Shown here: positions 1 through 64,000 of the stretch, one piece after another
How positions within the stretch are numbered: the stretch's first letter is position 1
Layout: each line of letters opens with the position of its first letter
Assembly (NCBI GenBank): GCA_035544955.1
Contig: DASZZN010000012.1
Span: forward strand, 62,001 to 126,000
Origin: Candidatus Dormiibacterota bacterium
Lineage (GTDB): Bacteria > Chloroflexota > Dormibacteria > CF-121
DNA length: 64,000 nt
Reading direction: 5' to 3'
The notes under the pieces: model-generated
Databases searched by the model: none
Told to the model about the DNA's origin: nothing
Seen by the model: the letters and a program-made list of their open reading frames with translations, nothing else
Made by a program: the position numbers and the translations under genes

Positions 1-3
1 CAG

Positions 4-9
4 TACCAT
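4..9 (+). promoter_or_regulatory. -10-like box of a leaderless promoter
   Basis: TACCAT is followed by 6 nt and then the GTG start of the MgtC-like gene, with no Shine-Dalgarno. The spacing puts the expected transcription start at the start codon. The same arrangement recurs at many genes in this window. Confidence 0.4.
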
Positions 10-15
10 AGCGCC

Positions 16-696
16 GTGCCAACTGCCTTTGATCTCATGCTGCGCCTGCTGGTGGCGCTGGTCCTGGGCGCCATCGTCGGCCTGGAGCGCGAGCGGCAGG
101 AGCGGGCGGCGGGGCTCCGGACGGTGACGATGGTGTCGATGGGATCGGCCCTGTTCACGATCGTCGGCGCCTATGGTTTCAGCCAGACGGACCCATCACG
201 GGTGGCCGCGCAGATCGTCACCGGCATCGGCTTCCTCGGCGCCGGGACGATCTTCCTTCGCAAGGACCTGGTCCGTGGGCTGACGACCGCCGCCACGATC
301 TGGGCGGTAGCCGCGATCGGCATGGCCGCCGGAACGGCGCAGTACCTCATCGCGTTTTTCACGACGCTCCTGATCCTGGCCGTCCTGATGGTGTTGAAGC
401 CGATCGAACGACGCTTCTTCAAGCGGCCAAGCGAGGCGCAGGTCACCCTGATCGTTCCACGGGGCGAGGGTGAGATCGAGAAGGTGCGGGCGGCGCTGGC
501 GGTGATCGGCTCGTTTCCGATGTCGATCCGGATTCACGAGCTCAACGAAACCGACGACCGGCTCGAGATCGATGTGGGCCTGCCCCACAATCGAACGACT
601 GCCGAGCTGTTGCGCCAACTTCGGACGGTAGAAGGGGCGCGCCAGATCTTCATCTCACGCGAGCTCATCGAGGACCGCGTCCGCGCCGGGAATTGA
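16..696 (+). CDS. MgtC/SapB family membrane protein
   Basis: A 226-residue protein with about five hydrophobic segments in residues 1-130 and a soluble C-terminal part (about 140-226) of the ACT-like kind seen in long MgtC relatives. The N-terminal half carries the family signature: a GLERE stretch, an AAGLRT stretch near residues 36-41, and glycine-rich GIGFLGAG and GLTTAA segments. MgtC proteins sit in the inner membrane and are linked to magnesium limitation and, in pathogens, to control of the F1Fo ATPase; the role here is unknown. GTG is chosen as the start because it follows a -10-like box by 6 nt and the predicted protein begins just ahead of the first membrane helix. It stands alone, followed by a separate promoter and terminator. 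Confidence 0.85.
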   Translation: MPTAFDLMLRLLVALVLGAIVGLERERQERAAGLRTVTMVSMGSALFTIVGAYGFSQTDPSRVAAQIVTGIGFLGAGTIFLRKDLVRGLTTAATIWAVAAIGMAAGTAQYLIAFFTTLLILAVLMVLKPIERRFFKRPSEAQVTLIVPRGEGEIEKVRAALAVIGSFPMSIRIHELNETDDRLEIDVGLPHNRTTAELLRQLRTVEGARQIFISRELIEDRVRAGN

Positions 697-702
697 TACA
701 AT
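697..702 (+). promoter_or_regulatory. -10-like box of a short transcript
   Basis: TACAAT lies directly behind the MgtC stop codon. A start of transcription near 709 would give a roughly 75-nt RNA holding a GGGAGG ribosome-binding site, an 11-codon frame and an intrinsic terminator. No good -35 is visible. Confidence 0.3.
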
Positions 703-731
703 GGCTGCCTAAGTAATGGGAGGTGGTGCCC

Positions 732-767
732 ATGGCATTAATTGACTTAAGTGAGAGCGGCGGGTAA
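732..767 (+). CDS. possible 11-residue micro-protein
   Basis: ATG GCA ... GGG TAA encodes MALIDLSESGG. A clear ribosome-binding site (GGGAGG, 718-723) lies 8 nt upstream and a -10-like box lies 30 nt upstream. The stop codon falls in the loop of the terminator hairpin at 754-779. Two of the codons are TTA, which is rare in this GC-rich DNA. The next gene is convergent, so this cannot be a leader peptide controlling a downstream gene. It may be a free-standing micro-gene, a small RNA with a chance frame, or a relic. No family is recognised. Confidence 0.3.
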   Translation: MALIDLSESGG

Positions 768-787
768 CACCGCCGCTCTTTCTTTTT
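754..787 (+). terminator. Rho-independent terminator
   Basis: A perfect 10-bp stem (754-763 with 770-779, AGAGCGGCGG/CCGCCGCTCT) with a 6-nt loop is followed by TTTCTTTTT. It ends transcription from the MgtC gene or the short transcript on the plus strand. The minus-strand side lacks a T tract. Confidence 0.85.
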
Positions 788-795
788 CCCCCTCC

Positions 796-1581
796 CTAGC
801 GGCCGAAGACCGGCTTCCGTTTCTCGAGGAACGCGCGGATCGCCTCGCTCGCGTCTGGTGTCTTTGCGGCCAGGGCCTGCAGCTGCGACTCGAGCTCCAG
901 TGTCTGTTCCAGGTCGAGCTGGATCGCCCGTTCCATGCCTCGCTTGATCAACGCGTACGTCTGGCGCGGACCCGCCGCGAGTTTGCTGGCTCGCTCCATC
1001 GCGGCGGCCATCAGCTGGTCGGGTGGCACGACGGCCGCCACGAGTCCCAGACGGTGGGCGTCGTCGGCGCTCAAGGGATCACCGGTGATCGCCAGCTCGG
1101 TGGCCTTGCTCAAGCCGAGCATCCGCGTCAGGAAGAAGAGGCTGCCGGCGTCAGGCACGAGGCCGACCCGGACGAACACCACGATCAACTGCGTGCCGGT
1201 GGCGGCCAGCCGCAGGTCGCAGGCGAGCGCCAGGCTCAAGCCGGCGCCGGCGGCGGTCCCGTTTAGCGCGGCGATCACCGGTTTCGGACAGGCGCGGATA
1301 GCGCGGATCATCGGCGTGTAATTCGTTCGGAGGTCGGCGCCGAGATCGCTGTCGCCGGCCTCGTATCGCGCGCTTACGTCCTTGAGGTCGGCGCCCGCGC
1401 AAAAGGCCCGCCCGGCTCCCGTGAGGATGATGGCCCCCACCTCAGCGTTACGCCCCGCGGCATCGATGGCCGTGCGCAGCGCCTGTGTCGTCTCACGGTT
1501 GAGCGCGTTTAGCGCCTCCGGCCGGTTGATGGTCAGCGTCAGGACGGCGCCGTCACGCGAGCTGAGAAGAACGTCGCTCAT
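796..1581 (-). CDS. enoyl-CoA hydratase/isomerase family protein, PaaG-like
   Basis: A 261-residue crotonase-fold protein starting MSDVLLSS. It shows the oxyanion-hole segment (CAGADL and GAGLSLALACD) and, in the active-site loop, GLVPDAG in place of the usual PE...GG. An aspartate at this place is typical of PaaG-type isomerases (1,2-epoxyphenylacetyl-CoA or delta-3-enoyl-CoA isomerisation), so a ring-opening or double-bond-shifting role is more likely than plain hydration. It ends ...FLEKRKPVFGR like many PaaG proteins. The start at 1581 overlaps the stop of the upstream crotonase by 4 nt (ATGA), so both are translated from one mRNA. A longer upstream reading frame exists, but it lies inside that neighbour. 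Confidence 0.85.
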   Translation of the reverse strand: MSDVLLSSRDGAVLTLTINRPEALNALNRETTQALRTAIDAAGRNAEVGAIILTGAGRAFCAGADLKDVSARYEAGDSDLGADLRTNYTPMIRAIRACPKPVIAALNGTAAGAGLSLALACDLRLAATGTQLIVVFVRVGLVPDAGSLFFLTRMLGLSKATELAITGDPLSADDAHRLGLVAAVVPPDQLMAAAMERASKLAAGPRQTYALIKRGMERAIQLDLEQTLELESQLQALAAKTPDASEAIRAFLEKRKPVFGR

Positions 1582-2351
1582 CGCCCGGTGAACTGCCCCG
1601 GGCGCTTTTCGAGAAAGGCCTTCATCCCCTCGCGTTTGTCCTCCGACGCAAACAAGAGATAGAAGAGCTTGCGTTCGAACTCCAGGCCCGGCGCAAGGCC
1701 GACCTCCATCGCGTGATTGACGGCCTCCTTCCCGAGGCGAACCGCCAGCGGCGGACGGGTAGCGATCATCTGTGCGAGGCGCTTGGCTTCTGCGAGCTGT
1801 GCGCCGGCCAGCACGACGCGATTGACCAGGCCCATCCGCTCCGCGTCGACGGCGCGGACCGGCTCGCCGGTGAGCACCGCCTCCATAGCGCGGACCTTCC
1901 CCGCGGTTCGGGCCCACCGTTGCGTACCCCCGGCTCCGGGAATGATCCCGATCTTCACCTCGGGCTGGCCGAACTGGGCCGTCTCTGAGGCCACCACCAG
2001 GTCGCACATCAGCGCCAGCTCGCAGCCACCGCCAAGCGCGTAGCCACCGACCGCGGCGATCACCGGTTTATGGATCGCCCGAAAGCGTGCCCAGCGCGCG
2101 AAGTTGTCATCGCGCAGGACGTCGATCGCGCTTGCCTCGGCCATCTGTCCGATGTCGGCACCGGCCGCGAAGGCGCGGTCATCGCCCGTGAGCACCATGC
2201 AGCGGATCGCGTCGTCGCGGTCGAAGCTCTCCAGCGCGTCGACCAGCTCGGCAATCGTCTGATGGTTGAGCGCGTTGCGGACCTGGGGCCGGTGGATCGT
2301 GACGACGCCGACCGCGCCATCCACCTCGGTGAGGACGAATTCGTACGACAT
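1578..2351 (-). CDS. enoyl-CoA hydratase (crotonase family)
   Basis: A 257-residue protein with both catalytic glutamates of the hydratase family in context: GGGCELALMCD and FGQPEVKIGIIPGAGG. The oxyanion-hole segment is FAAGADI. It should hydrate trans-2-enoyl-CoA in fatty-acid or amino-acid breakdown in the cytoplasm. The start MSYEF at 2351 is chosen over an in-frame codon at 2372 because AAGGAGGGAG lies 3-12 nt in front of it on the minus strand. It is translationally coupled (ATGA) to the PaaG-like gene downstream, suggesting a joint acyl-CoA pathway. No ligase or dehydrogenase gene lies beside the pair. Confidence 0.9.
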   Translation of the reverse strand: MSYEFVLTEVDGAVGVVTIHRPQVRNALNHQTIAELVDALESFDRDDAIRCMVLTGDDRAFAAGADIGQMAEASAIDVLRDDNFARWARFRAIHKPVIAAVGGYALGGGCELALMCDLVVASETAQFGQPEVKIGIIPGAGGTQRWARTAGKVRAMEAVLTGEPVRAVDAERMGLVNRVVLAGAQLAEAKRLAQMIATRPPLAVRLGKEAVNHAMEVGLAPGLEFERKLFYLLFASEDKREGMKAFLEKRPGQFTGR

Positions 2352-2433
2352 CACTCCCTCCTTGCCGGCCAAGTCTAGCCGGGGATGACCCGGGCACCGC
2401 GCCAGTCGAGGGCCGGATTGGCGTTATAGCCTC

Positions 2434-3009
2434 GTGAACCGACTCGCTCTGGTATTCGCGCCAGTTGTTGCCATCCTGCTTGTTCCCCTGACGGTGGCGG
2501 CGGACGATCAGCCCTTCAAGACGGTCGTCGACAGCATCGTGCCAAAGACGGCGGGCCTCACGATCCAGGGGACAACCGGCGGCTGCGACCTGCTGCTCCA
2601 GAACCAGACTGGCCAGGACGTGATCCTGTTGGACATGAGCAAGCCACCGAAGCCATTCCGCTTTGCGGCCCAGCCCAAGGCCGCAACCCCCCGGCCCCCG
2701 ATCCCGGTTCATCTGCCGGCCGCAGGCGTATGGCCGTGCGCCAGCCTTCCCGGGGTCAATGAGGACCAGCAATGGAACCATGCCGAGGCCACGGTCGGCA
2801 CCTGGAGTGTCACTGGCACCGTCGGAGCGCTCAGCTTCAAACTGACGGCACGGACGGTCTACGATCCGGCGCTCGACCCACCATCCGACTGGACGTTGTA
2901 CCTGCGTTACGGGGTGGGGGCTGCGGTCGCCGGCAGCATTCTCATCGGCGTCCCATACCTGTTCGTACGGCGGCGCGAGATCCTCGGCAACAGCAAAAAA
3001 GCCTCCTGA
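2434..3009 (+). CDS. exported, membrane-anchored protein of unknown function
   Basis: 191 residues with an N-terminal signal peptide (hydrophobic residues about 4-22, likely cleavage after AAD), an extracytoplasmic proline-containing domain with two cysteines (about 50 and 107), and a C-terminal transmembrane helix (about 155-178) followed by a basic tail (RRRE...NSKK). The topology is therefore outside domain, one helix, short cytoplasmic tail. No family is recognised. GTG is the only sensible start ahead of the signal peptide; TTATAG lies just upstream but the spacing is shorter than in the other leaderless promoters. Confidence 0.7.
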   Translation: MNRLALVFAPVVAILLVPLTVAADDQPFKTVVDSIVPKTAGLTIQGTTGGCDLLLQNQTGQDVILLDMSKPPKPFRFAAQPKAATPRPPIPVHLPAAGVWPCASLPGVNEDQQWNHAEATVGTWSVTGTVGALSFKLTARTVYDPALDPPSDWTLYLRYGVGAAVAGSILIGVPYLFVRRREILGNSKKAS

Positions 3010-3053
3010 CGAAAGTCGCGAAACTTGGCTCTGGACGGAGCTGCACGCTGCCC

Positions 3054-3059
3054 ATATAA
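3054..3059 (+). promoter_or_regulatory. consensus -10 TATAAT
   Basis: TATAAT with TTGGCT about 24 nt upstream, and an AGGAGGG ribosome-binding-like site at 3077-3083. No ATG, GTG or TTG stands at a usable distance behind that site, and a hairpin closes the region at 3096-3128. This may drive a short untranslated RNA or simply read through into the gene at 3155. Confidence 0.4.
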
Positions 3060-3095
3060 TCCGGGCAGTCTTTCATAGGAGGGAAGCCGCCGAAC

Positions 3096-3128
3096 TCAGA
3101 AAGCGTCAACGTGGACGTTGCTTTTCTG
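3096..3128 (+). terminator. hairpin ending in a T-rich arm
   Basis: The arms CAGAAAG...CAACGT and ACGTTG CTTTTCTG pair around a GG loop, with small bulges. The 3' arm is T-rich but is not followed by a clean T run, so it could be a terminator, an RNA structure or both. Confidence 0.4.
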
Positions 3129-3140
3129 ATAGCGGCTGTG

Positions 3141-3146
3141 TAGAGT
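3141..3146 (+). promoter_or_regulatory. -10-like box of a leaderless promoter
   Basis: TAGAGT followed by 8 nt and the ATG of the membrane-protein gene at 3155. No Shine-Dalgarno is present. Confidence 0.45.
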
Positions 3147-3154
3147 CGGTTCCA

Positions 3155-3517
3155 ATGATTGGGGAAGCGCGAGCATCGGTCACCCGCCGGGTCAAGGCCA
3201 TTGGGGGCAAAGACGTCTCGACCGGGAAGAAGGCCTTCATCCTCATCGGGTTTTGCACCGCCCAGCTCCTCGACGTGACGACCACCCACATCGGCCTCTC
3301 GCAGGGGCGCCAGGAGCTCAACGGTGTTGCCGCCTGGATCATCCAGAACAATGGGGAGGTGGCGGTCTACGCCCTGAAGCTGTCGCTGGTGGCGGGGCTG
3401 GTGGCGTTCCTTCTGATGTTTGGGCGCCGCCGGGCCGGAATCTGGAACGCCTACCTGGTCGCCGCCTGGATCACCACGTTTGCGGTGGTCAACAATCTCT
3501 ACCGAATTCTGTCCTAA
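3155..3517 (+). CDS. small membrane protein, DUF5658-like
   Basis: 120 residues with a short basic N-terminus and three hydrophobic helices (about 28-44, 69-87 and 95-115). The segment QLLDVTTTHIGLSQG followed by an E-x-N motif resembles the DUF5658 type of small integral membrane proteins, whose function is unknown. The start ATG is 8 nt behind a TAGAGT box, as in other leaderless genes here. It stands before a second small membrane-protein gene with its own promoter. Confidence 0.7.
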   Translation: MIGEARASVTRRVKAIGGKDVSTGKKAFILIGFCTAQLLDVTTTHIGLSQGRQELNGVAAWIIQNNGEVAVYALKLSLVAGLVAFLLMFGRRRAGIWNAYLVAAWITTFAVVNNLYRILS

Positions 3518-3547
3518 CCGGGCGGGTGCGCCGGCGCGGCAAAAAGC

Positions 3548-3553
3548 TAGATT
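3548..3553 (+). promoter_or_regulatory. -10-like box of a leaderless promoter
   Basis: TAGATT, then 6 nt, then GTG at 3560. The promoter position argues for that start rather than the GTG at 3554. Confidence 0.45.
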
Positions 3554-3559
3554 GTGCAC

Positions 3560-4012
3560 GTGGTCTTCGCGGCAACGACGTTTGGCCAGTTCCTGACACC
3601 CGTCTTTTTCTATGTCGTGATCGCGGCCTACATGGCCTTCGTGCTCGCATCGGCCTGGCAGTTCTCGCGCCGGCCGGAGCCGGGCCGCATCATGCGCGCC
3701 ATCAACCTGACGCTGGTGCCGCTCGGGGTGCTCGTCGCACTGGTGGGGGTGCTGGCCGCCAGCTTCAACGCTTTTGCGCAGCAAGAGGGGACGCCAACCA
3801 CCAACTGGGCGATCGTCATGGTGGCGCTCGGCCTGGGTGCGGCGTCGCTGCTGCTGGCTGTCGAAGGTTTCGTGCTGCGGGGCCGAGTCCGCTCATCGAA
3901 CGAGGAGCGGCGTGCCATCGGCCTGCGAAGCCTCAGCCTGATCGCCACCACGGTTCCGCTGGTGGTCCTGGGTACGCTCTTCATCGCGATCGCGCTGCGC
4001 CTTCCTGTTTGA
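3560..4012 (+). CDS. four-helix membrane protein of unknown function
   Basis: 150 residues starting MVFAATTF, with four hydrophobic segments (about 10-30, 46-68, 80-100 and 122-145) and short polar loops. No catalytic motif or known family is evident. Two GTG codons 6 nt apart could start it; the second lies 6 nt behind a TAGATT box, the local leaderless spacing. It lies between another small membrane protein and the Rrf2 operon, with no overlap to either. Confidence 0.6.
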   Translation: MVFAATTFGQFLTPVFFYVVIAAYMAFVLASAWQFSRRPEPGRIMRAINLTLVPLGVLVALVGVLAASFNAFAQQEGTPTTNWAIVMVALGLGAASLLLAVEGFVLRGRVRSSNEERRAIGLRSLSLIATTVPLVVLGTLFIAIALRLPV

Positions 4013-4034
4013 CCGCGCAGTCGGCACGGTGCGA

Positions 4035-4070
4035 TATACTTGACCGGGTAGATCAACTTTTAAGGGTCAA
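4035..4070 (+). promoter_or_regulatory. promoter with probable Rrf2 operator
   Basis: A TATACT -10 box (4035-4040) runs into an imperfect palindrome TTGACC-N5-GATCAA (4040-4056). A further half-site GGTCAA (4065-4070) repeats GATCAA 14 nt downstream. The operator covers the expected transcription start, so binding would repress. The obvious candidate binder is the Rrf2 protein encoded immediately downstream (autoregulation). This is inference from position. Confidence 0.45.
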
Positions 4071-4075
4071 CTGCC

Positions 4076-4540
4076 GTGCGAATGCGCTTTTCGATGAAAA
4101 CCGAGTACGGCGTCCGAGCTGTCCTGGAGCTGGCGAGCCATGCCGGCCGGGGAGCGCTCCAGAGTAGCGAGATCGCCCGGCGGCAGGGAATCCCGGGTCC
4201 GTTCCTCGACCAGGTGCTGATGATCCTCCGGCGCGCCGGCTTCGTCACCTCCACGCGCGGGCCGCACGGCGGACACGAACTGGCCAGACCGCCGGAGGAG
4301 ATTCGCCTCGACCATGTGATCGACTGCCTGGAGGGGAACGGCTCGAAGAGCCGCCAGCCCGACGGCGCGCCGACCGGCGACAGCCGGGTGCTGGGGCACG
4401 TGACCGAACAAGCCGAGCACGCGGCGCGCGAGGTCTTCGCTGCGCATACGCTGGCCGACTGCCTTCGCCTCCGCCGGCTCGAACCGCGGGTCTTCCATGG
4501 CATCTTCCACGCGGTGCCGGCCAAGCCAAAGGACGCGTGA
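4076..4540 (+). CDS. Rrf2 family transcriptional regulator without Fe-S cysteines
   Basis: 154 residues. The N-terminal winged helix-turn-helix has the Rrf2 pattern: MKTEYGVRAVLELA, then SEIARRQGIPGPFLDQVLMILRRAGFV and the wing TSTRGPHGGHELAR. The dimerisation helix and HTLADCLRL segment follow. IscR/NsrR-type Rrf2 proteins bind a cluster through three cysteines near residues 92-106; here that stretch has none, and the single cysteine near residue 139 is elsewhere. It therefore resembles cluster-free members such as CymR, which governs sulfur genes in Bacillus. Its stop overlaps the start of an E1-like enzyme gene (TGATG), and an inverted repeat at its promoter suggests self-control. Confidence 0.85.
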   Translation: MRMRFSMKTEYGVRAVLELASHAGRGALQSSEIARRQGIPGPFLDQVLMILRRAGFVTSTRGPHGGHELARPPEEIRLDHVIDCLEGNGSKSRQPDGAPTGDSRVLGHVTEQAEHAAREVFAAHTLADCLRLRRLEPRVFHGIFHAVPAKPKDA

Positions 4541-5355
4541 TGGCCGAGCGCTCCCTCACGCCCGAGCAGCGGCTGCGCTACGCCCGCCATCTCGCGCTGG
4601 CGGAGGTCGGCCCAGAGGGCCAGCAGCGTTTGCTGCGCTCGCGCGTGCTGATCGTCGGCGTGGGCGCGCTGGGATCGCCCGTCGCGCTCTACCTGGCGGC
4701 GTCGGGTGTCGGCACGATCGGACTGGCCGACCATGACCATGTGCGGCTCTCCAACCTTCAGCGACAGATCATCCACTCGATGGAGGGCTTGAACCGATCG
4801 AAGGTCGCCGGCGCGGCACGGGCGGTGAGCGCGTTGAATCCGGACGTCAAGGTCGAGACCGTCGAGGAGACCGTCGACGAACACAATGCGATGGAGCTGC
4901 TGGGACGGTACGACGTCATCGTCGACGGCACCGACTCCTTTCGGGCCCGCTACCTGCTCAGCGACGCGGCCTACCTGCTTCGCAAATCGTTGGTGCATGG
5001 CAGCATCTTTCGCATCGAAGGCCAGGTGACGGTGTTCGTTCCGGGCCACGGCTGCTACCGCTGCCTCTATCCGGAGCCACCGCCGGCCGGAGCCATCGAA
5101 GAATCCGAAGACGTCGGCGTCTTCGCGGCGCTCCCTGGGCTCATCGGCACCATCCAGGCCGCCGAGACCATCAAGCTGATCACCGGCGTCGGTGACGGGC
5201 TGGTCAATCGCGTGCTGCTGCACGACACCATGGCCATGACCTTCCGCGAAGTTCGCTACCGTCGCAACCGCGCCTGCCCGGTCTGTGGCGATCGGCCCAC
5301 GGTGCAGAGCCTTGTCGATTACGACGCGTTCGTCGGCGTAGAGGCGCGTTCATGA
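4540..5355 (+). CDS. ThiF/MoeB/HesA-type E1-like protein lacking the catalytic cysteine
   Basis: 271 residues. The ATP-binding GVGALGSP loop, the RQI motif after SNLQ, and DGTDSF are those of enzymes that adenylate the C-terminal Gly-Gly of sulfur carrier proteins (ThiS, MoaD). Two CxxC pairs (CYRC, CPVC) would bind structural zinc. In MoeB/ThiF the crossover loop holds a catalytic cysteine in a T-C-x-E-A-G context; here the matching place reads SEDVG, with Ser189 where Cys is expected. It may adenylate without thioester chemistry, or act as a partner of the intact paralogue encoded next, with which it overlaps by 4 nt. No carrier-protein gene is seen in the window. Confidence 0.85.
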   Translation: MAERSLTPEQRLRYARHLALAEVGPEGQQRLLRSRVLIVGVGALGSPVALYLAASGVGTIGLADHDHVRLSNLQRQIIHSMEGLNRSKVAGAARAVSALNPDVKVETVEETVDEHNAMELLGRYDVIVDGTDSFRARYLLSDAAYLLRKSLVHGSIFRIEGQVTVFVPGHGCYRCLYPEPPPAGAIEESEDVGVFAALPGLIGTIQAAETIKLITGVGDGLVNRVLLHDTMAMTFREVRYRRNRACPVCGDRPTVQSLVDYDAFVGVEARS

Positions 5356-6149
5356 CCGACGCCCGCCATCACCGGCAACGGATCATGACCGAGGTGGGCG
5401 ACGCCGGGCAGCGGCGGCTCGCGCGCGCCGCCGTGGCGATCGTGGGTATGGGCGGCCTCGGCGCACCGGTCGCGCTCTACCTCGCCGCGGCTGGGGTGGG
5501 CCGTCTGGGGCTGGTCGACGACCAGGAGGTCGAACTGTCGAATCTGAACCGCCAGATCATCTTCGAGGAGTGCGACGTTGGCCGGCCAAAGGTCGAGGCG
5601 GCTGCCGACCGGTTGCTCCTGCTCGACGCCGGGCTCCGCGTCGATGCCCGCCGCGAGAACGTCCGATCGTCCAACGTGGCCGAGTTGTTTGCGGAGTACG
5701 ACCTGGTGATCGACGGCACCGATGCGTTCGAGACGAAGTTCCTCCTCAACGACGCGGCGGTCCTTAAGCGCAAACCGCTGGTTCACGGGGCGGTGCTGCG
5801 CTGGGGCGGTCAGGTCACGACGATCCTGCCGGACGCTCCATGCCTGAGGTGCCTGTTTTTTGAGCCGCCCGAGCCGGGCGACGTGCAGACCTGCGAAGAA
5901 GCCGGCATCCTCGGGGCGGCGACGGGCGTCGTCGGCAGTGTGCAGGCCGAAGAAGCCCTGAAGGTCGTGCTCGGCGTGGGAAGTCCGTTGAGCGGCCGGA
6001 TCTTCCAGCACGACGGGCTTCTTGGTGAGACGCGAACGACCGCCTTTCCACGCGATCCCGATTGCCCGGTCTGCTCATCGCGGGCGCGCATCCGAGACCT
6101 CGCCCGCTACGAGGAGCAGGTCTCACCGCGCGGTCACGTCCTCGTCTGA
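5352..6149 (+). CDS. ThiF/MoeB/HesA-type E1-like adenylyltransferase
   Basis: 265 residues with GMGGLGAP nucleotide loop, SNLNRQI, DGTDAF, and zinc CxxC pairs (CLRC, CPVC). The crossover loop keeps the catalytic cysteine (Cys181 in QTCEEAG). It should activate the C-terminus of a ubiquitin-like sulfur carrier as acyl-adenylate for thiocarboxylate formation. It follows its cysteine-less paralogue with a 4-nt ATGA overlap and precedes MTA phosphorylase with a TGATG overlap, so the four genes are one operon. No rhodanese domain is attached. The carrier it serves (MoaD, ThiS or a CysO-like protein) must be encoded elsewhere. Confidence 0.9.
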   Translation: MTDARHHRQRIMTEVGDAGQRRLARAAVAIVGMGGLGAPVALYLAAAGVGRLGLVDDQEVELSNLNRQIIFEECDVGRPKVEAAADRLLLLDAGLRVDARRENVRSSNVAELFAEYDLVIDGTDAFETKFLLNDAAVLKRKPLVHGAVLRWGGQVTTILPDAPCLRCLFFEPPEPGDVQTCEEAGILGAATGVVGSVQAEEALKVVLGVGSPLSGRIFQHDGLLGETRTTAFPRDPDCPVCSSRARIRDLARYEEQVSPRGHVLV

Positions 6150-6949
6150 TGTCCGCGTCGGCTGAGGTCGGTGTGTTCGGCGGCTCCGGTTTCTATGAAT
6201 GGTTCGCCGGTGCTGAACAGGTCGTGCTCGACACGCCGTACGGCCCGCCGAGTGCGCCGATCGCGGTTGCGGAGGTCGGTGGTCGTCGCGTCGCCTTCCT
6301 GCCACGCCATGGCAAAAAGCACACCATCCCGGCACCGTTCGTCAACTACCGCGCGAATGTGTGGGCGATGCATGAGCTCGGCGTGCGCCGCATCATCGGG
6401 CCGTCAGCCGTCGGCAGCTTGCAACCGGAGCTTCATCCGGGCGACCTGGTGATCTGCGACCAGTTCATCGACCGCACGACCGGCCGGTCGGACACCTACT
6501 ATCTCGGGCCGGCGGTCGTCCACATCAGCGCCGCCGATCCCTACTGCCCGGAGCTGCGTGCGCTCGCGGGGCGCGTCGCGCGCGAGCAGTCGCTGCGCTT
6601 TCGTCCGGCCGGAACCGTCGTCGTGGTGCAGGGCCCGCGCTTCTCCACGCGCGCCGAGAGCCGCTGGTACTCGCGCATGGGTTGGGACATCGTCGGCATG
6701 ACGCAGTACCCGGAGGTCATCCTGGCGCGCGAACTGGAGATTTGTTACCTCAATCTCTCGCTCGTCACGGACTACGACGCCGGCGTCGAGGGAGCGCCCG
6801 AGGTGGCGGCGGTGCAGGCGCATGATGTGATGCGGGTTCTCGCTGCGAACATCGCCAGGGTCCGCGACCTGCTCGCCACGCTGATCCCGATGATCCCGAC
6901 CACCCCGAGTTGCGGCTGTCAACGGTCGCTGGAAGCGGCACGGATGTGA
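6149..6949 (+). CDS. mtnP: S-methyl-5'-thioadenosine phosphorylase
   Basis: 266 residues starting MSASAEVGVFGGSGFYEWF, the phosphate-binding start of the MTAP/PNP-I family. Further family marks are LPRHGKKHTIPAPFVNYRAN, SAVGSL, PGDLVICDQFIDRT, GPRFSTRAES and GMTQYPE. The enzyme splits MTA (from polyamine synthesis) with phosphate into adenine and methylthioribose-1-phosphate, the first step of sulfur salvage to methionine. It is the last gene of the Rrf2/E1-like operon, with a one-nucleotide overlap to the preceding stop, which ties the operon to sulfur metabolism. A purine-nucleoside specificity cannot be fully excluded by eye. Confidence 0.9.
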   Translation: MSASAEVGVFGGSGFYEWFAGAEQVVLDTPYGPPSAPIAVAEVGGRRVAFLPRHGKKHTIPAPFVNYRANVWAMHELGVRRIIGPSAVGSLQPELHPGDLVICDQFIDRTTGRSDTYYLGPAVVHISAADPYCPELRALAGRVAREQSLRFRPAGTVVVVQGPRFSTRAESRWYSRMGWDIVGMTQYPEVILARELEICYLNLSLVTDYDAGVEGAPEVAAVQAHDVMRVLAANIARVRDLLATLIPMIPTTPSCGCQRSLEAARM

Positions 6950-6965
6950 CCCCGAAAAAAGAAGA

Positions 6966-6991
6966 AAGGCCGAGATTGGGGTCTCGGCCTT
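6966..6991 (-). terminator. Rho-independent terminator reading on the minus strand
   Basis: A 10-bp perfect stem (6966-6975 with 6982-6991). On the minus strand the hairpin is followed by TTTCTTCTTTTTTC, a typical terminator tail; on the plus strand only CAAGG follows. No minus-strand gene lies to its right before 12652. It may serve an unannotated antisense or small RNA, or act weakly for mtnP. Confidence 0.6.
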
Positions 6992-7100
6992 CAAGGAAGG
7001 GGAAGCGGGGATCACGATAAATGTGGGGGTGTTAAGGAGCAGTGAAGAGGCGGTAACGGCGCTGTCACAGGGCAGGATCGGACCCCGATCGATCGTCAGC

Positions 7101-7106
7101 TATAGT
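7101..7106 (+). promoter_or_regulatory. -10-like box of a leaderless promoter
   Basis: TATAGT followed by 8 nt and the ATG at 7115. The hexamer region (CTATAG) also reads as a -10 on the opposite strand, toward the minus-strand terminator at 6966. Confidence 0.5.
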
Positions 7107-7114
7107 CCCCAGCA

Positions 7115-8212
7115 ATGAAGGTGCTGATCACCGGCGGGGCCGGCTTCATTGGTCAGCGCACCGGGGAGCTTCTGCTGAAGCAGGGGCATCAGGTCACGGT
7201 CCTCGACAATCTCTCGCCGCCGGCGCACGACGGCCCACCGGCGCTCCCGGCGGGGATGGAGCTGGTCGAAGGGGACATCCGCAAGCGCGAGGATTGGGTC
7301 AAGGCGCTCAAGGAGAACGAGGTCGTGTTGCACCTCGCGGATCACCATGACTACCTGCCGTCCTTCAGCAAGCTCTTCCACGTCAATGCGGTCGGCACGG
7401 CGATTCTCTTCGAGCTGCTGCTCGAGGGAAAGACCTCGGTGCGCCGGGTGGTGCTCGGCTCCTCGATGGCCGTCTACGGTGAGGGGAAATATCGCTGCGG
7501 CAAAGACGGCGACGTCTATCCGCAGCCGCGCCGGCTGGACGCGCTCGAGCGGGGCATCTGGGATCCACCATGTCCGATTTGCGGCGGCGCGATCACGCCC
7601 ATGGTCACCGATGAGTCGGTCGCGCGACCGACCAGCGCCTACGGCTTGAGCAAGCTGGCGCAGGAGGAGATGGTCCGGCTCCTGGGCGAGACGCATGGGA
7701 TCGAGTGGATCATCCTTCGCTACGGGGCCGTCCAGGGACGGGCGCAGCCGTTTCAGAACGCCTACTACGGCGCCCTGCGGATCTTCGCGCTCCGGCTCGC
7801 CCACGACCAGCCGCCGCAGCTGCTCGAGGATGGGCATCAGCTGCGCGATTTCGTCGACGTCGACGACGTGGCGCGCGCCAATCTCGCCGCGCTCGCCGGG
7901 CTGCCGCCCGGCGCCTACAACGTCGCCAGCGGTCGGGCGCACACGGTGATGGACCTGGCGCGGATCCTCCTGCGGGTGGCCGAGCGCGATGTGGCGCCGG
8001 AAACGCCGGGTCGTTATCGCGTGGGCGATGCGAGGCACTCGGTGCCCGATGTCAGCCGAATGAAAGCGGCCGGCTGGGAGGCGCAGAGCGGGCTCGAGGC
8101 GATGGCTCGCGAGTACTGGCAGTGGCTCCTTGCGCAGCCCAATCTCGATACCCACTATGAGGGTGCCGACCATCTGATGGAGCGTACCGGCACCGTTCGC
8201 GTGGCTCGATGA
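7115..8212 (+). CDS. NAD-dependent epimerase/dehydratase, nucleotide-sugar type
   Basis: 365 residues, extended SDR fold. The N-terminus has the NAD loop TGGAGFIG, SSMAVYGEG supplies the catalytic serine region, and YGLSK is the YxxxK active site. A CPICGG insertion just before YxxxK, and the GKYRCG stretch, match the dTDP-L-rhamnose 4-epimerase-like branch (inference). The product would be a nucleotide sugar for the glycosyltransferases encoded downstream. It is the first gene of a chain coupled by 4-nt overlaps (ATGA at 8209). The start ATG fits the leaderless promoter. Confidence 0.8.
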   Translation: MKVLITGGAGFIGQRTGELLLKQGHQVTVLDNLSPPAHDGPPALPAGMELVEGDIRKREDWVKALKENEVVLHLADHHDYLPSFSKLFHVNAVGTAILFELLLEGKTSVRRVVLGSSMAVYGEGKYRCGKDGDVYPQPRRLDALERGIWDPPCPICGGAITPMVTDESVARPTSAYGLSKLAQEEMVRLLGETHGIEWIILRYGAVQGRAQPFQNAYYGALRIFALRLAHDQPPQLLEDGHQLRDFVDVDDVARANLAALAGLPPGAYNVASGRAHTVMDLARILLRVAERDVAPETPGRYRVGDARHSVPDVSRMKAAGWEAQSGLEAMAREYWQWLLAQPNLDTHYEGADHLMERTGTVRVAR

Positions 8213-8754
8213 GCGCGAACGGAAGCCGGCGCTATCCCATCCGCTACGCGACGCAGCGGTGGAGCGACGGCAAATGGTTTTACGGGGCGCTGTTCATCAT
8301 CGGGCTGGCGCTCATCGGCTACAACCTGTACCGCAAGCTGTCGATCATTTCCCTCATCCCGGTGACCGTCCTCTGCGGCGGCATCCTCCTGGCGTTCTGG
8401 ATGATGCAAAAGATTTCCTACGTAGAGATCACCGATGACGGGCTGCGGGTTCGCTACCTGCTTCGTCACCTGGAGCTGCCCTACGGCGCACTGGCGCGCG
8501 TGCGACGCCAGCCGCTCGAGGTGGCGTTTCAGCCGGCCGAACGCCGCCGCTTCGTGAACCGGTTCGTCCGGCGGCTGGGCCGCGAGCCCGCCGCCTATAT
8601 CCGGCTGGATCGCCGCCAGCCCGACCTGGTCGAATCCGCCGAACGGCAGCTCGGTCCGCGCCTTGTCGCCGGGGCCGACATCGTCGTCCCAATCGCGCGT
8701 GTGGACGAGTTCGTCGCGGAAATGAAGAGCCGGGTGCGCAGTCCATCGAGTTGA
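8209..8754 (+). CDS. membrane protein with PH-like domain
   Basis: 181 residues. Two adjacent hydrophobic helices (about 25-42 and 46-64) are followed by a soluble domain that begins ISYVEITDDGLRVRY and contains a beta-rich pattern typical of bacterial PH (bPH/YdbT-like) domains. Function unknown. It is coupled to the epimerase (ATGA) and to the GT39 gene (TTGA), so it belongs to the same glycosylation operon. Confidence 0.65.
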   Translation: MSANGSRRYPIRYATQRWSDGKWFYGALFIIGLALIGYNLYRKLSIISLIPVTVLCGGILLAFWMMQKISYVEITDDGLRVRYLLRHLELPYGALARVRRQPLEVAFQPAERRRFVNRFVRRLGREPAAYIRLDRRQPDLVESAERQLGPRLVAGADIVVPIARVDEFVAEMKSRVRSPSS

Positions 8755-10352
8755 GACAATCGCGTTCCGCCTGGTGGCGCCTCGACCGGCGCGACCTGTA
8801 CTGGCTGATCGCGCTCACTCTGGCCGCGGGGATCCTTCGCTTCGGCAGCCCGATCTTCCTCGATGTCTTCGCCCACCCCGGATCGTCGGCGCCCATCAGC
8901 GCCTGGGGCATCGGGCACAACTACCAGAACCCGTCGCTCCCGGGGCTGGGCAAGCCGGACGCCATCGCGCCCGACTCGCCGTTCATTTTCGATGAACTCT
9001 ACTTCGCCAACGACGCCCAGAAGGACTTGCTCGGTCGAGACTATTTCGACCCGGAGCCGCCGCTCGCCAAGCTGATCATCGCCCTGGGCATCAAGCTCTT
9101 CGGCTTCAACTCGTTCGGCTGGCGCTTCATGCCGGCGCTGTTCGGCACCGCGCTGATCCCGGTCATGTACCTGCTGGCCCGCCAGCTGCTGACGGTGCGG
9201 TTCTTTGCCGTCGCCGCCGGCGTACTGACCGCCTTCGACGGGATGACCTTCGTCGAGTCCCGTACCGCGGTGATCGACATCATCCCCATCACCCTGGTGG
9301 TCCTTGCCTACCTTCTGTTCCACCTCCACCTCAATGCCGACAGCGTCGCAAGGCGACGATGGATGATCGTGCTCACCGGCATTACGCTTGGGCTGGCGCT
9401 CGGCGCCAAGTGGACCACGCTGGCGGCCTACGGCACGATCATCGTGATCCTGGCCATTCGGCTCATCCTTCGTTGGACGCGCTACGACAGCGCGACCGGT
9501 GGTATCGCCTTGCTGAGCCTCGCCCTGTTGCCCGCCATCTTCTATGGCCTGAGCTTCATCCGCTACCTGACGATCACCCACGGCATCACGAATCTGCCGC
9601 AACCCGCGCTGTCCTTCGTGCCCTTTCACTTCAACCCCGGCGCGGCCTGGACCGAGCTGCGGGAATGGCACTGGCAGACCTGGCACTACCACCTCACCCT
9701 GACCGCGCCCCATATCTTCTACAGCCCCTGGTGGTCCTGGCCGCTCGATTTCCGCCCGGTCGTCTATTACTACACCGGTACCGGCCTCGGTGTCGACCAG
9801 GCGAGCGGCTCGACGCTGGTGGCGGAGATCTTCAACCTCGGCAACCCGTTGATCTGGTGGGCCGCCACCTTCGCGTTGGTCGGGATCGCGGTCGGGTTGC
9901 CGGCCCTGATCCGCGACCACCGTTCGCGCCACGGGCTGGTGTCGACGGACATGGCGCCGCGGGATGGGGCGGGACCGGTGGATCAGCGACTCTACCTCTC
10001 GATCTTCGTCCTCATCGCCTTCCTCGCCGCCTGGCTCCCATTCTCCCGAGTGCCGCGCGGGCTCTTCCTCTATCACATGCTCGGCGGCTTGCCGGCGATG
10101 TTCCTCGCGCTCGCGCTGGCGCTCACCTATCTCCGCTCGCTGCGCGGCCACCTTCCCGGCCTCGCGGTCCGCATCAACGGCGCGCTGCCGGCCTACGCCT
10201 ACCTGCTGATGGTGATCGGCTTCTTCCTCTACTTCTATCCGCTGTGGACGGGACTACCCCTCACCACGGACGCCTTGAACAGCCACGTCTGGTTCGCCCT
10301 CGTCAAACCGCTACCCAACTGGTGTCTCTGCTACTGGACCTCCCCGGGCTAG
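8751..10352 (+). CDS. GT39 protein/dolichyl-phosphate mannosyltransferase family membrane protein
   Basis: 533 residues with about eleven membrane helices. The first outer loop has the GT-C acidic motif FDELYFA (Asp81-Glu82) followed by YFDPEPPLAKLIIALG, the hallmark of the PMT family that moves mannose from a polyprenyl phosphate to Ser/Thr of exported proteins. FGWRFMPALFG and an F-x-E-SRT segment are also family features. The TTG start overlaps the stop of the previous gene. Its end overlaps the start of the next large membrane protein by 31 nt. The acceptor is not evident. Confidence 0.85.
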   Translation: MRQSRSAWWRLDRRDLYWLIALTLAAGILRFGSPIFLDVFAHPGSSAPISAWGIGHNYQNPSLPGLGKPDAIAPDSPFIFDELYFANDAQKDLLGRDYFDPEPPLAKLIIALGIKLFGFNSFGWRFMPALFGTALIPVMYLLARQLLTVRFFAVAAGVLTAFDGMTFVESRTAVIDIIPITLVVLAYLLFHLHLNADSVARRRWMIVLTGITLGLALGAKWTTLAAYGTIIVILAIRLILRWTRYDSATGGIALLSLALLPAIFYGLSFIRYLTITHGITNLPQPALSFVPFHFNPGAAWTELREWHWQTWHYHLTLTAPHIFYSPWWSWPLDFRPVVYYYTGTGLGVDQASGSTLVAEIFNLGNPLIWWAATFALVGIAVGLPALIRDHRSRHGLVSTDMAPRDGAGPVDQRLYLSIFVLIAFLAAWLPFSRVPRGLFLYHMLGGLPAMFLALALALTYLRSLRGHLPGLAVRINGALPAYAYLLMVIGFFLYFYPLWTGLPLTTDALNSHVWFALVKPLPNWCLCYWTSPG

Positions 10353-12298
10353 CGCTGGTTGCGGGCTGCCTGGTCCTCGGTCTGGGCCTGGCTGCGGGCG
10401 GACCCCCATGGCTGATGGCGGGCGAGCGGGTGGTCATCGGCCTCGTGCTGGCGGTGGTCGCGATCACGATGCTGGGCTATGTCGCGGCGCTGGCTGTCGG
10501 GGTCACGGTCGGTCTCGTCCTGCTCCTGGCTCTGGCGGGACTTCTCGCGGGTGGCTGGTTGCTCTGGCGTCACCGGACACGATATCGTCTCCCCGCTTTT
10601 CCACGCTGGAGCGGGGCCCCATTCGGACTATCTGCCGCCATCGTGGCAGTTGCGCTCGGCATGGGCTACCTGTTCGCGCGCGTGGTGGAGGTCACGCCCG
10701 ACGTCTGGTTGGCGCATTACAACGCCACCTGGTCCGACTGGGCCTTCCACGCCAGCTACGCGACGGCCTTCGTCTACGGTCACAACCTGCCGCCGCAGAA
10801 TCCGATCTTCGCCGGTACACCTTTCCGCTATCCGTTTGCGCCCGACTTCGCCAGCGCGCTGCTGGTTGGCGGCGGCTGGAGCATCCCGGCATCGCTCATC
10901 TGGCCGAGCTGGGCGATGACCGTCCTCGCGCTCAGCGGGCTGATCCTCTGGGCGCGGCGGGTCACGGGTGGGATCGGCGCCGGCGTGGTGGCGGTCACGC
11001 TCACCCTCGTGGGAGGCGGCGTTGGGTTCTTGGTCTTCTTCAGCGACGCCGCGCGCCTGGGAGTGATCAATGCCCTGATACACATCGCCCGCGATTACGA
11101 CCGTTCTTGCCCGGACCCGAGATGCCTCGATCCGACGCTCAACGTCCAGTGGTACAACCCGATCCTCTCCTACTATCTCCCGCAGCGATCCTTCGTCTTC
11201 GGTGCCGCGATGGTCATGGCGGTCCTGCTGCTGCTGACCCCTCCGCTCATGGCCACGCCGCTCCTCCGTTGGCGTGAAACCGTCTCCACGATCCGTTCGT
11301 CGTGGCGGCGGTGGACGCTGAAGAGCGAGGCGGTCGCCTTCCTCGTCGCCGGCGGGTTGACCGGGCTGCTGCCGCTCTTCCATGTGCACAGCCTGCTCGT
11401 GCTCGGCATCGTGACCGCCTGCTGGGCCCTGCTCTTTCCGCGGCCGGCCTGGCTCGGGTTCTTCGCAGTGACGCTGCTGCTGGCCGTGCCGCGCCTGCTG
11501 ATGGCGGTGCCGGGCGACCCCGGCGCTCCCCCGGAACACCAGTACCCACGGTGGTTGATCGGCTGGATGTCGGGCACGGACTTCCCGCCCTGGTTCTGGA
11601 TCAAAAACACAGGCCTCCTCTGGCCGCTGCTCTTGCTCGCTCTGCTGAGCCCGCTGGCGCTGCGCGGACGCGCCCGGCTGCTGATCGCGCCCTTCAGCCT
11701 GGTGTTCCTGGCCGCCAACCTGGTGAAGTTCCAGCCCTGGGATTGGGACAACAGCAAACTGCTCGTCTTCTGGTACATGGCCAGCGCGGTGGCGGTGGGC
11801 GCGCTGCTCGTCCGCCTCGCCCGGGCGCACCCGCTGGGCGGCGTTCTCGCGGGGGCGGTCTGGCTGAGCCTGGTCGCCTCCGGCGTCTTCTCGCTGATGC
11901 AATTCCTGCCCCCGCAAGGGCCCGCGTATACCTGGTTCACGAGCGAAGAGGTGCAGCTCGCCGCGGCGGTGCGCCGGCAGACGCCCCCGCATGCGGTGTT
12001 CGTAACCGGCGAGGAGCCAACCAATCCGGTCGCCGACCTGGCCGGGCGCCCCGTCCTGATGAGCTACCCTGGTTGGCTCTGGAGCTATGGAATCAACTAC
12101 GCGCAGCGGGAGGCGGACATCGCCCGCATCTACAAGGGCGGGCCGGATACGCTCAGCCTGCTCAGCCAATATCATGCCGACTACATCGTGATCGGGCCGA
12201 GTGAACGGAGCGCTTTTCAGCCCAACGCCGACTATTTCAACGGGCAGTTCCGGCTGTTGCTGCACACGCCGAACTACGACATCTATGCGGTGCACTGA
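10322..12298 (+). CDS. large GT-C-like polytopic membrane protein
   Basis: 658 residues if started at the GTG 31 nt before the GT39 stop (MSLLLDLPGL...), which puts a hydrophobic helix at the very N-terminus. About twelve helices follow. A first outer loop with VWLAHYNATWSDWAFH and PFRYPFAPDFAS resembles the acidic/aromatic loop of GT-C glycosyltransferases of Chloroflexota-type bacteria, and the last 100 residues form a soluble domain. No named family can be assigned with confidence. A much longer reading frame extends upstream in the same phase, but it lies wholly across the GT39 gene and has no hydrophobic pattern. Internal start codons further down are possible. Confidence 0.65.
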   Translation: MSLLLDLPGLALVAGCLVLGLGLAAGGPPWLMAGERVVIGLVLAVVAITMLGYVAALAVGVTVGLVLLLALAGLLAGGWLLWRHRTRYRLPAFPRWSGAPFGLSAAIVAVALGMGYLFARVVEVTPDVWLAHYNATWSDWAFHASYATAFVYGHNLPPQNPIFAGTPFRYPFAPDFASALLVGGGWSIPASLIWPSWAMTVLALSGLILWARRVTGGIGAGVVAVTLTLVGGGVGFLVFFSDAARLGVINALIHIARDYDRSCPDPRCLDPTLNVQWYNPILSYYLPQRSFVFGAAMVMAVLLLLTPPLMATPLLRWRETVSTIRSSWRRWTLKSEAVAFLVAGGLTGLLPLFHVHSLLVLGIVTACWALLFPRPAWLGFFAVTLLLAVPRLLMAVPGDPGAPPEHQYPRWLIGWMSGTDFPPWFWIKNTGLLWPLLLLALLSPLALRGRARLLIAPFSLVFLAANLVKFQPWDWDNSKLLVFWYMASAVAVGALLVRLARAHPLGGVLAGAVWLSLVASGVFSLMQFLPPQGPAYTWFTSEEVQLAAAVRRQTPPHAVFVTGEEPTNPVADLAGRPVLMSYPGWLWSYGINYAQREADIARIYKGGPDTLSLLSQYHADYIVIGPSERSAFQPNADYFNGQFRLLLHTPNYDIYAVH

Positions 12299-12304
12299 GG
12301 CGGC

Positions 12305-12310
12305 TAGAAT
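12305..12310 (+). promoter_or_regulatory. -10-like box of a leaderless promoter
   Basis: TAGAAT, 6 nt, then GTG at 12317. It begins 7 nt behind the stop of the preceding gene. Confidence 0.5.
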
Positions 12311-12316
12311 GCAGGC

Positions 12317-12655
12317 GTGTTGATCCGCTTCCTGGTCCACGTCGTCGCCCTGCTGTTCGTCTTCTACGTGGTCTGGGGCATTCGCGGAGGAACCCTCTGG
12401 GCGGCGGTCGTCATGGCGCTGATCCTGGCGCTGGTCAATACCATCATCCGGCCGGTCCTCCTGATCCTGACCCTACCGGTCACGCTCCTGACGCTCGGAC
12501 TGTTTGTCATCGTCCTCAACGCGCTGCTGTTCGGCCTCTCCTTCGCCGTCCTGAACGGCATCATGAACCTGCACATCGCGCTGAGCTTCGGCCAGATCCT
12601 GATCGGCTACCTGATCTACGCGATCGCCAGCTTCGTGCTGACGCGGCTTCTCTAG
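12317..12655 (+). CDS. phage holin family 4-like membrane protein (YvlD type)
   Basis: 112 residues with four hydrophobic helices and the pattern GTLWAAVVMALILALVNTIIRPVLLILTLPVTLLTLG (split here at its NTIIRP core), which is characteristic of the PF04020 family. Despite its name this family is widespread in chromosomes and its function is unknown. The GTG start fits the leaderless spacing. Its stop codon and that of the opposite-strand mannosyltransferase share the same CTAG (12652-12655). Confidence 0.85.
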   Translation: MLIRFLVHVVALLFVFYVVWGIRGGTLWAAVVMALILALVNTIIRPVLLILTLPVTLLTLGLFVIVLNALLFGLSFAVLNGIMNLHIALSFGQILIGYLIYAIASFVLTRLL

Positions 12656-13800
12656 AACGCCCAGTAGCCGCGACCGAAGGCCAGCCCGAAAAACACCAGC
12701 GCGACGAAGGACACTCCCACGAGCGGGAGGTAGAGCCAGCGGCTCGTGAGGCGCCCGGCCAGAAGGAAGAGCGGATACATGCCGAGGAGATATCGGGGGA
12801 TGCTCAGCCAGAAGGGCAGAAAGGTGACCATTACCGTGACGACCGTCGCGTAGGCGGCGTCGGAGGGTCGCAACCGCAACCAGCTCAGCGCCGTCGCGAG
12901 GTAGGCCGCGATGCCGCCGGCGATCTCGCCACCGCCGACCGTGAGCTTTTCCCATGGCACGCGCCAGCTGATGCCATTCACCGCGCCGGCCAGCCCGCGC
13001 CAGGGGGCGGCGAGCGAATGTGCCCAGTGTTCCCTCTGCACGGTGACGAAGGCGAGGGGATCGCCGAGGACGAGCAGGTTGGTCAGGAGGTAGGTGAAGA
13101 ACCCGAGCGCGACCAGCAGCGGCGGGACGATCACCTGCCAGAGGCTGCTTAGCGCGCGCCGCGCGGCAACCAGTTCGATTATCAGGAAGGGAAGGAGCGC
13201 CAGCCCGGTGAGCCGCGATGCCGCGGCGAGGCCGCCCAGCAGGCCGGCCCACAGCCAGCGCTGCCGGCGCGCCGCCAGGACGGCGCCGAAGGTCAGCGCG
13301 CAGAAGAGCGCCTCCGTGTAGCCGACGAGTAAGAAGTACGCGGTGGGGAAGACGGTGAAGAACGCTGCCGCGCGCCAGGCCGCCTTCTCGTGCCCATCCA
13401 CGCGGGCCACCTCGTAAAGGAGGATGGCGGCGACCACCCCTGCGATGTTGCTGATCAGCAACGCCGAGGTTCGCGCCGGAAGCCCGAGGGCCGACACCGC
13501 GCTGATCAGGGCCGGATAGAGCGGGAAGAAGGCGATCAGGTTGCGGGCATCGCCGACCGCTCCGTAACCGTGAGTGGCGAGGTAGACGTAATGCCGGGCA
13601 TCCCACTTGTCCCACGTCTGGCCGAGCGCCGTCAACGGGTCGGGGGCGGCCCCGAACTCGATCAGGGTGAGGGTGACAAGCACCGCCTTGACCAGCAGCG
13701 CGAGCGCAAGCAGGCTCAACCAGGGGCGCAGCCGGTCCGCCGGAAGCCCGGCGATCGATGGCGTTGGCGTACCATAGCGACTCGACGGCCTGCCGGCCAC
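12652..13800 (-). CDS. PIG-V-like mannosyltransferase, GT-C membrane protein
   Basis: About 382 residues with nine or so helices. WDKWDARHYVYLATHGYG followed by FFPLYP is the conserved luminal/outer loop of the PIG-V (GT76-like) family, where the aspartates bind the polyprenyl-linked donor. The product would add mannose to a lipid-linked or lipid acceptor at the outer face. The start is uncertain: GTG at 13800 is used, GTG at 13818 is also in frame, and either sits against the divergent gene at 13809. Tail-to-tail it touches the PF04020 gene. Confidence 0.75.
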   Translation of the reverse strand: MAGRPSSRYGTPTPSIAGLPADRLRPWLSLLALALLVKAVLVTLTLIEFGAAPDPLTALGQTWDKWDARHYVYLATHGYGAVGDARNLIAFFPLYPALISAVSALGLPARTSALLISNIAGVVAAILLYEVARVDGHEKAAWRAAAFFTVFPTAYFLLVGYTEALFCALTFGAVLAARRQRWLWAGLLGGLAAASRLTGLALLPFLIIELVAARRALSSLWQVIVPPLLVALGFFTYLLTNLLVLGDPLAFVTVQREHWAHSLAAPWRGLAGAVNGISWRVPWEKLTVGGGEIAGGIAAYLATALSWLRLRPSDAAYATVVTVMVTFLPFWLSIPRYLLGMYPLFLLAGRLTSRWLYLPLVGVSFVALVFFGLAFGRGYWAF

Positions 13801-13808
13801 CTCACTGA

Positions 13809-14636
13809 GTGACCTCACCAGCCTGGCTTCCCATTTTCCGCGCCATCGCCGCGGAGATCCGCGCCACGATCCCGCCGCTCGCCGGCACGCCCCGGGGACG
13901 CGAGGAGGTCGGCCTCGGCGCCGGCGGCGACCGGACCGTTTATCTCGACCAGCTTGCCGAAGAGATCGTGGTCCGCCACCTGGAGCAAGCCTATCGCAGC
14001 GGCTTGCGCTTCCGGCTGATCTCCGAGGAGCTCGGTGAGCGCGACTTTGGCGGCGAGCCGCTGGTGCTGGCCGACCCGCTGGACGGGAGCTACAACGCCA
14101 AGATGGGGCTGCCATACTATGCGGTCGTGCTGGCCGTCACTGAGGGTGACCGGTTTTCAGACGTGCGGCTCGGTTACGTCCAGAACCTGGTGACCGGAGA
14201 CGAATACCACGCGATTTCCGGAGCCGGAGCGTTTCATCTAGGTGAGCCACTTCGGCCGACACCCCCGGCATTTGACGGCCGCTCCATTCCGCTGGTCCAG
14301 TTCGACGCGCCGTCCGGGGTGGAACCGCGCGAGCGAGCCGCGCCGATCTTCGCCCTGGCGGAGAAGGTCCGCCAGCTCGGCTCGGCGGCGCTCAACCTCT
14401 GCCACACCGCGTCCGGTGGGGTCGCGCTCCAGGTGACGCCCGCGCCGGTGCGGTCCTTCGACCTGGCGGGCCCGCTCCTCATCCTCCGGGAGGCCGGCGG
14501 GATCGCGACCGACTATCAGGGCGGGTCGATCGAGTCGGTCTCGGTTCGATTGGACACACGCACCACGCTGCTGGCGTCGCTATCCCCGCAGATTCACGCC
14601 TATGCGCTCGAGGTGTTGGGGGCGCGGGTTCGCTGA
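13809..14636 (+). CDS. inositol monophosphatase family protein
   Basis: 275 residues. GAGGDRTVYLDQLAEE, LISEELG and ADPLDGSYNA correspond to the metal-binding motifs of the Mg-dependent IMPase/FBPase fold (glutamate followed by D-P-L-D-G). GSAALNLCHTASG is the second half of the site. The substrate may be a sugar phosphate rather than inositol phosphate because the gene leads a chain with a GT4 glycosyltransferase (TGATG overlap) and a GH57 enzyme. The start GTG lies 8 nt from the divergent mannosyltransferase start. Confidence 0.8.
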   Translation: MTSPAWLPIFRAIAAEIRATIPPLAGTPRGREEVGLGAGGDRTVYLDQLAEEIVVRHLEQAYRSGLRFRLISEELGERDFGGEPLVLADPLDGSYNAKMGLPYYAVVLAVTEGDRFSDVRLGYVQNLVTGDEYHAISGAGAFHLGEPLRPTPPAFDGRSIPLVQFDAPSGVEPRERAAPIFALAEKVRQLGSAALNLCHTASGGVALQVTPAPVRSFDLAGPLLILREAGGIATDYQGGSIESVSVRLDTRTTLLASLSPQIHAYALEVLGARVR

Positions 14637-15943
14637 TGCTGGAGCCGGAGCAGACCACCTTCATCCTGCTCTCCTTCGAGGGTCCCGACGAGTACTCGCA
14701 GGCCGGCGGGCTGGGCGTGCGGGTCAAGGAGCTGTCGCGGGCGCTGGCGGAGCGAGGCTTCGAGACGCACCTGTTCTTCGTCGGCGATCCCAATCTGCCA
14801 TCCGATGAGAGCGCGCTCGACGGGCGGCTGTGGCTGCATCGCTGGAGCCAGTGGATCAGCCGCTTTCACCCGATTGGCGTCTACGACGGCGAGGATGACA
14901 AGGTCGCCGATCTCAACCGCAGCCTACCGGACGCGCTGGTCAAGGGGTACATCGAGCCGGCTATTGCGGGTGGGAAGACGGTGGTCGTGCTCGGTGAGGA
15001 GTGGCACCTCGCGCACGCGATGAGCCTGATCTCGGATGTCCTCTACTTCGCCGGGCTGCGAGACCGCTGCCTCCTGCTCTGGAATGCGAACAATCACTTC
15101 TCCTTCCATCGCATTAACTGGGGTCAGCTCTCCTTCGTTTGCACGCTGATGACGGTGAGCCGTTACATGAAGCACATCATGTGGCGCTGGGGCGTCAACG
15201 CGATCGTGGTGCCCAACGGCATCCCCGGGTCGATGATCGCCCGGGTGAGCCAGGCGCAGGTGCGAGCGGTGCGCGCGGCGGTGAATGCGTCCGCGTTCCT
15301 CTTCAAGATTGGCCGCTTCAGCCCGGACAAGCGCTGGCACCAGGCGATCGCTGCCGTCGCGCAGCTGAAGGAGCGCGGGGTCACCACCCGCCTCCTGATG
15401 CGCGGCGGCCTCGAGCCCTTCGGCGGTGAGGTGCTCGATTTTGCGGAACAGCGGGGGCTGCGGGTGGCACGGCTGTCTACCCGCATCGACGATGTCGCCG
15501 CGCTGGCGAAGACGCTGAAGGAGCATCAAGACGCCGACATCTGGAACGTCACCGCGTTCCTACCGGACGACCTGTTGCCGGTGCTCTACGCCTCGGCGAC
15601 CGCCACCCTGGCAAACAGCGGGCACGAGCCGTTCGGCCTGGTGGGCCTGGAGGCGATGGCCTCCGGTGGCATCGCGTTCGTCGGCGCCACCGGCGAGGAA
15701 TACGCCGAGCCGTTCAAGAACGCGATCGTCATCGAGACCGAGGATGCGGCCGAGATCGTGGCGTACGTGAACCACCTGGCGGCGCGTCCGGAGACGGCGC
15801 GCAACCTGCGGATCGCCGCCCAGCGGACGGCGCGAGACTACACCTGGCAGCGCGTCATCGACATCTTCTTGCAACGCCTCGAATTCGTCGCCCTGAAGCA
15901 GGGGCTGAACGTCCCGTCTGAGAGGATAGATACCGATGCCTAA
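14636..15943 (+). CDS. GT4-type glycosyltransferase
   Basis: 435 residues, GT-B fold. The N-terminal glucosyl-acceptor domain has EYSQAGGLGVRVKELSRAL, a glycogen-synthase-like glycine loop. The C-terminal domain has KIGRFSPDKRWHQAI and the donor motif HEPFGLVGLEAMASGG (an E-x7-E pattern). It likely transfers a sugar from a nucleotide donor to a glucan or lipid acceptor. It overlaps the IMPase-like gene by one nucleotide and the GH57 gene by 8 nt, which suggests joint work on an alpha-glucan-like polymer (inference). Confidence 0.85.
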   Translation: MLEPEQTTFILLSFEGPDEYSQAGGLGVRVKELSRALAERGFETHLFFVGDPNLPSDESALDGRLWLHRWSQWISRFHPIGVYDGEDDKVADLNRSLPDALVKGYIEPAIAGGKTVVVLGEEWHLAHAMSLISDVLYFAGLRDRCLLLWNANNHFSFHRINWGQLSFVCTLMTVSRYMKHIMWRWGVNAIVVPNGIPGSMIARVSQAQVRAVRAAVNASAFLFKIGRFSPDKRWHQAIAAVAQLKERGVTTRLLMRGGLEPFGGEVLDFAEQRGLRVARLSTRIDDVAALAKTLKEHQDADIWNVTAFLPDDLLPVLYASATATLANSGHEPFGLVGLEAMASGGIAFVGATGEEYAEPFKNAIVIETEDAAEIVAYVNHLAARPETARNLRIAAQRTARDYTWQRVIDIFLQRLEFVALKQGLNVPSERIDTDA

Positions 15944-17141
15944 CAGCCTGGTCATCTACATGGTGGTGCACCAGCCGCGCAGGATCCGGCTGCCGGCCCA
16001 GCTGATCCCCCGCGGCACCGCGCCCGAGAAGATGGACGCCCTGATCTTCGACGATCAGATGGACCGGCGCTACTTCGACAAGGTCGCCAAGTACTGCTAC
16101 CGGCCGGCCACCGAACTCTTCCAGTCGTTGGTGGACAAGGGCATGAAGATATCGCTCGGCTTCTCGGTTTCGTTCCTGCTGCAGATGCGGCGCTACGGTC
16201 CGGACGTGCTGGCCGGCTTCCAGAAGCTGGTCAGCCACGAGAACGTCGAGCTGGTCGCGGTCGAGCCCTATCACTCCTTCATCTTTTATCTCGACATCGG
16301 CGCCTTCGCCGAGCGGATGGCGTGGGGCAAGCACCAGCTCGAGGACACCTTCCAGAAAACGATCACGGTCACCGACACGACCGAGATGTTCATGTCGAAC
16401 GATGTCTACTTCCAGTTGCAGCTCAACGGGTTCAAGGGCGCCGTCATGGACGGCCGGCCCTGGGTGATGGGCTGGCGCGAGCCGACGCACCTTTACCGCT
16501 ATCCCAACGAGGAGATGCGGCTCTTCACCCGCCATTACGAGCTGAGCGACGACGTCGGCTACCGCTTCAGCAACCGCCAGTGGAATGGCTGGCCGCTGAT
16601 GGCCGATACCTACGCGACCTGGGTCCGGCAGGCGATGGGCGAGTTCGTCTTTATCGCCTGGGACTTCGAGACCTTCGGCGAGCACCACCGGGCTGACTCG
16701 GGCATCTTCCCCTTCATGCACGCGCTCCACGCCGACTTCGCCAAGAACAAGATGCACTACCTGTCGCCATCGGAGGCGATTGCCACCTTCAAGGACGCCC
16801 ACGAGATGCCACTGCCGGAGTACGGATGCACCTGGGCCGGAGATGGCGGCATGGACTTCTTCCTGGGCAACGAGGCGCAACAGGGCATCTTCCGGCTGAT
16901 GCACCACATCTACAACAAGGCGAAGCTGACCAAGCACCCGCACCTGATCGACATCGCCATGTGGTTACTACAGTCCGACAACCTTCACTTGATTCAGTGG
17001 TTCTCCAAGGCCGGCGCGCAGGCCGAGGTCTCCGCCTACTTCACCCCGGATGAATGGTGGGAGCTCGGCGGCCTGGGCATCCTTCGCGAGCAGCAGCGGG
17101 TCTACGTCAACTTCCTCCGCGCGATGGACGAGTATGTGTGA
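15936..17141 (+). CDS. glycoside hydrolase family 57 protein
   Basis: 401 residues. The (beta/alpha)7 GH57 pattern starts with the VVHQP motif at residues 10-14; VAVEPYHSF (Glu about 109) and AWDFETFGEHH (Asp about 243) correspond to the nucleophile and acid motifs. GH57 enzymes are alpha-amylases, 4-alpha-glucanotransferases or branching enzymes acting on alpha-glucans. Cellular location appears cytoplasmic (no signal peptide). It is coupled to the GT4 gene, so the pair may build and trim one glucan. The exact reaction cannot be read from sequence alone. Confidence 0.85.
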   Translation: MPNSLVIYMVVHQPRRIRLPAQLIPRGTAPEKMDALIFDDQMDRRYFDKVAKYCYRPATELFQSLVDKGMKISLGFSVSFLLQMRRYGPDVLAGFQKLVSHENVELVAVEPYHSFIFYLDIGAFAERMAWGKHQLEDTFQKTITVTDTTEMFMSNDVYFQLQLNGFKGAVMDGRPWVMGWREPTHLYRYPNEEMRLFTRHYELSDDVGYRFSNRQWNGWPLMADTYATWVRQAMGEFVFIAWDFETFGEHHRADSGIFPFMHALHADFAKNKMHYLSPSEAIATFKDAHEMPLPEYGCTWAGDGGMDFFLGNEAQQGIFRLMHHIYNKAKLTKHPHLIDIAMWLLQSDNLHLIQWFSKAGAQAEVSAYFTPDEWWELGGLGILREQQRVYVNFLRAMDEYV

Positions 17142-17237
17142 GTCGAAACGGCCGCTCGCGGTTACCGGCTAGCGCACATCGGGACCCGCGGAAAACCGGG
17201 ATACGGCGAGTCCTTTACGGCTGATACTCAGCCACCC

Positions 17238-17243
17238 TAGAAT
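17238..17243 (+). promoter_or_regulatory. -10-like box upstream of the REC protein
   Basis: TAGAAT, then a leader of about 24 nt containing a purine-rich ribosome-binding site (17256-17267) before GTG at 17274. Unlike most promoters here this one gives a leadered mRNA. Confidence 0.45.
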
Positions 17244-17273
17244 TCCGAAAGGAATGGAAGAGGGGGGACTGTT

Positions 17274-17690
17274 GTGAGTGGCGTCCCGGCTTCTATTCCG
17301 ACGAACGACGAACCACCCGTCCTCGTCGCCGACGACGACCGCGACGTCCGGACGATGCTGCGGACGCTGCTCGAGCTCGATGGCCACGAGGTCATGGAAG
17401 CCAAGGACGGCGAAGAGGCCTGGCGGCTGTGCGTCGAAGTCCAGCCGGCGGTCGTGGTGGCCGACATCCAGATGCCGGGGATCGACGGGCTACAACTCTG
17501 CCGGCGGATCCGTGAGAGCCGCTACTCGCCGGACATCAAGGTCATCGTCTACACCGCCGGGATGGCGACCCCTGAGGAGGCCAAAAAGGCCGGCTGCGAC
17601 GAGTACTTCCTGAAGACCGATCCCTTGCCAAAGCTGCGCGACAAGGTCCGCCAATACACGAGCGCCCGTCCCGGACCGGCCACGCTCTAG
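17274..17690 (+). CDS. single-domain response regulator
   Basis: 138 residues consisting of one receiver domain: acidic pocket DDDRD near the N-terminus, phospho-acceptor aspartate in VVVADIQMPGIDG, then YTAG (Thr) and FLKTD (Lys). No output domain is present, so it would act through protein contacts, or pass phosphate on. No kinase gene is adjacent. It lies between the GH57 gene and a membrane protein and has its own promoter and ribosome-binding site. Confidence 0.85.
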   Translation: MSGVPASIPTNDEPPVLVADDDRDVRTMLRTLLELDGHEVMEAKDGEEAWRLCVEVQPAVVVADIQMPGIDGLQLCRRIRESRYSPDIKVIVYTAGMATPEEAKKAGCDEYFLKTDPLPKLRDKVRQYTSARPGPATL

Positions 17691-17717
17691 CCCTTACCCG
17701 GGGCCCTCACCAGGGGG

Positions 17718-17736
17718 CGAATACGATCCGTATTCG
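17718..17736. promoter_or_regulatory. perfect 8-bp inverted repeat
   Basis: CGAATACG-N3-CGTATTCG sits about 30 bp upstream of the -10 box at 17767, just outside the -35 position. This suits an operator or activator site for the membrane-protein gene at 17780. It is not followed by a T run, so a terminator for the REC gene is less likely. Confidence 0.35.
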
Positions 17737-17766
17737 GCGGCTGCAAGGTCGGCCAGCGCGCCCGGG

Positions 17767-17772
17767 TTATAC
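17767..17772 (+). promoter_or_regulatory. -10-like box of a leaderless promoter
   Basis: TTATAC, 7 nt, then GTG at 17780, with no Shine-Dalgarno. Confidence 0.45.
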
Positions 17773-17779
17773 CGCAGGG

Positions 17780-18427
17780 GTGCCTTCCTTGCCCGTGCCT
17801 CCGTTTCCGGCCGTGGTCGCGGTGGCCATTGGCGTGCTGCTCTTGCTGCGGCTCGTCGGTGGATCCATGCCCTGGGGCCAATTGATGATCGCCGTCGGCC
17901 CGGACGGCCGCCCGATGCGACCGCGCGTCAAGTGGCACCTGTGGACCATTTGCCGTGGCGAGCCACCACTGATGACGGCCGCGCTCGGTTTTGTGTCTAT
18001 CGTGCTCGGGTTGCTGGCGCTTTACTTTGTCGGGCCGGAGCTGGCAGAGGCCATCAGCCACCCGGTGGCGCGCTGGCTCGTGTACCTGATGCTCTTCACC
18101 CTGGGGGCGTCCGGCACGGTCGTGCCGGTCGGCGTCATCGTCCTCGTCCGCAGCGGCCTCGACCTTGCCGCCCGGCGATCCTCCATGGTCGGCGTGGTGG
18201 TGGGCATGCGCCGCGACGTCGGCCTCTTCGGCCGGACCTACCGCGTCGCCATTCAGGGCGGAGATCGCGTGATGACCAAACGACTTTGGGCCGAGGCATT
18301 CCGCGTCAACCGCACGACCTTCGATCGGCTGCGGCCGGGTGACCGCATCACCATCGAGTACTCACCACATCTGCGCTACGTCTACCACATGGTCATGCCG
18401 GAACCGCTGAAAAAAGCGGTCGGTTAG
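17780..18427 (+). CDS. membrane protein of unknown function, DUF3592-like
   Basis: 215 residues with three or four helices (about 9-28, 63-85, 95-125) and a C-terminal soluble part containing GVVVGMRRDVGLFGRTYRVAI and a GDRITIEYSPHLRYVYHM stretch, a beta-rich pattern seen in DUF3592-type proteins. It may sense or bind something at the membrane; no function is known. It precedes the large glucan enzyme by 15 nt, but that gene has its own promoter. Confidence 0.6.
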   Translation: MPSLPVPPFPAVVAVAIGVLLLLRLVGGSMPWGQLMIAVGPDGRPMRPRVKWHLWTICRGEPPLMTAALGFVSIVLGLLALYFVGPELAEAISHPVARWLVYLMLFTLGASGTVVPVGVIVLVRSGLDLAARRSSMVGVVVGMRRDVGLFGRTYRVAIQGGDRVMTKRLWAEAFRVNRTTFDRLRPGDRITIEYSPHLRYVYHMVMPEPLKKAVG

Positions 18428-18428
18428 C

Positions 18429-18434
18429 TAGACT
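18429..18434 (+). promoter_or_regulatory. -10-like box of a leaderless promoter
   Basis: TAGACT, 8 nt, then GTG at 18443. Confidence 0.45.
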
Positions 18435-18442
18435 CTTTCCCC

Positions 18443-21400
18443 GTGACGCGCCCCCTGCATGTGGCCTTCGTCTGGCACATGCACCAGCCTTATTACAGGG
18501 ATGACCTGACCAACAGTTTCCTGCTGCCATGGGTCCGGCTGCGCGCCGCAAAGGACTACTACAAGATGCCGGCCCTGCTCGACGATTACCCGGCCATCAA
18601 GCAGACCTTCAACCTGGTGCCGGCACTGGTGAAGCAGCTCCAGGATTACGTCGACGGTGGGTCCCAGGACGTCTACCTGGACCTCGCCCGCCGTCCGGTC
18701 GCGACGCTCAGCGGCGACGAGCGCGCCTTTATCGCGCGATGGATGACCGAGTCGAGCCAGATCCGGCGCGTCCGTCAGTATCCGCGCTACCTGGAACTCG
18801 TGCGCAAGCGGGAGCAGGCCTGGTCGCGCGCGTCCAACGACGGCATGGCGACGCTCTTCTCCGACGAGGAGCTGCGCGATCTACTCGTGTGGTTCAACCT
18901 TTCATGGATCGGCCCCGAGGTGATGGAGCACGACCCGGAGATTGCCGAACTCGTCCGCAAGGGGCGGTTCTTTTCTGACGCCGACGTCGAGCCCGTGCTG
19001 CGGGTCCAGTTGGCACTGCTCGGCAAGGTGCTGCCCAAGTATCGCGAGCTGCAGGAGCGCGGGCAGGCGGAGCTGATCACCAGCCCCTACTACCATCCCA
19101 TCCTGCCGCTGATCGCGGACCTTGGCATTGCGCGCGTGGCACGACCCGACCTGGCGATGCCGCGGCGGCCGTTCAAGCATCTCGACGACGCGGCCGAGCA
19201 GCTGCGCCTCGGCATCGAGACGCATACGCAGTGCTTCGGCCGCCGGCCGCGCGGGCTGTGGCCACCGGAAGCCGCCATCTCCGATGACGCCGTGCGGTTG
19301 GCGGCCGATCACGCACTCGAATGGATGCTCAGTGACGAGGGCGTCCTCTCGCGGTCACTCCCGAGCCCGATCACGCGAGATGCGCAGGGGCAGGTGACAC
19401 AGGCCGGCCTGCTCTACCAGCCCTACCGCGTGCAGGGCAACGGGCCGCCGATTCATCTCCTCTTCCGCGACTCGCGGCTCTCGAACGCGATTGGCTTCGA
19501 GTGCCAGAACTCGCCCGCCGAGCAGGCGGCCGGGGACCTCGTCGACCGGCTTCGCGCCATCCAACAGCAGCAGGAGGACACGCCGTTCCTGGCGGTGATT
19601 GCCCTGGACGGCGAAAACTGCTGGGATTCGTATGAGGCCAACGGCAACCCCTTCCTCAATTCGCTCTACAGCCGCCTGATGCAGGAGCCTCAGCTGAAAG
19701 CGGTGACGGTTTCGGAATTTCTCGGGGCCTTTCCCGCCGACGGCTCGCTGTCCCGCATTCATCCCGGCTCCTGGATCAACGCGAACTTCGATACCTGGGT
19801 CGGCGACGAGGAACACAACGTGGCCTGGGACCTGCTGGCCGAGGCGCGGGATTTTCTCAGCGAGCGTGAACGACAGGCGGATGAGCCTGAGTCGCTCGCG
19901 TCGGCGCGCCGCGAGGCGCTGATCGCCGAGGGCAGCGACTGGTTCTGGTGGTTTGGCCGATCGCACGATTCGGGGATGGACCAGATCTGGGATAGCCTTT
20001 TCAGGCTCCATCTCCGCAACATCTATATGTCGCTGCGGCGGCCGCCCCCCGCCAACCTCTATAGGCCGATCGCCAGGGACGCCGGGGGATCAGCCTCCAA
20101 GCGGCCCGATCGCAAGATCACGCCCAAGCTCAACGGCCAGGTGGATGAGGCGGAGTGGGAGGCGGGCGGATACGTGGACGTCAGCGCGCTCTTCGGCGCG
20201 ATGCACCCCCCGAAGGGCGCCGTGCGGCGGATCTGGTTCGGTCACGACGATCACAACCTTTACTTGCGATTCGATTTTCTCCCCGCCGATCGGCCGCGGC
20301 CGGTTGAGCTCGAGATCTTCTTCTCGGGCAGTCCGACGCAGCGCAGTGACGGCAACCTCGGTTTCGACCCCGCGTTCCGCTTGACGGCGCGGCCCAGCGG
20401 TTCAGACGTGGAGTTGGAGTTGCGGGCGGTGCCGCCTGATGCGCACTCGGCGCAGCCGCGCTGGGCGGGCCGTACCACCGGTGGTGAGGCGGTCGCGTTT
20501 GCCGTGCCCTTCGACGCGCTCGGGCACGACCCCGGCGAGACGGTCGAAATGGTGGCGGTCGCCCACGAGGGCGGCAAGGCCGTGGAACAGCTGCCTCCCT
20601 CCGGCTCGATCCCGGTGCGGGTGCCGGGCGACGTCTTTTCTGGACGCCACCAGCAACCACTGAAGATCTTGCTGGTCGCGGCCGAGGTCGCACCCTTTGC
20701 CAAGGTGGGCGGCCTGGCCGATGTGGCCGGCGCGCTGCCCAAGGCGCTCAAGGCGATGGGTCACGACGTCCGCGTCGTCATGCCTCGCTACGGCAGCATC
20801 GACGTCGAGAAGTACGGATTACGACGCATCGTCAGCAATCTCGGGGTCCCGCTGGCGCACCAACCGGTCAATGCGGACGTCCTCGAGGGACGGATCGCCG
20901 GCGAGGTGCCGATCTACTTCATCGAGAACCAGCAATTCTTTGGGCGCGACGGCATGTACGGCTTCTGGGACGACGACGCGCGTTTCATTTATTTCAGCCG
21001 GGCGGCGCTCGAGATGCTGCGGCCGCTGGACTTCCGCCCCGACGTGATCCACGTCAATGACTGGCACACGGCGGTGATTCCCAACATGCTGGCGCGGCTC
21101 TACGGCGCTGATCCCTTCTACGCCGACATCGCCACGGTGCTCACCATTCACAATCTCGCCTTCCAGGGCGTCTTCGGTTACGGCGCGCTGCAGCTGGCGG
21201 ACCTGGAGCAATGGGGCCTGATCAAGCCCGGTATGCCCGGACTCGACGACATCGTCAACCTCCTCGGCCGCGGGCTCTATTTCTCCGACGTCGTCAACAC
21301 CGTCAGCAATCGTTATGCGGAAGAGATCCTGACGCCCGAGTACGGCGAAAAGATGGACCCGCTGCTGAGCGTCTTTCGCAGCAAGCTGCACGGGATCATC

Positions 21401-22147
21401 AATGGCATCGACTACGACGTCTTCAACCCCTCGACGGACGCGTCGCTGGCCACCCTCTACGACATCGGCAGCATCGAAAAGAAGGTTGAGAACAAGCTCG
21501 CGCTGCAGAAGGAAGTCGGTCTCCCGCAGGACCCGGCGATCCCGGTGATCGGCCTGATCTCTCGGCTGTACGACCAGAAAGGCCTCGACCTGATCGCCAA
21601 CATCATGTGGGGGCTGATGCGGCTGAACCTGCAGCTCGTCGTGCTCGGTGCCGGCGATGCCCGATACGAGGAGATGTTCCGGGCCAACGCCCGCGACAAC
21701 CCGCGGAAGGTCTCCGCCACGATCGGGTTCAAACCGGTGCTGGCACAGCATATTTACGCCGGCTCGGATATGTTCCTGATGCCGTCGCGGTTCGAGCCGT
21801 GCGGCCTCGGCCAGCTGATCAGTCTTCGCTACGGGACCATCCCCATCGTGCGCGCCACCGGCGGCCTGGCCGACACCATCGACGACTGGGACCCGGTGCG
21901 GCAGACGGGCAACGGCTTCGTCTTCACCGCCTACGACCACTGGGACCTGTTCGCCCAGGTCGTCCGGTCGCTGGAAACTTTCCGTCAGCGGTCGCTCTGG
22001 CGGCGGCTGCAAGCCAATGCCATGTCGACGGACGTCAGCTGGGCCAACTCCGCGGAAAAATACGTGGGTCTTTACCGGGCGGCGATGGGAAATCACGCCG
22101 ATTCACGGGAGTATTCCGCGGCTGCCGCTGACCCCAACAGCTGGTAA
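18443..22147 (+). CDS. GH57 - CBM9-like - GT5 glycogen synthase fusion
   Basis: 1,234 residues with three parts. Residues 1-545 are a GH57 domain (FVWHMHQPYY start, nucleophile segment GLWPPEAA with Glu276, acid segment ALDGEN near 388). Residues about 558-725 begin LNGQVDEAEW and contain DDHNLYLRFDF, a beta-sandwich like CBM9/DOMON carbohydrate-binding domains. Residues about 740-1215 are a full GT5 starch/glycogen synthase: AEVAPFAKVGGLADV (ADP-glucose loop), HVNDWHT, GLISRLYDQKGLD, and SRFEPCGLGQL. One chain could thus elongate an alpha-1,4-glucan and cleave or branch it. GlgA is usually about 480 residues and separate. No ADP-glucose pyrophosphorylase of the GlgC type is seen in the window. 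Confidence 0.9.
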   Translation: MTRPLHVAFVWHMHQPYYRDDLTNSFLLPWVRLRAAKDYYKMPALLDDYPAIKQTFNLVPALVKQLQDYVDGGSQDVYLDLARRPVATLSGDERAFIARWMTESSQIRRVRQYPRYLELVRKREQAWSRASNDGMATLFSDEELRDLLVWFNLSWIGPEVMEHDPEIAELVRKGRFFSDADVEPVLRVQLALLGKVLPKYRELQERGQAELITSPYYHPILPLIADLGIARVARPDLAMPRRPFKHLDDAAEQLRLGIETHTQCFGRRPRGLWPPEAAISDDAVRLAADHALEWMLSDEGVLSRSLPSPITRDAQGQVTQAGLLYQPYRVQGNGPPIHLLFRDSRLSNAIGFECQNSPAEQAAGDLVDRLRAIQQQQEDTPFLAVIALDGENCWDSYEANGNPFLNSLYSRLMQEPQLKAVTVSEFLGAFPADGSLSRIHPGSWINANFDTWVGDEEHNVAWDLLAEARDFLSERERQADEPESLASARREALIAEGSDWFWWFGRSHDSGMDQIWDSLFRLHLRNIYMSLRRPPPANLYRPIARDAGGSASKRPDRKITPKLNGQVDEAEWEAGGYVDVSALFGAMHPPKGAVRRIWFGHDDHNLYLRFDFLPADRPRPVELEIFFSGSPTQRSDGNLGFDPAFRLTARPSGSDVELELRAVPPDAHSAQPRWAGRTTGGEAVAFAVPFDALGHDPGETVEMVAVAHEGGKAVEQLPPSGSIPVRVPGDVFSGRHQQPLKILLVAAEVAPFAKVGGLADVAGALPKALKAMGHDVRVVMPRYGSIDVEKYGLRRIVSNLGVPLAHQPVNADVLEGRIAGEVPIYFIENQQFFGRDGMYGFWDDDARFIYFSRAALEMLRPLDFRPDVIHVNDWHTAVIPNMLARLYGADPFYADIATVLTIHNLAFQGVFGYGALQLADLEQWGLIKPGMPGLDDIVNLLGRGLYFSDVVNTVSNRYAEEILTPEYGEKMDPLLSVFRSKLHGIINGIDYDVFNPSTDASLATLYDIGSIEKKVENKLALQKEVGLPQDPAIPVIGLISRLYDQKGLDLIANIMWGLMRLNLQLVVLGAGDARYEEMFRANARDNPRKVSATIGFKPVLAQHIYAGSDMFLMPSRFEPCGLGQLISLRYGTIPIVRATGGLADTIDDWDPVRQTGNGFVFTAYDHWDLFAQVVRSLETFRQRSLWRRLQANAMSTDVSWANSAEKYVGLYRAAMGNHADSREYSAAAADPNSW

Positions 22148-22168
22148 GAACGGGGCTCCGCCGGCACC

Positions 22169-22215
22169 AGAAAAGGCCGTTGGTCTAATAGAGGTTAATA
22201 TTTGGGGCCTTTTCT
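22169..22215 (+). terminator. possible terminator with long loop
   Basis: AGAAAAGGCC (22169-22178) pairs with GGCCTTTTCT (22206-22215) across a 27-nt AT-rich loop, and the distal arm is T-rich. It is the only candidate stop signal for the fusion gene. Confidence 0.4.
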
Positions 22216-22314
22216 TTACGAAGTGACACCGGTTGATGCATGATTACGGCGATTCGGCGCTAGCAAGCAACGCTGGACCACTCATCTTTGCCTGGAAGGG
22301 AGGTAATCGCGTAT

Positions 22315-24171
22315 ATGGATCAATCTATCGGCAAGTTGCGATGGTTGCGCGCTTCGACGCTCATCGCTGGGGTCGCTGTTCTTGTTTCCGCCTGCGGTAG
22401 CTCGACCAGTGGGACTCCGACGAAGGAGACACTGGCGTCGAGCTACAACCCCGTCAACGGCACCAAGGGAGGGCAGCTGATCTTCTCGGATTGGGAGCCC
22501 GTCCAAGACCTGAACGTGATCGCGAGCTCGGCCCAGACCACGCTGCAGGTGGCCGCCGGGCCCATCTGGTCGATGTTGTGGGGGTTCGATTCGCAGAACA
22601 AGCCGATCCCCGACCTCGTCACTGACGTGCCGACCACCGACAACGGCATGGTCAAGAAGATCGACGCGACCCACATGGACATCACGATCAAGCTGAAGTC
22701 TGGCTTGAAGTGGTCGGACGGCTCGCCGCTGACGAGCGCCGACGTCAAGTTCACCGTCGACGCGTATTGCAACCCGGATGTCGGCGCATCGAGCCAGCTG
22801 GGCTACGACCACATCGCGTCGCAGGAGATCAAGGACGCCCAGACCGTGATCTGGCACCTCGGCCCCAACAAGGCTGGTACCTGCGGATTGGCGGCTGACA
22901 TACCCAGCGGCGTCTACTCGCCGTACATCGCTACCTTCGCCACAACCTATGTTGTGCCCCAGGCGGCGCTGTCGAGCATCCAGCCCAAGAACTGGGCGAC
23001 CTCCGACTACTTCACGAAGAAGCCGACCCCGACCAGCGGTCCCTACATGGTCCAGGACTTCGCGCCGGGACCCGCGGCGATCGTCACGCTGGTTCCGAAC
23101 CCGAACTACGCGGCGGGACGGAGTGGGGCCAAGTTCTTCGGCCACGCACCCTTTCTGAACAAGCTGACCTACAAGATCTACGGCGACAAGTCCTCGCAGA
23201 TCGCGGGGATCAAGGCGGGCGACACCGACCTGGGCCTCGACCTGATCGCCAAGGACCTCCCCTCGCTGCAGGGGTGGACCGGCGGCAAGTCGGTTTACGC
23301 GAACGGGTTGCTCAACGAGGGGATCTACTTCAACCTCGGGAACAACGAGATCGGCTGCAAGGCGCAACAGTACGCTGCAACCTGCGGCAAGGCGACCCCG
23401 TGGAAGGATGACAAGCTGGTTCGCCAGGCGATCTGGCTCGCCTCCGACCTGACCGCGATGAACACGCAGCTCGTGGGCGGCATCGGCAAGCCCATGAACA
23501 CGTTCCTTCCGTCGACGCTGTCACCCTTCTACGACACGAGCGTTGCGGCCTTCACCCGCAACGTGAGCAAGGCGAACTCGCTGCTCGACCAGGACGGGTG
23601 GACCAAGGCGGCTGACGGCACCCGCAGCAAGAGCGGCGTCAAGCTGGCCTGGACGCTGAGCACCACCTCCGGCAACCCGCAGCGGGCGGCCGAGGAAGAG
23701 CTCCTGATCAGCAACTGGAAGGAGATCGGCGCGACGGTGACGACCAAGAACTGGCCCGCCGGCCAATTCTTCGACAGCTGGACGGGCGGTGGGGTCAACG
23801 CCACGGGCCAGTACGACATGTCGCTCTATGCCAACAGCTTCGCGCCGGATCCGGACTCCTGGGCGTCGCTGGCCCTTCCGAGTCAGATCCCCACCGCGGC
23901 GAACCCCTCTGGGGCGAACTGGGACCGGATGAACGATCCCAAGCTGACCGACCTCTTGACCCAGGGCGAGAACACGATCGACGTCAATGCGCGCGTCGCG
24001 CTCTACAAGCAAGCACAGACCGAGTGGGCCGACTACGTTGGCTACTTCGGGCTCTACGAGCGGCCTGACGTCTTCGGCGTTGGCAACAACTTCGGCAACT
24101 TCTTCCCGACGGCGAATACCTGCGTTTCGACCTGCAACGCCCCAGACTGGTTCCGGAAGGGGGCGTCCTAG
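22315..24171 (+). CDS. ABC transporter substrate-binding lipoprotein, peptide type
   Basis: 618 residues, SBP family 5 (DppA/OppA like). The signal peptide ends in a lipobox (VSAC), so it is anchored by a lipidated cysteine near residue 24. The typical SBP_bac_5 order is visible: DLVTDVP, GLKWSDGSPLTSADVKF, the GPYMV stretch and LLDQDGW. It would capture a peptide, amine or sugar-like ligand outside the membrane. The start ATG at 22315 follows AAGGGAGG at 11 nt; a TTG at 22288 is in frame but precedes that site. A 14-bp hairpin separates it from the permease genes. Confidence 0.9.
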   Translation: MDQSIGKLRWLRASTLIAGVAVLVSACGSSTSGTPTKETLASSYNPVNGTKGGQLIFSDWEPVQDLNVIASSAQTTLQVAAGPIWSMLWGFDSQNKPIPDLVTDVPTTDNGMVKKIDATHMDITIKLKSGLKWSDGSPLTSADVKFTVDAYCNPDVGASSQLGYDHIASQEIKDAQTVIWHLGPNKAGTCGLAADIPSGVYSPYIATFATTYVVPQAALSSIQPKNWATSDYFTKKPTPTSGPYMVQDFAPGPAAIVTLVPNPNYAAGRSGAKFFGHAPFLNKLTYKIYGDKSSQIAGIKAGDTDLGLDLIAKDLPSLQGWTGGKSVYANGLLNEGIYFNLGNNEIGCKAQQYAATCGKATPWKDDKLVRQAIWLASDLTAMNTQLVGGIGKPMNTFLPSTLSPFYDTSVAAFTRNVSKANSLLDQDGWTKAADGTRSKSGVKLAWTLSTTSGNPQRAAEEELLISNWKEIGATVTTKNWPAGQFFDSWTGGGVNATGQYDMSLYANSFAPDPDSWASLALPSQIPTAANPSGANWDRMNDPKLTDLLTQGENTIDVNARVALYKQAQTEWADYVGYFGLYERPDVFGVGNNFGNFFPTANTCVSTCNAPDWFRKGAS

Positions 24172-24191
24172 CCGACTGACTTCGACCCGAA

Positions 24192-24223
24192 GGTTGAGAG
24201 CGGCCACCGGGCCGCTCTCAACC
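24192..24223 (+). repeat. strong intercistronic hairpin
   Basis: A perfect 14-bp stem (24192-24205 with 24210-24223) and a 4-nt loop without a T tail. At this place, behind an abundant binding-protein message, such hairpins commonly stabilise the 3' end and cut down read-through to the permeases. Confidence 0.6.
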
Positions 24224-24253
24224 CGATCTCCTCCCAGGCGCCGTCGGCGAGAG

Positions 24254-24259
24254 TAGAAT
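24254..24259 (+). promoter_or_regulatory. -10-like box before the permease genes
   Basis: TAGAAT, then a short leader with AGGAAGG (24271-24277) 4 nt before the ATG at 24282. It suggests the permeases have their own promoter besides read-through. Confidence 0.4.
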
Positions 24260-24281
24260 CCAGCAAGGGTAGGAAGGCCAC

Positions 24282-25289
24282 ATGATTGGGTTTATCGGGC
24301 GCCGCATCCTTCAGTCGATCCCGACCCTCATCCTGATCTCGTTACTCCTCTTCTTCGGGATGCAGGCGGTGCCGGGTGGCCCCCTGTCGGCCTTCGCCTT
24401 CCGCCCGGGGATGAGCAACGCCGCCCGGCAGGCCATCGTCCACCAGTGGGGCCTCGACCAACCCGTCTACATTCAGTACGTGCAATGGGTGAAGTCGATG
24501 GTGACCGGCAACTGGCAGTTCTCGTTCTTCATGCACCGCTCCGTTCGTGAGGTGATCTTTCAGCGGCTGCCGGCGACTGCGATCTTGATGGTGACGGCCT
24601 ACGTGATCCAGCAGCTTATCGCGCTGCCCGCCGGGATCATCGCGGCGTTACGGCGCTATTCGTTCTTCGATCAGGCGGTGACCTTCTTCTCCTACGTCGG
24701 CTACTCGATGCCCACGTTCTGGCTGGGGCTCATGCTGCTGCTGATCTTCGCCGTCATGATTCCCATCCTCCCGGTCGCCGGCATCATCGACATCCGCGCC
24801 GCGGGGGCGCCCTTCCTGACGGCTGATTACAACGCCTGGTTCGGGCAGCACCCAATCGCCGGCATCCTGGACATCTTGAGCCATATCGTGCTGCCCGCAA
24901 CCACGATCGCCATCGTTGGCATTGCCGGGGACTCGCGCTTCATGCGCTCGTCGATGCTCGACGCGATCCACCAGGACTACGTCCGGACCGCCCGGGCCAA
25001 AGGGTTGAGCGAGCGCGTCGTGGTTCTCAAACACGCTCTGCGCAATGCGTTGCTCCCGGTTGTGACCAACATCGGGATTGAGCTGCCACTCCTCTTCTCG
25101 GGCGCGGTGGTCACCGAGGCCATTTTCAGCTGGCCCGGGATGGGCCAGTTATTCTTCCAGGCACTGGAGGCGTTCGACTACCCCCTCTTGATGGGCATCC
25201 TGTCGGTTTCTGCCGTCCTGATCATTCTGTTCAACCTGCTGGCCGACATCGCCTACGCGTACATCGACCCGAGAATCTCCTATGCTTGA
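24282..25289 (+). CDS. peptide-type ABC transporter permease, DppB-like
   Basis: 335 residues with six helices. The opening FIGRRILQSIPTLILISLLLF and the N-terminal extracellular part are typical of DppB/OppB; the EAA loop reads DYVRTARAKGLSERVVVLKHALRNALLP and docks the ATPases. A ribosome-binding site (AGGAAGG) precedes the start. It overlaps the second permease by 8 nt. Substrate class follows from the neighbouring SBP family 5 protein. Confidence 0.92.
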   Translation: MIGFIGRRILQSIPTLILISLLLFFGMQAVPGGPLSAFAFRPGMSNAARQAIVHQWGLDQPVYIQYVQWVKSMVTGNWQFSFFMHRSVREVIFQRLPATAILMVTAYVIQQLIALPAGIIAALRRYSFFDQAVTFFSYVGYSMPTFWLGLMLLLIFAVMIPILPVAGIIDIRAAGAPFLTADYNAWFGQHPIAGILDILSHIVLPATTIAIVGIAGDSRFMRSSMLDAIHQDYVRTARAKGLSERVVVLKHALRNALLPVVTNIGIELPLLFSGAVVTEAIFSWPGMGQLFFQALEAFDYPLLMGILSVSAVLIILFNLLADIAYAYIDPRISYA

Positions 25290-26241
25290 CAGCCGCCAGC
25301 TCGCCGGCGAGACGCTGATCCCGGTCGGGACGGGCGCAGGCGTGGAAGACGTCGACTCGGTCGGCGTCAGGCAGTTCAGTTTCCGGGAGCTGACCGCCCG
25401 GCGGTTCATGAACCATCCCACCGCGAAATGGGCGCTGCTCGCGCTCGGCATCCTGGTCGTGTTGTGCTATGGTGCGCCGCTCTGGCATCTGTTGTTTCCC
25501 AACTACATCCAGGCCCCCGACCAGTTCTCGTTGCTCGACGCCGGCACCGGTCCCTCGCTGAAGCACCTGATGGGAACCGATTCCTACAACGGCCACGACA
25601 TCTTCAGCCTGGTGCTCTACGGCGGTCGGTTTTCGATCTTCATCGGCATCGGGTCGATGGTGATTGCCGTGATCATCGGCGTCGGCTGGGGGGCGACGGC
25701 CGGCTACTTCGGCCATGCCCTGGACGCCGTCCTGATGCGCATCACCGATGTCTTCCTGACCGTCCCGGCCCTGCTGCTGGTGCCGCTGGCCGCCAGGGTC
25801 TTCGGGGAAGCCTCACCCTGGAAGATCGCACTGATCTTCGGACTGCTGAGCTGGCCCTCGATCTCGCGCATCGTGCGAAGCATGTTTCTCTCGTTGCGCG
25901 AGATGCAGTTCGCGGAGGCGGCCCGGGCCCTGGGCGTCCCCAACAGCCGAATCATCTTCCGTCATCTCCTTCCGAACGCGGTGGGGCCGATCGTGGTGGC
26001 CTTCACCCTGGGGATCGCCAATAACATCGTGCTCGAGGCGTTCGTCAGCTTCCTCGGGTTTGGCATCCAGCCGCCCAACTACTCCTGGGGTTCGACGCTG
26101 GCCGGCGCGCAGGGCGTGCTGGTGCAGGGCAACTGGTGGTGGATCACGTTCCCCGGCCTGGCGGTCGTCGCGACCGTGCTCTGCATCAACTTCATCGGCG
26201 ACGGCCTGCGCGACGCGCTCGATCCGAAGATCATCCGCTAG
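25282..26241 (+). CDS. peptide-type ABC transporter permease, DppC-like
   Basis: 319 residues, six helices. The N-terminal cytoplasmic stretch with RRFMNHPTAKWALLALG and the GTDSYNGHDIFSLVLYGGR segment are DppC/OppC marks; the EAA loop is EAARALGVPNSRIIFRHLLPN. It pairs with the DppB-like subunit to form the channel. The two ATPase genes lie convergently just behind it on the minus strand, 36 nt away, so the transporter is built from two facing transcripts. Confidence 0.92.
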   Translation: MLDSRQLAGETLIPVGTGAGVEDVDSVGVRQFSFRELTARRFMNHPTAKWALLALGILVVLCYGAPLWHLLFPNYIQAPDQFSLLDAGTGPSLKHLMGTDSYNGHDIFSLVLYGGRFSIFIGIGSMVIAVIIGVGWGATAGYFGHALDAVLMRITDVFLTVPALLLVPLAARVFGEASPWKIALIFGLLSWPSISRIVRSMFLSLREMQFAEAARALGVPNSRIIFRHLLPNAVGPIVVAFTLGIANNIVLEAFVSFLGFGIQPPNYSWGSTLAGAQGVLVQGNWWWITFPGLAVVATVLCINFIGDGLRDALDPKIIR

Positions 26242-26277
26242 CGCGGGACGGCGTCGCTCCGGTCCTGAGCGGGTGGT

Positions 26278-27342
26278 CTACGCCGTTTCGCCGGCGAAGT
26301 GGCAGGCCGCGAAGTGACCGCTCCGCCATTCCTTGAGCGGCGGCTCCTCTTCGGCGCAGATCCCGTTCTGGGTCCCCTTGGCCCGAGCCAGCGGGCAGCG
26401 GGTCCGAAAGTGGCATCCCGAGGGCGGGTTGTACGGACTTGGCACATCCCCGGTGAGCTTGATCCGTTCGCGCCGGTGGCCCGGATCCGGGTTGGGAATC
26501 GCCGACAGCAGCGACTGGGTGTAGGGATGCAGTGGTCGATCGTAGAGTTCCTGGGAGGCCGCTAGTTCCACGATCTTGCCCAGGTACATCACCGCGATCC
26601 GATCGCTGATATAGGCGACGACCGCCAGGTTGTGGGCGACGAAGATGTAGGTCAGATTGAACTCGCGTCTCAGCTCGACCATCAGGTTGAGAACCTGCGA
26701 CTGGATCGAGACGTCGAGGGCCGAGACCGGTTCGTCGGCGACGATCATTTTCGGGTTGAGGGCGAGGGCCCGCGCAATGCCGATACGCTGCCGCTGGCCG
26801 CCCGAGAACTCATGCGGGTAACGGTTCAGGTACTCGGGCCGGAGCCCGACCTTCATCAGCACCTCACGGACGATATTCTCGCGCCGTCGACGCCGGCGGA
26901 CGCCATGCACGAGCAGGCCTTCACCGACGATGTCGCCGATCGACATCCTGGGGTTCAGCGAGCCGATCGGGTCCTGGAAGATCATCTGCAGGTCCGCGCG
27001 CACCTTCTTCATGGGGCGCCTCGAGATCTTCGTGATGTCCTTGCCCTCGAACTCGATCGTCCCGGCGGTGGGCTCGATCAGCCGCAGGATCGTCCGGCCC
27101 AGCGTGGACTTGCCGCACCCCGACTCGCCTACCAACCCGAGCGTCTCGCCCTGCTTGACCGCCAGGTCGACACCGTCGACAGCCTTGATGTGGCCGATGG
27201 TGCGCTGCAGCAAGCCGCGGCGGACAGGAAAGTAGGTGCACAACCCGCGCACACGCAGCAAGGGCGCGGCGCCCCCAGCCACGAGCACGGGACGAAGTGT
27301 GCTCTCACCAGGCTTCAGGGTCGGGGCGCCGGCTGCTTCCAT
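26278..27342 (-). CDS. peptide-type ABC transporter ATPase, DppF-like
   Basis: 354 residues. Walker [10 protein letters not shown]-loop [13 protein letters not shown], signature [15 protein letters not shown], Walker [13 protein letters not shown], then the C-terminal oligopeptide domain with [15 protein letters not shown], the cysteine-bearing OppF extension. The start ATG at 27342 lies 7 nt behind the stop of the DppD-like gene; an upstream in-frame ATG at 27387 would overlap it. It powers the permeases encoded on the opposite strand. Confidence 0.9.
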
Positions 27343-27349
27343 GAGCGAA

Positions 27350-28411
27350 TCAGGCCTCGGCCGTCGACCCGCTGGTCCGGCCCGCATCGGACCGCGCAGC
27401 AGACGACTTGCTCGGCATCGCCTCGATCACGGTCGAGACTTTTCGCCGGCCCGACTCGACCAGCCAGCAGGCTGCCCTCTGGTCACCCAGTTCGAACAGC
27501 GGCGGCTGCTTGGCGCACTTGTCGAAGCGGTAGTCGCAGCGTGGGGCAAACCGGCAACCGGCCGGCCACCGTAGCGGATTGGGAACCGTCCCGCGAATGA
27601 CCGCAAGCTTGGCGTCCTGGCTCATCCCCAGTCGGGGGATGGATTTCATCAACCCCTCGGTGTAGGGCATCTGCGGCGACTCGAACAGCGTCTGGACGTT
27701 TGTCTGCTCGACGATCTGCCCGGCGTACATGACGGCTACGTCTTTGCACATCTCGGCCACGACGCCCAGGTCGTGGGTGATCAGGAGAATCGAGGTCTTG
27801 AGGCGGGCCTGCAGGTCCCGCATCAGGTCGAGGATCTGCGCCTGGATGGTGACGTCAAGCGCCGTCGTGGGCTCGTCCGCGATCAGCAGCTTGGGGTCGC
27901 AGGACAGCGCCATCGCGATCATGACGCGTTGCCGCATGCCACCGGACATGTGGTGCGGGTAGTCTTTGACCCGGCGCTCGGGGGAGGGAATCCGGACCAG
28001 GTCGAGCATCTCGATGGCCCGTTTCCAGGAATCAGCGCGGGAGAGCTTCATGTGCAGCTGCACGGCCTCCGCGATCTGGTCGCCCACCGTGTAGACCGGG
28101 TTGAGGGACGTCATGGGCTCCTGGAAGATCATCGCGATGTCGGAGCCGCGGATCTTGCGCATGTCGTCCATCTCCAGCTCGGTGAGGTCCTTGCCCTCGA
28201 AGATGACGCGCCCGCCCGCGATCTCGCCGGGGTAGTCGAGCAGTCGCATGATGCTCAGGGCCGTCACGCTCTTGCCGCAGCCTGACTCACCGACCAGCCC
28301 CATGGTCTCGCCCTGCGGAATCGAAAACGAGATGCCGTCGACCGCCCGCACGATACCGTCCCCGGTGCGGAAGTGGGTTTCGAGATTGACGACGCGAAGC
28401 AGGTCAGCCAT
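27350..28411 (-). CDS. peptide-type ABC transporter ATPase, DppD-like
   Basis: 353 residues. Walker [25 protein letters not shown], signature [15 protein letters not shown], Walker [13 protein letters not shown], and the C-terminal extension with [14 protein letters not shown]. The start MADLLRVV at 28411 gives the usual family N-terminus; in-frame codons further upstream add an unusual tail. It is first in the ATPase transcript. DppD and DppF form a heterodimer. Confidence 0.9.
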
Positions 28412-28630
28412 GGGCGCGCCCCTGTCCCCGGCGCGGAGCGGCTTCATGGCTGCGCAGCGAAGCGGCTCCACGGTCGGGCGAGTGCTGGCTTAGGGGGGAG
28501 GCGTCGATAGAAGCGGACACCCTGAGATCGATCCGAGTTTATCAGCCCCGGTGACAAACCGTCATCTGGGCGAGTTCGGGACGTCTTCCGGCCGGGCGGG
28601 GTACGGGAGCCGGCCGAACCGGGTCAACGC

Positions 28631-28636
28631 GATAAT
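28631..28636 (+). promoter_or_regulatory. -10-like box of a leaderless promoter
   Basis: GATAAT, 6 nt, ATG at 28643, no Shine-Dalgarno. Confidence 0.5.
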
Positions 28637-28642
28637 CAACCG

Positions 28643-29893
28643 ATGCTGAAGGGTAAGCTCTGGCGGCACCGGGACTTCCTCAAACTTTGGACCGGCGAAA
28701 CGGTCAGCCAGTTCGGAAGCCAGGTGACGTTCCTGGCCGTTCCCACCGTGGCGATCCTGATCCTGCACGCGGGCCCCTTCCAGGTTGGGGTACTGTCGGC
28801 ACTCGAGTTCCTGGCCTTTCCCACCCTGGGCCTGGTCGCCGGCGTCTACGCCGATCGGCTTCGGCGCCGCCCGATCATGATCGCCTGCGACTTCGGCCGC
28901 ATGGTGGCCATCGGGTCGATCCCCGCCGCCTACCTGCTCAACCTCCTGACGCTGGAACAGCTCTACATCGTCGCGCTCGTGACCGGCGTCTGCACGGTCT
29001 TCTTCGACGTCTCCTACCAGTCTTACCTCCCCGCGCTGGTGGACCGTCCAAACTTGCTCGAGGGCAACACGAAGCTCGAGATCAGCCGCTCCACCGCGCA
29101 GGTCGCGGGGCCGGCCGTCGCCGGTTTCCTGATCCAGTGGATCGGGGGCGCGAGGGCGGTTGCCGTCGATGCGCTGTCGTTTCTCCTTTCCGCGCTGGCT
29201 CTGATCGCGATCAAAACGCCCGAGCCCCAGCCGAAGCCGAGCACGGCGAGTGGGGCGATCGGCTTCATTCCCGAAGTGAAGGAGGGGCTCGAGGTGGTGT
29301 TCAAGAACCCGCTCTTGTGGCGGATCGCCGGTTGCACCGCGACAACGAACCTCGGCTCGAACATTATCTTCGGCGCCGTCTTCCTGGTGTTTGCCTATCG
29401 CCGGCTGCACCTATCCGCCGCCGAGGTTGGCATCGTCTTCGCCGTGGGCAGCGTCGGGGGCTTGATCGGCGCATTCCTGGCCGCCTGGGTCGCTCGCAGG
29501 CTGGGCATCGGGCCCACCCTGGGAGGGTCGATCGCTGTGGGCGGACTCGCCCTGCTGGCGACCCCGGTCGCTCTCGTCGCCCCGCCGGTGCCGGTGCTCG
29601 CGGCGCTTGGCTTTCTCGAGGGTCTGACCGGCCCGATCTACAACATCAGCCAGGTGAGCCTGCGACAGGCGATCACCCCGGACCGGGTCCAGGGGCGCAT
29701 GAACGCCACGATGCGAACCATCGTCTGGGGCACGATCCCGATCGGGGCGTTCGTCGGCGGGATCCTGGGAACCTCGATCGGCCTCGTGCAGACGATTGTG
29801 CTCGGCGGCATCCTGTCGCTGTTGGCCGCGCTCTGGATCTTCCTTGGTCCGGTGATCCGGCTCAAGGAGCAGCCGGCGCCGGTAACGGCATGA
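28643..29893 (+). CDS. MFS transporter, EntS/MFS_3-like exporter
   Basis: 416 residues, about twelve helices. Family marks are FLKLWTGETVSQFGSQVTFLAVP at the N-terminus and the GVYADRLRRRP loop between helices 2 and 3, as in the enterobactin-exporter-like MFS_3 group. It should expel a small molecule with proton exchange; the substrate is unknown. It overlaps the amidohydrolase gene by 4 nt (ATGA). Confidence 0.85.
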   Translation: MLKGKLWRHRDFLKLWTGETVSQFGSQVTFLAVPTVAILILHAGPFQVGVLSALEFLAFPTLGLVAGVYADRLRRRPIMIACDFGRMVAIGSIPAAYLLNLLTLEQLYIVALVTGVCTVFFDVSYQSYLPALVDRPNLLEGNTKLEISRSTAQVAGPAVAGFLIQWIGGARAVAVDALSFLLSALALIAIKTPEPQPKPSTASGAIGFIPEVKEGLEVVFKNPLLWRIAGCTATTNLGSNIIFGAVFLVFAYRRLHLSAAEVGIVFAVGSVGGLIGAFLAAWVARRLGIGPTLGGSIAVGGLALLATPVALVAPPVPVLAALGFLEGLTGPIYNISQVSLRQAITPDRVQGRMNATMRTIVWGTIPIGAFVGGILGTSIGLVQTIVLGGILSLLAALWIFLGPVIRLKEQPAPVTA

Positions 29894-31071
29894 CCTCACG
29901 CCTGCTGATTCGTGACGCGTGCCTGGCCGATGGCCACTCGGCAACCCTGGAGGTCGGCGTCAGCCTCCTGGTCGAGAACGGCCGGATTGCGTGGCTGTCG
30001 CCCGAGGAGTCGGATCCCGGCGATGCCGAGCTGCTCGACGGCGGCGGCGCCACGATCGTGCCGGCCTTCGTGGATGCCCACAGTCACCTGACGATGCCCG
30101 GGGGCAGCCATTGGATCGAGCGCGGCTCGGACCCGCCCGAGCTCTTGCGCGAGACGGCGCGACGGAACGCGGATCGCCTGGTGCAGGCCGGCATCCTGTG
30201 GGCCCGCGACGTCGGCTCGCCGGCCGGCCTCGACGGCCGGGCGGTCAGTCTAGAGGTTCGCCAGGAGATGGCGGGGCAGGCCGGAACGCCGTATATCCGG
30301 GTCGCCGGGACCTGGATCGCGACCGACGGCTATCTGCCGATGACCGTGCCCGTCAAGGACGGCGACGGGCTGCGGGCGGCGGCGCTCGCGCAGCTCGACT
30401 CGGGAACCGACTTCGTCAAGATCATGCTCGACCCGCCGGACCGCTCCGACCGCTGTCCATTCACGGCGGATGACGTTCGCAAGGCGTGCAAGGCCGTGCA
30501 CAGCCGAGGCCGGAAGATCACTGCCCACGCCACCATCCTCGACGGCGCGCGTGTCGGCGCCGAGGCCGGCGTGGATTCGATCGAGCACGGCATGGAGCTC
30601 GATGATGCGACCGCGGCCACCATGCGGGCGAACAACGTCGCGCTCGTCTCCACGCTCTCGGTCCTCGCGAGCTGGGCCACCTTCGCGCGGACGACCCGCA
30701 TCGAGCGCTTCACCAGCGACGAGAGCAAGCGCCGGCTCGCGGCAAGGCGCGAAGGGGCGTTTGCGGCCATCAAGGCCGCGCACCGGGCCGGGGTCCGCAT
30801 CGCGGCCGGCTCGGATTTCGGCGGCGGCTCCGTGCGCGCGGGCCACCTCGCCTGGGAGGTCGAGCAGCTGGTCGAGGCGGGGCTCGAGCCGCACGAGGCA
30901 TTGGCCGCGGTGACCTGGCGAGGCGGCGAGCTGCTGGGTGTCGACCATGCGGGCCGGCTCCGGCCCGGTGATCCCGCCGACCTCGTCCTGGTGCATGGCG
31001 ATCCCCTCAGCGATCCGCGCGCGCTCTGGCGGGTGTGGGCCGTCTTCAAGGGTGGCGAGCGGGTCGCGTAG
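29890..31071 (+). CDS. metal-dependent amidohydrolase family protein
   Basis: 393 residues. The HxH metal motif stands in FVDAHSHLTMPGG; DFVKIMLDP carries a lysine suited to carboxylation; ITAHATI and SIEHGMEL provide further histidines; AAGSDFGGG gives the final aspartate. This is the imidazolonepropionase/prolidase-like branch that opens cyclic amides or cleaves dipeptides. Close coupling to the MFS gene and nearness to the peptide ABC genes suggest use of a peptide-like or cyclic amide compound, but this is inference. Confidence 0.85.
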   Translation: MTSRLLIRDACLADGHSATLEVGVSLLVENGRIAWLSPEESDPGDAELLDGGGATIVPAFVDAHSHLTMPGGSHWIERGSDPPELLRETARRNADRLVQAGILWARDVGSPAGLDGRAVSLEVRQEMAGQAGTPYIRVAGTWIATDGYLPMTVPVKDGDGLRAAALAQLDSGTDFVKIMLDPPDRSDRCPFTADDVRKACKAVHSRGRKITAHATILDGARVGAEAGVDSIEHGMELDDATAATMRANNVALVSTLSVLASWATFARTTRIERFTSDESKRRLAARREGAFAAIKAAHRAGVRIAAGSDFGGGSVRAGHLAWEVEQLVEAGLEPHEALAAVTWRGGELLGVDHAGRLRPGDPADLVLVHGDPLSDPRALWRVWAVFKGGERVA

Positions 31072-31179
31072 CGGACGTCTCGGCGCACGGAAGGCCGGCT
31101 TCAGGACGTTCTCAGAGGCGACCGTCGATAATGAAAACAGTCTCGGGTTTTCGGCGTTGTTTCCTCAGGAGCGTGCGGG

Positions 31180-32208
31180 TTGCCCCAAATACGGCAGGAC
31201 TTGATCACAGGGCGGTGGGTGGCCGTCGCGACGGAACGCGCCCGCCGCCCGGATTCGTTCACGCAGGCAGCCAAGGAATCGGTCCCCGCCCGTGACGTCT
31301 GCCCCTTCTGTCCGGGGCACGAGTCGATGACGCCGCCCGAGGTCCTTGCCTATCGCGCTCCAGGGCTGCCGGCGAACGGCGAGGGCTGGTCGGTTCGTGT
31401 GGTGCCAAACCTCTACGCCGCCTTCCGGCCCGAAGCGGACGGGCAGGAGCACCGTGATGGCCGCTTCTGGCAGCGCGATGCCATTGGCGCCTGCGAGGTG
31501 CTGATCAGCAGCCCGGATCACCGCGTGCCCACCGCGATGCTGCCGCGGCGACAGGTGGAGGAGATCGTCCAGTCGTACGTCGACCGCTACCAGGAACACG
31601 CGCGCAACCCAGGGCTCGAGCACGCCTTGATCCTCTACAATCACGGCCGTCCGGCGGGCGCCTCGCTCGAGCACCCGCACTCGCAGCTCTACGCGATCGG
31701 GCTGCAGCCGCCGAGCGTCGACGTCGAGCTGGACGGCGCGCGCCGCTTCCACGAGGCGAACGCCGCGTGCGTCTTCTGCCGCACTCTTGATGATGAGCGA
31801 CGCGCCGGGACGCGCGTCGTCTTCGAGAACGAGGGCTTCCTTGTCTTTGCGCCTTACGCGGCGCGGACGCCCTTCGAGACCTGGATCATGCCGCGCCGGC
31901 ACGTGGCGTCATTCGGCGACCTCGACCTGACCACGGAGAAGCCGGCGTTCGCGGAGGCGCTGCAACTCACCCTCAAGGCCCTGCAGGAGGGCCTCAATGA
32001 CCCGCCCTTCAACTACTTCATCCACAGTGCGCCGTTCAAGGCCGATGCCTCCGACGCCTATCACTGGCACCTGGAGCTGATCCCGAAACTCAGCACCGCG
32101 GCCGGCTTCGAGCTGGGCACCGGGATGTGGATCAACGTCGTCAAGCCCGAGGAGTCGGCAGCGTTCTTGCGAGATCGGATCGGCAAGACGGTGGGGCAGG
32201 TCGCATGA
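31180..32208 (+). CDS. galT: galactose-1-phosphate uridylyltransferase family protein
   Basis: 342 residues starting TTG ([24 protein letters not shown]), with AGGAG 9 nt upstream. Zinc pair CPFC at about 41-44, the nucleophile motif HPHSQ, a second CxxC-like VFCRTL, and YHWHLELIP near the end are those of GalT/ADP-glucose-phosphorylase relatives. It exchanges hexose-1-phosphate on a nucleotide sugar. Because the next, overlapping gene (4 nt) encodes a sugar-1-phosphate nucleotidyltransferase and no GalK or GalE is adjacent, its real substrate pair may differ from galactose/UDP-glucose. Confidence 0.85.
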
Positions 32209-34730
32209 AGGCCGTCGTGATGGCCGGTGGCGAGGGCTCGCGGCTCCGGCCGCTAACCAGTGGGATCCCCAAGCCGCTCGTGCCGGTGGTCGGCAAGCCG
32301 GTGATGGAGCACATCCTGCGGCTGTTGCGCACCCACGGCATCACCGACGTGGTGGTCACCTTGCAATATCTCGGGTCCGCGATCCGCGATTACTTCGGAG
32401 ACGGCTCAGACTTCGGCGTCGACATCACCTATGTCGTGGAAGACAGTCCACTGGGGACCGCCGGCAGCGTCAAGAATGCGCAGGAGTTTCTCGACGAGCC
32501 GTTCATCGTGATCAGCGGCGACGCGCTGACCGACATCGACCTGGGTGAGGTGATGCGCTACCACAAGGAAAAGGGCGCGGCGGCGACCATCGTGCTGACC
32601 TCGGTGGCGAACCCGCTGGAGTTCGGCGTGGTCATCACCAACCCGGACGGAACCATCAAGCGCTTCCTCGAGAAACCCTCCTGGGGCGAGGTCTTCTCCG
32701 ACCAGGTCAATACCGGGATCTACGTGATCGAGCCCAAGGTCCTCGACCTGCTGCCGCCGGCGACAGTCGTCGACTGGAGCAGCGACGTCTTCCCCAAGAT
32801 GCTGGCCAACGCCATGCCCCTCTACGGGTTCCTGGCGCCCCGCTACTGGTGTGACATCGGCAACATCCAGACGTATTACCAGGCGAACTGGGATGCGCTC
32901 GAGGGACGGGTCGACGTCGAGATCCCCGGCGAGCGTCGCTACGGCAACGTCTGGATCGGTGAGAACGTCGAGATCGGCTACGACGTCAAGATCAACGGCC
33001 CGGCCTACATCGGTAACGACTGCAAGCTCAAGGCAGGCGTCTTCATCAATGGGCCGGTCTGCGTCGGGAATTTCTCGGTGATCGACGAGAACACGAAGGT
33101 GAGTAACTCCGTCGTCTGGACCTATTCCTACTTGGGTGAGAACTCGCGGTTACGCCAGGCGATTGTCTGCCGCCACGTCACCATCAAAAACAGCTGCCTG
33201 CTCGAGGAAGGGGCCGTGATCGGCGACGACGTCGTGGTCGGTGAGGGGTCGACGATCGATGCCGGGGTCAAGATCTGGCCCGACAAGGAGATCGAGCCCG
33301 GCTCGACCGTGCACGAGAGCATCATCTGGGCCGGCCACTACAAGCGCGGACTCTTCAGCTCCTACGGGCTCGTCGGGCTGGTGAACATCGAGCTCACGCC
33401 GGAGTACTGCGCCCGCCTGGGCGCGTCCTTCGCCGCCCTCTTTCCCAAGGGTGCCGCGATCGCCGCCGCCCGTGACGGCCAGCGCCCCTCACGCATGATC
33501 AAGCGCGCCATGGTGGCAGGCATGATATCGTCGGGCGCCTCGATCATCGACCTGAGCGAGCTGCCTATCCCGGTAATCCAGTACTACGCGCGCGACCATC
33601 GGATCGCCGGAGCCGTCCATATCCAGATGTCGCCGCTCGACAGCCGGTCGGCCGACATCCGGATGTTCGACGCCAACGGCGTGGTGCTCGACAAGAAAGC
33701 GGAGCGCAAGTTGGAAAACGTGTTTTTCCGCGAGGATATCCGACGGGTGCATTTCTATGAGATGGGAGACATTACCTACCCGCCGGACGCCATCGATTCG
33801 TACATCGACGGCTTGATCGGATTGATCGACGTCGAGGCAGTGCGGCAGGGGCACTTCAAAGTGCTGGTCGACTTCGACCACGGGAGTGCGTCGCTTGTGC
33901 TGCCCCGTCTGTTCAAGGAGTTGAACATCGAGGCGATTCCGCTCAACGCCGGGTTCGATGAGACCTATCAGTCCAAGACCAACGAGGCCTTCGACGAGGC
34001 GCGCCGGCAGTCGGCGCTGATTACCCGGACGCTCGGCTGCAATCTTGGTGCCTACATCGACTACGGGTCGGAGCGCATCTTCCTCATCGATGAGCAGGGC
34101 GGGTTGATCGACCATCACGGGGCGCTGGGTGTGCTCGCCACGCTGGCGCTGAAATCCAAGCCGGGAGTTCTCGTGGCCCCGGCGACCGTTCCCCAGACGA
34201 TTGCCGCCCTCGTGCGTCAGCTGGCGGGTTCACACTTCGTGCCGGGTAAGGGTGAGCCGTCGGCGCTGCTGCGGGCGGCGCAACAGCACCAGGCGAGGCT
34301 CGCGTCCGACGCGAATGGCGGGTATGCCTTCCCGGACCATCTGTTGGGATTCGATGCGATCTTCACGCTCATCAAGCTGCTGGAGTTGCTGGCCACGGAT
34401 CGGCGGCCGGTGTCGGCGATCCGTCAGGAGATCCCACACGCGGCCTACGAGCATCGCCTCGAAACGGTGCCCTGGGACGCCAAGGGCCGTGTGATGCGGA
34501 CCATGGTGGAACTGCACCGGGACGAGCCGGTCGACCTGGCCGATGGCATCAAGGTCTTCGTCGACGGCGGATGGGTGCTGGTGCTGCCGGATCCCGACAT
34601 GCCCCGCTACCACATCATCGTCAGCATGGACGATTCAGAGAAGGCGAGGGCGCTGGCCGATCGATACAGCGCGCTGGTTAAGACCGCCGTCGGCGGCGGT
34701 GACGTAGGCAGTGCGGCGGCGGCTCGCTAG
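32205..34730 (+). CDS. sugar-1-phosphate nucleotidyltransferase - degenerate phosphomutase fusion
   Basis: 841 residues. Residues 1-235: nucleotidyltransferase ([25 protein letters not shown], and the catalytic SGDALTDI). Residues about 245-370: left-handed beta-helix of hexapeptide repeats. Residues about 380-820: phosphomannomutase/phosphoglucomutase fold, but the phosphoserine loop (normally TASHNP) reads MSPLDSRS and the metal loop (normally DGDADR) reads DYGSER. The mutase half is thus probably non-catalytic. Proteins of this length and order occur in cyanobacteria and actinobacteria and are usually annotated as mannose-1-phosphate guanylyltransferase; the actual sugar and nucleotide cannot be told here. 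It is coupled to galT by ATGA. Confidence 0.88.
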
Positions 34731-34736
34731 GAAACG

Positions 34737-35246
34737 GTGCCGGCTCCTCCGACGGTGCGTCGCCAGTCCGCGCGGCGCGAGCGGCGATTCGTCCGAACGG
34801 CCGGATTTTTTCGAGCGCTGCCCCCGCGGGTCGAGGCGGCGCTCCCCGTCCAGATGAGGGGAGTTCGCCATCGCGCGCGCTCGAGCCAGGCGCAGTGGTT
34901 CTTCGATGACCCGCGACTGCACTTCGAAGCCTGGTGGCACGCGAACAACGGCCGGCTCGAGTTGGGGCTTCATCTGGAAGCCGAGCCGGCGATCAACGAC
35001 CGGATCGCGAACGGTCTGGCTGGGCAGCTGCTGATGATCAAGGCCCGGTTGGGCCAGCAGCTCGACCTGGAGCCGTGGGATCGCGGCTGGGTGCGCCTGT
35101 ACGAAACCTATGCGATCGAGGTTTTCGACGCCGCCCAGATCAAGCGGACCGCCTCGCGGATGGCGGAGCTGATCTCGGTCATCTGGCCGATGTGCCAGGA
35201 GATTCGAAAGGGCGATGCTAAAATCCGGCTTGCCGAGCGGGAGTAG
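34737..35246 (+). CDS. hypothetical protein ending inside tRNA-Gly
   Basis: 169 residues with an arginine-rich N-terminus and an alpha/beta-like core (QWFFDDPRLHFEAWWHANNGRL...). No family is recognised. GTG start 6 nt behind the previous stop. The stop codon TAG consists of nucleotides 8-10 of the tRNA, so RNase P cleavage of a shared transcript would remove the end of this message. The tRNA promoter also lies within its last codons. The gene looks real by composition and by absence of a better frame. Confidence 0.55.
   Translation: MPAPPTVRRQSARRERRFVRTAGFFRALPPRVEAALPVQMRGVRHRARSSQAQWFFDDPRLHFEAWWHANNGRLELGLHLEAEPAINDRIANGLAGQLLMIKARLGQQLDLEPWDRGWVRLYETYAIEVFDAAQIKRTASRMAELISVIWPMCQEIRKGDAKIRLAERE
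35219..35224 (+). promoter_or_regulatory. -10-like box of the tRNA-Gly promoter
   Basis: TAAAAT lies 12 nt before the mature 5' end of tRNA-Gly, inside the preceding coding frame. Confidence 0.45.
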
Positions 35247-35309
35247 CTCAGCTGGTAGAGCGCGACCTTCCCAAGGTCGATGTCGCGAGTTCGAGTCTCG
35301 TCTCCCGCT
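35237..35309 (+). tRNA. tRNA-Gly (anticodon CCC)
   Basis: 73 nt cloverleaf: acceptor GCGGGAG/CTCCCGC, D-arm GCTCAGCTGGTAGAGC, anticodon stem CGACC/GGTCG with loop TTCCCAA (anticodon CCC), T-arm GCGAG-TTCGAGT-CTCGT, discriminator T. No CCA is encoded. The 3' part (35285-35309) is the left end of an integrated element, whose other end carries a second copy at 40548. The tRNA remains intact. Confidence 0.95.
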
Positions 35310-36864
35310 CTCTGGAACCAATCGTGGTGAGGAGCTCCTCGAAGTAGGGAGCCCAGCCGGGACGAGGGCGGATCCCGGCGATCCGCCGGTCCCGGACCTG
35401 AATTTCCGAAAGGATGCTGGCTACCAGCCGGCCTCGCTGCGAAAGGTCGGCGTCCGTCCAGGCGGCCATCAGGTCGGTGAGTCGGGCCGAGAACTGTCGG
35501 ATGGTGGGCACCTCCGGCTGCGCCTTGAGCTGGGCCAGCTGCGCTTCGATCACGGTGACGCTGTCCCGAAACTCGCTTTCCGAAATCAGCCCCATCTCGA
35601 ACACCAGCGCGGTTCGTTTGCGTCGGCCCTCGAGCTCCTTGGCGGTGCGTCGTTCGTCCCATTCGCGCGGCAGTGTTTGGCGCTGACGCATGCCGCGCTC
35701 GACCAGTGCCTGCGCCGCGTCCTCCAGGCGCTCGTCTGGATGGCACTTGGCAAGCCAGCCCGCCAGTTCGGCCTCCAGCGCGTCCGCGCGGGCCAGCGGG
35801 GCCTTGCAGCTGGCGTAGCGGTGGCGATCCGAGCAGACGTAGTAGCGGATCGCATGGCCCGAGTCGCCATGGCTGGTGCCGCGCATGGAAGCGCCGCACT
35901 CGACACAGCGTAGCAACCACGACAGCGGGAAGCGCGAGCCCAGTTTGCGAGACCGCACGCCGGCGATCTTTGCCGGCCGGTGTCGCGTCCTGATCTCCTG
36001 GCAGCGCTGCCAGACCTCGCGAGAAACAATCGCCGGCAGGTCGCCAGCCATCGGTGATTGGTCCTCACCGCGGAGACGCGCCTGCCGGCCGATGTCACGC
36101 GGCACCGGCAAGAGCCCGGCGTAGGTGGGTCGCTTCAGGATCTCCTTCAGCACGTCGTTGGACCATAAGACCGCCGGCGCCTTCGCGTTGCCGCCCTTGG
36201 AGCAGATGGGCTTGATCGCCTGGCTGTTCAGCCAGATGGCGAGCGTGCGGAAGGAGTAGGCGCCGGTGGCATAGCGTTCGAAGATCAGCCGAATCGTGGG
36301 GGCAACGGCCTCGTCGACGACGACCGTGCGCTCGGCACTCCGGACGTAGCCAGCCGGTAGCGAGCCCAGCAGTCGGCCCTGGCTGCGAAGGTGACCGAGC
36401 ATGTCGCCCACGCGTTGCGAGGTCTGTTCGCGCTCCAGTTGGGCAAGCACCGCCAGGATGCCGAGGAAGGCGCGTCCCATCGGGGTTGCGGTCTCGATCG
36501 GCTCGGTGGCGGAGACGAAGCCAACCCCGACGTCGTCGAAGCGCTGCAGCGTGTCGTAGAGGTCACGCACCGACCGCGAGAGCCGGCTGACGCTGTAGCA
36601 GGCGACCAGCGCCACGTCGCCCTGGCGCAGGCGCGCCAGCATCCGTTGGAAGTCGGGCCGCTTGGTGCTCTTGCCAGAAAGGTCGAGGTCCTGAAAGGCC
36701 TCCACCGTCAAGCCTGCCAGCGCTGGCAGCGCTTTGCAGCGGTCGAGTTGTGCCGCCGGGCTAATCTGATGGGCGTTCTCGTCGTACTTCGAGACGCGGA
36801 CGTAGACAAGGGCGGTGCTTCGGGTGCGATCGCGTGCTGAAGGCGATGCGAGCGAACGACTCAT
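35248..36864 (-). CDS. large serine recombinase (integrase)
   Basis: 538 residues. Catalytic domain with YVRVS (Ser25), ACYSVSRLSRS and LGILAVLAQLERE; recombinase domain from about 165 (GYVRSAERT...); zinc ribbon CVECG...CSD..YASC near 315-345; coiled coil about 385-450. Such integrases carry phage-like elements into one att site. The last ~19 codons, including the stop, are read from the antisense of tRNA-Gly, so the C-terminus changes when the element is excised. It is the obvious integrase of the element 35285-40572. It overlaps the small upstream gene by 4 nt. Confidence 0.93.
   Translation of the reverse strand: MSRSLASPSARDRTRSTALVYVRVSKYDENAHQISPAAQLDRCKALPALAGLTVEAFQDLDLSGKSTKRPDFQRMLARLRQGDVALVACYSVSRLSRSVRDLYDTLQRFDDVGVGFVSATEPIETATPMGRAFLGILAVLAQLEREQTSQRVGDMLGHLRSQGRLLGSLPAGYVRSAERTVVVDEAVAPTIRLIFERYATGAYSFRTLAIWLNSQAIKPICSKGGNAKAPAVLWSNDVLKEILKRPTYAGLLPVPRDIGRQARLRGEDQSPMAGDLPAIVSREVWQRCQEIRTRHRPAKIAGVRSRKLGSRFPLSWLLRCVECGASMRGTSHGDSGHAIRYYVCSDRHRYASCKAPLARADALEAELAGWLAKCHPDERLEDAAQALVERGMRQRQTLPREWDERRTAKELEGRRKRTALVFEMGLISESEFRDSVTVIEAQLAQLKAQPEVPTIRQFSARLTDLMAAWTDADLSQRGRLVASILSEIQVRDRRIAGIRPRPGWAPYFEELLTTIGSRERETRLELATSTLGRSRSTS
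35285..35309 (+). other. attachment site attL (in tRNA-Gly 3' end)
   Basis: T-arm and 3' acceptor strand of tRNA-Gly. Matches 40548-40572 in 23 of 25 positions; the longest core (CTCGTCTCCCGCT) is identical. Confidence 0.8.
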
Positions 36865-37154
36865 GTCAGGACGGCATCATCACGCGTTGCTTCTGACGCG
36901 TCAAGACTTTTCATCGCCTTCGACCGCTGCATGGTTCCGGTGACTTCAGCCTGAGCGGGAGACCTGACTTCCCGCTCGACCGGAGATGCGCCACGCAAGA
37001 GCCGGCACTGACGCGATAGTTCAATCTCCACGAGGACCTCAAGGGTTTCGATCACGTCAGGAGGGAACTCGGAGATCCCTGTGGCCGGGGGGCCGAAGTC
37101 CGACCCCTGCCGAATCAGAGCACCTCGCCGCCGCCCGGCCGGCGTTCCCACCAC
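36861..37154 (-). CDS. small hypothetical protein of the element
   Basis: About 97 residues from a GTG at 37154 (or 96 from 37151). It contains EFPPDVIETLEVLVEIELSRQC, a helical stretch, and basic/polar tail; no family is recognised. Its stop overlaps the recombinase start (ATGA), which argues that it is translated. The true start is uncertain, as it would overlap the end of the upstream gene by about 40 nt; no ribosome-binding site decides it. Confidence 0.4.
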   Translation of the reverse strand: MVGTPAGRRRGALIRQGSDFGPPATGISEFPPDVIETLEVLVEIELSRQCRLLRGASPVEREVRSPAQAEVTGTMQRSKAMKSLDASEATRDDAVLT

Positions 37155-38359
37155 CCGGGCGTGCCGATGCAGTCGCTGATCGTCCTTTCCGACTTCTCGT
37201 AGGGCGGCAGCTCCGTTAGCCGCCGCCGCGGCATCGTCACAACCTCCCTGCGCGGTGGCGGCGGCCATCCATGCTCTGCCTCCACCTCCTCGGCCGCGCA
37301 CCAGAGTCGACCCAGTGGACCCTCAACCTCCAGGCGCTCGACGCTGGAGGTCCAGAATCGGCAGGAATCCTCATCGAGCTCGTCCTGGATGATCGGACGC
37401 AGGGCCTCTTCTCGAGAGGCTCGAGAAAGCACAAAGAGGACGTGAACCCGATCGGCATCGCGCAGGTCCTTGAAGTAGCGCACCGAAGTCCGCACCTTGT
37501 GTCGAAGGCGGCTCATCGAGGCCGCGCCCCGGTCCCACTCCAGGTCGAACCGGATGATCCGACCGCCAACCAGGTACCAGCCAGCCCCGTCGGGCGTGGC
37601 CACCGGTCGTCGGTTTTCCTTGGCGAAGAGCCGGCGATCAGCGCGACAGGTTTCCTCGCCCACCCAGCGGAGCAGCCCCTCCCGCATGCCGAGCCGGCTG
37701 GCGAGCACCAGGTCGATGAAGTAGCCGTTGGCCTCGAGGTCGTGGACCACATGCCAGCAGTGGTCGCGCGCATCCTTGGCCCGGTGGACGTAGGGCCATG
37801 GCGCCTCACCGTGGAGGTCGGCGAGGAGCTGGGCGCCCCGAGGCGTGATCAGAACGAGCGACGGGCGGCGGGTCACGCCGGGGGATTCGAACATCTTCCA
37901 GCGGTAGACAAGACCGTGGTGCCTGAGGTACTGCAGCCGCAGCTGGGTGGATCGAATGCTGGGGAAGAAGATCTGATGGATCTGGAGGGTGGTGAGGTAG
38001 CGGTAGTCGTAGAGGGATTGGAGGATAGCGCGGTCTCGCTGGGTGAGGGACAAGAGAAGTTGAGTCGTCTGCTCCTGGGTGAGAGGAGTGGTGGTGTGCT
38101 TGGGCATCGAGCGAAGAATGAAAGGACGAGTGGGAATAGGAGTCCGTCCCGGTGTGAACGCGGAAGAGGGCTGAACTCGCGGCTGAATACTCAGCGACCT
38201 CCTTTCACCCTTCGCTCCCTGAAACGAAGACCTGGGAAGCGAAGGGACAGAAGCGTCGGCCGAAACGAAGTCCCGACGGTCATCGATTGAACCCACGTCG
38301 TCATCGAGCCCAGGCTGTTGTTGAGGACTCGGCTCGCTGTCGCGGAGGTAACGCATCAC
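37115..38359 (-). CDS. replication-relaxation family protein
   Basis: Up to 414 residues. From MPKHTTTPLTQEQ (internal ATG at 38107) on, it matches the Replic_Relax (PF13814) pattern: RDRAILQSLYDYRYLTTLQIHQIFFPS followed by a winged-helix QLRLQYLRHHGLV and VLITPRGAQLLAD. This family is found on plasmids and integrative elements and is tied to plasmid replication or copy control. The N-terminal ~85 residues are low-complexity and may not be translated. Degenerate iteron-like repeats lie immediately upstream, so this is a likely replication initiator or regulator acting there. Confidence 0.75.
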   Translation of the reverse strand: MMRYLRDSEPSPQQQPGLDDDVGSIDDRRDFVSADASVPSLPRSSFQGAKGERRSLSIQPRVQPSSAFTPGRTPIPTRPFILRSMPKHTTTPLTQEQTTQLLLSLTQRDRAILQSLYDYRYLTTLQIHQIFFPSIRSTQLRLQYLRHHGLVYRWKMFESPGVTRRPSLVLITPRGAQLLADLHGEAPWPYVHRAKDARDHCWHVVHDLEANGYFIDLVLASRLGMREGLLRWVGEETCRADRRLFAKENRRPVATPDGAGWYLVGGRIIRFDLEWDRGAASMSRLRHKVRTSVRYFKDLRDADRVHVLFVLSRASREEALRPIIQDELDEDSCRFWTSSVERLEVEGPLGRLWCAAEEVEAEHGWPPPPRREVVTMPRRRLTELPPYEKSERTISDCIGTPGWWERRPGGGEVL

Positions 38360-38431
38360 GGCTGCCCGCCAGCCCTGGTCGGCCCTGGCTGCGTATCGTG
38401 TCCTGAGCCGTCGTCCGAATCCATCTATTGC

Positions 38432-38735
38432 TTAAAGAGTGGGCCCGGCGTCGGACTCACCTATCCCGTAAAGAGCGGCGGCGTTTCATGTATCCGTCAA
38501 AAGCCGGTCTCGCGGTCGTTTCGGCGCTCTACTTCTAAAAGAGCCGGTTTTGAGACACGTTTTGTTAAATCCACTCTTTAAAGGGCCTTTTCAGTGGGCG
38601 ATTTGGACGTGGGCATGTCGCTACCCCTATAGGGCGGGTTCTCGGCCACCTTTTGGGACATCCACCTCAACCTTGACAGTCTCTTGCTATTAAAGAGTGA
38701 GTTTTCGGCCCGTTCGTTTCGTGCCATAGAGCGGG
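38432..38735. repeat. cluster of iteron-like degenerate repeats, possible origin
   Basis: About eight copies of a motif close to TAAAGAGYGGG, at 38432, 38469, 38497, 38536, 38577, 38628, 38690 and 38725. An inverted copy CACTCTTTAA lies at 38572. Several are followed by GTTTTCGG or GGCGTTT. The spacing is 28-62 bp. The stretch 38360-38861 holds no convincing gene and is AT-richer than its surroundings. Lying upstream of the replication-relaxation gene, it may be the element's origin or a binding region for that protein. Confidence 0.5.
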
Positions 38736-38861
38736 AGTATCGTTGACTAGTCGTTAGATATGCGAATAGGAGCTCTAGTCGCGGCCAGTCCGTCAACTCG
38801 CCGGATTCACTCCAGCGGCATTCCACCCGAGTCGGGTGGTGCGAGCAGCCAGCGGACGTCT

Positions 38862-39083
38862 ATGCCGGCAGCGCGCTTCTTGACGATCGAACTGACGGCC
38901 GAGGGATTCTTTCTATTTCGATTTGCGGAAGACGGCGCATTCGCCGGTGACACGTGGCATCCAACAATCGAGGAGGCCAAAGATCAAGCAAATTGCCAGT
39001 ACGGAAACGCACTCGGAGGATGGCTCGATATCCCGGATAACGAGTCCGATGCCCTCGGGTGGCTCAGGGCCCGAGAGTCCTGA
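38862..39083 (+). CDS. small hypothetical protein, cassette gene 1
   Basis: 73 residues from ATG at 38862 (MPAARFLTIELTAEG...). Pattern: beta strand, GDTWHPTIEEAKDQANCQYG, LGGWLDIP..., as in small conserved proteins of unknown function whose members have W-H and Y-G motifs. A longer reading frame starts at 38760 but the added part looks non-coding. Repeat copy R1 follows its stop by 65 nt. Confidence 0.55.
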   Translation: MPAARFLTIELTAEGFFLFRFAEDGAFAGDTWHPTIEEAKDQANCQYGNALGGWLDIPDNESDALGWLRARES

Positions 39084-39148
39084 CGGACCAGATTGCTTTG
39101 AGCAGAATCAGCGCAGACGGGCGCGCTGTGAGGCCCGGAGACAGATAG

Positions 39149-39175
39149 TAGCCCGTGGAGGCCACTAATCGAACG
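39149..39175 (+). repeat. cassette repeat copy R1
   Basis: TAGCCCGTGGAGGCCACTA then ATCGAACG. Matches R2 at 24 of 27 positions. Flanking arms TAGC...GT / ACGCTA can pair imperfectly. Confidence 0.6.
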
Positions 39176-39249
39176 CTAGGAGTAGGTGCCGGAACCGCCG
39201 CACGGATGCGTTCTTCGAGTATGGCGGACCCACGAAAAAGAAGGACGCA

Positions 39250-39681
39250 ATGAAGCTATGGAAGGCGGGTGCGGCTGGGGCACTCCTACTGTGCGTCGTG
39301 GTCGGGAGCGCACTCGCTCTCACTAATCTAGGGAAAGGCCCTGGAACCCGGATCGAGCATCGGGGCAACACGATTGTCCTCCATGGACGAGGGACCGCTG
39401 CTGACCTTGGATACCTTCCGGCCGGCCGCTACCGTGTCACCGTAGAGGAAGGAGTGGGCGGCTGTGCAATCCGACTTCAACTCGCGGGGGCGGATGGAAA
39501 GGAATGGTTCAGGCTGGACTTTTACACCAACAACCGCGACTCTCCGACTGGGGTCACGGGCGAAATCCCAGGGCAGCAGTACAGCGTATATACGAACGTT
39601 TATTTCGGCGATGGCCTCACTTTCTCAACACCAGAGCCGGTAACCGATTGCGCGTGGACTTACGATTTCACACGGATTTAG
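39250..39681 (+). CDS. exported or membrane-anchored hypothetical protein, cassette gene 2
   Basis: 143 residues, N-terminal signal peptide or anchor (residues 1-24, KLWKAG then ALLLCVVVGSALA), followed by a beta-rich domain with two conserved-looking cysteines (about 75 and 137) that could form a disulfide outside. The ribosome-binding site AAGGA stands 5 nt before ATG. No family is recognised. GC content is lower than the chromosomal flanks. R2 follows its stop by 50 nt. Confidence 0.65.
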   Translation: MKLWKAGAAGALLLCVVVGSALALTNLGKGPGTRIEHRGNTIVLHGRGTAADLGYLPAGRYRVTVEEGVGGCAIRLQLAGADGKEWFRLDFYTNNRDSPTGVTGEIPGQQYSVYTNVYFGDGLTFSTPEPVTDCAWTYDFTRI

Positions 39682-39731
39682 GTGAGGCCAGCCCTTTCCT
39701 GGTGAAGGAGCCCTGGCAATGCCGCCAAATT

Positions 39732-39765
39732 AGGGTCATAGCCCGTGGCGGACACTAGTCGAACG
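39732..39765 (+). repeat. cassette repeat copy R2
   Basis: AGGGTCATAGCCCGTGGCGG then ACACTAGTCGAACG. TCATAGCCCGT pairs with ACGGTTATGA just behind it, giving an imperfect hairpin of about 10 bp with a 15-16 nt loop. Confidence 0.65.
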
Positions 39766-39802
39766 GTTATGACTCGTTCCCTTGAGTGGATCGTGGTAAA
39801 GA

Positions 39803-40345
39803 ATGGGGTACACCAGTTTGGACGAGCTACCGGCAAGCATACTGGCGGCTTGGCGTCATAGGATCGCGATGGCAGCATTAGCAGGGCCAGCAGACGAGGC
39901 AGCATCGGGAGCGGCCGGCCAGAACTCGGTTCTCCTTACGACGTCGTGCACTACCGGATGGGCCGACTGGGTGCACGGTGAGTTGTGGCTCTGCCCGGAT
40001 GGCCTGCTTCGACTCAGCCTCGGATGGGCAGCGACAATCGACAAGAGCTTCGGCCCAGGCCAGGCGGCCGCATTCGACGGCGCAGCGCGACGGTCAAGCC
40101 CCCGAGACTTCGATATGACTGAAATCAACGACCTGCTGTCTCGCAAACGGACCAACCACTGGATTCCGTGGGCCCAGATTCGTGGGGCCTCCCTCCGCGG
40201 CGGCCTGATTACCGGCCGCTTGCGCTTGAAACTGGCCGACGGTCGCTCCGTGAAGCTCCTATGGATGCGTGAGCGTCACGTGTTTGAAATGCTTCGTGAC
40301 CGGCTCCTCGAGCGACTCGGCCCGGCGGCTTTGCGAATCGGCTGA
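39803..40345 (+). CDS. hypothetical protein with PH-like features, cassette gene 3
   Basis: 180 residues, no signal peptide. GELWLCPDGLLRLSLGW, then HWIPWAQIRGASLRGGLI and RLRLKLADGRSVKLLW followed by a C-terminal helix (HVFEMLRDRLLERL) follow the strand order of a PH/GRAM-like domain of bacteria. Function unknown. ATG at 39803 is the only good start. R3 follows its stop by 46 nt. Confidence 0.6.
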   Translation: MGYTSLDELPASILAAWRHRIAMAALAGPADEAASGAAGQNSVLLTTSCTTGWADWVHGELWLCPDGLLRLSLGWAATIDKSFGPGQAAAFDGAARRSSPRDFDMTEINDLLSRKRTNHWIPWAQIRGASLRGGLITGRLRLKLADGRSVKLLWMRERHVFEMLRDRLLERLGPAALRIG

Positions 40346-40391
40346 CGCTGCCTTTCCCGGCAGCGCACCTTCCCACCAGATGACGGCTTTG

Positions 40392-40420
40392 AGGGTCATA
40401 GCCCGTAGCGGATTCGAACG
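40392..40420 (+). repeat. cassette repeat copy R3
   Basis: AGGGTCATAGCCCGTAGCGG then ATTCGAACG; shares the first 15 nt exactly with R2, and differs from it by one base and a 4-nt gap in the middle. Confidence 0.6.
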
Positions 40421-40547
40421 TATTGCGGTCTCCATAGCGCTCGCCAGACTGGACACGACGGTGGGTACGCCTCACACGGTTCCTGAAGAGGGGGTGAGTA
40501 AGGGTACGCTGTTGAGAAGCCCACGATATCCAGTCGCTGGTTCCTGG

Positions 40548-40572
40548 GCGGGTTCGAGCCTCGTCTCCCGCT
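40548..40572 (+). other. attachment site attR (tRNA-Gly T-arm and 3' end copy)
   Basis: GCGGGTTCGAGC then CTCGTCTCCCGCT: it repeats the 3' end of tRNA-Gly with two substitutions that keep the T-arm pairing possible. It probably is the displaced chromosomal 3' end of the tRNA gene. Confidence 0.8.
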
Positions 40573-40677
40573 GATTCTCTTCAGCCGAAGGCAGGGGATC
40601 GTGGTCACCGACGCGGTGAGCCTCCCAACCCTTGCCAACGTCGGATGGTGATCTCAGCTAGATAAGGAGGAAAAAGA

Positions 40678-41091
40678 ATGCCACCGCAAATCGAAACCGC
40701 CAAAAGCATCGAGATGAAGCTCGAGGTCGTACCCATCCCCGTCTCCGACATCGAGAACGCCAAGGCCTTCTACACCGAGAAGGTCGGCTTCCACCTCGAC
40801 CACGACGTTCGCCCGACAGAGGGCATGCGCGTCGTGCAGATGACACCCCCCGGCTCCGCATGTTCGGTTGTGATCGGCGAGGGCCTGCCGCTCGGCAAAC
40901 CCGGTTCGGTCAAAGGCGTCCAGCTGGTCGTCCAGGACATCGATGCTGCGCGCGAGGCGCTCGCCGGGCGTGGCGTCCCGGTCGGCGCGGTGCAGCAGCT
41001 GGGACCCGAAGGGTCTCCGGGTTCCCGCTACGTCTTCTTTGAGGACCCTGACGGCAACATGTGGGCGGTGCAGGAGTTCAGGCGCTCCTGA
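40678..41091 (+). CDS. VOC (glyoxalase/bleomycin-resistance) family protein
   Basis: 137 residues with the paired beta-alpha-beta-beta-beta modules of the VOC fold: VPIPVSDIENAKAFYTEKVGF at the start, GVQLVVQDIDAAREAL in the middle, YVFFEDPDGNMWAVQEF with the metal-ligand glutamate region at the end. Substrate not readable. A strong AAGGAGG lies 9 nt before ATG. It is the first chromosomal gene right of the integrated element and overlaps nothing; a hydrolase pseudogene follows by 8 nt. Confidence 0.85.
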   Translation: MPPQIETAKSIEMKLEVVPIPVSDIENAKAFYTEKVGFHLDHDVRPTEGMRVVQMTPPGSACSVVIGEGLPLGKPGSVKGVQLVVQDIDAAREALAGRGVPVGAVQQLGPEGSPGSRYVFFEDPDGNMWAVQEFRRS

Positions 41092-41099
41092 TAACCGCG

Positions 41100-41939
41100 G
41101 TGAACCAGCGCGATCTCGAGCTGAGCGACGGTCGCCGGCTGCATATTTACGACACGCGCGCGGATGATGCGGACGCCAGCCTCACCATCTTCTGGCACCA
41201 CGGCACGCCGAACCTTGGCGAGCCGCCCGAGCCGCTGCTGCCTGCCGCCGACCAGCGTGGCATCCGCTGGGTGTCCTATGACCGGCCGGGGTACGGCGGA
41301 TCCACGCCCCACCCAGGGCGCGATGTGGCATCGGCGGCCGCCGACGTCTCCGCTATCGCCGATGCCTTGGACCTCGGGCGATTCGCGGTCTTGGGGCATT
41401 CCGGTGGCGGCGGACATGCCCTGGCATGCGGCGCGCTCCTGTCAGAGCGCCTCATCGGTGCGGTGTCCGTCTCCGGACTAGCGCCATACGGCGTGCAGGG
41501 ACTGGATTGGTTCGCCGGCATGGCGCCCGCCGGTGCCGCGGAGCTGCGCGCGGCCGCAGCCGGACGCGCCGCGCTCATGAACTACCTGACATCCAGCGAG
41601 TTCGATCCGGAACTCTTCACCCCGGCGGATCACGCCGCTTTGAAGGGCGCCTGGCACTGGCTGGGCGTCATCAGTGGGCGCGCCCTATAGGGCGGCCTGG
41701 GCGGTATGGTAGACGACGACCTGGCGTATGTCGCCCCGTGGGGCTTTGACCCCGCGCAAGGCAGCGTGCCCGTGCTGATCGTGCAGGGGGGTCAGGATCG
41801 GATCGCGCCCAGTTCGCACGGCAAATGGCTCGCGGGTCGCATTCCCTCGGCAGAACTCTGGCTGCGGCCGGAGGACGGACACATCTCCGTCCTCAGGTCC
41901 GGTGAGGCGGCCATGGACTGGCTCCTGGAGCGCGCATAG
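41100..41939 (+). pseudogene. alpha/beta hydrolase interrupted by an in-frame TAG
   Basis: GTG at 41100 starts MNQRDLELSDGRRLHIYD. FWHHGTPN, the nucleophile elbow GHSGGG and catalytic-triad context follow. TAG at 41688-41690 ends the frame at residue 196, but the same frame continues directly with GGLGGMVDDDLAYVAPWGFD and VLIVQGGQDRIAP...DGHIS, the missing acid and histidine parts. One base change (GAG to TAG) explains it. Either a recent nonsense mutation, amber read-through, or an assembly error. The N-terminal piece alone would lack the triad histidine. Confidence 0.8.
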
Positions 41940-41993
41940 GAGGTTGTCCGCAAGTCTGTCTGCGCCGCAAGCCGCCCCTTAACCGGGCCTATC

Positions 41994-41999
41994 TATACT
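41994..41999 (+). promoter_or_regulatory. -10-like box of the ppk promoter, leaderless
   Basis: TATACT, 6 nt, GTG at 42006. CTTAACC at 41978-41984, within the -35 zone, resembles the half-site of the Pho-box-like repeats near 48350 and 49576. Confidence 0.5.
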
Positions 42000-42005
42000 G
42001 ATCGA

Positions 42006-44228
42006 GTGGGGGAAACGCCACTCCAATCCGTAGCGTTCTCGGCTGCCCAGGCTGCGCCAGTATCACTGTCCGGCCAATTTTCGGCTGTTTCAACGCCCCC
42101 GGTGCAGGATCCGGCCATCATCCAGGACCCGCCCGTGCAGGCAGCCACGGCGCCGAGTCCCACCCAGTCGCATTACATCAACCGCGAGCTATCTCAGCTC
42201 GACTTCGACGAGCGGGTGCTCGCCATCGCGGAGGACGGGTCACTCCCCCTGCTCGAGCGGGTGCGCTTCCTCGCGATCCTCGGTGAGAACGTCGACCAGT
42301 TCTTCCAGGTCCGGGTCGCCGGCCTGAAGGAGCAGGTACATGCCGCCCTGCCGCAGACCTCTCCGGACGGCATGACCACCGGCGAGCAGCTGCGCGCGAT
42401 CCACCAGCGAGCAAGCAGTCTGCTGGAGCGCAGCACCAATCTCTTCACCCACAGGGTAGCGCCAGCCCTCGAGCAGCACGGCGTTTCGATCGCCACGGTG
42501 GCGCAGCTCGAGGAGGCCGATCGCGATTTCCTCGCCGCCGAATTTCGCGCCCGCATCTTCCCGGTGCTGACGCCGCTGGCGGTCGATCCGGCGCATCCCT
42601 TCCCCTACATCTCGCACCTCTCGCTCAACCTGGCGGTGATGGTCCGCGACCCGGTGCGCCACCAGATGCGCTTCGCCCGCGTCAAGGTCCCGCCGCTGCT
42701 GCCTCGGTTCATCCCCCTGCCCGATGGGGCGCGTTTTGTTCCGCTCGAGCAGGTCATCGCCGCGCACCTGGAGGTGCTCTTCCTAGGAATGGAGATCGTG
42801 AGCCAGCATCCGTTCCGAGTGACGCGGGACGCGGACCTCGACCTCGTCGACGAAGAGGCCGCCGACTTGCTGGCGGCGATCCAGAGCGAGTTACGCCGCG
42901 TGCAGCGCCGGGCGCAGGTGGTACGACTCGAGGTGGATGCGGCGATGTCTGGCGAGGTGCTTGATCTGCTCGTCCGCGAGCTCGAGCTGGAGCCCACCGA
43001 TGTCTACCGTGTCGACGGTCTGCTTGACCTGAGCAGCCTCTGGGCGATTTACGGCCTGGACCGTCCGGACCTCAAGGACGAGCCATGGACACCGGTCACG
43101 CAGCGGCGTCTGCAGGGCCAGGGCGTGGAGCAGGCTGACATCTTCGAGGCCCTGAGGGATGGTGACATCCTCGTCCACCATCCCTATGACTCGTTTGCGA
43201 CCTCGGCGGAGGCCTTCATCGACCAGGCGGCCAAGGATCCGGATGTCCTGGCGATCAAGCAAACGCTCTACCGGACCTCGGGTCCGGTGAGCCCCATCGT
43301 CCGCGCGCTGATCCGGGCGGCGGAGAGCGGCAAGCAAGTCGTGGCGCTGGTCGAGCTCAAGGCGCGCGGCGACGAACAGGCCAACATCGCCTGGGCCCAG
43401 GCACTGGAGCAGGTTGGCGTTCACGTCGTGTACGGGGTTGTCGGGCTCAAGACCCACGCCAAAGTCGCGCTGGTCGTCCGCCGTGAGGGAGACCAGATCC
43501 GGCGTTACGTGCACGTCGGCACCGGTAACTACAACCCGAAGACCGCGCAGATCTACGAAGACGTGGGCCTGCTGTCCGCGGATCCTGAGCTGGGGGCGGA
43601 TGTCTCGGAGCTCTTCAACTTCCTGACCGGCTATAGCCGGCAACGCCGCTTTGGACGGCTGTTGGTCGCACCGGTCGGATTGCGCTCCAACATCATTCGT
43701 CTCATTCGTCGTGAAGGGGCGCGGCCCGGCGGCGGCCGCATCGTTCTCAAGGTCAACAGCCTGGTCGATCCGGAGATCGTCGAAGCGCTCTATGCCGCAT
43801 CACAGTCCGGCACCGAGATCGACCTGATCGTCCGCGGTCTCTGCAGCCTGCGACCCGGTGTGCCCGGCCTTTCCGACCGGATCCGCGTCCGCTCGCTGGT
43901 CGGGCGGTTCCTCGAACACTCGCGGATCTTTCGATTCGGTCCCGATGGGGACGCGGCCGAGTTCTATCTCGGTTCGTCGGACCTGATGCCGCGGAACCTC
44001 GATCGGCGGGTGGAGGCGATGGTGCCCGTCCTCGACCCGGCGTTGCAGGAGCGGCTCGCCCAGATCCTCGACGTCGAGCTCGAGGACGATGTGCTCGCCT
44101 GGGACCTGCACGCCGACGGTTCTTGGTCGAGGCATCCGACTGATAAGGGCGTCAACGCCCAGCAAGTCTTCGAGCAGCTGGCCGAAGCCCGCGCGGCGTC
44201 GACCAACGGATCCGCGCCGGATGCTTGA
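42006..44228 (+). CDS. ppk1: polyphosphate kinase 1
   Basis: 740 residues. After a 55-residue low-complexity N-terminal tail: YINRELSQLDFDERVL and RVRFLAILGENVDQFFQVRV (N domain), then HHPYDSF, KQTLYRTS, ALVELKARGDEQANI, and GVVGLKTHAKVALV (first phospholipase-D-like catalytic histidine), YVHVGTGNYNP, SSDLMPRNLDRRVEAMVP near the end. It reversibly makes polyphosphate from ATP. It leads a run of overlapping genes (CYTH-CHAD, Nudix, SixA-like). GTG start follows the leaderless pattern. Confidence 0.95.
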   Translation: MGETPLQSVAFSAAQAAPVSLSGQFSAVSTPPVQDPAIIQDPPVQAATAPSPTQSHYINRELSQLDFDERVLAIAEDGSLPLLERVRFLAILGENVDQFFQVRVAGLKEQVHAALPQTSPDGMTTGEQLRAIHQRASSLLERSTNLFTHRVAPALEQHGVSIATVAQLEEADRDFLAAEFRARIFPVLTPLAVDPAHPFPYISHLSLNLAVMVRDPVRHQMRFARVKVPPLLPRFIPLPDGARFVPLEQVIAAHLEVLFLGMEIVSQHPFRVTRDADLDLVDEEAADLLAAIQSELRRVQRRAQVVRLEVDAAMSGEVLDLLVRELELEPTDVYRVDGLLDLSSLWAIYGLDRPDLKDEPWTPVTQRRLQGQGVEQADIFEALRDGDILVHHPYDSFATSAEAFIDQAAKDPDVLAIKQTLYRTSGPVSPIVRALIRAAESGKQVVALVELKARGDEQANIAWAQALEQVGVHVVYGVVGLKTHAKVALVVRREGDQIRRYVHVGTGNYNPKTAQIYEDVGLLSADPELGADVSELFNFLTGYSRQRRFGRLLVAPVGLRSNIIRLIRREGARPGGGRIVLKVNSLVDPEIVEALYAASQSGTEIDLIVRGLCSLRPGVPGLSDRIRVRSLVGRFLEHSRIFRFGPDGDAAEFYLGSSDLMPRNLDRRVEAMVPVLDPALQERLAQILDVELEDDVLAWDLHADGSWSRHPTDKGVNAQQVFEQLAEARAASTNGSAPDA

Positions 44229-45699
44229 GCGCGAGGTCAAGCTCGCCGTCCCTCCGGCCTTTGCCCTTCCGGACCTCGAGGACCTCGCCGCAGCCGTAGA
44301 GACAAGTCCGGTCGATGAGCGACGCCTGGAAACCGTGTACTACGACACGCCGGACCTCCGGCTTGCTCGATGGGGCGCAAATCTGCGGATCCGGCAGGGT
44401 GAGGGCTGGACGCTGAAGCTGCCCTCGACCAGTGAGGGGCCCGCCCTTACCCGCCGGGAGCTCGAGTTCCCCGGCGATGCCAGCCAGCCCCCTGACGCCG
44501 CCGTCGCGCTCGTCATCGGTTATGTACGGCGCGCGACCCTCGTGCCCGTGGCCAGCCTCTCCACGTTGCGGCGTCGCGTGCAGCTCAAGAATCGCGAGGG
44601 GACATTGCTGGCCGAGGTCGTCGATGACGACGTCTCGGTGATCCAGGGCCTGCGCGTGCAGAGTCGCTTCCGTGAGGTGGAGGTCGAGCTGAAGGACCAG
44701 TCGGCCGACCGACTGCTCGACCCCATCCTTGCGCGCCTGCGTGGCGCCGGCGCGGCCGACGACGACCAGGCCTCCAAATTGGTGCGGGCGCTTGGGGCGC
44801 GTGCGACCGCCGTCCCGGAAGTGGACCCGCTGGCGCTGACGTCGGCGTCGACCGCGGGCGAACTGGTGCGCCACGCAATTGCGGTATCGGTCGCGAGCCT
44901 GATGCGCCATGACCCGGGCGTGCGGCTGGGCGATGATACAGAGGACGTGCACCGCGCCCGTGTCGCCACCCGGCGGTTGCGCTCGCAACTTCGCACCTTT
45001 CGCACCCTGCTGGACACCGAATGGGCCAACGCCCTGCGCGAAGACCTTCGCTGGCTTGGCGGCGGCCTCGGCAGCGTGCGCGACCGGCAGGTCATGGCCC
45101 AACGCGTTCGGTCCCGAACCGTCGTGCTTGCCGAGGATGATGCCGCAACCGTGGCCGACCTCGCGGCCGAGCTTCAGGCGGAGAGCGAGGAGGCACGCGC
45201 CCGGTTGGTTCTCGACATGCGGTCGGACCGCTACATCGACTTGATGGAGCGGCTCGTCGAAGCATCCCGCGCACCGGCCCTGACTCCGGAGGCGCAGCAA
45301 CGTGCCGCGGTCGTGATCCCGGCGTTGGCGCGGCGCGATTGGAAGCAGTTGCGCAAAGGCGTCACCGGACTTGCCGACCAACCCGATGATCCGGAATTAC
45401 ATCGCATTCGAATCCTGGCGAAGCGTGTGCGCTATGCCGCAGAGGCTGCCGAGCCCATCGCTGGAAAAATCGCCGCGCGGAGCGCCGAAGCCGCGGCGGC
45501 GCTGCAGGACGTCCTCGGCGACCACCAGGACAGCGTAACCGCGCAGCAATGGTTGCGCGAGACCGGCAAGGGTCCGCGCGCCTTTGTGGCGGGTGAGCTC
45601 ACGGCACTGGAGCGCGAGACGGCGGCACATGACCGCGCCGCGTGGCACAATGTTTGGAAAAAACTTGACCGCAAGCGGCTCAGAAGGTGGATGATATAG
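44221..45699 (+). CDS. CYTH-CHAD domain protein
   Basis: 492 residues. CYTH domain (1-200) with the EREVKL motif, YYDTPDLRLARWGANLRIR, and KLP; this tunnel fold handles inorganic triphosphate or other phosphoryl compounds. CHAD domain (215-490) has repeated histidines in DVHRARVATRRLRSQLRTF and ELHRIRILAKRVRYAAE; CHAD binds polyphosphate and is found on polyphosphate granules. Overlaps ppk1 by 8 nt, consistent with a polyphosphate-related role. Start ATG gives the family-typical MLEREVKL. Confidence 0.92.
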   Translation: MLEREVKLAVPPAFALPDLEDLAAAVETSPVDERRLETVYYDTPDLRLARWGANLRIRQGEGWTLKLPSTSEGPALTRRELEFPGDASQPPDAAVALVIGYVRRATLVPVASLSTLRRRVQLKNREGTLLAEVVDDDVSVIQGLRVQSRFREVEVELKDQSADRLLDPILARLRGAGAADDDQASKLVRALGARATAVPEVDPLALTSASTAGELVRHAIAVSVASLMRHDPGVRLGDDTEDVHRARVATRRLRSQLRTFRTLLDTEWANALREDLRWLGGGLGSVRDRQVMAQRVRSRTVVLAEDDAATVADLAAELQAESEEARARLVLDMRSDRYIDLMERLVEASRAPALTPEAQQRAAVVIPALARRDWKQLRKGVTGLADQPDDPELHRIRILAKRVRYAAEAAEPIAGKIAARSAEAAAALQDVLGDHQDSVTAQQWLRETGKGPRAFVAGELTALERETAAHDRAAWHNVWKKLDRKRLRRWMI

Positions 45700-45755
45700 G
45701 CAGAGCCGCGTCGACCAAGCCATCGTCGCAGCAACACATTGCACAAGGGGTGTCC

Positions 45756-46190
45756 ATGGCGGCAAAGATCTTGAGCGTCGATGAGGCCAAGCTGGTCAGG
45801 GCCGCGGGAGGCGTGATTCGCCGGAACGGGTCACGGGGCGCGATGCGGGTCGCCATCGTGCATCGTCCCGGTTACGACGACTGGTCGTTCCCCAAGGGGA
45901 AGGTAGACCGAGGCGAGACCCTGGAGGAGACTGCGCTTCGCGAAGTCGAGGAAGAAACCGGTCTTCGTTGCAAGCTAGTGGCACCGCTCGGCTGCACCGC
46001 CTACGCCGACCACAAGGGTCGGGACAAAGTCGCGTGCTATTGGCTGATGGACGTGGTCGGCGGCCGCTTCCGTACCGGAACCGAGGTCGATGAAGTTCGG
46101 TGGGTCACGGTGGATGAGGCCGTCGACCTGCTCAGCTATCGTCGCGACCGCGCCCTGTTGCGCGCCCTCGACCTCGAAGCGACCGCATAG
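45756..46190 (+). CDS. Nudix hydrolase, MutT1-like N-terminal half
   Basis: 144 residues from ATG at 45756 behind AAGGGG. The Nudix box GKVDRGETLEETALREVEEETGL is complete. RAAGGVIRR and DDWSFPKGKV match the Nudix part of mycobacterial MutT1 (8-oxo-dGTP or dinucleoside polyphosphate hydrolase). An in-frame ATG at 45687 overlaps the CHAD gene and cannot be excluded. The next gene, 11 nt on, encodes the histidine phosphatase that is fused to the Nudix domain in MutT1. Confidence 0.85.
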   Translation: MAAKILSVDEAKLVRAAGGVIRRNGSRGAMRVAIVHRPGYDDWSFPKGKVDRGETLEETALREVEEETGLRCKLVAPLGCTAYADHKGRDKVACYWLMDVVGGRFRTGTEVDEVRWVTVDEAVDLLSYRRDRALLRALDLEATA

Positions 46191-46201
46191 CGCCAACCCT
46201 G

Positions 46202-46663
46202 ATGGGCGCTGCATACGTGGTTCGCCACGCGAAGGCGGGCGACCGTGGGGAATGGAGCGGCGACGACCGGATGCGGCCCCTGACCAAGTCAGGCCAGCGC
46301 CAAGCGGAAGGCCTCGCCAACCTGCTCGACCGCGAGCCGATCGACAAGATCCTTTCAAGTGGCTACCTCCGGTGCGTGCAAACGGTCGAGCCTCTAGGCG
46401 CCAGGCGCCGGCTGCCGGTTGAGCCGGTCAAGGAGTTGGAAGAGGGGGCAGGCGGCGGGAGCGTGCTGCGGCTGGTGCAGAAGTTCCGCGGGCGTAACAT
46501 CGTGCTCTGCACCCACGGCGACGTCATGGAGGAACTCCTCGAGGGCCTCATCGCCCAGGGGCTTCTTCAGCGAGCTCGCGCGAATATGGAGAAGGGATCG
46601 ACCTGGGTGCTCCAAGAGAAGGACGGCACGATCACCAGCGCGAAATACCTCGCTGCGCCGTGA
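46202..46663 (+). CDS. SixA-like histidine phosphatase
   Basis: 153 residues of the branch-1 histidine phosphatase fold. Catalytic RHAKAGD at residues 8-14, the arginine in SSGYLRCVQTVEPL and the second histidine in LCTHGDVMEELL. In actinobacterial MutT1 this domain is C-terminal to Nudix; here both are separate neighbouring genes (11 nt). It might remove phosphate from a nucleotide product or from phosphohistidine. It ends 10 nt from the convergent Pit gene. Confidence 0.85.
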   Translation: MGAAYVVRHAKAGDRGEWSGDDRMRPLTKSGQRQAEGLANLLDREPIDKILSSGYLRCVQTVEPLGARRRLPVEPVKELEEGAGGGSVLRLVQKFRGRNIVLCTHGDVMEELLEGLIAQGLLQRARANMEKGSTWVLQEKDGTITSAKYLAAP

Positions 46664-46673
46664 TCGCCACGGG

Positions 46674-47681
46674 CTATCCGCGCAGTCCGGCCGTGTTGAG
46701 GATCGCGTAGACCACCCAGGCGATCAGGCCAGCCGCCGGGATTGTCAGCACCCAGGCCAGCACGATGTTGGCCCCCACGCCCCATCGCAAGGCCGAAAGT
46801 CGCTGCGAGGCCCCCGCCCCCATGACAGAGCCCGTCACGACGTGTGTGGTTGACACGGGAAGGCCAAATTGGGTTGCGAACTGGATCACGGCAGCCCCGG
46901 TCAGCTGCGCGGCAAAGCCGGTCGCGGGATCGAGCTTGTAGATGCGCCAGCCGAGGGTTCTAATGATCCGCCATCCACCAGCGTAGGTTCCGAACGCGAT
47001 CGCCGATGCAGACAGGAGAACGACCCAGAGGGGAACTTGGAATTTCTGCAGGTGACCGCTCGCGACCAATGCGAGCGTGATGACGGCCATTGTTTTCTGG
47101 GCATCATTGGCCCCGTGCGAATAGGAAACCAGTGCGGCGGTGAGTATCTGAAGGTTGCGAAACGTGCGGTTCACGGGGACCGGTCGGGCCCCACGTAGCA
47201 GCACGAGCAATAGCGTCATGAAGATCGCGGCCAGGATAAAGCCGGCTGGCGGCGAGATCACCAGCGAGAGCACGGTCTTCCAGAACTCCGATGCCCGAAC
47301 TCCGCCAACACCGTGCACGGCGGCAATCGCAGCTCCGCTCAGCGCTCCCACCAGTGCGTGGGTCGAACTGCTCGGGAGTCCCAGGTACCAGGTGATGAGG
47401 TTCCAGACGATCGCACCGACCAGGGCGGCGATGATCACGACCAGGCCAGCCTTGAACGCGACGATCTTGGCGATCGTGTTGGACACCTTGGCCTGGAAAA
47501 AGACGACGGTGATCACGGCGCCGACCAGGTTGAGGACCGCCGAGATCAGTACCGCCAACCTGGGCGACACCGCGCGCGTCGATACGGACGTGGCGATTGC
47601 GTTGGCCGTGTCGTGAAAGCCGTTCGTGAAGTCGAAGCCGAGGGCTATGAGGATCGTGACGACCAGCAGGAAATCAGGCAT
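46674..47681 (-). CDS. pit: inorganic phosphate transporter, Pit family
   Basis: 335 residues, about ten helices. Both Pit signature repeats are present: GFDFTNGFHDTANAIA and SYSHGANDAQKTMAVI, plus LGLPSSSTHALVGAL and PVSTTHVVTGSVMG. It imports metal-phosphate with protons at low affinity. It overlaps the DUF47 gene by 8 nt, the usual pairing. The start MPDFLL at 47681 gives the family N-terminus; a longer frame exists only inside the upstream gene. Confidence 0.93.
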   Translation of the reverse strand: MPDFLLVVTILIALGFDFTNGFHDTANAIATSVSTRAVSPRLAVLISAVLNLVGAVITVVFFQAKVSNTIAKIVAFKAGLVVIIAALVGAIVWNLITWYLGLPSSSTHALVGALSGAAIAAVHGVGGVRASEFWKTVLSLVISPPAGFILAAIFMTLLLVLLRGARPVPVNRTFRNLQILTAALVSYSHGANDAQKTMAVITLALVASGHLQKFQVPLWVVLLSASAIAFGTYAGGWRIIRTLGWRIYKLDPATGFAAQLTGAAVIQFATQFGLPVSTTHVVTGSVMGAGASQRLSALRWGVGANIVLAWVLTIPAAGLIAWVVYAILNTAGLRG

Positions 47682-48282
47682 TCTTGATCGAGGTCGCTTC
47701 CAGGACGTTGGCCACGTGTTCGCACTGGTCCATCGTCGTCTCGAGTAGGTCGTAGAGATCCTTCCACTTGACGAGGTCGGTCGGGCTGGCGCCATCCGTG
47801 AAGAGTTCGGCCAGCGCCTCCCGCGTGACCCGGTCCCCCTGGTTTTCCAGGCTGTGAATCGCGAGTCGGCGGGGGGCTAGGTTCTTGAACCCCTCGAGGT
47901 TGGCCACGGCCTCCTGCAGTTCCTTACCGGCCTTGGCCAGCAGCTCCCCCATGCGGCGGGCAAAGGGGGTGATCTCCTTCACCCGGTAGAGGTCGATCTT
48001 GTCGGAGACCTCTTCCGCAAGGTCGACGACCTCGTCCAGCGATGACGCGAGCGAGTAGATGTCTTCGCGTTCGAATGGCGTCACGAACGTCTGGTTGATC
48101 AGGTTATAGATCTCATGGGTCACGTCATCGCACTCGTGTTCGAGTTCGCGGAGGCGCGGGTGCCGCGTCTGGCCCTCCAGCAAGCCATTGCGTAGTTGTT
48201 CAAGGGATTCGTTGACGAGCTCTCCCTGCTTCTTGAACAAGGCGTAGAACCTTCGCTCCTGGGGTACCAGGCTCAATCTCAT
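47674..48282 (-). CDS. DUF47/PhoU-like Pit accessory protein
   Basis: 202 residues, all-helical, with ERRFYALFKKQGELVNESL, ELEHECDDVTHEIYNLINQTFVTPFEREDIYSLASSLDEVVD and NQGDRVTREAL, which is the PhoU-related DUF47 family (YkaA-like). It partners Pit, probably inhibiting or tuning it. GGAGGT stands 7 nt before the ATG. Head-to-head with the sensor-kinase gene, with the Pho-box-like repeats in between. Confidence 0.9.
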   Translation of the reverse strand: MRLSLVPQERRFYALFKKQGELVNESLEQLRNGLLEGQTRHPRLRELEHECDDVTHEIYNLINQTFVTPFEREDIYSLASSLDEVVDLAEEVSDKIDLYRVKEITPFARRMGELLAKAGKELQEAVANLEGFKNLAPRRLAIHSLENQGDRVTREALAELFTDGASPTDLVKWKDLYDLLETTMDQCEHVANVLEATSIKNA

Positions 48283-48349
48283 GACCGCACCTCCGCTACA
48301 GTGGACGTCCCCTCACAACCTTAAAGGACGGAGCCAGGACCCCCCGATC

Positions 48350-48378
48350 GTTAACCTTCCGCCTGCCGAACGTTTACC
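48350..48378. promoter_or_regulatory. Pho-box-like direct repeats
   Basis: GTTAACC (48350-48356) and GTTTACC (48372-48378) stand 22 bp apart, with a weaker unit between, i.e. an 11-bp period as bound by PhoB/PhoP-type OmpR regulators. They lie between the divergent DUF47-pit and sensor-kinase genes. Confidence 0.6.
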
Positions 48379-48482
48379 CTTGCGGCGCACGCTGCGGAAA
48401 CCGACTACGCATGCTTACCGCCGCTCCCAGGCTCTCCCCCTGCCGGAGCGGCTTTCATTGTTAGCCTGGTTCGATCGTCTGC

Positions 48483-48488
48483 TAGATT
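48483..48488 (+). promoter_or_regulatory. -10-like box of a leaderless promoter
   Basis: TAGATT, 8 nt, ATG at 48497. Supports that start over the much longer frame upstream. Confidence 0.5.
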
Positions 48489-48496
48489 CGGCCGGG

Positions 48497-49591
48497 ATGG
48501 CCCGGTTCTGGCGACGGCGACCCACAAACGGCGTTCGCGACCTAAAGCCTTCCCCGCTGACGCCCACCAATGCCGCCCAGGTGCGCCCAATGCCAGCCGG
48601 GATCGTCGATCACCTTGAGGACGCCGTCCTGCTCGTGAACGGAACTCAGGTCCGCTGGCTCAATCCGGCGGCGCGGATGATGTTCGCCGCCCACGAGCAC
48701 CCGGTCGGCCGTCCGTTGGTGGAGGTTGTCCGCGACCATCGCATCGACGCGCTGGCACTACGTGCCCGCGAGTCGGGGCTCGAAGTCGCAGTCGAGGTGG
48801 AGCTGCCGGCGTCGGCCCGGATATTACAGGTCCGTGCGGTGCCCCTTCAGGACGGTGACATCGTTCTCCTCGCGCGGGACATAACCCGGCTCCGATACCT
48901 GGAGACGGTTCGGCAGCAGTTCGTAGCGAATCTCTCCCACGAGATGAGGACGCCGCTGGCCGGCCTCGACCTCGCGGCCCAGACGCTCTCCGCCCAGCTT
49001 CCGGCCGAGGGAGACGCACGGCTCTTCATCGACCGCATCAGCCAGGAGGCGCAGCGGCTCGCCGACATTCTTTTCAACCTGAATCAGCTCGCCGCGCTCG
49101 ACGCCGAGGAGATCTCCGTCGAACGCGCCCCGTTCTCGGTGGATGACCTGGTCCGGTCGCTCGTCGATCGCTACCAAGCCAGGGCGTTGGCCGGCGAGCT
49201 GATTCTGCGTGGTGAGACCACGACCGATGGCTTCACGGCGTTCGGCGACCGGGCGAAGACCGATCAGGCGCTGCAAAACATCGTCGACAATGCTCTGAAG
49301 TTCACCCGCGCAGGAGAGGTCGTTGTAACGGCCGGCGTAGACCGCGATCGGGTGGAGATCGCCGTGGGCGACACCGGCCCCGGGATACCTGCCCGTGACC
49401 TTGCCCGCATCTTCGAGCGCTTCTACAAAGTCGACCGCTCAAGAGGCGGCCTGCCGGGCAGCGGCCTCGGACTCTCGATCGCCCGGCACCTGGTCGAATT
49501 GCAGGGAGGGACGATTGTGGCCGAGAGTACCCCGGGCGTTGGAACCGTCGTTCGGGTGCGCCTGCCGCGCGCGCCGTTAACCTCGCCTTAA
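48497..49591 (+). CDS. phoR: sensor histidine kinase, PhoR-like
   Basis: 364 residues. PAS-like sensory part (about 35-125: GIVDHLEDAVLLVNG...), HisKA with FVANLSHEMRTPLAGL (phospho-accepting histidine), HATPase_c with N box NIVDNALKFT, G1 DTGPGIP, FERFYKVDRSR and G2 GSGLGLSIARHLVELQGG. No transmembrane helix is evident with this start, so it would be cytosolic or held by partners such as PhoU/PstB. A longer frame begins at 48281 inside the divergent gene's start region, and lacks support. Located directly before pst genes; its likely partner regulator is encoded at 54141. Confidence 0.85.
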   Translation: MARFWRRRPTNGVRDLKPSPLTPTNAAQVRPMPAGIVDHLEDAVLLVNGTQVRWLNPAARMMFAAHEHPVGRPLVEVVRDHRIDALALRARESGLEVAVEVELPASARILQVRAVPLQDGDIVLLARDITRLRYLETVRQQFVANLSHEMRTPLAGLDLAAQTLSAQLPAEGDARLFIDRISQEAQRLADILFNLNQLAALDAEEISVERAPFSVDDLVRSLVDRYQARALAGELILRGETTTDGFTAFGDRAKTDQALQNIVDNALKFTRAGEVVVTAGVDRDRVEIAVGDTGPGIPARDLARIFERFYKVDRSRGGLPGSGLGLSIARHLVELQGGTIVAESTPGVGTVVRVRLPRAPLTSP

Positions 49592-49593
49592 CC
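49576..49593 (+). promoter_or_regulatory. Pho-box-like direct repeats before pstS
   Basis: GTTAACC (49576-49582) and CTTAACC (49587-49593) are exactly 11 bp apart and overlap the kinase stop codon. Their place about 95-110 bp upstream of the pstS start suits activation of the pst operon under phosphate starvation. Confidence 0.65.
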
Positions 49594-49686
49594 GCCGACG
49601 CCCCTGCCCATAAAGAGCGAGGGCTAGCCTCATTGATGAGTCCACTAGGAACTTGTGACTTGCTCGTCAAGGAGGAAAGCACGAAG

Positions 49687-50796
49687 ATGAGAGGCGCGAC
49701 ACTCGCTGCCCTGGCGGGCGCCGTTCTGTTGCTTGCCGCATGCGGAGGTTCGTTTAGCGGCAGCAATCCGTCTACCGGTGGCGCCGGCGTGCCGACGCCG
49801 CCCGCCGCCCAGTTGACCGGCGCCGGTGCCACATTTCCGCAGCCGTTCATTGATGCCGCGCGCTTTGCCTACAACAAGAAGTTCAGCCAGGTCACGGTCA
49901 ACTACGGTGGGGGCGGTTCCGGCGCGGGCATCTCGCAGCTGACGAAGAAGGTTGTGGACTTCGGTGCCAGCGACGTTCCGCTGAAGGCGTCAGAGGCGGC
50001 GGCCATGGGCGGCAGCGATAAGGTCATCCAGATCGCCAGCACGCTCGGAACGGAGTCGCTCGCATACAATCTGGATGGTGTCGCGGACGGCCAGCTAAAG
50101 CTGACGCCGGACACCATTGCCGGGATCTTCCTGGGCAAGATCACGAAATGGAATGACCCGGTGCTCGTGGCCGACAACAGCGGCGTCAGTCTGCCGAACC
50201 AGGACATCCGCGTCGTCCACCGGTCCGACGGCAGCGGCACGACCTACATCTTCACGGACTACCTCTCGAATGTCAGCGCGGATTGGAAGGCCAAGACGGG
50301 CGGCCCCGGAAAATCCATCAGCTGGCCCGTCGGCGACGGCGCCCAGGGGAACGCGGGCGTCGCCACCAGGGTCACGCAGACGCCCGGCGCGATCGGCTAC
50401 GTCGAACTCGCCTACGTTCTGCAGACCAAGATGAAGCAGGCGCTCCTGAAGAACCGGGACGGGAACTTCGTCATCCCGAGCGCCGCCGGCGCGACCTCCG
50501 CGGCCAAGGCATTCGCCGGTACGACGCCGAGCAATTTCTCCATCGTCAACGCGGCCGGCAAAGACAGCGCCCCGATAAGCGGCTACAGCTGGATCATCGT
50601 CTATAAAGATCAGGCGGACAAGACCAAGGGCACGGCCCTGGTGGACTTTCTCTACTGGCTGGTGACACCCGAGGGCCAGCAGTACGCCGTCAACCTTCAC
50701 TACGCCGCCCTGCCCAGCGATATGGTGTCGTTCGATACCGCCGCGCTGAAGACCGTCACGTCCGGAGGAAGCGCCCTCCTCAGCGTTTCGTCGTAA
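49687..50796 (+). CDS. pstS: phosphate ABC transporter substrate-binding lipoprotein
   Basis: 369 residues. Lipobox LLAACGG near residue 19-20. Phosphate-binding segments LTGAGATFPQPF, GGGGSGAGISQL, FGASDVPL, and VHRSDGSGTTYIFTDYL are all in family order. It binds phosphate outside the membrane. AAGGAGG lies 11 nt before ATG 49687; an in-frame start further upstream would put a polar stretch before the signal peptide. First gene of pstSCAB-phoU-phoB. Confidence 0.95.
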   Translation: MRGATLAALAGAVLLLAACGGSFSGSNPSTGGAGVPTPPAAQLTGAGATFPQPFIDAARFAYNKKFSQVTVNYGGGGSGAGISQLTKKVVDFGASDVPLKASEAAAMGGSDKVIQIASTLGTESLAYNLDGVADGQLKLTPDTIAGIFLGKITKWNDPVLVADNSGVSLPNQDIRVVHRSDGSGTTYIFTDYLSNVSADWKAKTGGPGKSISWPVGDGAQGNAGVATRVTQTPGAIGYVELAYVLQTKMKQALLKNRDGNFVIPSAAGATSAAKAFAGTTPSNFSIVNAAGKDSAPISGYSWIIVYKDQADKTKGTALVDFLYWLVTPEGQQYAVNLHYAALPSDMVSFDTAALKTVTSGGSALLSVSS

Positions 50797-50803
50797 CGAC
50801 CGA

Positions 50804-51787
50804 ATGAGCATGGGGACCGCCGAGCGGGTCGCCCCACCACCGCTGGTAGGCACGAGCCGCCAGCGGCGGCTCATTTCCGGCGACCGCGTCTTCGAGGTGA
50901 TTGCCTACGGCGCGGCTGCCCTCATCCTGCTCATCGCAGGCGTTTTCATCGTCGCCCTCTTGATCCCCGCGCTCCCCGCCATCACCAAATTCGGGCTCGG
51001 CTTCTTTGTCAGCCGAACCTGGGATCCGGTGCGAACCCAGTTCGGCGCCCTGCCCGCCATCTATGGGACCCTGGTCACCTCGGCGATCGCCTTGGTGATC
51101 GCGTTCCCGATTGGTTTGGGCGCCGCCCTTTTTCTGGCCGAGGACGCCCGTCTGCGCTTCCTCCGGGCTCCGCTCTCCTTCGCGATCGAACTGCTGGCGG
51201 GCATCCCCAGCGTCGTCATTGGCTTGTGGGCGTTCTTCATTCTGACGCCGTTGATGCGTGACAACGTGGATCCCTTTCTCAACCATACGCTCGGCTTTCT
51301 CCCGTTTTTCCAGGGCAATGCCAGCGGCTACGGGTTCCTCACGGCCGGTGTTGTGCTGGCCATCATGGTGCTCCCCATCATGATTGCGCTCTCCCGCGAC
51401 GTGATCCGAGCCGTCCCCCGGGCGCTCAGGGAGGCCAGCCTGGCGCTCGGCGCGACCAACGCCGAGACGATCTGGGCGGTGATCCTGCCTTACGCCCGGG
51501 TCGGGATCACGGGCGCGGTCCTGCTCTCCCTGGGTCGTGCCCTCGGTGAAACCATCGCGGTCACCATGGTAATCGGCAACCGGCCCCAGATCAGTACCTC
51601 CCTGTTCGCCTCGGGGTACACCCTGCCGAGCGTGATTGCCAACGAATTCACCGAAGCGGTTGGCGATGTGTACCTCGGGTCACTGTTTTACCTCGGCGTG
51701 GTCCTGGTCCTGATCACGATCGCCGTCAACGTGGTGGCCCGATTGTTGGTCTGGCGGTTCACCGGGTCGGAGACCACCGCGCCATGA
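50804..51787 (+). CDS. pstC: phosphate ABC transporter permease
   Basis: 327 residues, six helices. VFEVIAYGAAALILLIAGVF at the start; PSVVIGLWAFFILTP in the outer segment; the EAA loop REASLALGATNAETIWAVILPYARVGI and ALGETIAVTMVIGN. It starts 8 nt after pstS and overlaps pstA by 4 nt (ATGA). Confidence 0.95.
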   Translation: MSMGTAERVAPPPLVGTSRQRRLISGDRVFEVIAYGAAALILLIAGVFIVALLIPALPAITKFGLGFFVSRTWDPVRTQFGALPAIYGTLVTSAIALVIAFPIGLGAALFLAEDARLRFLRAPLSFAIELLAGIPSVVIGLWAFFILTPLMRDNVDPFLNHTLGFLPFFQGNASGYGFLTAGVVLAIMVLPIMIALSRDVIRAVPRALREASLALGATNAETIWAVILPYARVGITGAVLLSLGRALGETIAVTMVIGNRPQISTSLFASGYTLPSVIANEFTEAVGDVYLGSLFYLGVVLVLITIAVNVVARLLVWRFTGSETTAP

Positions 51788-52623
51788 GTCATCCGCTGGT
51801 TCGGGCCCTGATCGATCGGCTTGTCGGTGGACTCGTCATGCTCTGCGTCAGCGTAGCCGCCATCCCGGTCTTGGTCCTGTTTCTTTTCGTCCTGATCAAC
51901 GGCCTACCGGGATTGCTGACACCCGGCTTCTTCACCGATCCGCCCTACCCGCAGGGCGTTCGTGGTGGTGGGGTCGTCAACGCGATCATCGGCACGCTCG
52001 AGATCGTCGGCATAGGCTCGCTGCTGGCGGTTCCCGTCGGCGCCCTGATCGGCATCTTCCTCTCCGAGTACGGGCGCAACCAGGTCGGGAACACCGTCCG
52101 TTTTATCAGCGACGTCTTCACCGGGCTGCCGTCGATTGCCTTCGGCATCTTCGGCTACACGGTCGTGGTGCTGACCACCCATCACTTTTCGGCGTTGTCG
52201 GCGTCAATCGCGCTGGCGGTGCTCATGTTGCCGGTGATCCTACGGGCCACGGAAACCGCCCTCCTGCTGGTCCCTAATTCCCTCCGCGAGGCAGGCCTGG
52301 CTCTGGGCGCGCCCCGCTGGCGGGTGACCCTGGAGATCGTCGTGCCGGCGGCGCTAGGTGGCATCGTCACCGGAGCCCTACTGGCAATGGCGCGCGCCGC
52401 CGGAGAGACCGCGCCACTCCTCTTCACGGCGTTCGGCAACGACATCATCCAGACGAACCCCCTGCAGCCGATGGGCGCGCTGTCGCTCACCATCTTCAAG
52501 AATGCGCTCGTCCCATACCCCAACCTGCAGCAGCAGGCCTGGGGCTCCGCGCTGCTTCTCGTCGCCCTCGTCGCCGCCACCAACATCCTGGCCCGGATCT
52601 ACGTCCGGCGGATTCAGCGCTAG
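51784..52623 (+). CDS. pstA: phosphate ABC transporter permease
   Basis: 279 residues, six helices. [40 protein letters not shown] loop [27 protein letters not shown] and [16 protein letters not shown] are all typical of PstA. Pairs with PstC to form the phosphate channel. Followed by pstB after 16 nt. Confidence 0.95.
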
Positions 52624-52639
52624 GCCGGCCAGTGGGAGA

Positions 52640-53467
52640 ATGATCACAACCGCAACTATGCAGACTGAGGTCGCGCCACCCCCCGTGAGGGACGTCGACG
52701 CCGAGACCAAGCTCGACGCCCGCCATGTCAACTTCTGGTACGGCGATTTCCAGGCGCTCCACGACGCGTCGTTGGCGGTCCAGGCGCGCAAGATCACGGC
52801 GCTGATCGGCCCCTCGGGTTGCGGCAAGACGACCTTCCTGCGCGTCTTCAACCGGATGCATGATCTGGTCCCAGGCACGCGGGCCAGCGGCGAGGTGCTG
52901 CTGGACGGCCACAACGTGCTCTCGCCGGATACCGACGTGATCAACCTCCGTCGCCAGGTGGGCATGCTCTTCCAGCGGGCGAACCCATTCCCGAAGTCGA
53001 TCTACGACAACGTCGCCTACGGCCCTCACATCCTCGGCTGGTCGAAACAGCAGATCAACCAGATCGTCGAGGAGAGCCTGAAGGACACCGGCTTGTGGGA
53101 CGAGGTCAAGGACCGGCTGCGCCGCTCGGCCCTCAACCTCTCGGGCGGCCAGCAGCAGCGGCTCTGCCTGGCGCGCGCCCTGGCGGTCAAGCCCGAGGTG
53201 ATCCTGATGGACGAGCCGGCGTCGGCGCTGGATCCGATCGCCACACTTCGCATCGAAGAACTCATGCAAGAACTCAAGAAGCGGTATACGATCGTGATCG
53301 TGACGCACAACATGCAGCAGGCCTCTCGCGTGTCCGATTTCACGGCGTTCATGCTGATGAACCCGAAACGGGCGGGAGAGGTGATCGAGTTCGGACCCAC
53401 GGACGATATCTTCAACCGCCCCAAGGACGGCCGCACCGAGGATTACATTACCGGCCGGTTCGGGTAA
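52640..53467 (+). CDS. pstB: phosphate ABC transporter ATPase
   Basis: 275 residues. [14 protein letters not shown], Walker [37 protein letters not shown], signature [15 protein letters not shown], Walker [14 protein letters not shown] and the PstB ending ...[11 protein letters not shown]. The ATG at 52640 follows GGGAG; an ATG at 52658 would cut six residues. It energises phosphate uptake. Confidence 0.96.
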
Positions 53468-53478
53468 GGACCAGCATC

Positions 53479-54138
53479 GTGGCCACTACCCGGACCCTTT
53501 TCGATCACGAGCTTGCCGAGCTGAAGTCGGGCGTTGTCCGCATGGGCAGCATGGTCGAGCAGGCGATCGCCGAGTCGATGCGCGCCCTGGTCGATCGCAA
53601 CAACGCGCTCGCCCGGGAGGTGATCGCCCGCGACCAGGAGGTCAACGAGCTCCATCGGCAACTGCGGGAGCGGGCCTTCATGATCATGGCCACCCAGCAG
53701 CCGGTGGCCCGCGACCTGCGCCTGATCGTCAGCTTTCAGCACATGGTGCTCGAGCTGGAGCGGATGGGTGATCATGCCGTCAGCATCGCACGGGCGGCGC
53801 TCCGCCTCAACGACATGCCGCAGCTCAAGCCCTACATCGACCTGCCGAAGATGGCCGAGATCACGGAATCGCAGGTCCACGACATCCTCGGCGCCGTGAT
53901 CGAGGCCGACCAGGATCGGGCGCGCCGCATTGCCGAGCGCGACGACGAGGTCGACGCGCTCTATCACAAGATCTGGGACGAGCTCGTCGGGTTCATGGTC
54001 CAGGATCCGGCCAACGTGCAGCGCGCCGCTATCTTGCTCTTCCTCGCGAAGGACCTGGAGCGGATCGCCGACCGGGTGACCAACATCGCCGAAGACGTCG
54101 TCTTCCTGCACACGGGACGGATCGTGGAGCTCAGCTGA
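53479..54138 (+). CDS. phoU: phosphate uptake regulator
   Basis: 219 residues, all-helical with two PhoU repeats: FDHELAELKSGVVRMGSMVEQAI and the paired metal-binding helices (QQPVARDLRLIVSFQHMVLELERMGDHAVSIA; AILLFLAKDLERIADRVTNIAEDVVFLHTG). GTG start behind AAGGA at 8 nt. It links transporter state to the sensor kinase and represses the Pho response when phosphate is ample. Confidence 0.95.
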   Translation: MATTRTLFDHELAELKSGVVRMGSMVEQAIAESMRALVDRNNALAREVIARDQEVNELHRQLRERAFMIMATQQPVARDLRLIVSFQHMVLELERMGDHAVSIARAALRLNDMPQLKPYIDLPKMAEITESQVHDILGAVIEADQDRARRIAERDDEVDALYHKIWDELVGFMVQDPANVQRAAILLFLAKDLERIADRVTNIAEDVVFLHTGRIVELS

Positions 54139-54140
54139 GC

Positions 54141-54881
54141 ATGCCCAAGCGCATCCTTGTCGTCGAGGATGACGCGACCATCCGGGACACGCTGACCTTC
54201 AACCTCAAGAAAGAGGGATACGCGGTGACGGTCGCGCAGGACGGCGCGGACGGGGTGGCCAAGGCCCGCAGCTCGCGCCCGGACCTCATCCTGTTGGACC
54301 TGATGCTGCCCGAGCTGAACGGGCTCGAAGTGTGCCGCATCCTCCGCCAGGAGGGCAATGTTCCGATCATCATGCTGACCGCCAAGGAGAGCGAGGTCGA
54401 CAAGGTGATCGGGTTGCAGCTGGGCGCCGACGACTACATCACGAAGCCGTTCTCGCTGCGCGAGCTGTTTGCCCGGATGACCGCGGTGCTTCGGCGGAGC
54501 GAGCAGCGCGACGTTCGTCCCGAGGTCGAGGAGGACCGGCTCGGCCGCCTGCGCATCGACCGGGCGGGACGGCGGGCAATGGTCGACGACAGCGAGCTGA
54601 AGCTGACGCCCAAGGAGTGGGAATTGCTCGCCTACCTGGTGCGCCGCCCGGGCCGGGTCTTTACGCGTGAAATCCTGCTCGAGCAGGTGTGGGGCTACAA
54701 CTACCTGGGCGACCGCAAGACGGTCGACGTCCACATCCGCTGGCTGCGGGAGAAGCTAGGGCGTTTCGGGAAGCTGGGTTTCGAGATCGTCACGGTGCGC
54801 GGCGCGGGCTACCGGCTCGATCCCGTGCGCGAGCCCGCCGGCGAGCCGGAACGCGCGACAGGAGCCGGCAGCCCCGCCTGA
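54141..54881 (+). CDS. phoB: OmpR-family response regulator, PhoB/PhoP-like
   Basis: 246 residues. Receiver domain: VEDD acidic pair, LLDLMLPELNG phospho-site, MLTAKE, and KPFSLREL. Winged-helix output: LTPKEWELLAYLVRRPGRVFTREILLEQVWGY and KTVDVHIRWLREKLG, VRGAGYRL. It lies 2 nt behind phoU as the last gene of the pst operon, not beside its presumed kinase at 48497. The Pho-box-like repeats upstream of the operon are its natural target, which would give positive autoregulation. Confidence 0.9.
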   Translation: MPKRILVVEDDATIRDTLTFNLKKEGYAVTVAQDGADGVAKARSSRPDLILLDLMLPELNGLEVCRILRQEGNVPIIMLTAKESEVDKVIGLQLGADDYITKPFSLRELFARMTAVLRRSEQRDVRPEVEEDRLGRLRIDRAGRRAMVDDSELKLTPKEWELLAYLVRRPGRVFTREILLEQVWGYNYLGDRKTVDVHIRWLREKLGRFGKLGFEIVTVRGAGYRLDPVREPAGEPERATGAGSPA

Positions 54882-54971
54882 ACCACCCGGGAGGGAACCG
54901 AGCCGCGACCGGCGAGGTATGGAGAGTGCACAGACGGCTCCAGGCATGGCCGCCGTCAAAGGAGGCACCCC

Positions 54972-55499
54972 ATGCGACGTCAAATGATCGTCCTCGCTTT
55001 ACCGATCATCACGGGAGCGTTGCTGGTTGCTGGCGCCAGGCCCGCGCTCGCCGGCGGTGGCTGCCACGGGCCGGATACCCAGGGCGCCGGCACAGCCGTC
55101 GAGCTCACCGCCATGTGCTTCAGCCCGAGCATCCTGTACATCCAACCCGGCGACACGGTCACCTGGCGCAACCAGGACGGCATGACCCACGTCGTCGCCG
55201 GCTCGGCCGGCAGCTGGGGAAGTCCGACCAACCTCGCGGCCGGAGAGACGACAACCCATCAGTTCCCGACAGCGGGGATCTATGCGTACAGCTGCCCGCT
55301 CCACTACGGCATGAACGCCGTCGTGATCGTCGGCGACGGCAAGTCGCCGGTCCCGCTGGCACGCGTCCAGCCGGCGGCGGCGATCACCACCGCGCCATCT
55401 CACCCAGGGACCGATCCCTGGCCGCTGCTCGCGCTCGCGGCCGCGGTGCTCGGCGCCGGCCTCGGCTATCGGGCCGGACGACTGCGGCGAAGCCAGTAG
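54972..55499 (+). CDS. membrane-anchored cupredoxin
   Basis: 175 residues. Signal peptide 1-26 (ending ARPALA), then a plastocyanin-like domain: ELTAMCFSPSILYIQPGDTVTWRNQDGMTHVV with the first copper histidine and YSCPLHYGM with Cys, His and Met, a full type-1 copper site. A C-terminal helix (about 145-165) followed by RRS anchors it. It could carry electrons outside the membrane or store copper. AAAGGAGG stands 7 nt before ATG. No oxidase genes are near. It ends 4 nt from the convergent LOG-family gene. Confidence 0.88.
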   Translation: MRRQMIVLALPIITGALLVAGARPALAGGGCHGPDTQGAGTAVELTAMCFSPSILYIQPGDTVTWRNQDGMTHVVAGSAGSWGSPTNLAAGETTTHQFPTAGIYAYSCPLHYGMNAVVIVGDGKSPVPLARVQPAAAITTAPSHPGTDPWPLLALAAAVLGAGLGYRAGRLRRSQ

Positions 55500-55503
55500 T
55501 GGC

Positions 55504-56085
55504 TCAGGCTTCCGCGGGCGTGATCCACTTGGGCACGACGACCGGTGTGTAGGAGGCGAACTGGTCGAGGAGAACCTCGGGGTCGCTGGCCGTCATCACC
55601 AGCGCGCGGCTTTCCGGCCGAAGGAATCCCGCCGATACCGCGTCGTCGAAGAGCGTCAGCAGCGGATCGAAGTAGGCGTCCACGTCGAGCAATCCACAGG
55701 GCTTGCGGTGCAGCCCAAGCTGTGCCCAGGTGAGGACTTCGCAGAATTCGTCGAGCGTTCCGTAGCCACCCGGCAGGGCGATGAACCCGTCCGCCAGCTC
55801 GACCATGAGCGCCTTGCGTTCGTGCATTGAGCCCACCACGCGCAGGTCGGCGAGGCTGGCATCGGCGATCTCGCGGTCGACGAGCGCCTGCGGGATCACG
55901 CCGATGACCTCGCCACCGTGCTGCCGCATCGCATCGGCGAGCACGCCCATCAGTCCGACCCGCGCGCCGCCATAGACCAGACCGAATCCGCGGCGCGCGA
56001 GCGCTTCAGCCAACTCCACGGCAGCCTGGCGGAACGCCGGGCGGTTGCCCACGCTGGATCCGCAGAACACGCCGATGCGGGTCAC
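55504..56085 (-). CDS. LOG family protein (putative nucleoside 5'-monophosphate phosphoribohydrolase)
   Basis: 193 residues from GTG at 56085 (MTRIGVFCGSS). GLVYGGARVGLMG binds phosphate; SMHERKALM and PGGYGTLDEFCE are the LOG signature (P-G-G-x-G-T-x-x-E with catalytic Arg and Glu). It releases the base from cytokinin-type or other nucleotides. A GAGAAT hexamer lies 6 nt before this GTG, the local leaderless spacing; GTG at 56088 is one codon upstream. Confidence 0.88.
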   Translation of the reverse strand: MTRIGVFCGSSVGNRPAFRQAAVELAEALARRGFGLVYGGARVGLMGVLADAMRQHGGEVIGVIPQALVDREIADASLADLRVVGSMHERKALMVELADGFIALPGGYGTLDEFCEVLTWAQLGLHRKPCGLLDVDAYFDPLLTLFDDAVSAGFLRPESRALVMTASDPEVLLDQFASYTPVVVPKWITPAEA

Positions 56086-56088
56086 CAC

Positions 56089-56620
56089 GCTATTCTCGGA
56101 GCCCGCGCCCTACAACTGATGGATTTGGCCCCCCTTCGAGTGCCGGATGACGCCGAGCCGCGCCGGCGATATCCTCGTCCATGCAAAACGCTCGGGTTGA
56201 CTCTCCGCCGACAGCTGCGCGGACGTTCCCGCGGGCAGTGTCGAATCCAAGCAGGGGAATCACCAGCCCGGAGCACCCACGTACGCCGGCGGTTGGTGAT
56301 GGTCGTGGCGATTAGTCGAGGAAGCAAAGTCCCCCCTCCACAACCTCGCGCGCCGCCGTCACCACCGCCGGTGCGTTTTTTCCACCTAAGAGGCCCAGAT
56401 CGCCGGGCCTGCTGTCATCCTGCAGAAGCAGGCCGCCCACCACGTGCGGCGGCACGGCGACAGGCAGGCGCCGGTTCCATAGGCTGTTGTTCATGGTTAC
56501 ATGCGCCACGATTCCCCCACCCCAGAGCCGAAAGACCTCTGCCGGACGCCCCATGATCCTTGCGAGCGATCCCCGTCGGGGCGCCCGTCCGATCATCGCC
56601 CAGTCGCGGGCGGAGCGGCG
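56089..56620. other. 530-nt spacer with little recognisable content
   Basis: Between the LOG-family and transposase-like genes. Only one possible minus-strand small gene (56312-56494) is seen. No terminal inverted repeats, no known RNA and no repeats with the transposase flank were found by eye. Confidence 0.5.
56312..56494 (-). CDS. possible small protein
   Basis: 60 residues from ATG at 56494 (MNNSLWNRRLPVAVPPHVVGG..., ending VVEGGLCFLD). Codon use resembles neighbouring genes and the composition is protein-like, with a hydrophobic central part, but no family and no ribosome-binding site are seen. It may be chance. Confidence 0.25.
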   Translation of the reverse strand: MNNSLWNRRLPVAVPPHVVGGLLLQDDSRPGDLGLLGGKNAPAVVTAAREVVEGGLCFLD

Positions 56621-57760
56621 ATGACAGCGGTACCATCGCGCGGCCTTTCCACACCGGGGCCGCTTACGGCCGTGCTCCGACCCCAGCGGCATCCCTCGTC
56701 ACCGCCGACGCTTCGGTTGTTGACGCGAACCGATGGCGATGATTCGGCCCAGGCGGTGAGGCTCCAGCCATCGCGACGCCGGAGCGCGCTGATGCCGCTC
56801 CTGCCGGTGGCGTACCGGGGGAGCTACCTGCGCCGCCTTCTCGCGCCACGTCGCCCCGTTGAGCGGGCGTTGCTCTCCGTGATCCAGGAAGCCTATCTCT
56901 CGGGCAACAGCACCCGGACCGTGGACGTCCTCGCCGAGACCGTGGGCGTGCCCGGCAGCGACCCGGCGGTGGTCGAAACGCAGGCTCGGCAATGGGACCA
57001 GCGGGTCGAAGCATTCCGCCACCGGAGGCTGCACGAGCCGTTACCCTACCTGATGCTTGCCGTCACGCCGGCGCTCGTGCGCCGCGATGGGGAAGCCCAG
57101 GCGGTCCGTCTCGCGATCGCGGTCGCCACGGCAGAATCCGGCGCGCGCCACGTGGTTGGCCTCGCGGTTGCAGCCGCCGACGAGATGGCCGGCTTCTGGG
57201 GCTCGTTTCTCGGCGACCTGGGTGACCGCGGCTTACGCGGACTGCAGTTAGTGACGTCCGACCAGTCGGACGGGCTGCTACCAGCTCTGGCCGCGGCCTT
57301 CCCGGAGGCGCGCTGGCAACGCTGTCGGGAACATTTCCTCAGTGAGGCACTCCGCCTGGTTCCGCGCGCGACGCGTCCGGCGGTTGAGGCGAGCCTGCGT
57401 ACGATCTTTGCCGAACCCGACGCCGAGACAGCGCTGCTCAGCCTGGACACGGTACGGACCCGTTTCGAGCCGGCCTACCCAGAGTTCGCCGCCGCGCTCC
57501 GCGGTCCGGTTGCTGCCCTGGTCGCCCACTATGAGGTGCCGGCAGCCCATCGTCGACTGGTCTCTTCCCTCAACGGGCTGGCTTCTGTCCAGCGCGAGCT
57601 CCGGCAATCGTGCGAGTTGGTCGGGATCTTCCCCAACCGGCGCGCGTTGCTCCGACTGACTGGCACGATTCTTCAGGAGGTCTCCGAGGAGTGGGCGGCG
57701 CGGCCGAACGTGATGCGGAGGCGGACCAGGAGTGGCTCGATCTGGGCGGCGGCCGCCTAG
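56621..57760 (+). CDS. IS256-type transposase-derived protein lacking two catalytic residues
   Basis: About 379 residues. The body follows IS256/mutator transposases: SYLRRLLAPRRPVERALLSVIQEAYLSGNSTRTVD, WGSFLGDLGDRGLRGLQLVTSDQSDGL, WQRCREHF, LVGIFPNRRALLRLTGTILQEVSEEW. Yet the first catalytic aspartate (LDA in active enzymes) reads LAV (Ala147), and the catalytic glutamate (NPLERLN) reads NGLASVQ (Ala321); only Asp214 in TSDQ remains. The frame is otherwise whole and no inverted repeats flank it. It is therefore a decayed but frame-intact copy or a domesticated protein. Starts at 56621 or 56792 are possible. Confidence 0.8.
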   Translation: MTAVPSRGLSTPGPLTAVLRPQRHPSSPPTLRLLTRTDGDDSAQAVRLQPSRRRSALMPLLPVAYRGSYLRRLLAPRRPVERALLSVIQEAYLSGNSTRTVDVLAETVGVPGSDPAVVETQARQWDQRVEAFRHRRLHEPLPYLMLAVTPALVRRDGEAQAVRLAIAVATAESGARHVVGLAVAAADEMAGFWGSFLGDLGDRGLRGLQLVTSDQSDGLLPALAAAFPEARWQRCREHFLSEALRLVPRATRPAVEASLRTIFAEPDAETALLSLDTVRTRFEPAYPEFAAALRGPVAALVAHYEVPAAHRRLVSSLNGLASVQRELRQSCELVGIFPNRRALLRLTGTILQEVSEEWAARPNVMRRRTRSGSIWAAAA

Positions 57761-57930
57761 CCGCGGCCCGCGAAGGCGTCGTGGATGACGCTGCCGGCGA
57801 GCGCGATGCCGATGCCCGCGCCCACGCCGGCCACCAGGAAAGCCAGCCAGTCACCTGCGAGGTGCACGTGCAGGTACAACCCGCCCAGCAGCAGGACCAG
57901 CGCGAGCAGCAGCCAGGTCAGCCGATCCAT
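57757..57930 (-). CDS. 57-residue membrane protein
   Basis: ATG at 57930 starts MDRLTWLLLALVLLLGG; a second helix covers about residues 26-48 (WLAFLVAGVGAGIG...). It ends DAFAGRG. It lies 18 nt behind the stop of the exported DUF5666-like gene on the same strand, so it is probably the last gene of the MacAB-like operon. Its stop overlaps the convergent transposase-like gene by 2-3 nt. Function unknown. Confidence 0.6.
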   Translation of the reverse strand: MDRLTWLLLALVLLLGGLYLHVHLAGDWLAFLVAGVGAGIGIALAGSVIHDAFAGRG

Positions 57931-57948
57931 CCCGCGCGTCAGCCCGCG

Positions 57949-58446
57949 TCAGCCACCGTTGGCCGCGCCGCCGCCGAACCCGCCAACCCCCGAGCCGGCT
58001 GGGACGATGTTGATGCTGTTGGCCTTGATGCTGCCGTCCGCCTGGCGCGTACCGGTCACGGTGATCGTCTCAGTCTCCTGAAGGTCGGAGGCCTGACCAA
58101 CCACCGTCTTGCGCACGATCACGCTCGGGTCGAAAGTGACCTTGACGTCGGTGTTGCACCGGGTGTCATGGATCGTGAGGCTATTCGCCGTGAGGTTGGC
58201 GATCGTGCCGGTTGCACCTCGCCGAGCCGCCGCTCCGGAGGCGCTGGTGGCTGGGGTCGCTCCCGGGCTGGGGCAGGCAGCCGCCACCCCACGGCCGCCG
58301 CCGAAACCGCTGCCGCCGGTCCGCGTGCCAGTGGTGGCCGCGGCGGCGTTGGCCGGGGTGCCGCCACCCCCGACTTTGTAGCCGCCGTAGAAACCGCCGA
58401 GTAAGCCGACGATGACGACGAGCGCGGCGATCGGAAGCTTGATCAT
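57949..58446 (-). CDS. exported protein with DUF5666-like domain
   Basis: 165 residues. N-terminal helix or signal (LPIAALVVIVGLLGGFYGGY), a Gly/Ala/Thr-rich linker, then a beta-barrel-like domain (GTIANLTANSLTIHDTRCNTDVKVTF...TITVTGTRQADGSIKANSINIVP) of the DUF5666 kind. GGAGG stands 7 nt before the ATG. It lies 19 nt behind the permease gene of the MacAB-like exporter and could be an accessory or cargo protein outside the membrane. Confidence 0.7.
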   Translation of the reverse strand: MIKLPIAALVVIVGLLGGFYGGYKVGGGGTPANAAAATTGTRTGGSGFGGGRGVAAACPSPGATPATSASGAAARRGATGTIANLTANSLTIHDTRCNTDVKVTFDPSVIVRKTVVGQASDLQETETITVTGTRQADGSIKANSINIVPAGSGVGGFGGGAANGG

Positions 58447-58465
58447 TGGATGACCTCCTGGGGAT

Positions 58466-59704
58466 TCACTCGTAGCGCAAGGCTTCGATCGGACGCAGCC
58501 TTGCCGCTCGGTTTGCGGGATAGAGACCGAAGAAGAGACCGATACCGACGGAGATGCCGAACGCCATGAAGACCGACGGTGTGGAGATGACGGGTGTGGG
58601 CAGCGTCGAGACCGCCAGCGGTAGGACTCGTGCGAGGCCGAAGCCGATCAAGATCCCGAGTGCGCCGCCCAGGCCGGAGAGGAACATCGACTCGATCAGG
58701 AACTGCAACAGAATGTCCTGACGCCGTGCGCCGATCGCCTTTCGGATGCCGATCTCGCGCGTCCGCTCCGTGACGGTGACGAGCATGATGTTCATGATTC
58801 CGATGCCGCCGACGACGAGCGAGATGCCGGCGATGGCGCCCAGCATGAGGGTGAGCACGCCGGTCGTCTGCGAGGCGCTGTTGAGCACGTCCTGCTGGCT
58901 CAGAATTTGGAAGTCGGCGAGGGTCGGGTCCGAAATGTGATGCCGGTCCAGCAAGACCTGCGTGACCTCGGTGTTGGCCGCCGTCGTCGCCTGCGCGCTG
59001 GTCGCCTCGACGTAGATCTGCTGAACATTCTTGCCGCGCCCGCCCAGCAGGTAGCTCCACGCGGACGTGATCGGCACGACGACCACGTCGTCCTGGTTGT
59101 TGGAGCCGCCCGAAGAGCCTTTGGAGGCGAACACGCCGATGATGCGGAAGTTCTGACGGTTGATCTTCATCACCTGGCCGACCGGATCGGCGCCGCCGAA
59201 GAGATTGATCGCGACCGTTGGTCCGATGACCGCCACCTTGCTGGCGGCGTCAACCTCACCCGAGCTGAAGAACGTGCCGCTCGCCACCTCGTAGTTCCGC
59301 ACGGAGGGGAAGTCCTGCGTCGTGCCGGTCAGGCTGCTGTTCCAGTTCTGATTGCCGTAGGTCAGCTGCGCCCGGCCGCCTGCGCTCGGGATCGCCGTCA
59401 CCACGTCCGGCGATGTTTGCCGGTTCGCGATCGCCTTGACATCGTCCAGCGTCAGGCTCGACCCGGTGCCGAAGCCCTGCTGGACGCCTCCCGCGCCTCT
59501 CGCGTTCGACGGAAAGACGGTCAGCAAGTTGGAGCCGAGCGATTGGATTTGCTGTTGGACGGCGACCGAGGCGCCGTTGCCGACACCGACCAGCAGGATG
59601 ACGGCCGACACGCCGATCAGGATGCCGAGCATCGTGAGCGCGGACCGCAGGCGGTTCGACAACAACCCATTCACCGCCAGCCGCAGGCCCTCGAGGATGC
59701 TCAT
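58466..59704 (-). CDS. MacB-like ABC transporter permease
   Basis: 412 residues. N-terminal [29 protein letters not shown], a large extracytoplasmic MacB_PCD domain (about 45-270) and three C-terminal helices ending with [20 protein letters not shown], the FtsX/MacB mark. Works by mechanotransmission, driving export of a peptide, lipid or drug from the outer face. The ATG at 59704 overlaps the ATPase stop by 4 nt. Confidence 0.92.
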
Positions 59705-60396
59705 CGCGCCATCTCCGTAACGACGGCCGGGCGTTCATCGCTGACGATCACGCCGTCGCGCAGCCGTACCACGCGCTGCGCAAACGCCGCGATGTCGGGC
59801 TCGTGCGTGATCAGCACGATGGTGCGGCCCTGCTGGTTCAGGTCGCGGAGCAACTTCATGATCTCCAGACTCGATTCGCTGTCGAGGTTCCCGGTCGGTT
59901 CGTCGGCAAGCAGGATCGCCGGGTCGGTGACGAGCGCGCGAGCGATGGCAACCCGCTGCTGCTGCCCTCCCGAGAGCTCGCTTGGCAGGTGGCCGGCGCG
60001 TTGCAGCAGCCCGACCGATTCGAGCGCCGCCATGGCCCGTTCGCGGCGCTGCTGGCTGTCGCCGGCGTAGATGAGCGGCATTTCGACGTTGTGCGCGGCG
60101 CTCGCCCGCGGAATCAGGTTGTAGGACTGGAAAACGAAGCCGATCTTTCGATTACGAATCCAGGCCAACTGATCGTCGGTCAAGGCCGAGACGTCGTAGC
60201 CATCGAGGATGTAGCGGCCGGAGGATGGCTGGTCGAGGCAGCCGATGACGTTCATCAGGGTGCTCTTGCCCGAACCCGACGGCCCCATGATGGCGATGAA
60301 CTCGCCCTCCGGGATATGAAGGGAAACGCCCTTGAGAGCGGCGACCTCCACCTCGCCGGTCAGGTAGAGCTTCGTGATCCCCTCGAGGGTGATCAC
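59701..60396 (-). CDS. MacB/LolD-like ABC transporter ATPase
   Basis: 231 residues. [25 protein letters not shown], Walker [36 protein letters not shown], signature [15 protein letters not shown], Walker [18 protein letters not shown] start overlapping the adaptor gene's stop by 4 nt (GTGA). Forms a complex with the permease downstream. Confidence 0.93.
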
Positions 60397-61877
60397 CCTC
60401 CGCCGCCCCGGACGCCTCCGCCGCCAAAGCCGCCGCCGCCTCGGATCAGGTTGCCGCCATTGCTGGTGGTCCCGGTCGTCGTGCGGATGGCTGGCAGCAC
60501 CACGGTATCCCCCTCGTTGAGGCCGGCCTTGATCTCGGTGTAGGTGTCGCCGACGACGCCGGTGATGACCTCGGTCGCGACCTGCTGGCCTTTCGAGAGG
60601 ACGGTGACCATCGTCGTTCCACCGGTGGTTCGCACAGCGGCATTGGGCACGCGCACGGCATTGTCGGCCTGGGCGACCGTGACCGACGCGTTCGCGGTCA
60701 TGCCCTCGCGCAGCCGCGGATCGGTGCGGTTGAGGACGAAGCTGACGTAGTAGTCGACGACGTTCGAGACCACCGTCGCACTCGGGCTGATGGTCAGCAC
60801 ATGGCCCGAGATGGTCAGGTTGGGGATGGCGTCGAACGTGAAGGCGACAGTTTGATTGGCGGCCAGCCGGGCGGCATCGGTCTCAGCGAATGGCATCACG
60901 GCGACGAAACTGCTGTTGTCGTCGATGACCATGAAGCCGGATGACCCACCCGACGCCCCCGAGGACGGCTGCGGCGCGAGGGATCCAGGTGACTGCGCCG
61001 TCCCACCTCCCGCTGTTTCTCCTGGCACGCCGTTGATACTGATCACCACGCCCGAGGTCGGGGCTGTCAGGGTGGTCTGGTTCACGGCGACCTGGGCAGC
61101 CTGTACCTGCGCCTGGGCCGAGGCGACCTGCGCCTGGCCGGACGCCAGCGCATTGGGTTTGACCTGGGTCTGTACCGCCAGGTTGTCGCGCGCCGAGGTG
61201 ATCTGCTGCGCCGCCGAGTTGATGCGGGACTGGCCGCTGATGGCGTCCATGTTTTGCTTGGTCTTGTCGCTGGCCAGCTGGACTTGCGCCTGGCTGCATT
61301 GCGCGCCGCTCGGGCACTCCGCGTTCACCTTGGCCTGGTCGCTGGCGACCGTGGCGGCGTCAGCCTGGTTGGTGGCGTTCACTGACGCCACGGTGTCGTT
61401 GTAGTTCTGCTGTGCGTTGGTGACTTGATGCTGGAGCTGTGCGACCTGGACATAGGTGAGCGGCGATTGCGTCGTCTGGAGATTGGCCTGGGCCGACGCG
61501 AGCGATGCCTGCGCCTGAGCCAGCAAGGCCTGCTGCGTCGTCGAGTCGATCCGCGCAAGCACCTGGCCGGTCGTCACTTTATCGCCGACCTTGACGTCGA
61601 CTTCCGTCAAGATCCCGGTTTGTTTGAAGCTCACGTTCATCCGGCCGGCCGGCAGAAGCGAGCCGGTACCGCTGACGACAGACGTCACGGTGCCGCGGTC
61701 AGCGGTTGCGGTCCGGATCGTCGCGGCAGCCGGCTGCGCGAACACGGTGTCGCGGGCGATCAGGCCGACGAGGAGGACCGCGACCAGGCCGAGGCCGGCC
61801 AGCCAGGCGCGCGTGCCGGACAGCCAGAAGCCCCGCCGCAGCTGCGGCAGTGGCTTGAGCGTCGGCGCCTGCCGCAT
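60393..61877 (-). CDS. HlyD/MacA-type membrane-fusion adaptor
   Basis: 494 residues. One N-terminal helix (about 23-40), a barrel-sandwich half ([50 protein letters not shown]), a long Gln/Ala-rich coiled-coil (about 115-250), the second lipoyl half ([17 protein letters not shown]) and beta-barrel/MP domains. The glycine-rich C-terminal tail (GGGGFGGGG...) is unusual. First gene of adaptor-ATPase-permease, as in MacAB or Gram-positive YknXYZ. The 14-nt-spaced inverted pair CAGACT/AGTCTG lies just before its start and may be an operator. Confidence 0.9.
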
Positions 61878-61920
61878 CAGACTGCCCCTGCCGACGTAGT
61901 CTGGATCATTTGGATGCCCC

Positions 61921-63162
61921 TTACGGAGTCGCTGACGGCTGCGCCTGGAAATTCCCCAGCGTGACTCCTACGGAAATATGTTGCCCATTGCGAGTCACCG
62001 AGAGGGTGACGTGATCGCCGACTTTCTTGGTATCGAGGTACTGGGTGAGTTGCTCGATCGTCGTGATCGGATGACCATCGATGGCGGTGATCACATCGTC
62101 ATTGGCCGAGGGCTGCCCATCCGCCTGCAGCCCGGCCGCTGCGGAAGGCCCACCCGGCACGACCTGGATGACCAGTACACCTGACGTCTCGCTCAGACCA
62201 AGCTGACCGGCAGTGCTCGCCGTCAGCGTCTGACCGCTGATGCCCAGCCACGGATGCTGGATGGCCACGCCCTTTTCGAGCGATGGCAGGAGGCTCGAGG
62301 CCCGGTTGATCGGGATGGCGAAGCCGACGCCGACGTTGCCTTCCACCGGGCTCTGGATCGAATCGTTGATGCCGATCAACTGGCCCTTGCCGTCGAGCAG
62401 CGCGCCGCCAGAATTCCCTGGGTTGATCGGCGCATCGGTCTGGATCATGCCCGTGAGCGCCCGTCCGTTCGGCGCCGTGGTGCCGCGATTCAGTCCTGAG
62501 ATGATGCCGGCCGTGAACGAACCCTGCAGGCCAAATGGCGCGCCGATTGCGAGGGCGGTGTCGCCGACCTGCAGCGTGTCCGAGTTGCCATTGGTCAGCG
62601 GATGGAGCTGATCCTGCGAGGTCGAGACCAGGACGACCGCCAGGTCGGCGCTCTGGTCGACCCCCTTCACCTGGCCACTGCTCGTCTGTCCATTGCTGAA
62701 GGTCACCCGAACCTGCGTTGCGCCGGCAACGACGTGAGCGTTGGTCAGAATGTCACCCTGCTTGTCGACCACGATGCCCGAGCCCTCCGCCTGAGAGAAC
62801 GAGCGGGGACCCCCAGCGGAGATGGACGTCGTGATGGTGACGACGCCGTCCTTGGTTTGTTGGTAGATGGCGGCGAAGGAGCCGGGCGCTGGGGCCGGGG
62901 CCGCCACTCCGGCGGCGACCGTTCCGCCAGTGCTCACCGGGTTACTCGTGGGGGTGCGGTGGGCGGTGAGAATCGCGCCGATAGCCCCACCAGCGATGCT
63001 ACCGACGACCAGCCCGGCGGCGAGCATGGCGGCTGCCATGCTGCGCGCCGGACGGTGGGGAAAGGAGGGAACGGGTTGAGCGGGCTCCACCGGCGCGACG
63101 GGCGTCGGCGGCTCGGGCGCGGCTGGGCCCTCGATAAACTCCGGCGCAAACGGATCCCGCAT
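61921..63162 (-). CDS. HtrA/DegP-like serine protease with PDZ domain
   Basis: 413 residues. Cytosolic proline-rich tail, one membrane helix (about 42-66), trypsin-like domain with the triad His in TNAHVV, Asp in SADLAVV and Ser in GNSGGALL, then one PDZ domain (about 310-405). It is the membrane-tethered form known from Gram-positive and related bacteria that trims or degrades misfolded exported proteins. The sensor kinase next door and the direct repeats between the genes recall the MprAB-PepD arrangement of mycobacteria. Confidence 0.93.
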   Translation of the reverse strand: MRDPFAPEFIEGPAAPEPPTPVAPVEPAQPVPSFPHRPARSMAAAMLAAGLVVGSIAGGAIGAILTAHRTPTSNPVSTGGTVAAGVAAPAPAPGSFAAIYQQTKDGVVTITTSISAGGPRSFSQAEGSGIVVDKQGDILTNAHVVAGATQVRVTFSNGQTSSGQVKGVDQSADLAVVLVSTSQDQLHPLTNGNSDTLQVGDTALAIGAPFGLQGSFTAGIISGLNRGTTAPNGRALTGMIQTDAPINPGNSGGALLDGKGQLIGINDSIQSPVEGNVGVGFAIPINRASSLLPSLEKGVAIQHPWLGISGQTLTASTAGQLGLSETSGVLVIQVVPGGPSAAAGLQADGQPSANDDVITAIDGHPITTIEQLTQYLDTKKVGDHVTLSVTRNGQHISVGVTLGNFQAQPSATP

Positions 63163-63211
63163 GTGCGAGACCCATGCTGCGCGCGAGCGATGAGCCGCCC
63201 GTGAAAGTCGC

Positions 63212-63228
63212 CTAAGAGTTTATTAAGA
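63212..63228. promoter_or_regulatory. 11-bp-period direct repeat before the HtrA-like gene
   Basis: CTAAGA (63212-63217) and TTAAGA (63223-63228) on the plus strand, i.e. TCTTAA and TCTTAG on the coding strand, 11 bp apart. This spacing suits an OmpR-type regulator partnering the adjacent kinase. Confidence 0.4.
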
Positions 63229-63230
63229 CT

Positions 63231-64000
63231 TCAAGCCGCGCTCGGGAGCACGACCGTAAAGGCGGCGCCGCCTTGAGGGTTGTTGGACGCCGAGATGCGG
63301 CCGCCGTGCTCCTGCGCGATCCAGCGCGCGATCGCCAGCCCGAGCCCGGTTCCCTCGCCCACCCGCGAAGCGTCCGACTGGTAAAAGCGCTCGAAGACAC
63401 GCTCCAGATCTTCCGTTGGGATACCCGCGCCGTCATCGAGCACCATGAGGCGTGCCGCGTGCTGGCCGTTATCCAACCGAAGCTGAATCCTTCCCGAGTC
63501 ATGCGTGTGCTTGAAGGCGTTGTCAATCAGGATCCACAGCAGCTGTTTGATCGCGTCGGCGTTGCCCTGGATCGGCACCGGCACGCCGTCGAGCAGCTCG
63601 ATGCGCCGTGCAGGCTGAAGCGTCTGGGCCTGCCTTGTGACTTCCTGGATGATGGGGAGGAGATCGATCTGCGCCTTGTCGAGGTGATAACCGGCATCGG
63701 CCCGGGCCAGGGTCAGCAGGTCCTGCACCATGCGGCTCATGCGCTCGCTCTCGCCGGCGATGTCGTTCAGGGCCGCGAGGCGGTCATCCGCGGTAATGTC
63801 CTCACGTTTCAGCAGCAGGCCGACATTTCCGCGGATGGTGGTCAAGGGCGTCCGCAGCTCATGCGATGCGTCCGCCACGAAGCGACGCTGGGCGACGAGT
63901 GCGGATTGGAGCCGGTGATAAGCATCGTCGAGCTGACGCAACATCTGGTTGAAGCTGCGCTGGAGCCGGCCGACTTCGTCGTCGGGCTCACTTTCGGGCA
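63231..64000 (-). CDS. sensor histidine kinase, 3' part (cut by window edge)
   Basis: At least 256 residues are visible; the frame stays open to the window edge. It begins within a HAMP-like segment (DDEVGRLQRSFNQMLRQLDDAYHRLQ), followed by HisKA with FVADASHELRTPLTTI, then N box ILIDNAFKHT, DDGAGIP, FERFYQSDASR and GTGLGLAIARWIAQEHGG. This is the BaeS/MprB type of membrane-bound kinase; its sensor and membrane segments lie outside the window. It precedes the HtrA-like gene by 68 nt on the same strand. Confidence 0.93.
   Translation of the reverse strand, partial: PESEPDDEVGRLQRSFNQMLRQLDDAYHRLQSALVAQRRFVADASHELRTPLTTIRGNVGLLLKREDITADDRLAALNDIAGESERMSRMVQDLLTLARADAGYHLDKAQIDLLPIIQEVTRQAQTLQPARRIELLDGVPVPIQGNADAIKQLLWILIDNAFKHTHDSGRIQLRLDNGQHAARLMVLDDGAGIPTEDLERVFERFYQSDASRVGEGTGLGLAIARWIAQEHGGRISASNNPQGGAAFTVVLPSAA

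Follow-up and report, generated by a model that had tools for sequence, protein, structure and literature searches.

Three small genes lie in tandem on the forward strand of the analysed window, a stretch of 64,000 nt that corresponds to positions 62001-126000 of contig C12 in its own genome (G000; 3.67 Mb in 52 contigs), and each is trailed by a short repeat, with the motif TAGCCC found 53-65 nt 3' of the stops at 39083, 39681 and 40345. The gene of the first unit (38760..39083, +; 107 aa) is followed by R1 (39149..39175, +), a full cassette site of 27 nt with a putative crossover point within its first 8 nt (TAGCCCGT). Cassette 1 (39157..39746, +; 590 bp) contains a gene for 143 aa (39250-39681) and leads to R2 (39739..39765, +), a second full site of 27 nt; cassette 2 (39747..40406, +; 660 bp) contains a gene for 180 aa (39803-40345) and ends in R3 (40399..40420, +), a short terminal site that reads TAGCCCGTAGCGGATTCGAACG and is 5 nt shorter than R1 and R2. 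None of the three products belongs to a Pfam family, and no full site was found upstream of the gene at 38760..39083. A first-pass annotation of this DNA had correctly located the repeats at 39149-39175, 39732-39765 and 40392-40420, and we reproduced its identity of 24/27 between R1 and R2, although the gap that it gave as 4 nt in R3 measures 5 nt. Over 21 nt, R2 and R3 show 95% identity. The annotation took R3 for a third repeat; its position stands, but it is not a full repeat, because positions 40400-40419, taken as reverse complement, are the final 20 nt of tRNA-Glu(CTC), with unrelated DNA beyond them. The same end occurs in G005:C175 and, with one base changed, on contig C3 of the own genome. 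An Rfam scan of the window retrieved a tRNA-Gly as its sole match.

This mini-array sits within a larger element. Comparison with empty sites in G010 and G003 identified window positions 35289-40572 as a 5.3-kb insertion, bounded on the left by the 3' end of a tRNA-Gly(CCC) (35289..35309, +) and on the right by a 20/21-nt direct copy of that end (40552..40572, +). A large serine recombinase (35248..36864, -) and a replication-relaxation protein (PF13814; 37115..38359, -) belong to the insertion. As the mini-array is located inside it, the serine recombinase of the window most likely serves the insertion rather than the cassettes. A block of identity at a tRNA end is unusual for a serine integrase.

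Using AGCCCGTGGCGGACACTANTCGAACR as a search pattern (26 nt, up to 3 mismatches) and the reversed pattern as a control, we obtained 16 matches in the own genome versus none with the control. All 16 are clustered on C12 (the window), C3, C4, C11 and C29, with five copies on the 3-kb contig C4, four on the 3-kb contig C11 and those of C29 within its first 2.8 kb, and differing small genes lie between the copies. The same pattern matched 10 of 120 related genomes; nine of these belong to the 14 sisters within the genus, and the tenth to another genus of the same family. A 42-column profile applied class-wide (110 genomes), with best per-genome E-values reaching 1e-13, was positive in 11 of the 14 sisters (weakly in G010 and G011) and in the same sister genus; outside the family this search gave nothing convincing, with a single borderline match (G041, E 9e-4 per genome). 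Zero matches to the cassette site were retrieved from the IMG/VR contigs and the plasmid and phage records searched. The repeat thus occurs far more often than expected by chance. The profile search, which the first-pass annotation had set as a check, found further copies behind many unrelated genes, and a restriction of the repeats to one triplet, or to three fixed genes, is contradicted by copies elsewhere with other genes. The genus genomes are apparent metagenome bins, 75-95% complete and with one genome per species, and strain mixture may explain part of the near-identical cassettes within one bin (C4, C11 and C29).

The main arrays end at a tRNA gene. In seven relatives, the final array site runs on as AGCCCGTAGCGGATTCGAACCGCTGATTTCTGCC..., which is an intact tRNA-Glu(CTC) read backwards, and every tRNA-Glu copy found at arrays is intact. 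The tRNA-Glu of the own genome lies at the extreme start of contig C16, and its array side is lost to the contig end. Internal sites and tRNA-Glu have in common TAGCCCGT and TCGAAC, with a spacing that is 5 nt longer in the internal sites, so that recombination further inward would break the tRNA. The internal cassette site is a conserved, diverged form of the tRNA-Glu end that is distinct from the tRNA itself.

When 14 tRNA-Glu loci were aligned, pairwise identity was 1.00 from the T of TAGCCC through the next 20 positions shown; outward of TAGCCC it dropped to 0.51 at the adjacent base and was mostly 0.2-0.4, near chance, farther away. For instance, G004 and G005 have 99.2% identity across 3 kb on the side of the tRNA, whereas their DNA is unrelated outward from the T of TAGCCC, and in seven more genome pairs the break falls 0-2 bases from that T. 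Both outer flanks of the tRNA-Glu array locus are syntenic between several species, indicating a single chromosomal locus with replaceable content. Arrays that end in a tRNA fragment, with no tRNA-Glu near, were found in the window, on C3, in G005:C175 and in G011:C67; located away from tRNA-Glu, they need an extra step, which counts against the cassette model considered below.

We delimited 39 cassette intervals, with a median of 610 bp and a range of 42-3230 bp. The longest ORF points toward the tRNA in 27 of 38 cassettes and away from it in 11, so that the shared gene orientation pointed out for the three genes of the window is, across the family, a mere tendency, and this looseness also counts against the cassette model. 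A Pfam scan assigned no family to most of the cassette products scanned; among the remainder are Imm1, GrpB, SnoaL, CAAX protease, DinB, PNPOx, an F420-dependent reductase, a metallo-beta-lactamase-fold protein and, below the cut-off, a DsrE-like protein. One cassette on C4 (L009:2553-2951) encodes an orphan Imm1 immunity protein (Pfam E 1e-23), of which a shortened copy exists on C11. Also on C4, a cassette (L009:1200-1942) holds in antisense an HTH_17 protein and, behind it, frames that look to the eye like a PIN-type toxin in broken form, an arrangement reminiscent of a toxin-antitoxin pair in which the PIN part is without Pfam confirmation.

Whole cassettes recur in differing surroundings, within one genome and between genomes. 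Cassette 1 has a copy with 88-89% identity on C3 that is bounded by the same sites, the similarity spanning R1 to R2 and then ending. Likewise, cassettes c5 (G000) and c33 (G005) show 84% identity, and c19 (G012) and c34 (G005) 88% identity, across the entire cassette, and c14 (G001) is 88% identical over 545 bp to c29 from another genus (G015); in the same genome pairs, core DNA next to the tRNA shows 71-73% identity, and the overall comparison is 84-88% for whole cassettes against 71-76% for core DNA. In G012 another cassette comes after c19, whereas in G005 the matching c34 leads into tRNA-Glu, and both right ends read GTGGTAGCCCGT. The bases that vary after TAGCCCGT travel with the downstream gene; this and the c19/c34 junctions place the probable crossover within TAGCCCGT. 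Together, these comparisons show that whole cassettes are exchanged between genomes and contexts. Junctions with genes swapped between repeats, for which the first-pass annotation had suggested looking, do occur, and its notion of gene plus 3' repeat as a cassette-like unit is borne out by the gain, loss and exchange of such units.

The sites share no conserved fold. As a set, 45 copies folded no better than shuffled versions, the mean z being about -0.2 to -0.3 for either strand, and RNAalifold returned three nearly invariant pairs with compensatory change absent. The imperfect hairpin described earlier is present at R2, but neither a conserved fold nor covariation extends across the 45 copies. 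In some of the sites, the inverted repeat AWTCGA-ACAN-TCGAWT looked like covariation and was discarded, since none was seen in the 45 copies, where it behaves as shuffled sequence. A clear GTTRRRY core had been reported as lacking, and indeed this motif appears, on either strand, in only 4 of 45 sites, the homologous stretch being GTTCGA. We likewise dismissed the repeat as an integron attC, as it resembles instead the 3' end of tRNA-Glu(CTC). Just upstream of TAGCCC, the right half-site recurs in inverted form (GTTCGAATAGTGT...) in L092 (near 3114), L059 (9190-9209) and L011 (near 191), and one such copy is found just outside the tRNA at the tRNA-Glu of the own genome (L085:150-178). These inverted half-sites, a minority observation, would be compatible with a recombinase core that was originally two-sided, with a second, inverted half-site at the right end of cassettes, and decayed in most copies.

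Which enzyme moves the cassettes was approached through the gene content of the genomes. The fully assembled arrays of G014 and G015 contain no PF00589 gene at either end (the missing ends of broken arrays aside), in agreement with the earlier remark that a tyrosine integrase is absent beside the array, and no recombinase was found among the scanned cassette genes. A Xer-like protein is the sole PF00589 gene found in G001, G002, G004, G009, G012, G013 and G014; it is vertically conserved, and is 70-71% identical in G016 and G017, which belong to sister genera without detected arrays. A pattern search for the host dif gave background matches only, and dif was not found. The cassette recombinase would be supplied in trans, either by the host Xer or by a helper element, and we lean to the helper element. 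In the own genome the Xer-like protein has 327 aa and is encoded on C51. The own genome also encodes a 389-aa phage-type integrase (G000:C14:203084) and a broken tyrosine recombinase (C38:7853), neither of which lies near the arrays found.

The common site, the tRNA anchor and the sharp breakpoints at TAGCCC, as read from these genome comparisons, point to a mobile system of single-gene cassettes anchored at tRNA-Glu(CTC), a reading to which we assign a probability of about 0.82. Each cassette has a conserved left end, formed by GGCGGACACTAATCGAACA and some 8 weaker bases, and a right end consisting of TAGCCCGT, some tens of nucleotides past the gene. A putative circular intermediate would join both ends into a site that resembles the 3' end of tRNA-Glu, TAGCCCGTGGCGGACACTAATCGAAC, and the circle could insert either between cassettes or at the tRNA-Glu 3' end without breaking the tRNA. 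The exchange would be site-specific and conservative, taking place within the 8 bases TAGCCCGT that the sites share, probably with tyrosine-recombinase chemistry on double-stranded sites, and the tRNA-Glu end would be the counterpart of the integron attI. We rejected homologous recombination between sites because cassette site and tRNA junction have only 8 bp in common, which is too short for ordinary homologous recombination. More tentatively, and at somewhat less than even odds, the arrays could represent an independent, integron-equivalent capture system with a dedicated tRNA-like site, a recombinase acting in trans and short arrays that are also carried on mobile elements.

The arrays might alternatively be scars of successive islands targeted to tRNA-Glu (phages, ICEs or satellites), each deleted down to about one gene. 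This agrees with tRNA 3' ends being the usual target of such elements, with the 20-nt tRNA fragments at some array ends and with no integrase remaining near the arrays; we nevertheless regard it as improbable in view of the uniformly small units (median 610 bp), the recurrence of whole units in differing contexts and an internal site with a conserved form separate from the tRNA. Much less credit is due to a serine recombinase like that of the window as the agent of the cassettes, which the first-pass annotation had named as one possibility. It would be favoured by the presence of the window copy in the same insertion as the mini-array and by another serine recombinase on C3, whose end is 56 nt away from the terminal site there; however, PF00239 serine recombinases were found in just 4 of the 15 genomes of the genus, and are absent from 11, though arrays are found in most, and the window copy is that of the tRNA-Gly-bounded insertion, so that this proposal is very unlikely to hold.

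It is just as unlikely that these are integron cassettes (CALIN) in which IntI would recognise the folded strand of an unusual attC. Gene plus 3' site, head-to-tail order and similar cassette sizes and types of cargo speak for it, whereas GTTRRRY in 4 of 45 sites, the lack of a conserved hairpin or covariation, an anchor that is a tRNA end and the failure to find a dedicated integrase speak against it. Least probable of all, terminators, REP-like repeats or a single duplicated region would account for the location of the repeats behind genes, but hardly for copies that are clustered and anchored at a tRNA, with no dispersed copies, no stable fold and differing genes between them.

By anatomy, the closest known kind is the additive flexible islands, where gene cassettes are added at a tRNA target and cassette ends are marked by fragments of the tRNA, known from Alteromonas (PMC4119200), 'Ca. 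Actinomarinales' (PMC7771536) and 'Ca. Methylopumilus' (PMC10872708). Both have a tRNA target, 3'-end fragments at cassette ends and a content that varies between close strains, and the movement of cassettes between genera described for additive islands (PMC4119200, PMC7771536, PMC10872708) is also seen in the tRNA-Glu arrays. Unlike additive islands, the tRNA-Glu arrays have units of about one gene, belong to a soil lineage and possess a separate internal site (5 extra nt) that is common across species, comparable to attC versus attI. By unit size and the dedicated second site, integrons are closest: the arrays share with integrons and CALIN (PMC9024848) single-gene units, a 3' site, head-to-tail arrays, an anchoring site and similar cargo, but are without the attC fold, GTTRRRY and an adjacent integrase, and tRNA-Glu replaces attI. 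The dif modules of Acinetobacter are small gene modules with short recombination sites, moved by the host XerCD (PMC13141974), and their recombinase is likewise encoded outside the module; in contrast, the arrays described here have a chromosomal tRNA as their anchor, and their sites all point in one direction. Tycheposons, as described in PMC10872708, are tRNA-anchored cargo elements of 4-200 kb with a tyrosine recombinase; the anchoring is alike, whereas the units here are mostly 0.2-1.7 kb and no recombinase was found. Judged against the open-access literature, the mechanism has a fair chance of being new.

The arrays look like an integron arrangement on a different site, with IntI not nearby, in soil bacteria that have received little study. 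The textbook example of single-gene capture is the integron; if the present reading is confirmed, cassette capture would have evolved more than once, and integron searches based on attC folding and IntI would overlook such arrays. The sharp breakpoint would in that case also offer a defined substrate for identifying the recombinase.

In G011:C67, an ectopic mini-array of two cassette genes known from the arrays of G014 and G012 (L155:8750-10010) ends in a degenerate short site; it is flanked by pyruvate dehydrogenase genes on one side and a serine hydrolase on the other, away from tRNA-Glu. The borderline match in G041:C33 (L166:9273-9303), from another family, is a single site with no tRNA within 3 kb and may be due to chance. 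Lastly, the first 136 bases of L131, from G019 in another family of the class, hold a tRNA-Glu(CTC) that lies at a contig end and is bordered on the 3' side by GGACACTGGTAGCCCCGGCGG, and this contig end is possibly a related array with another variant of the site.
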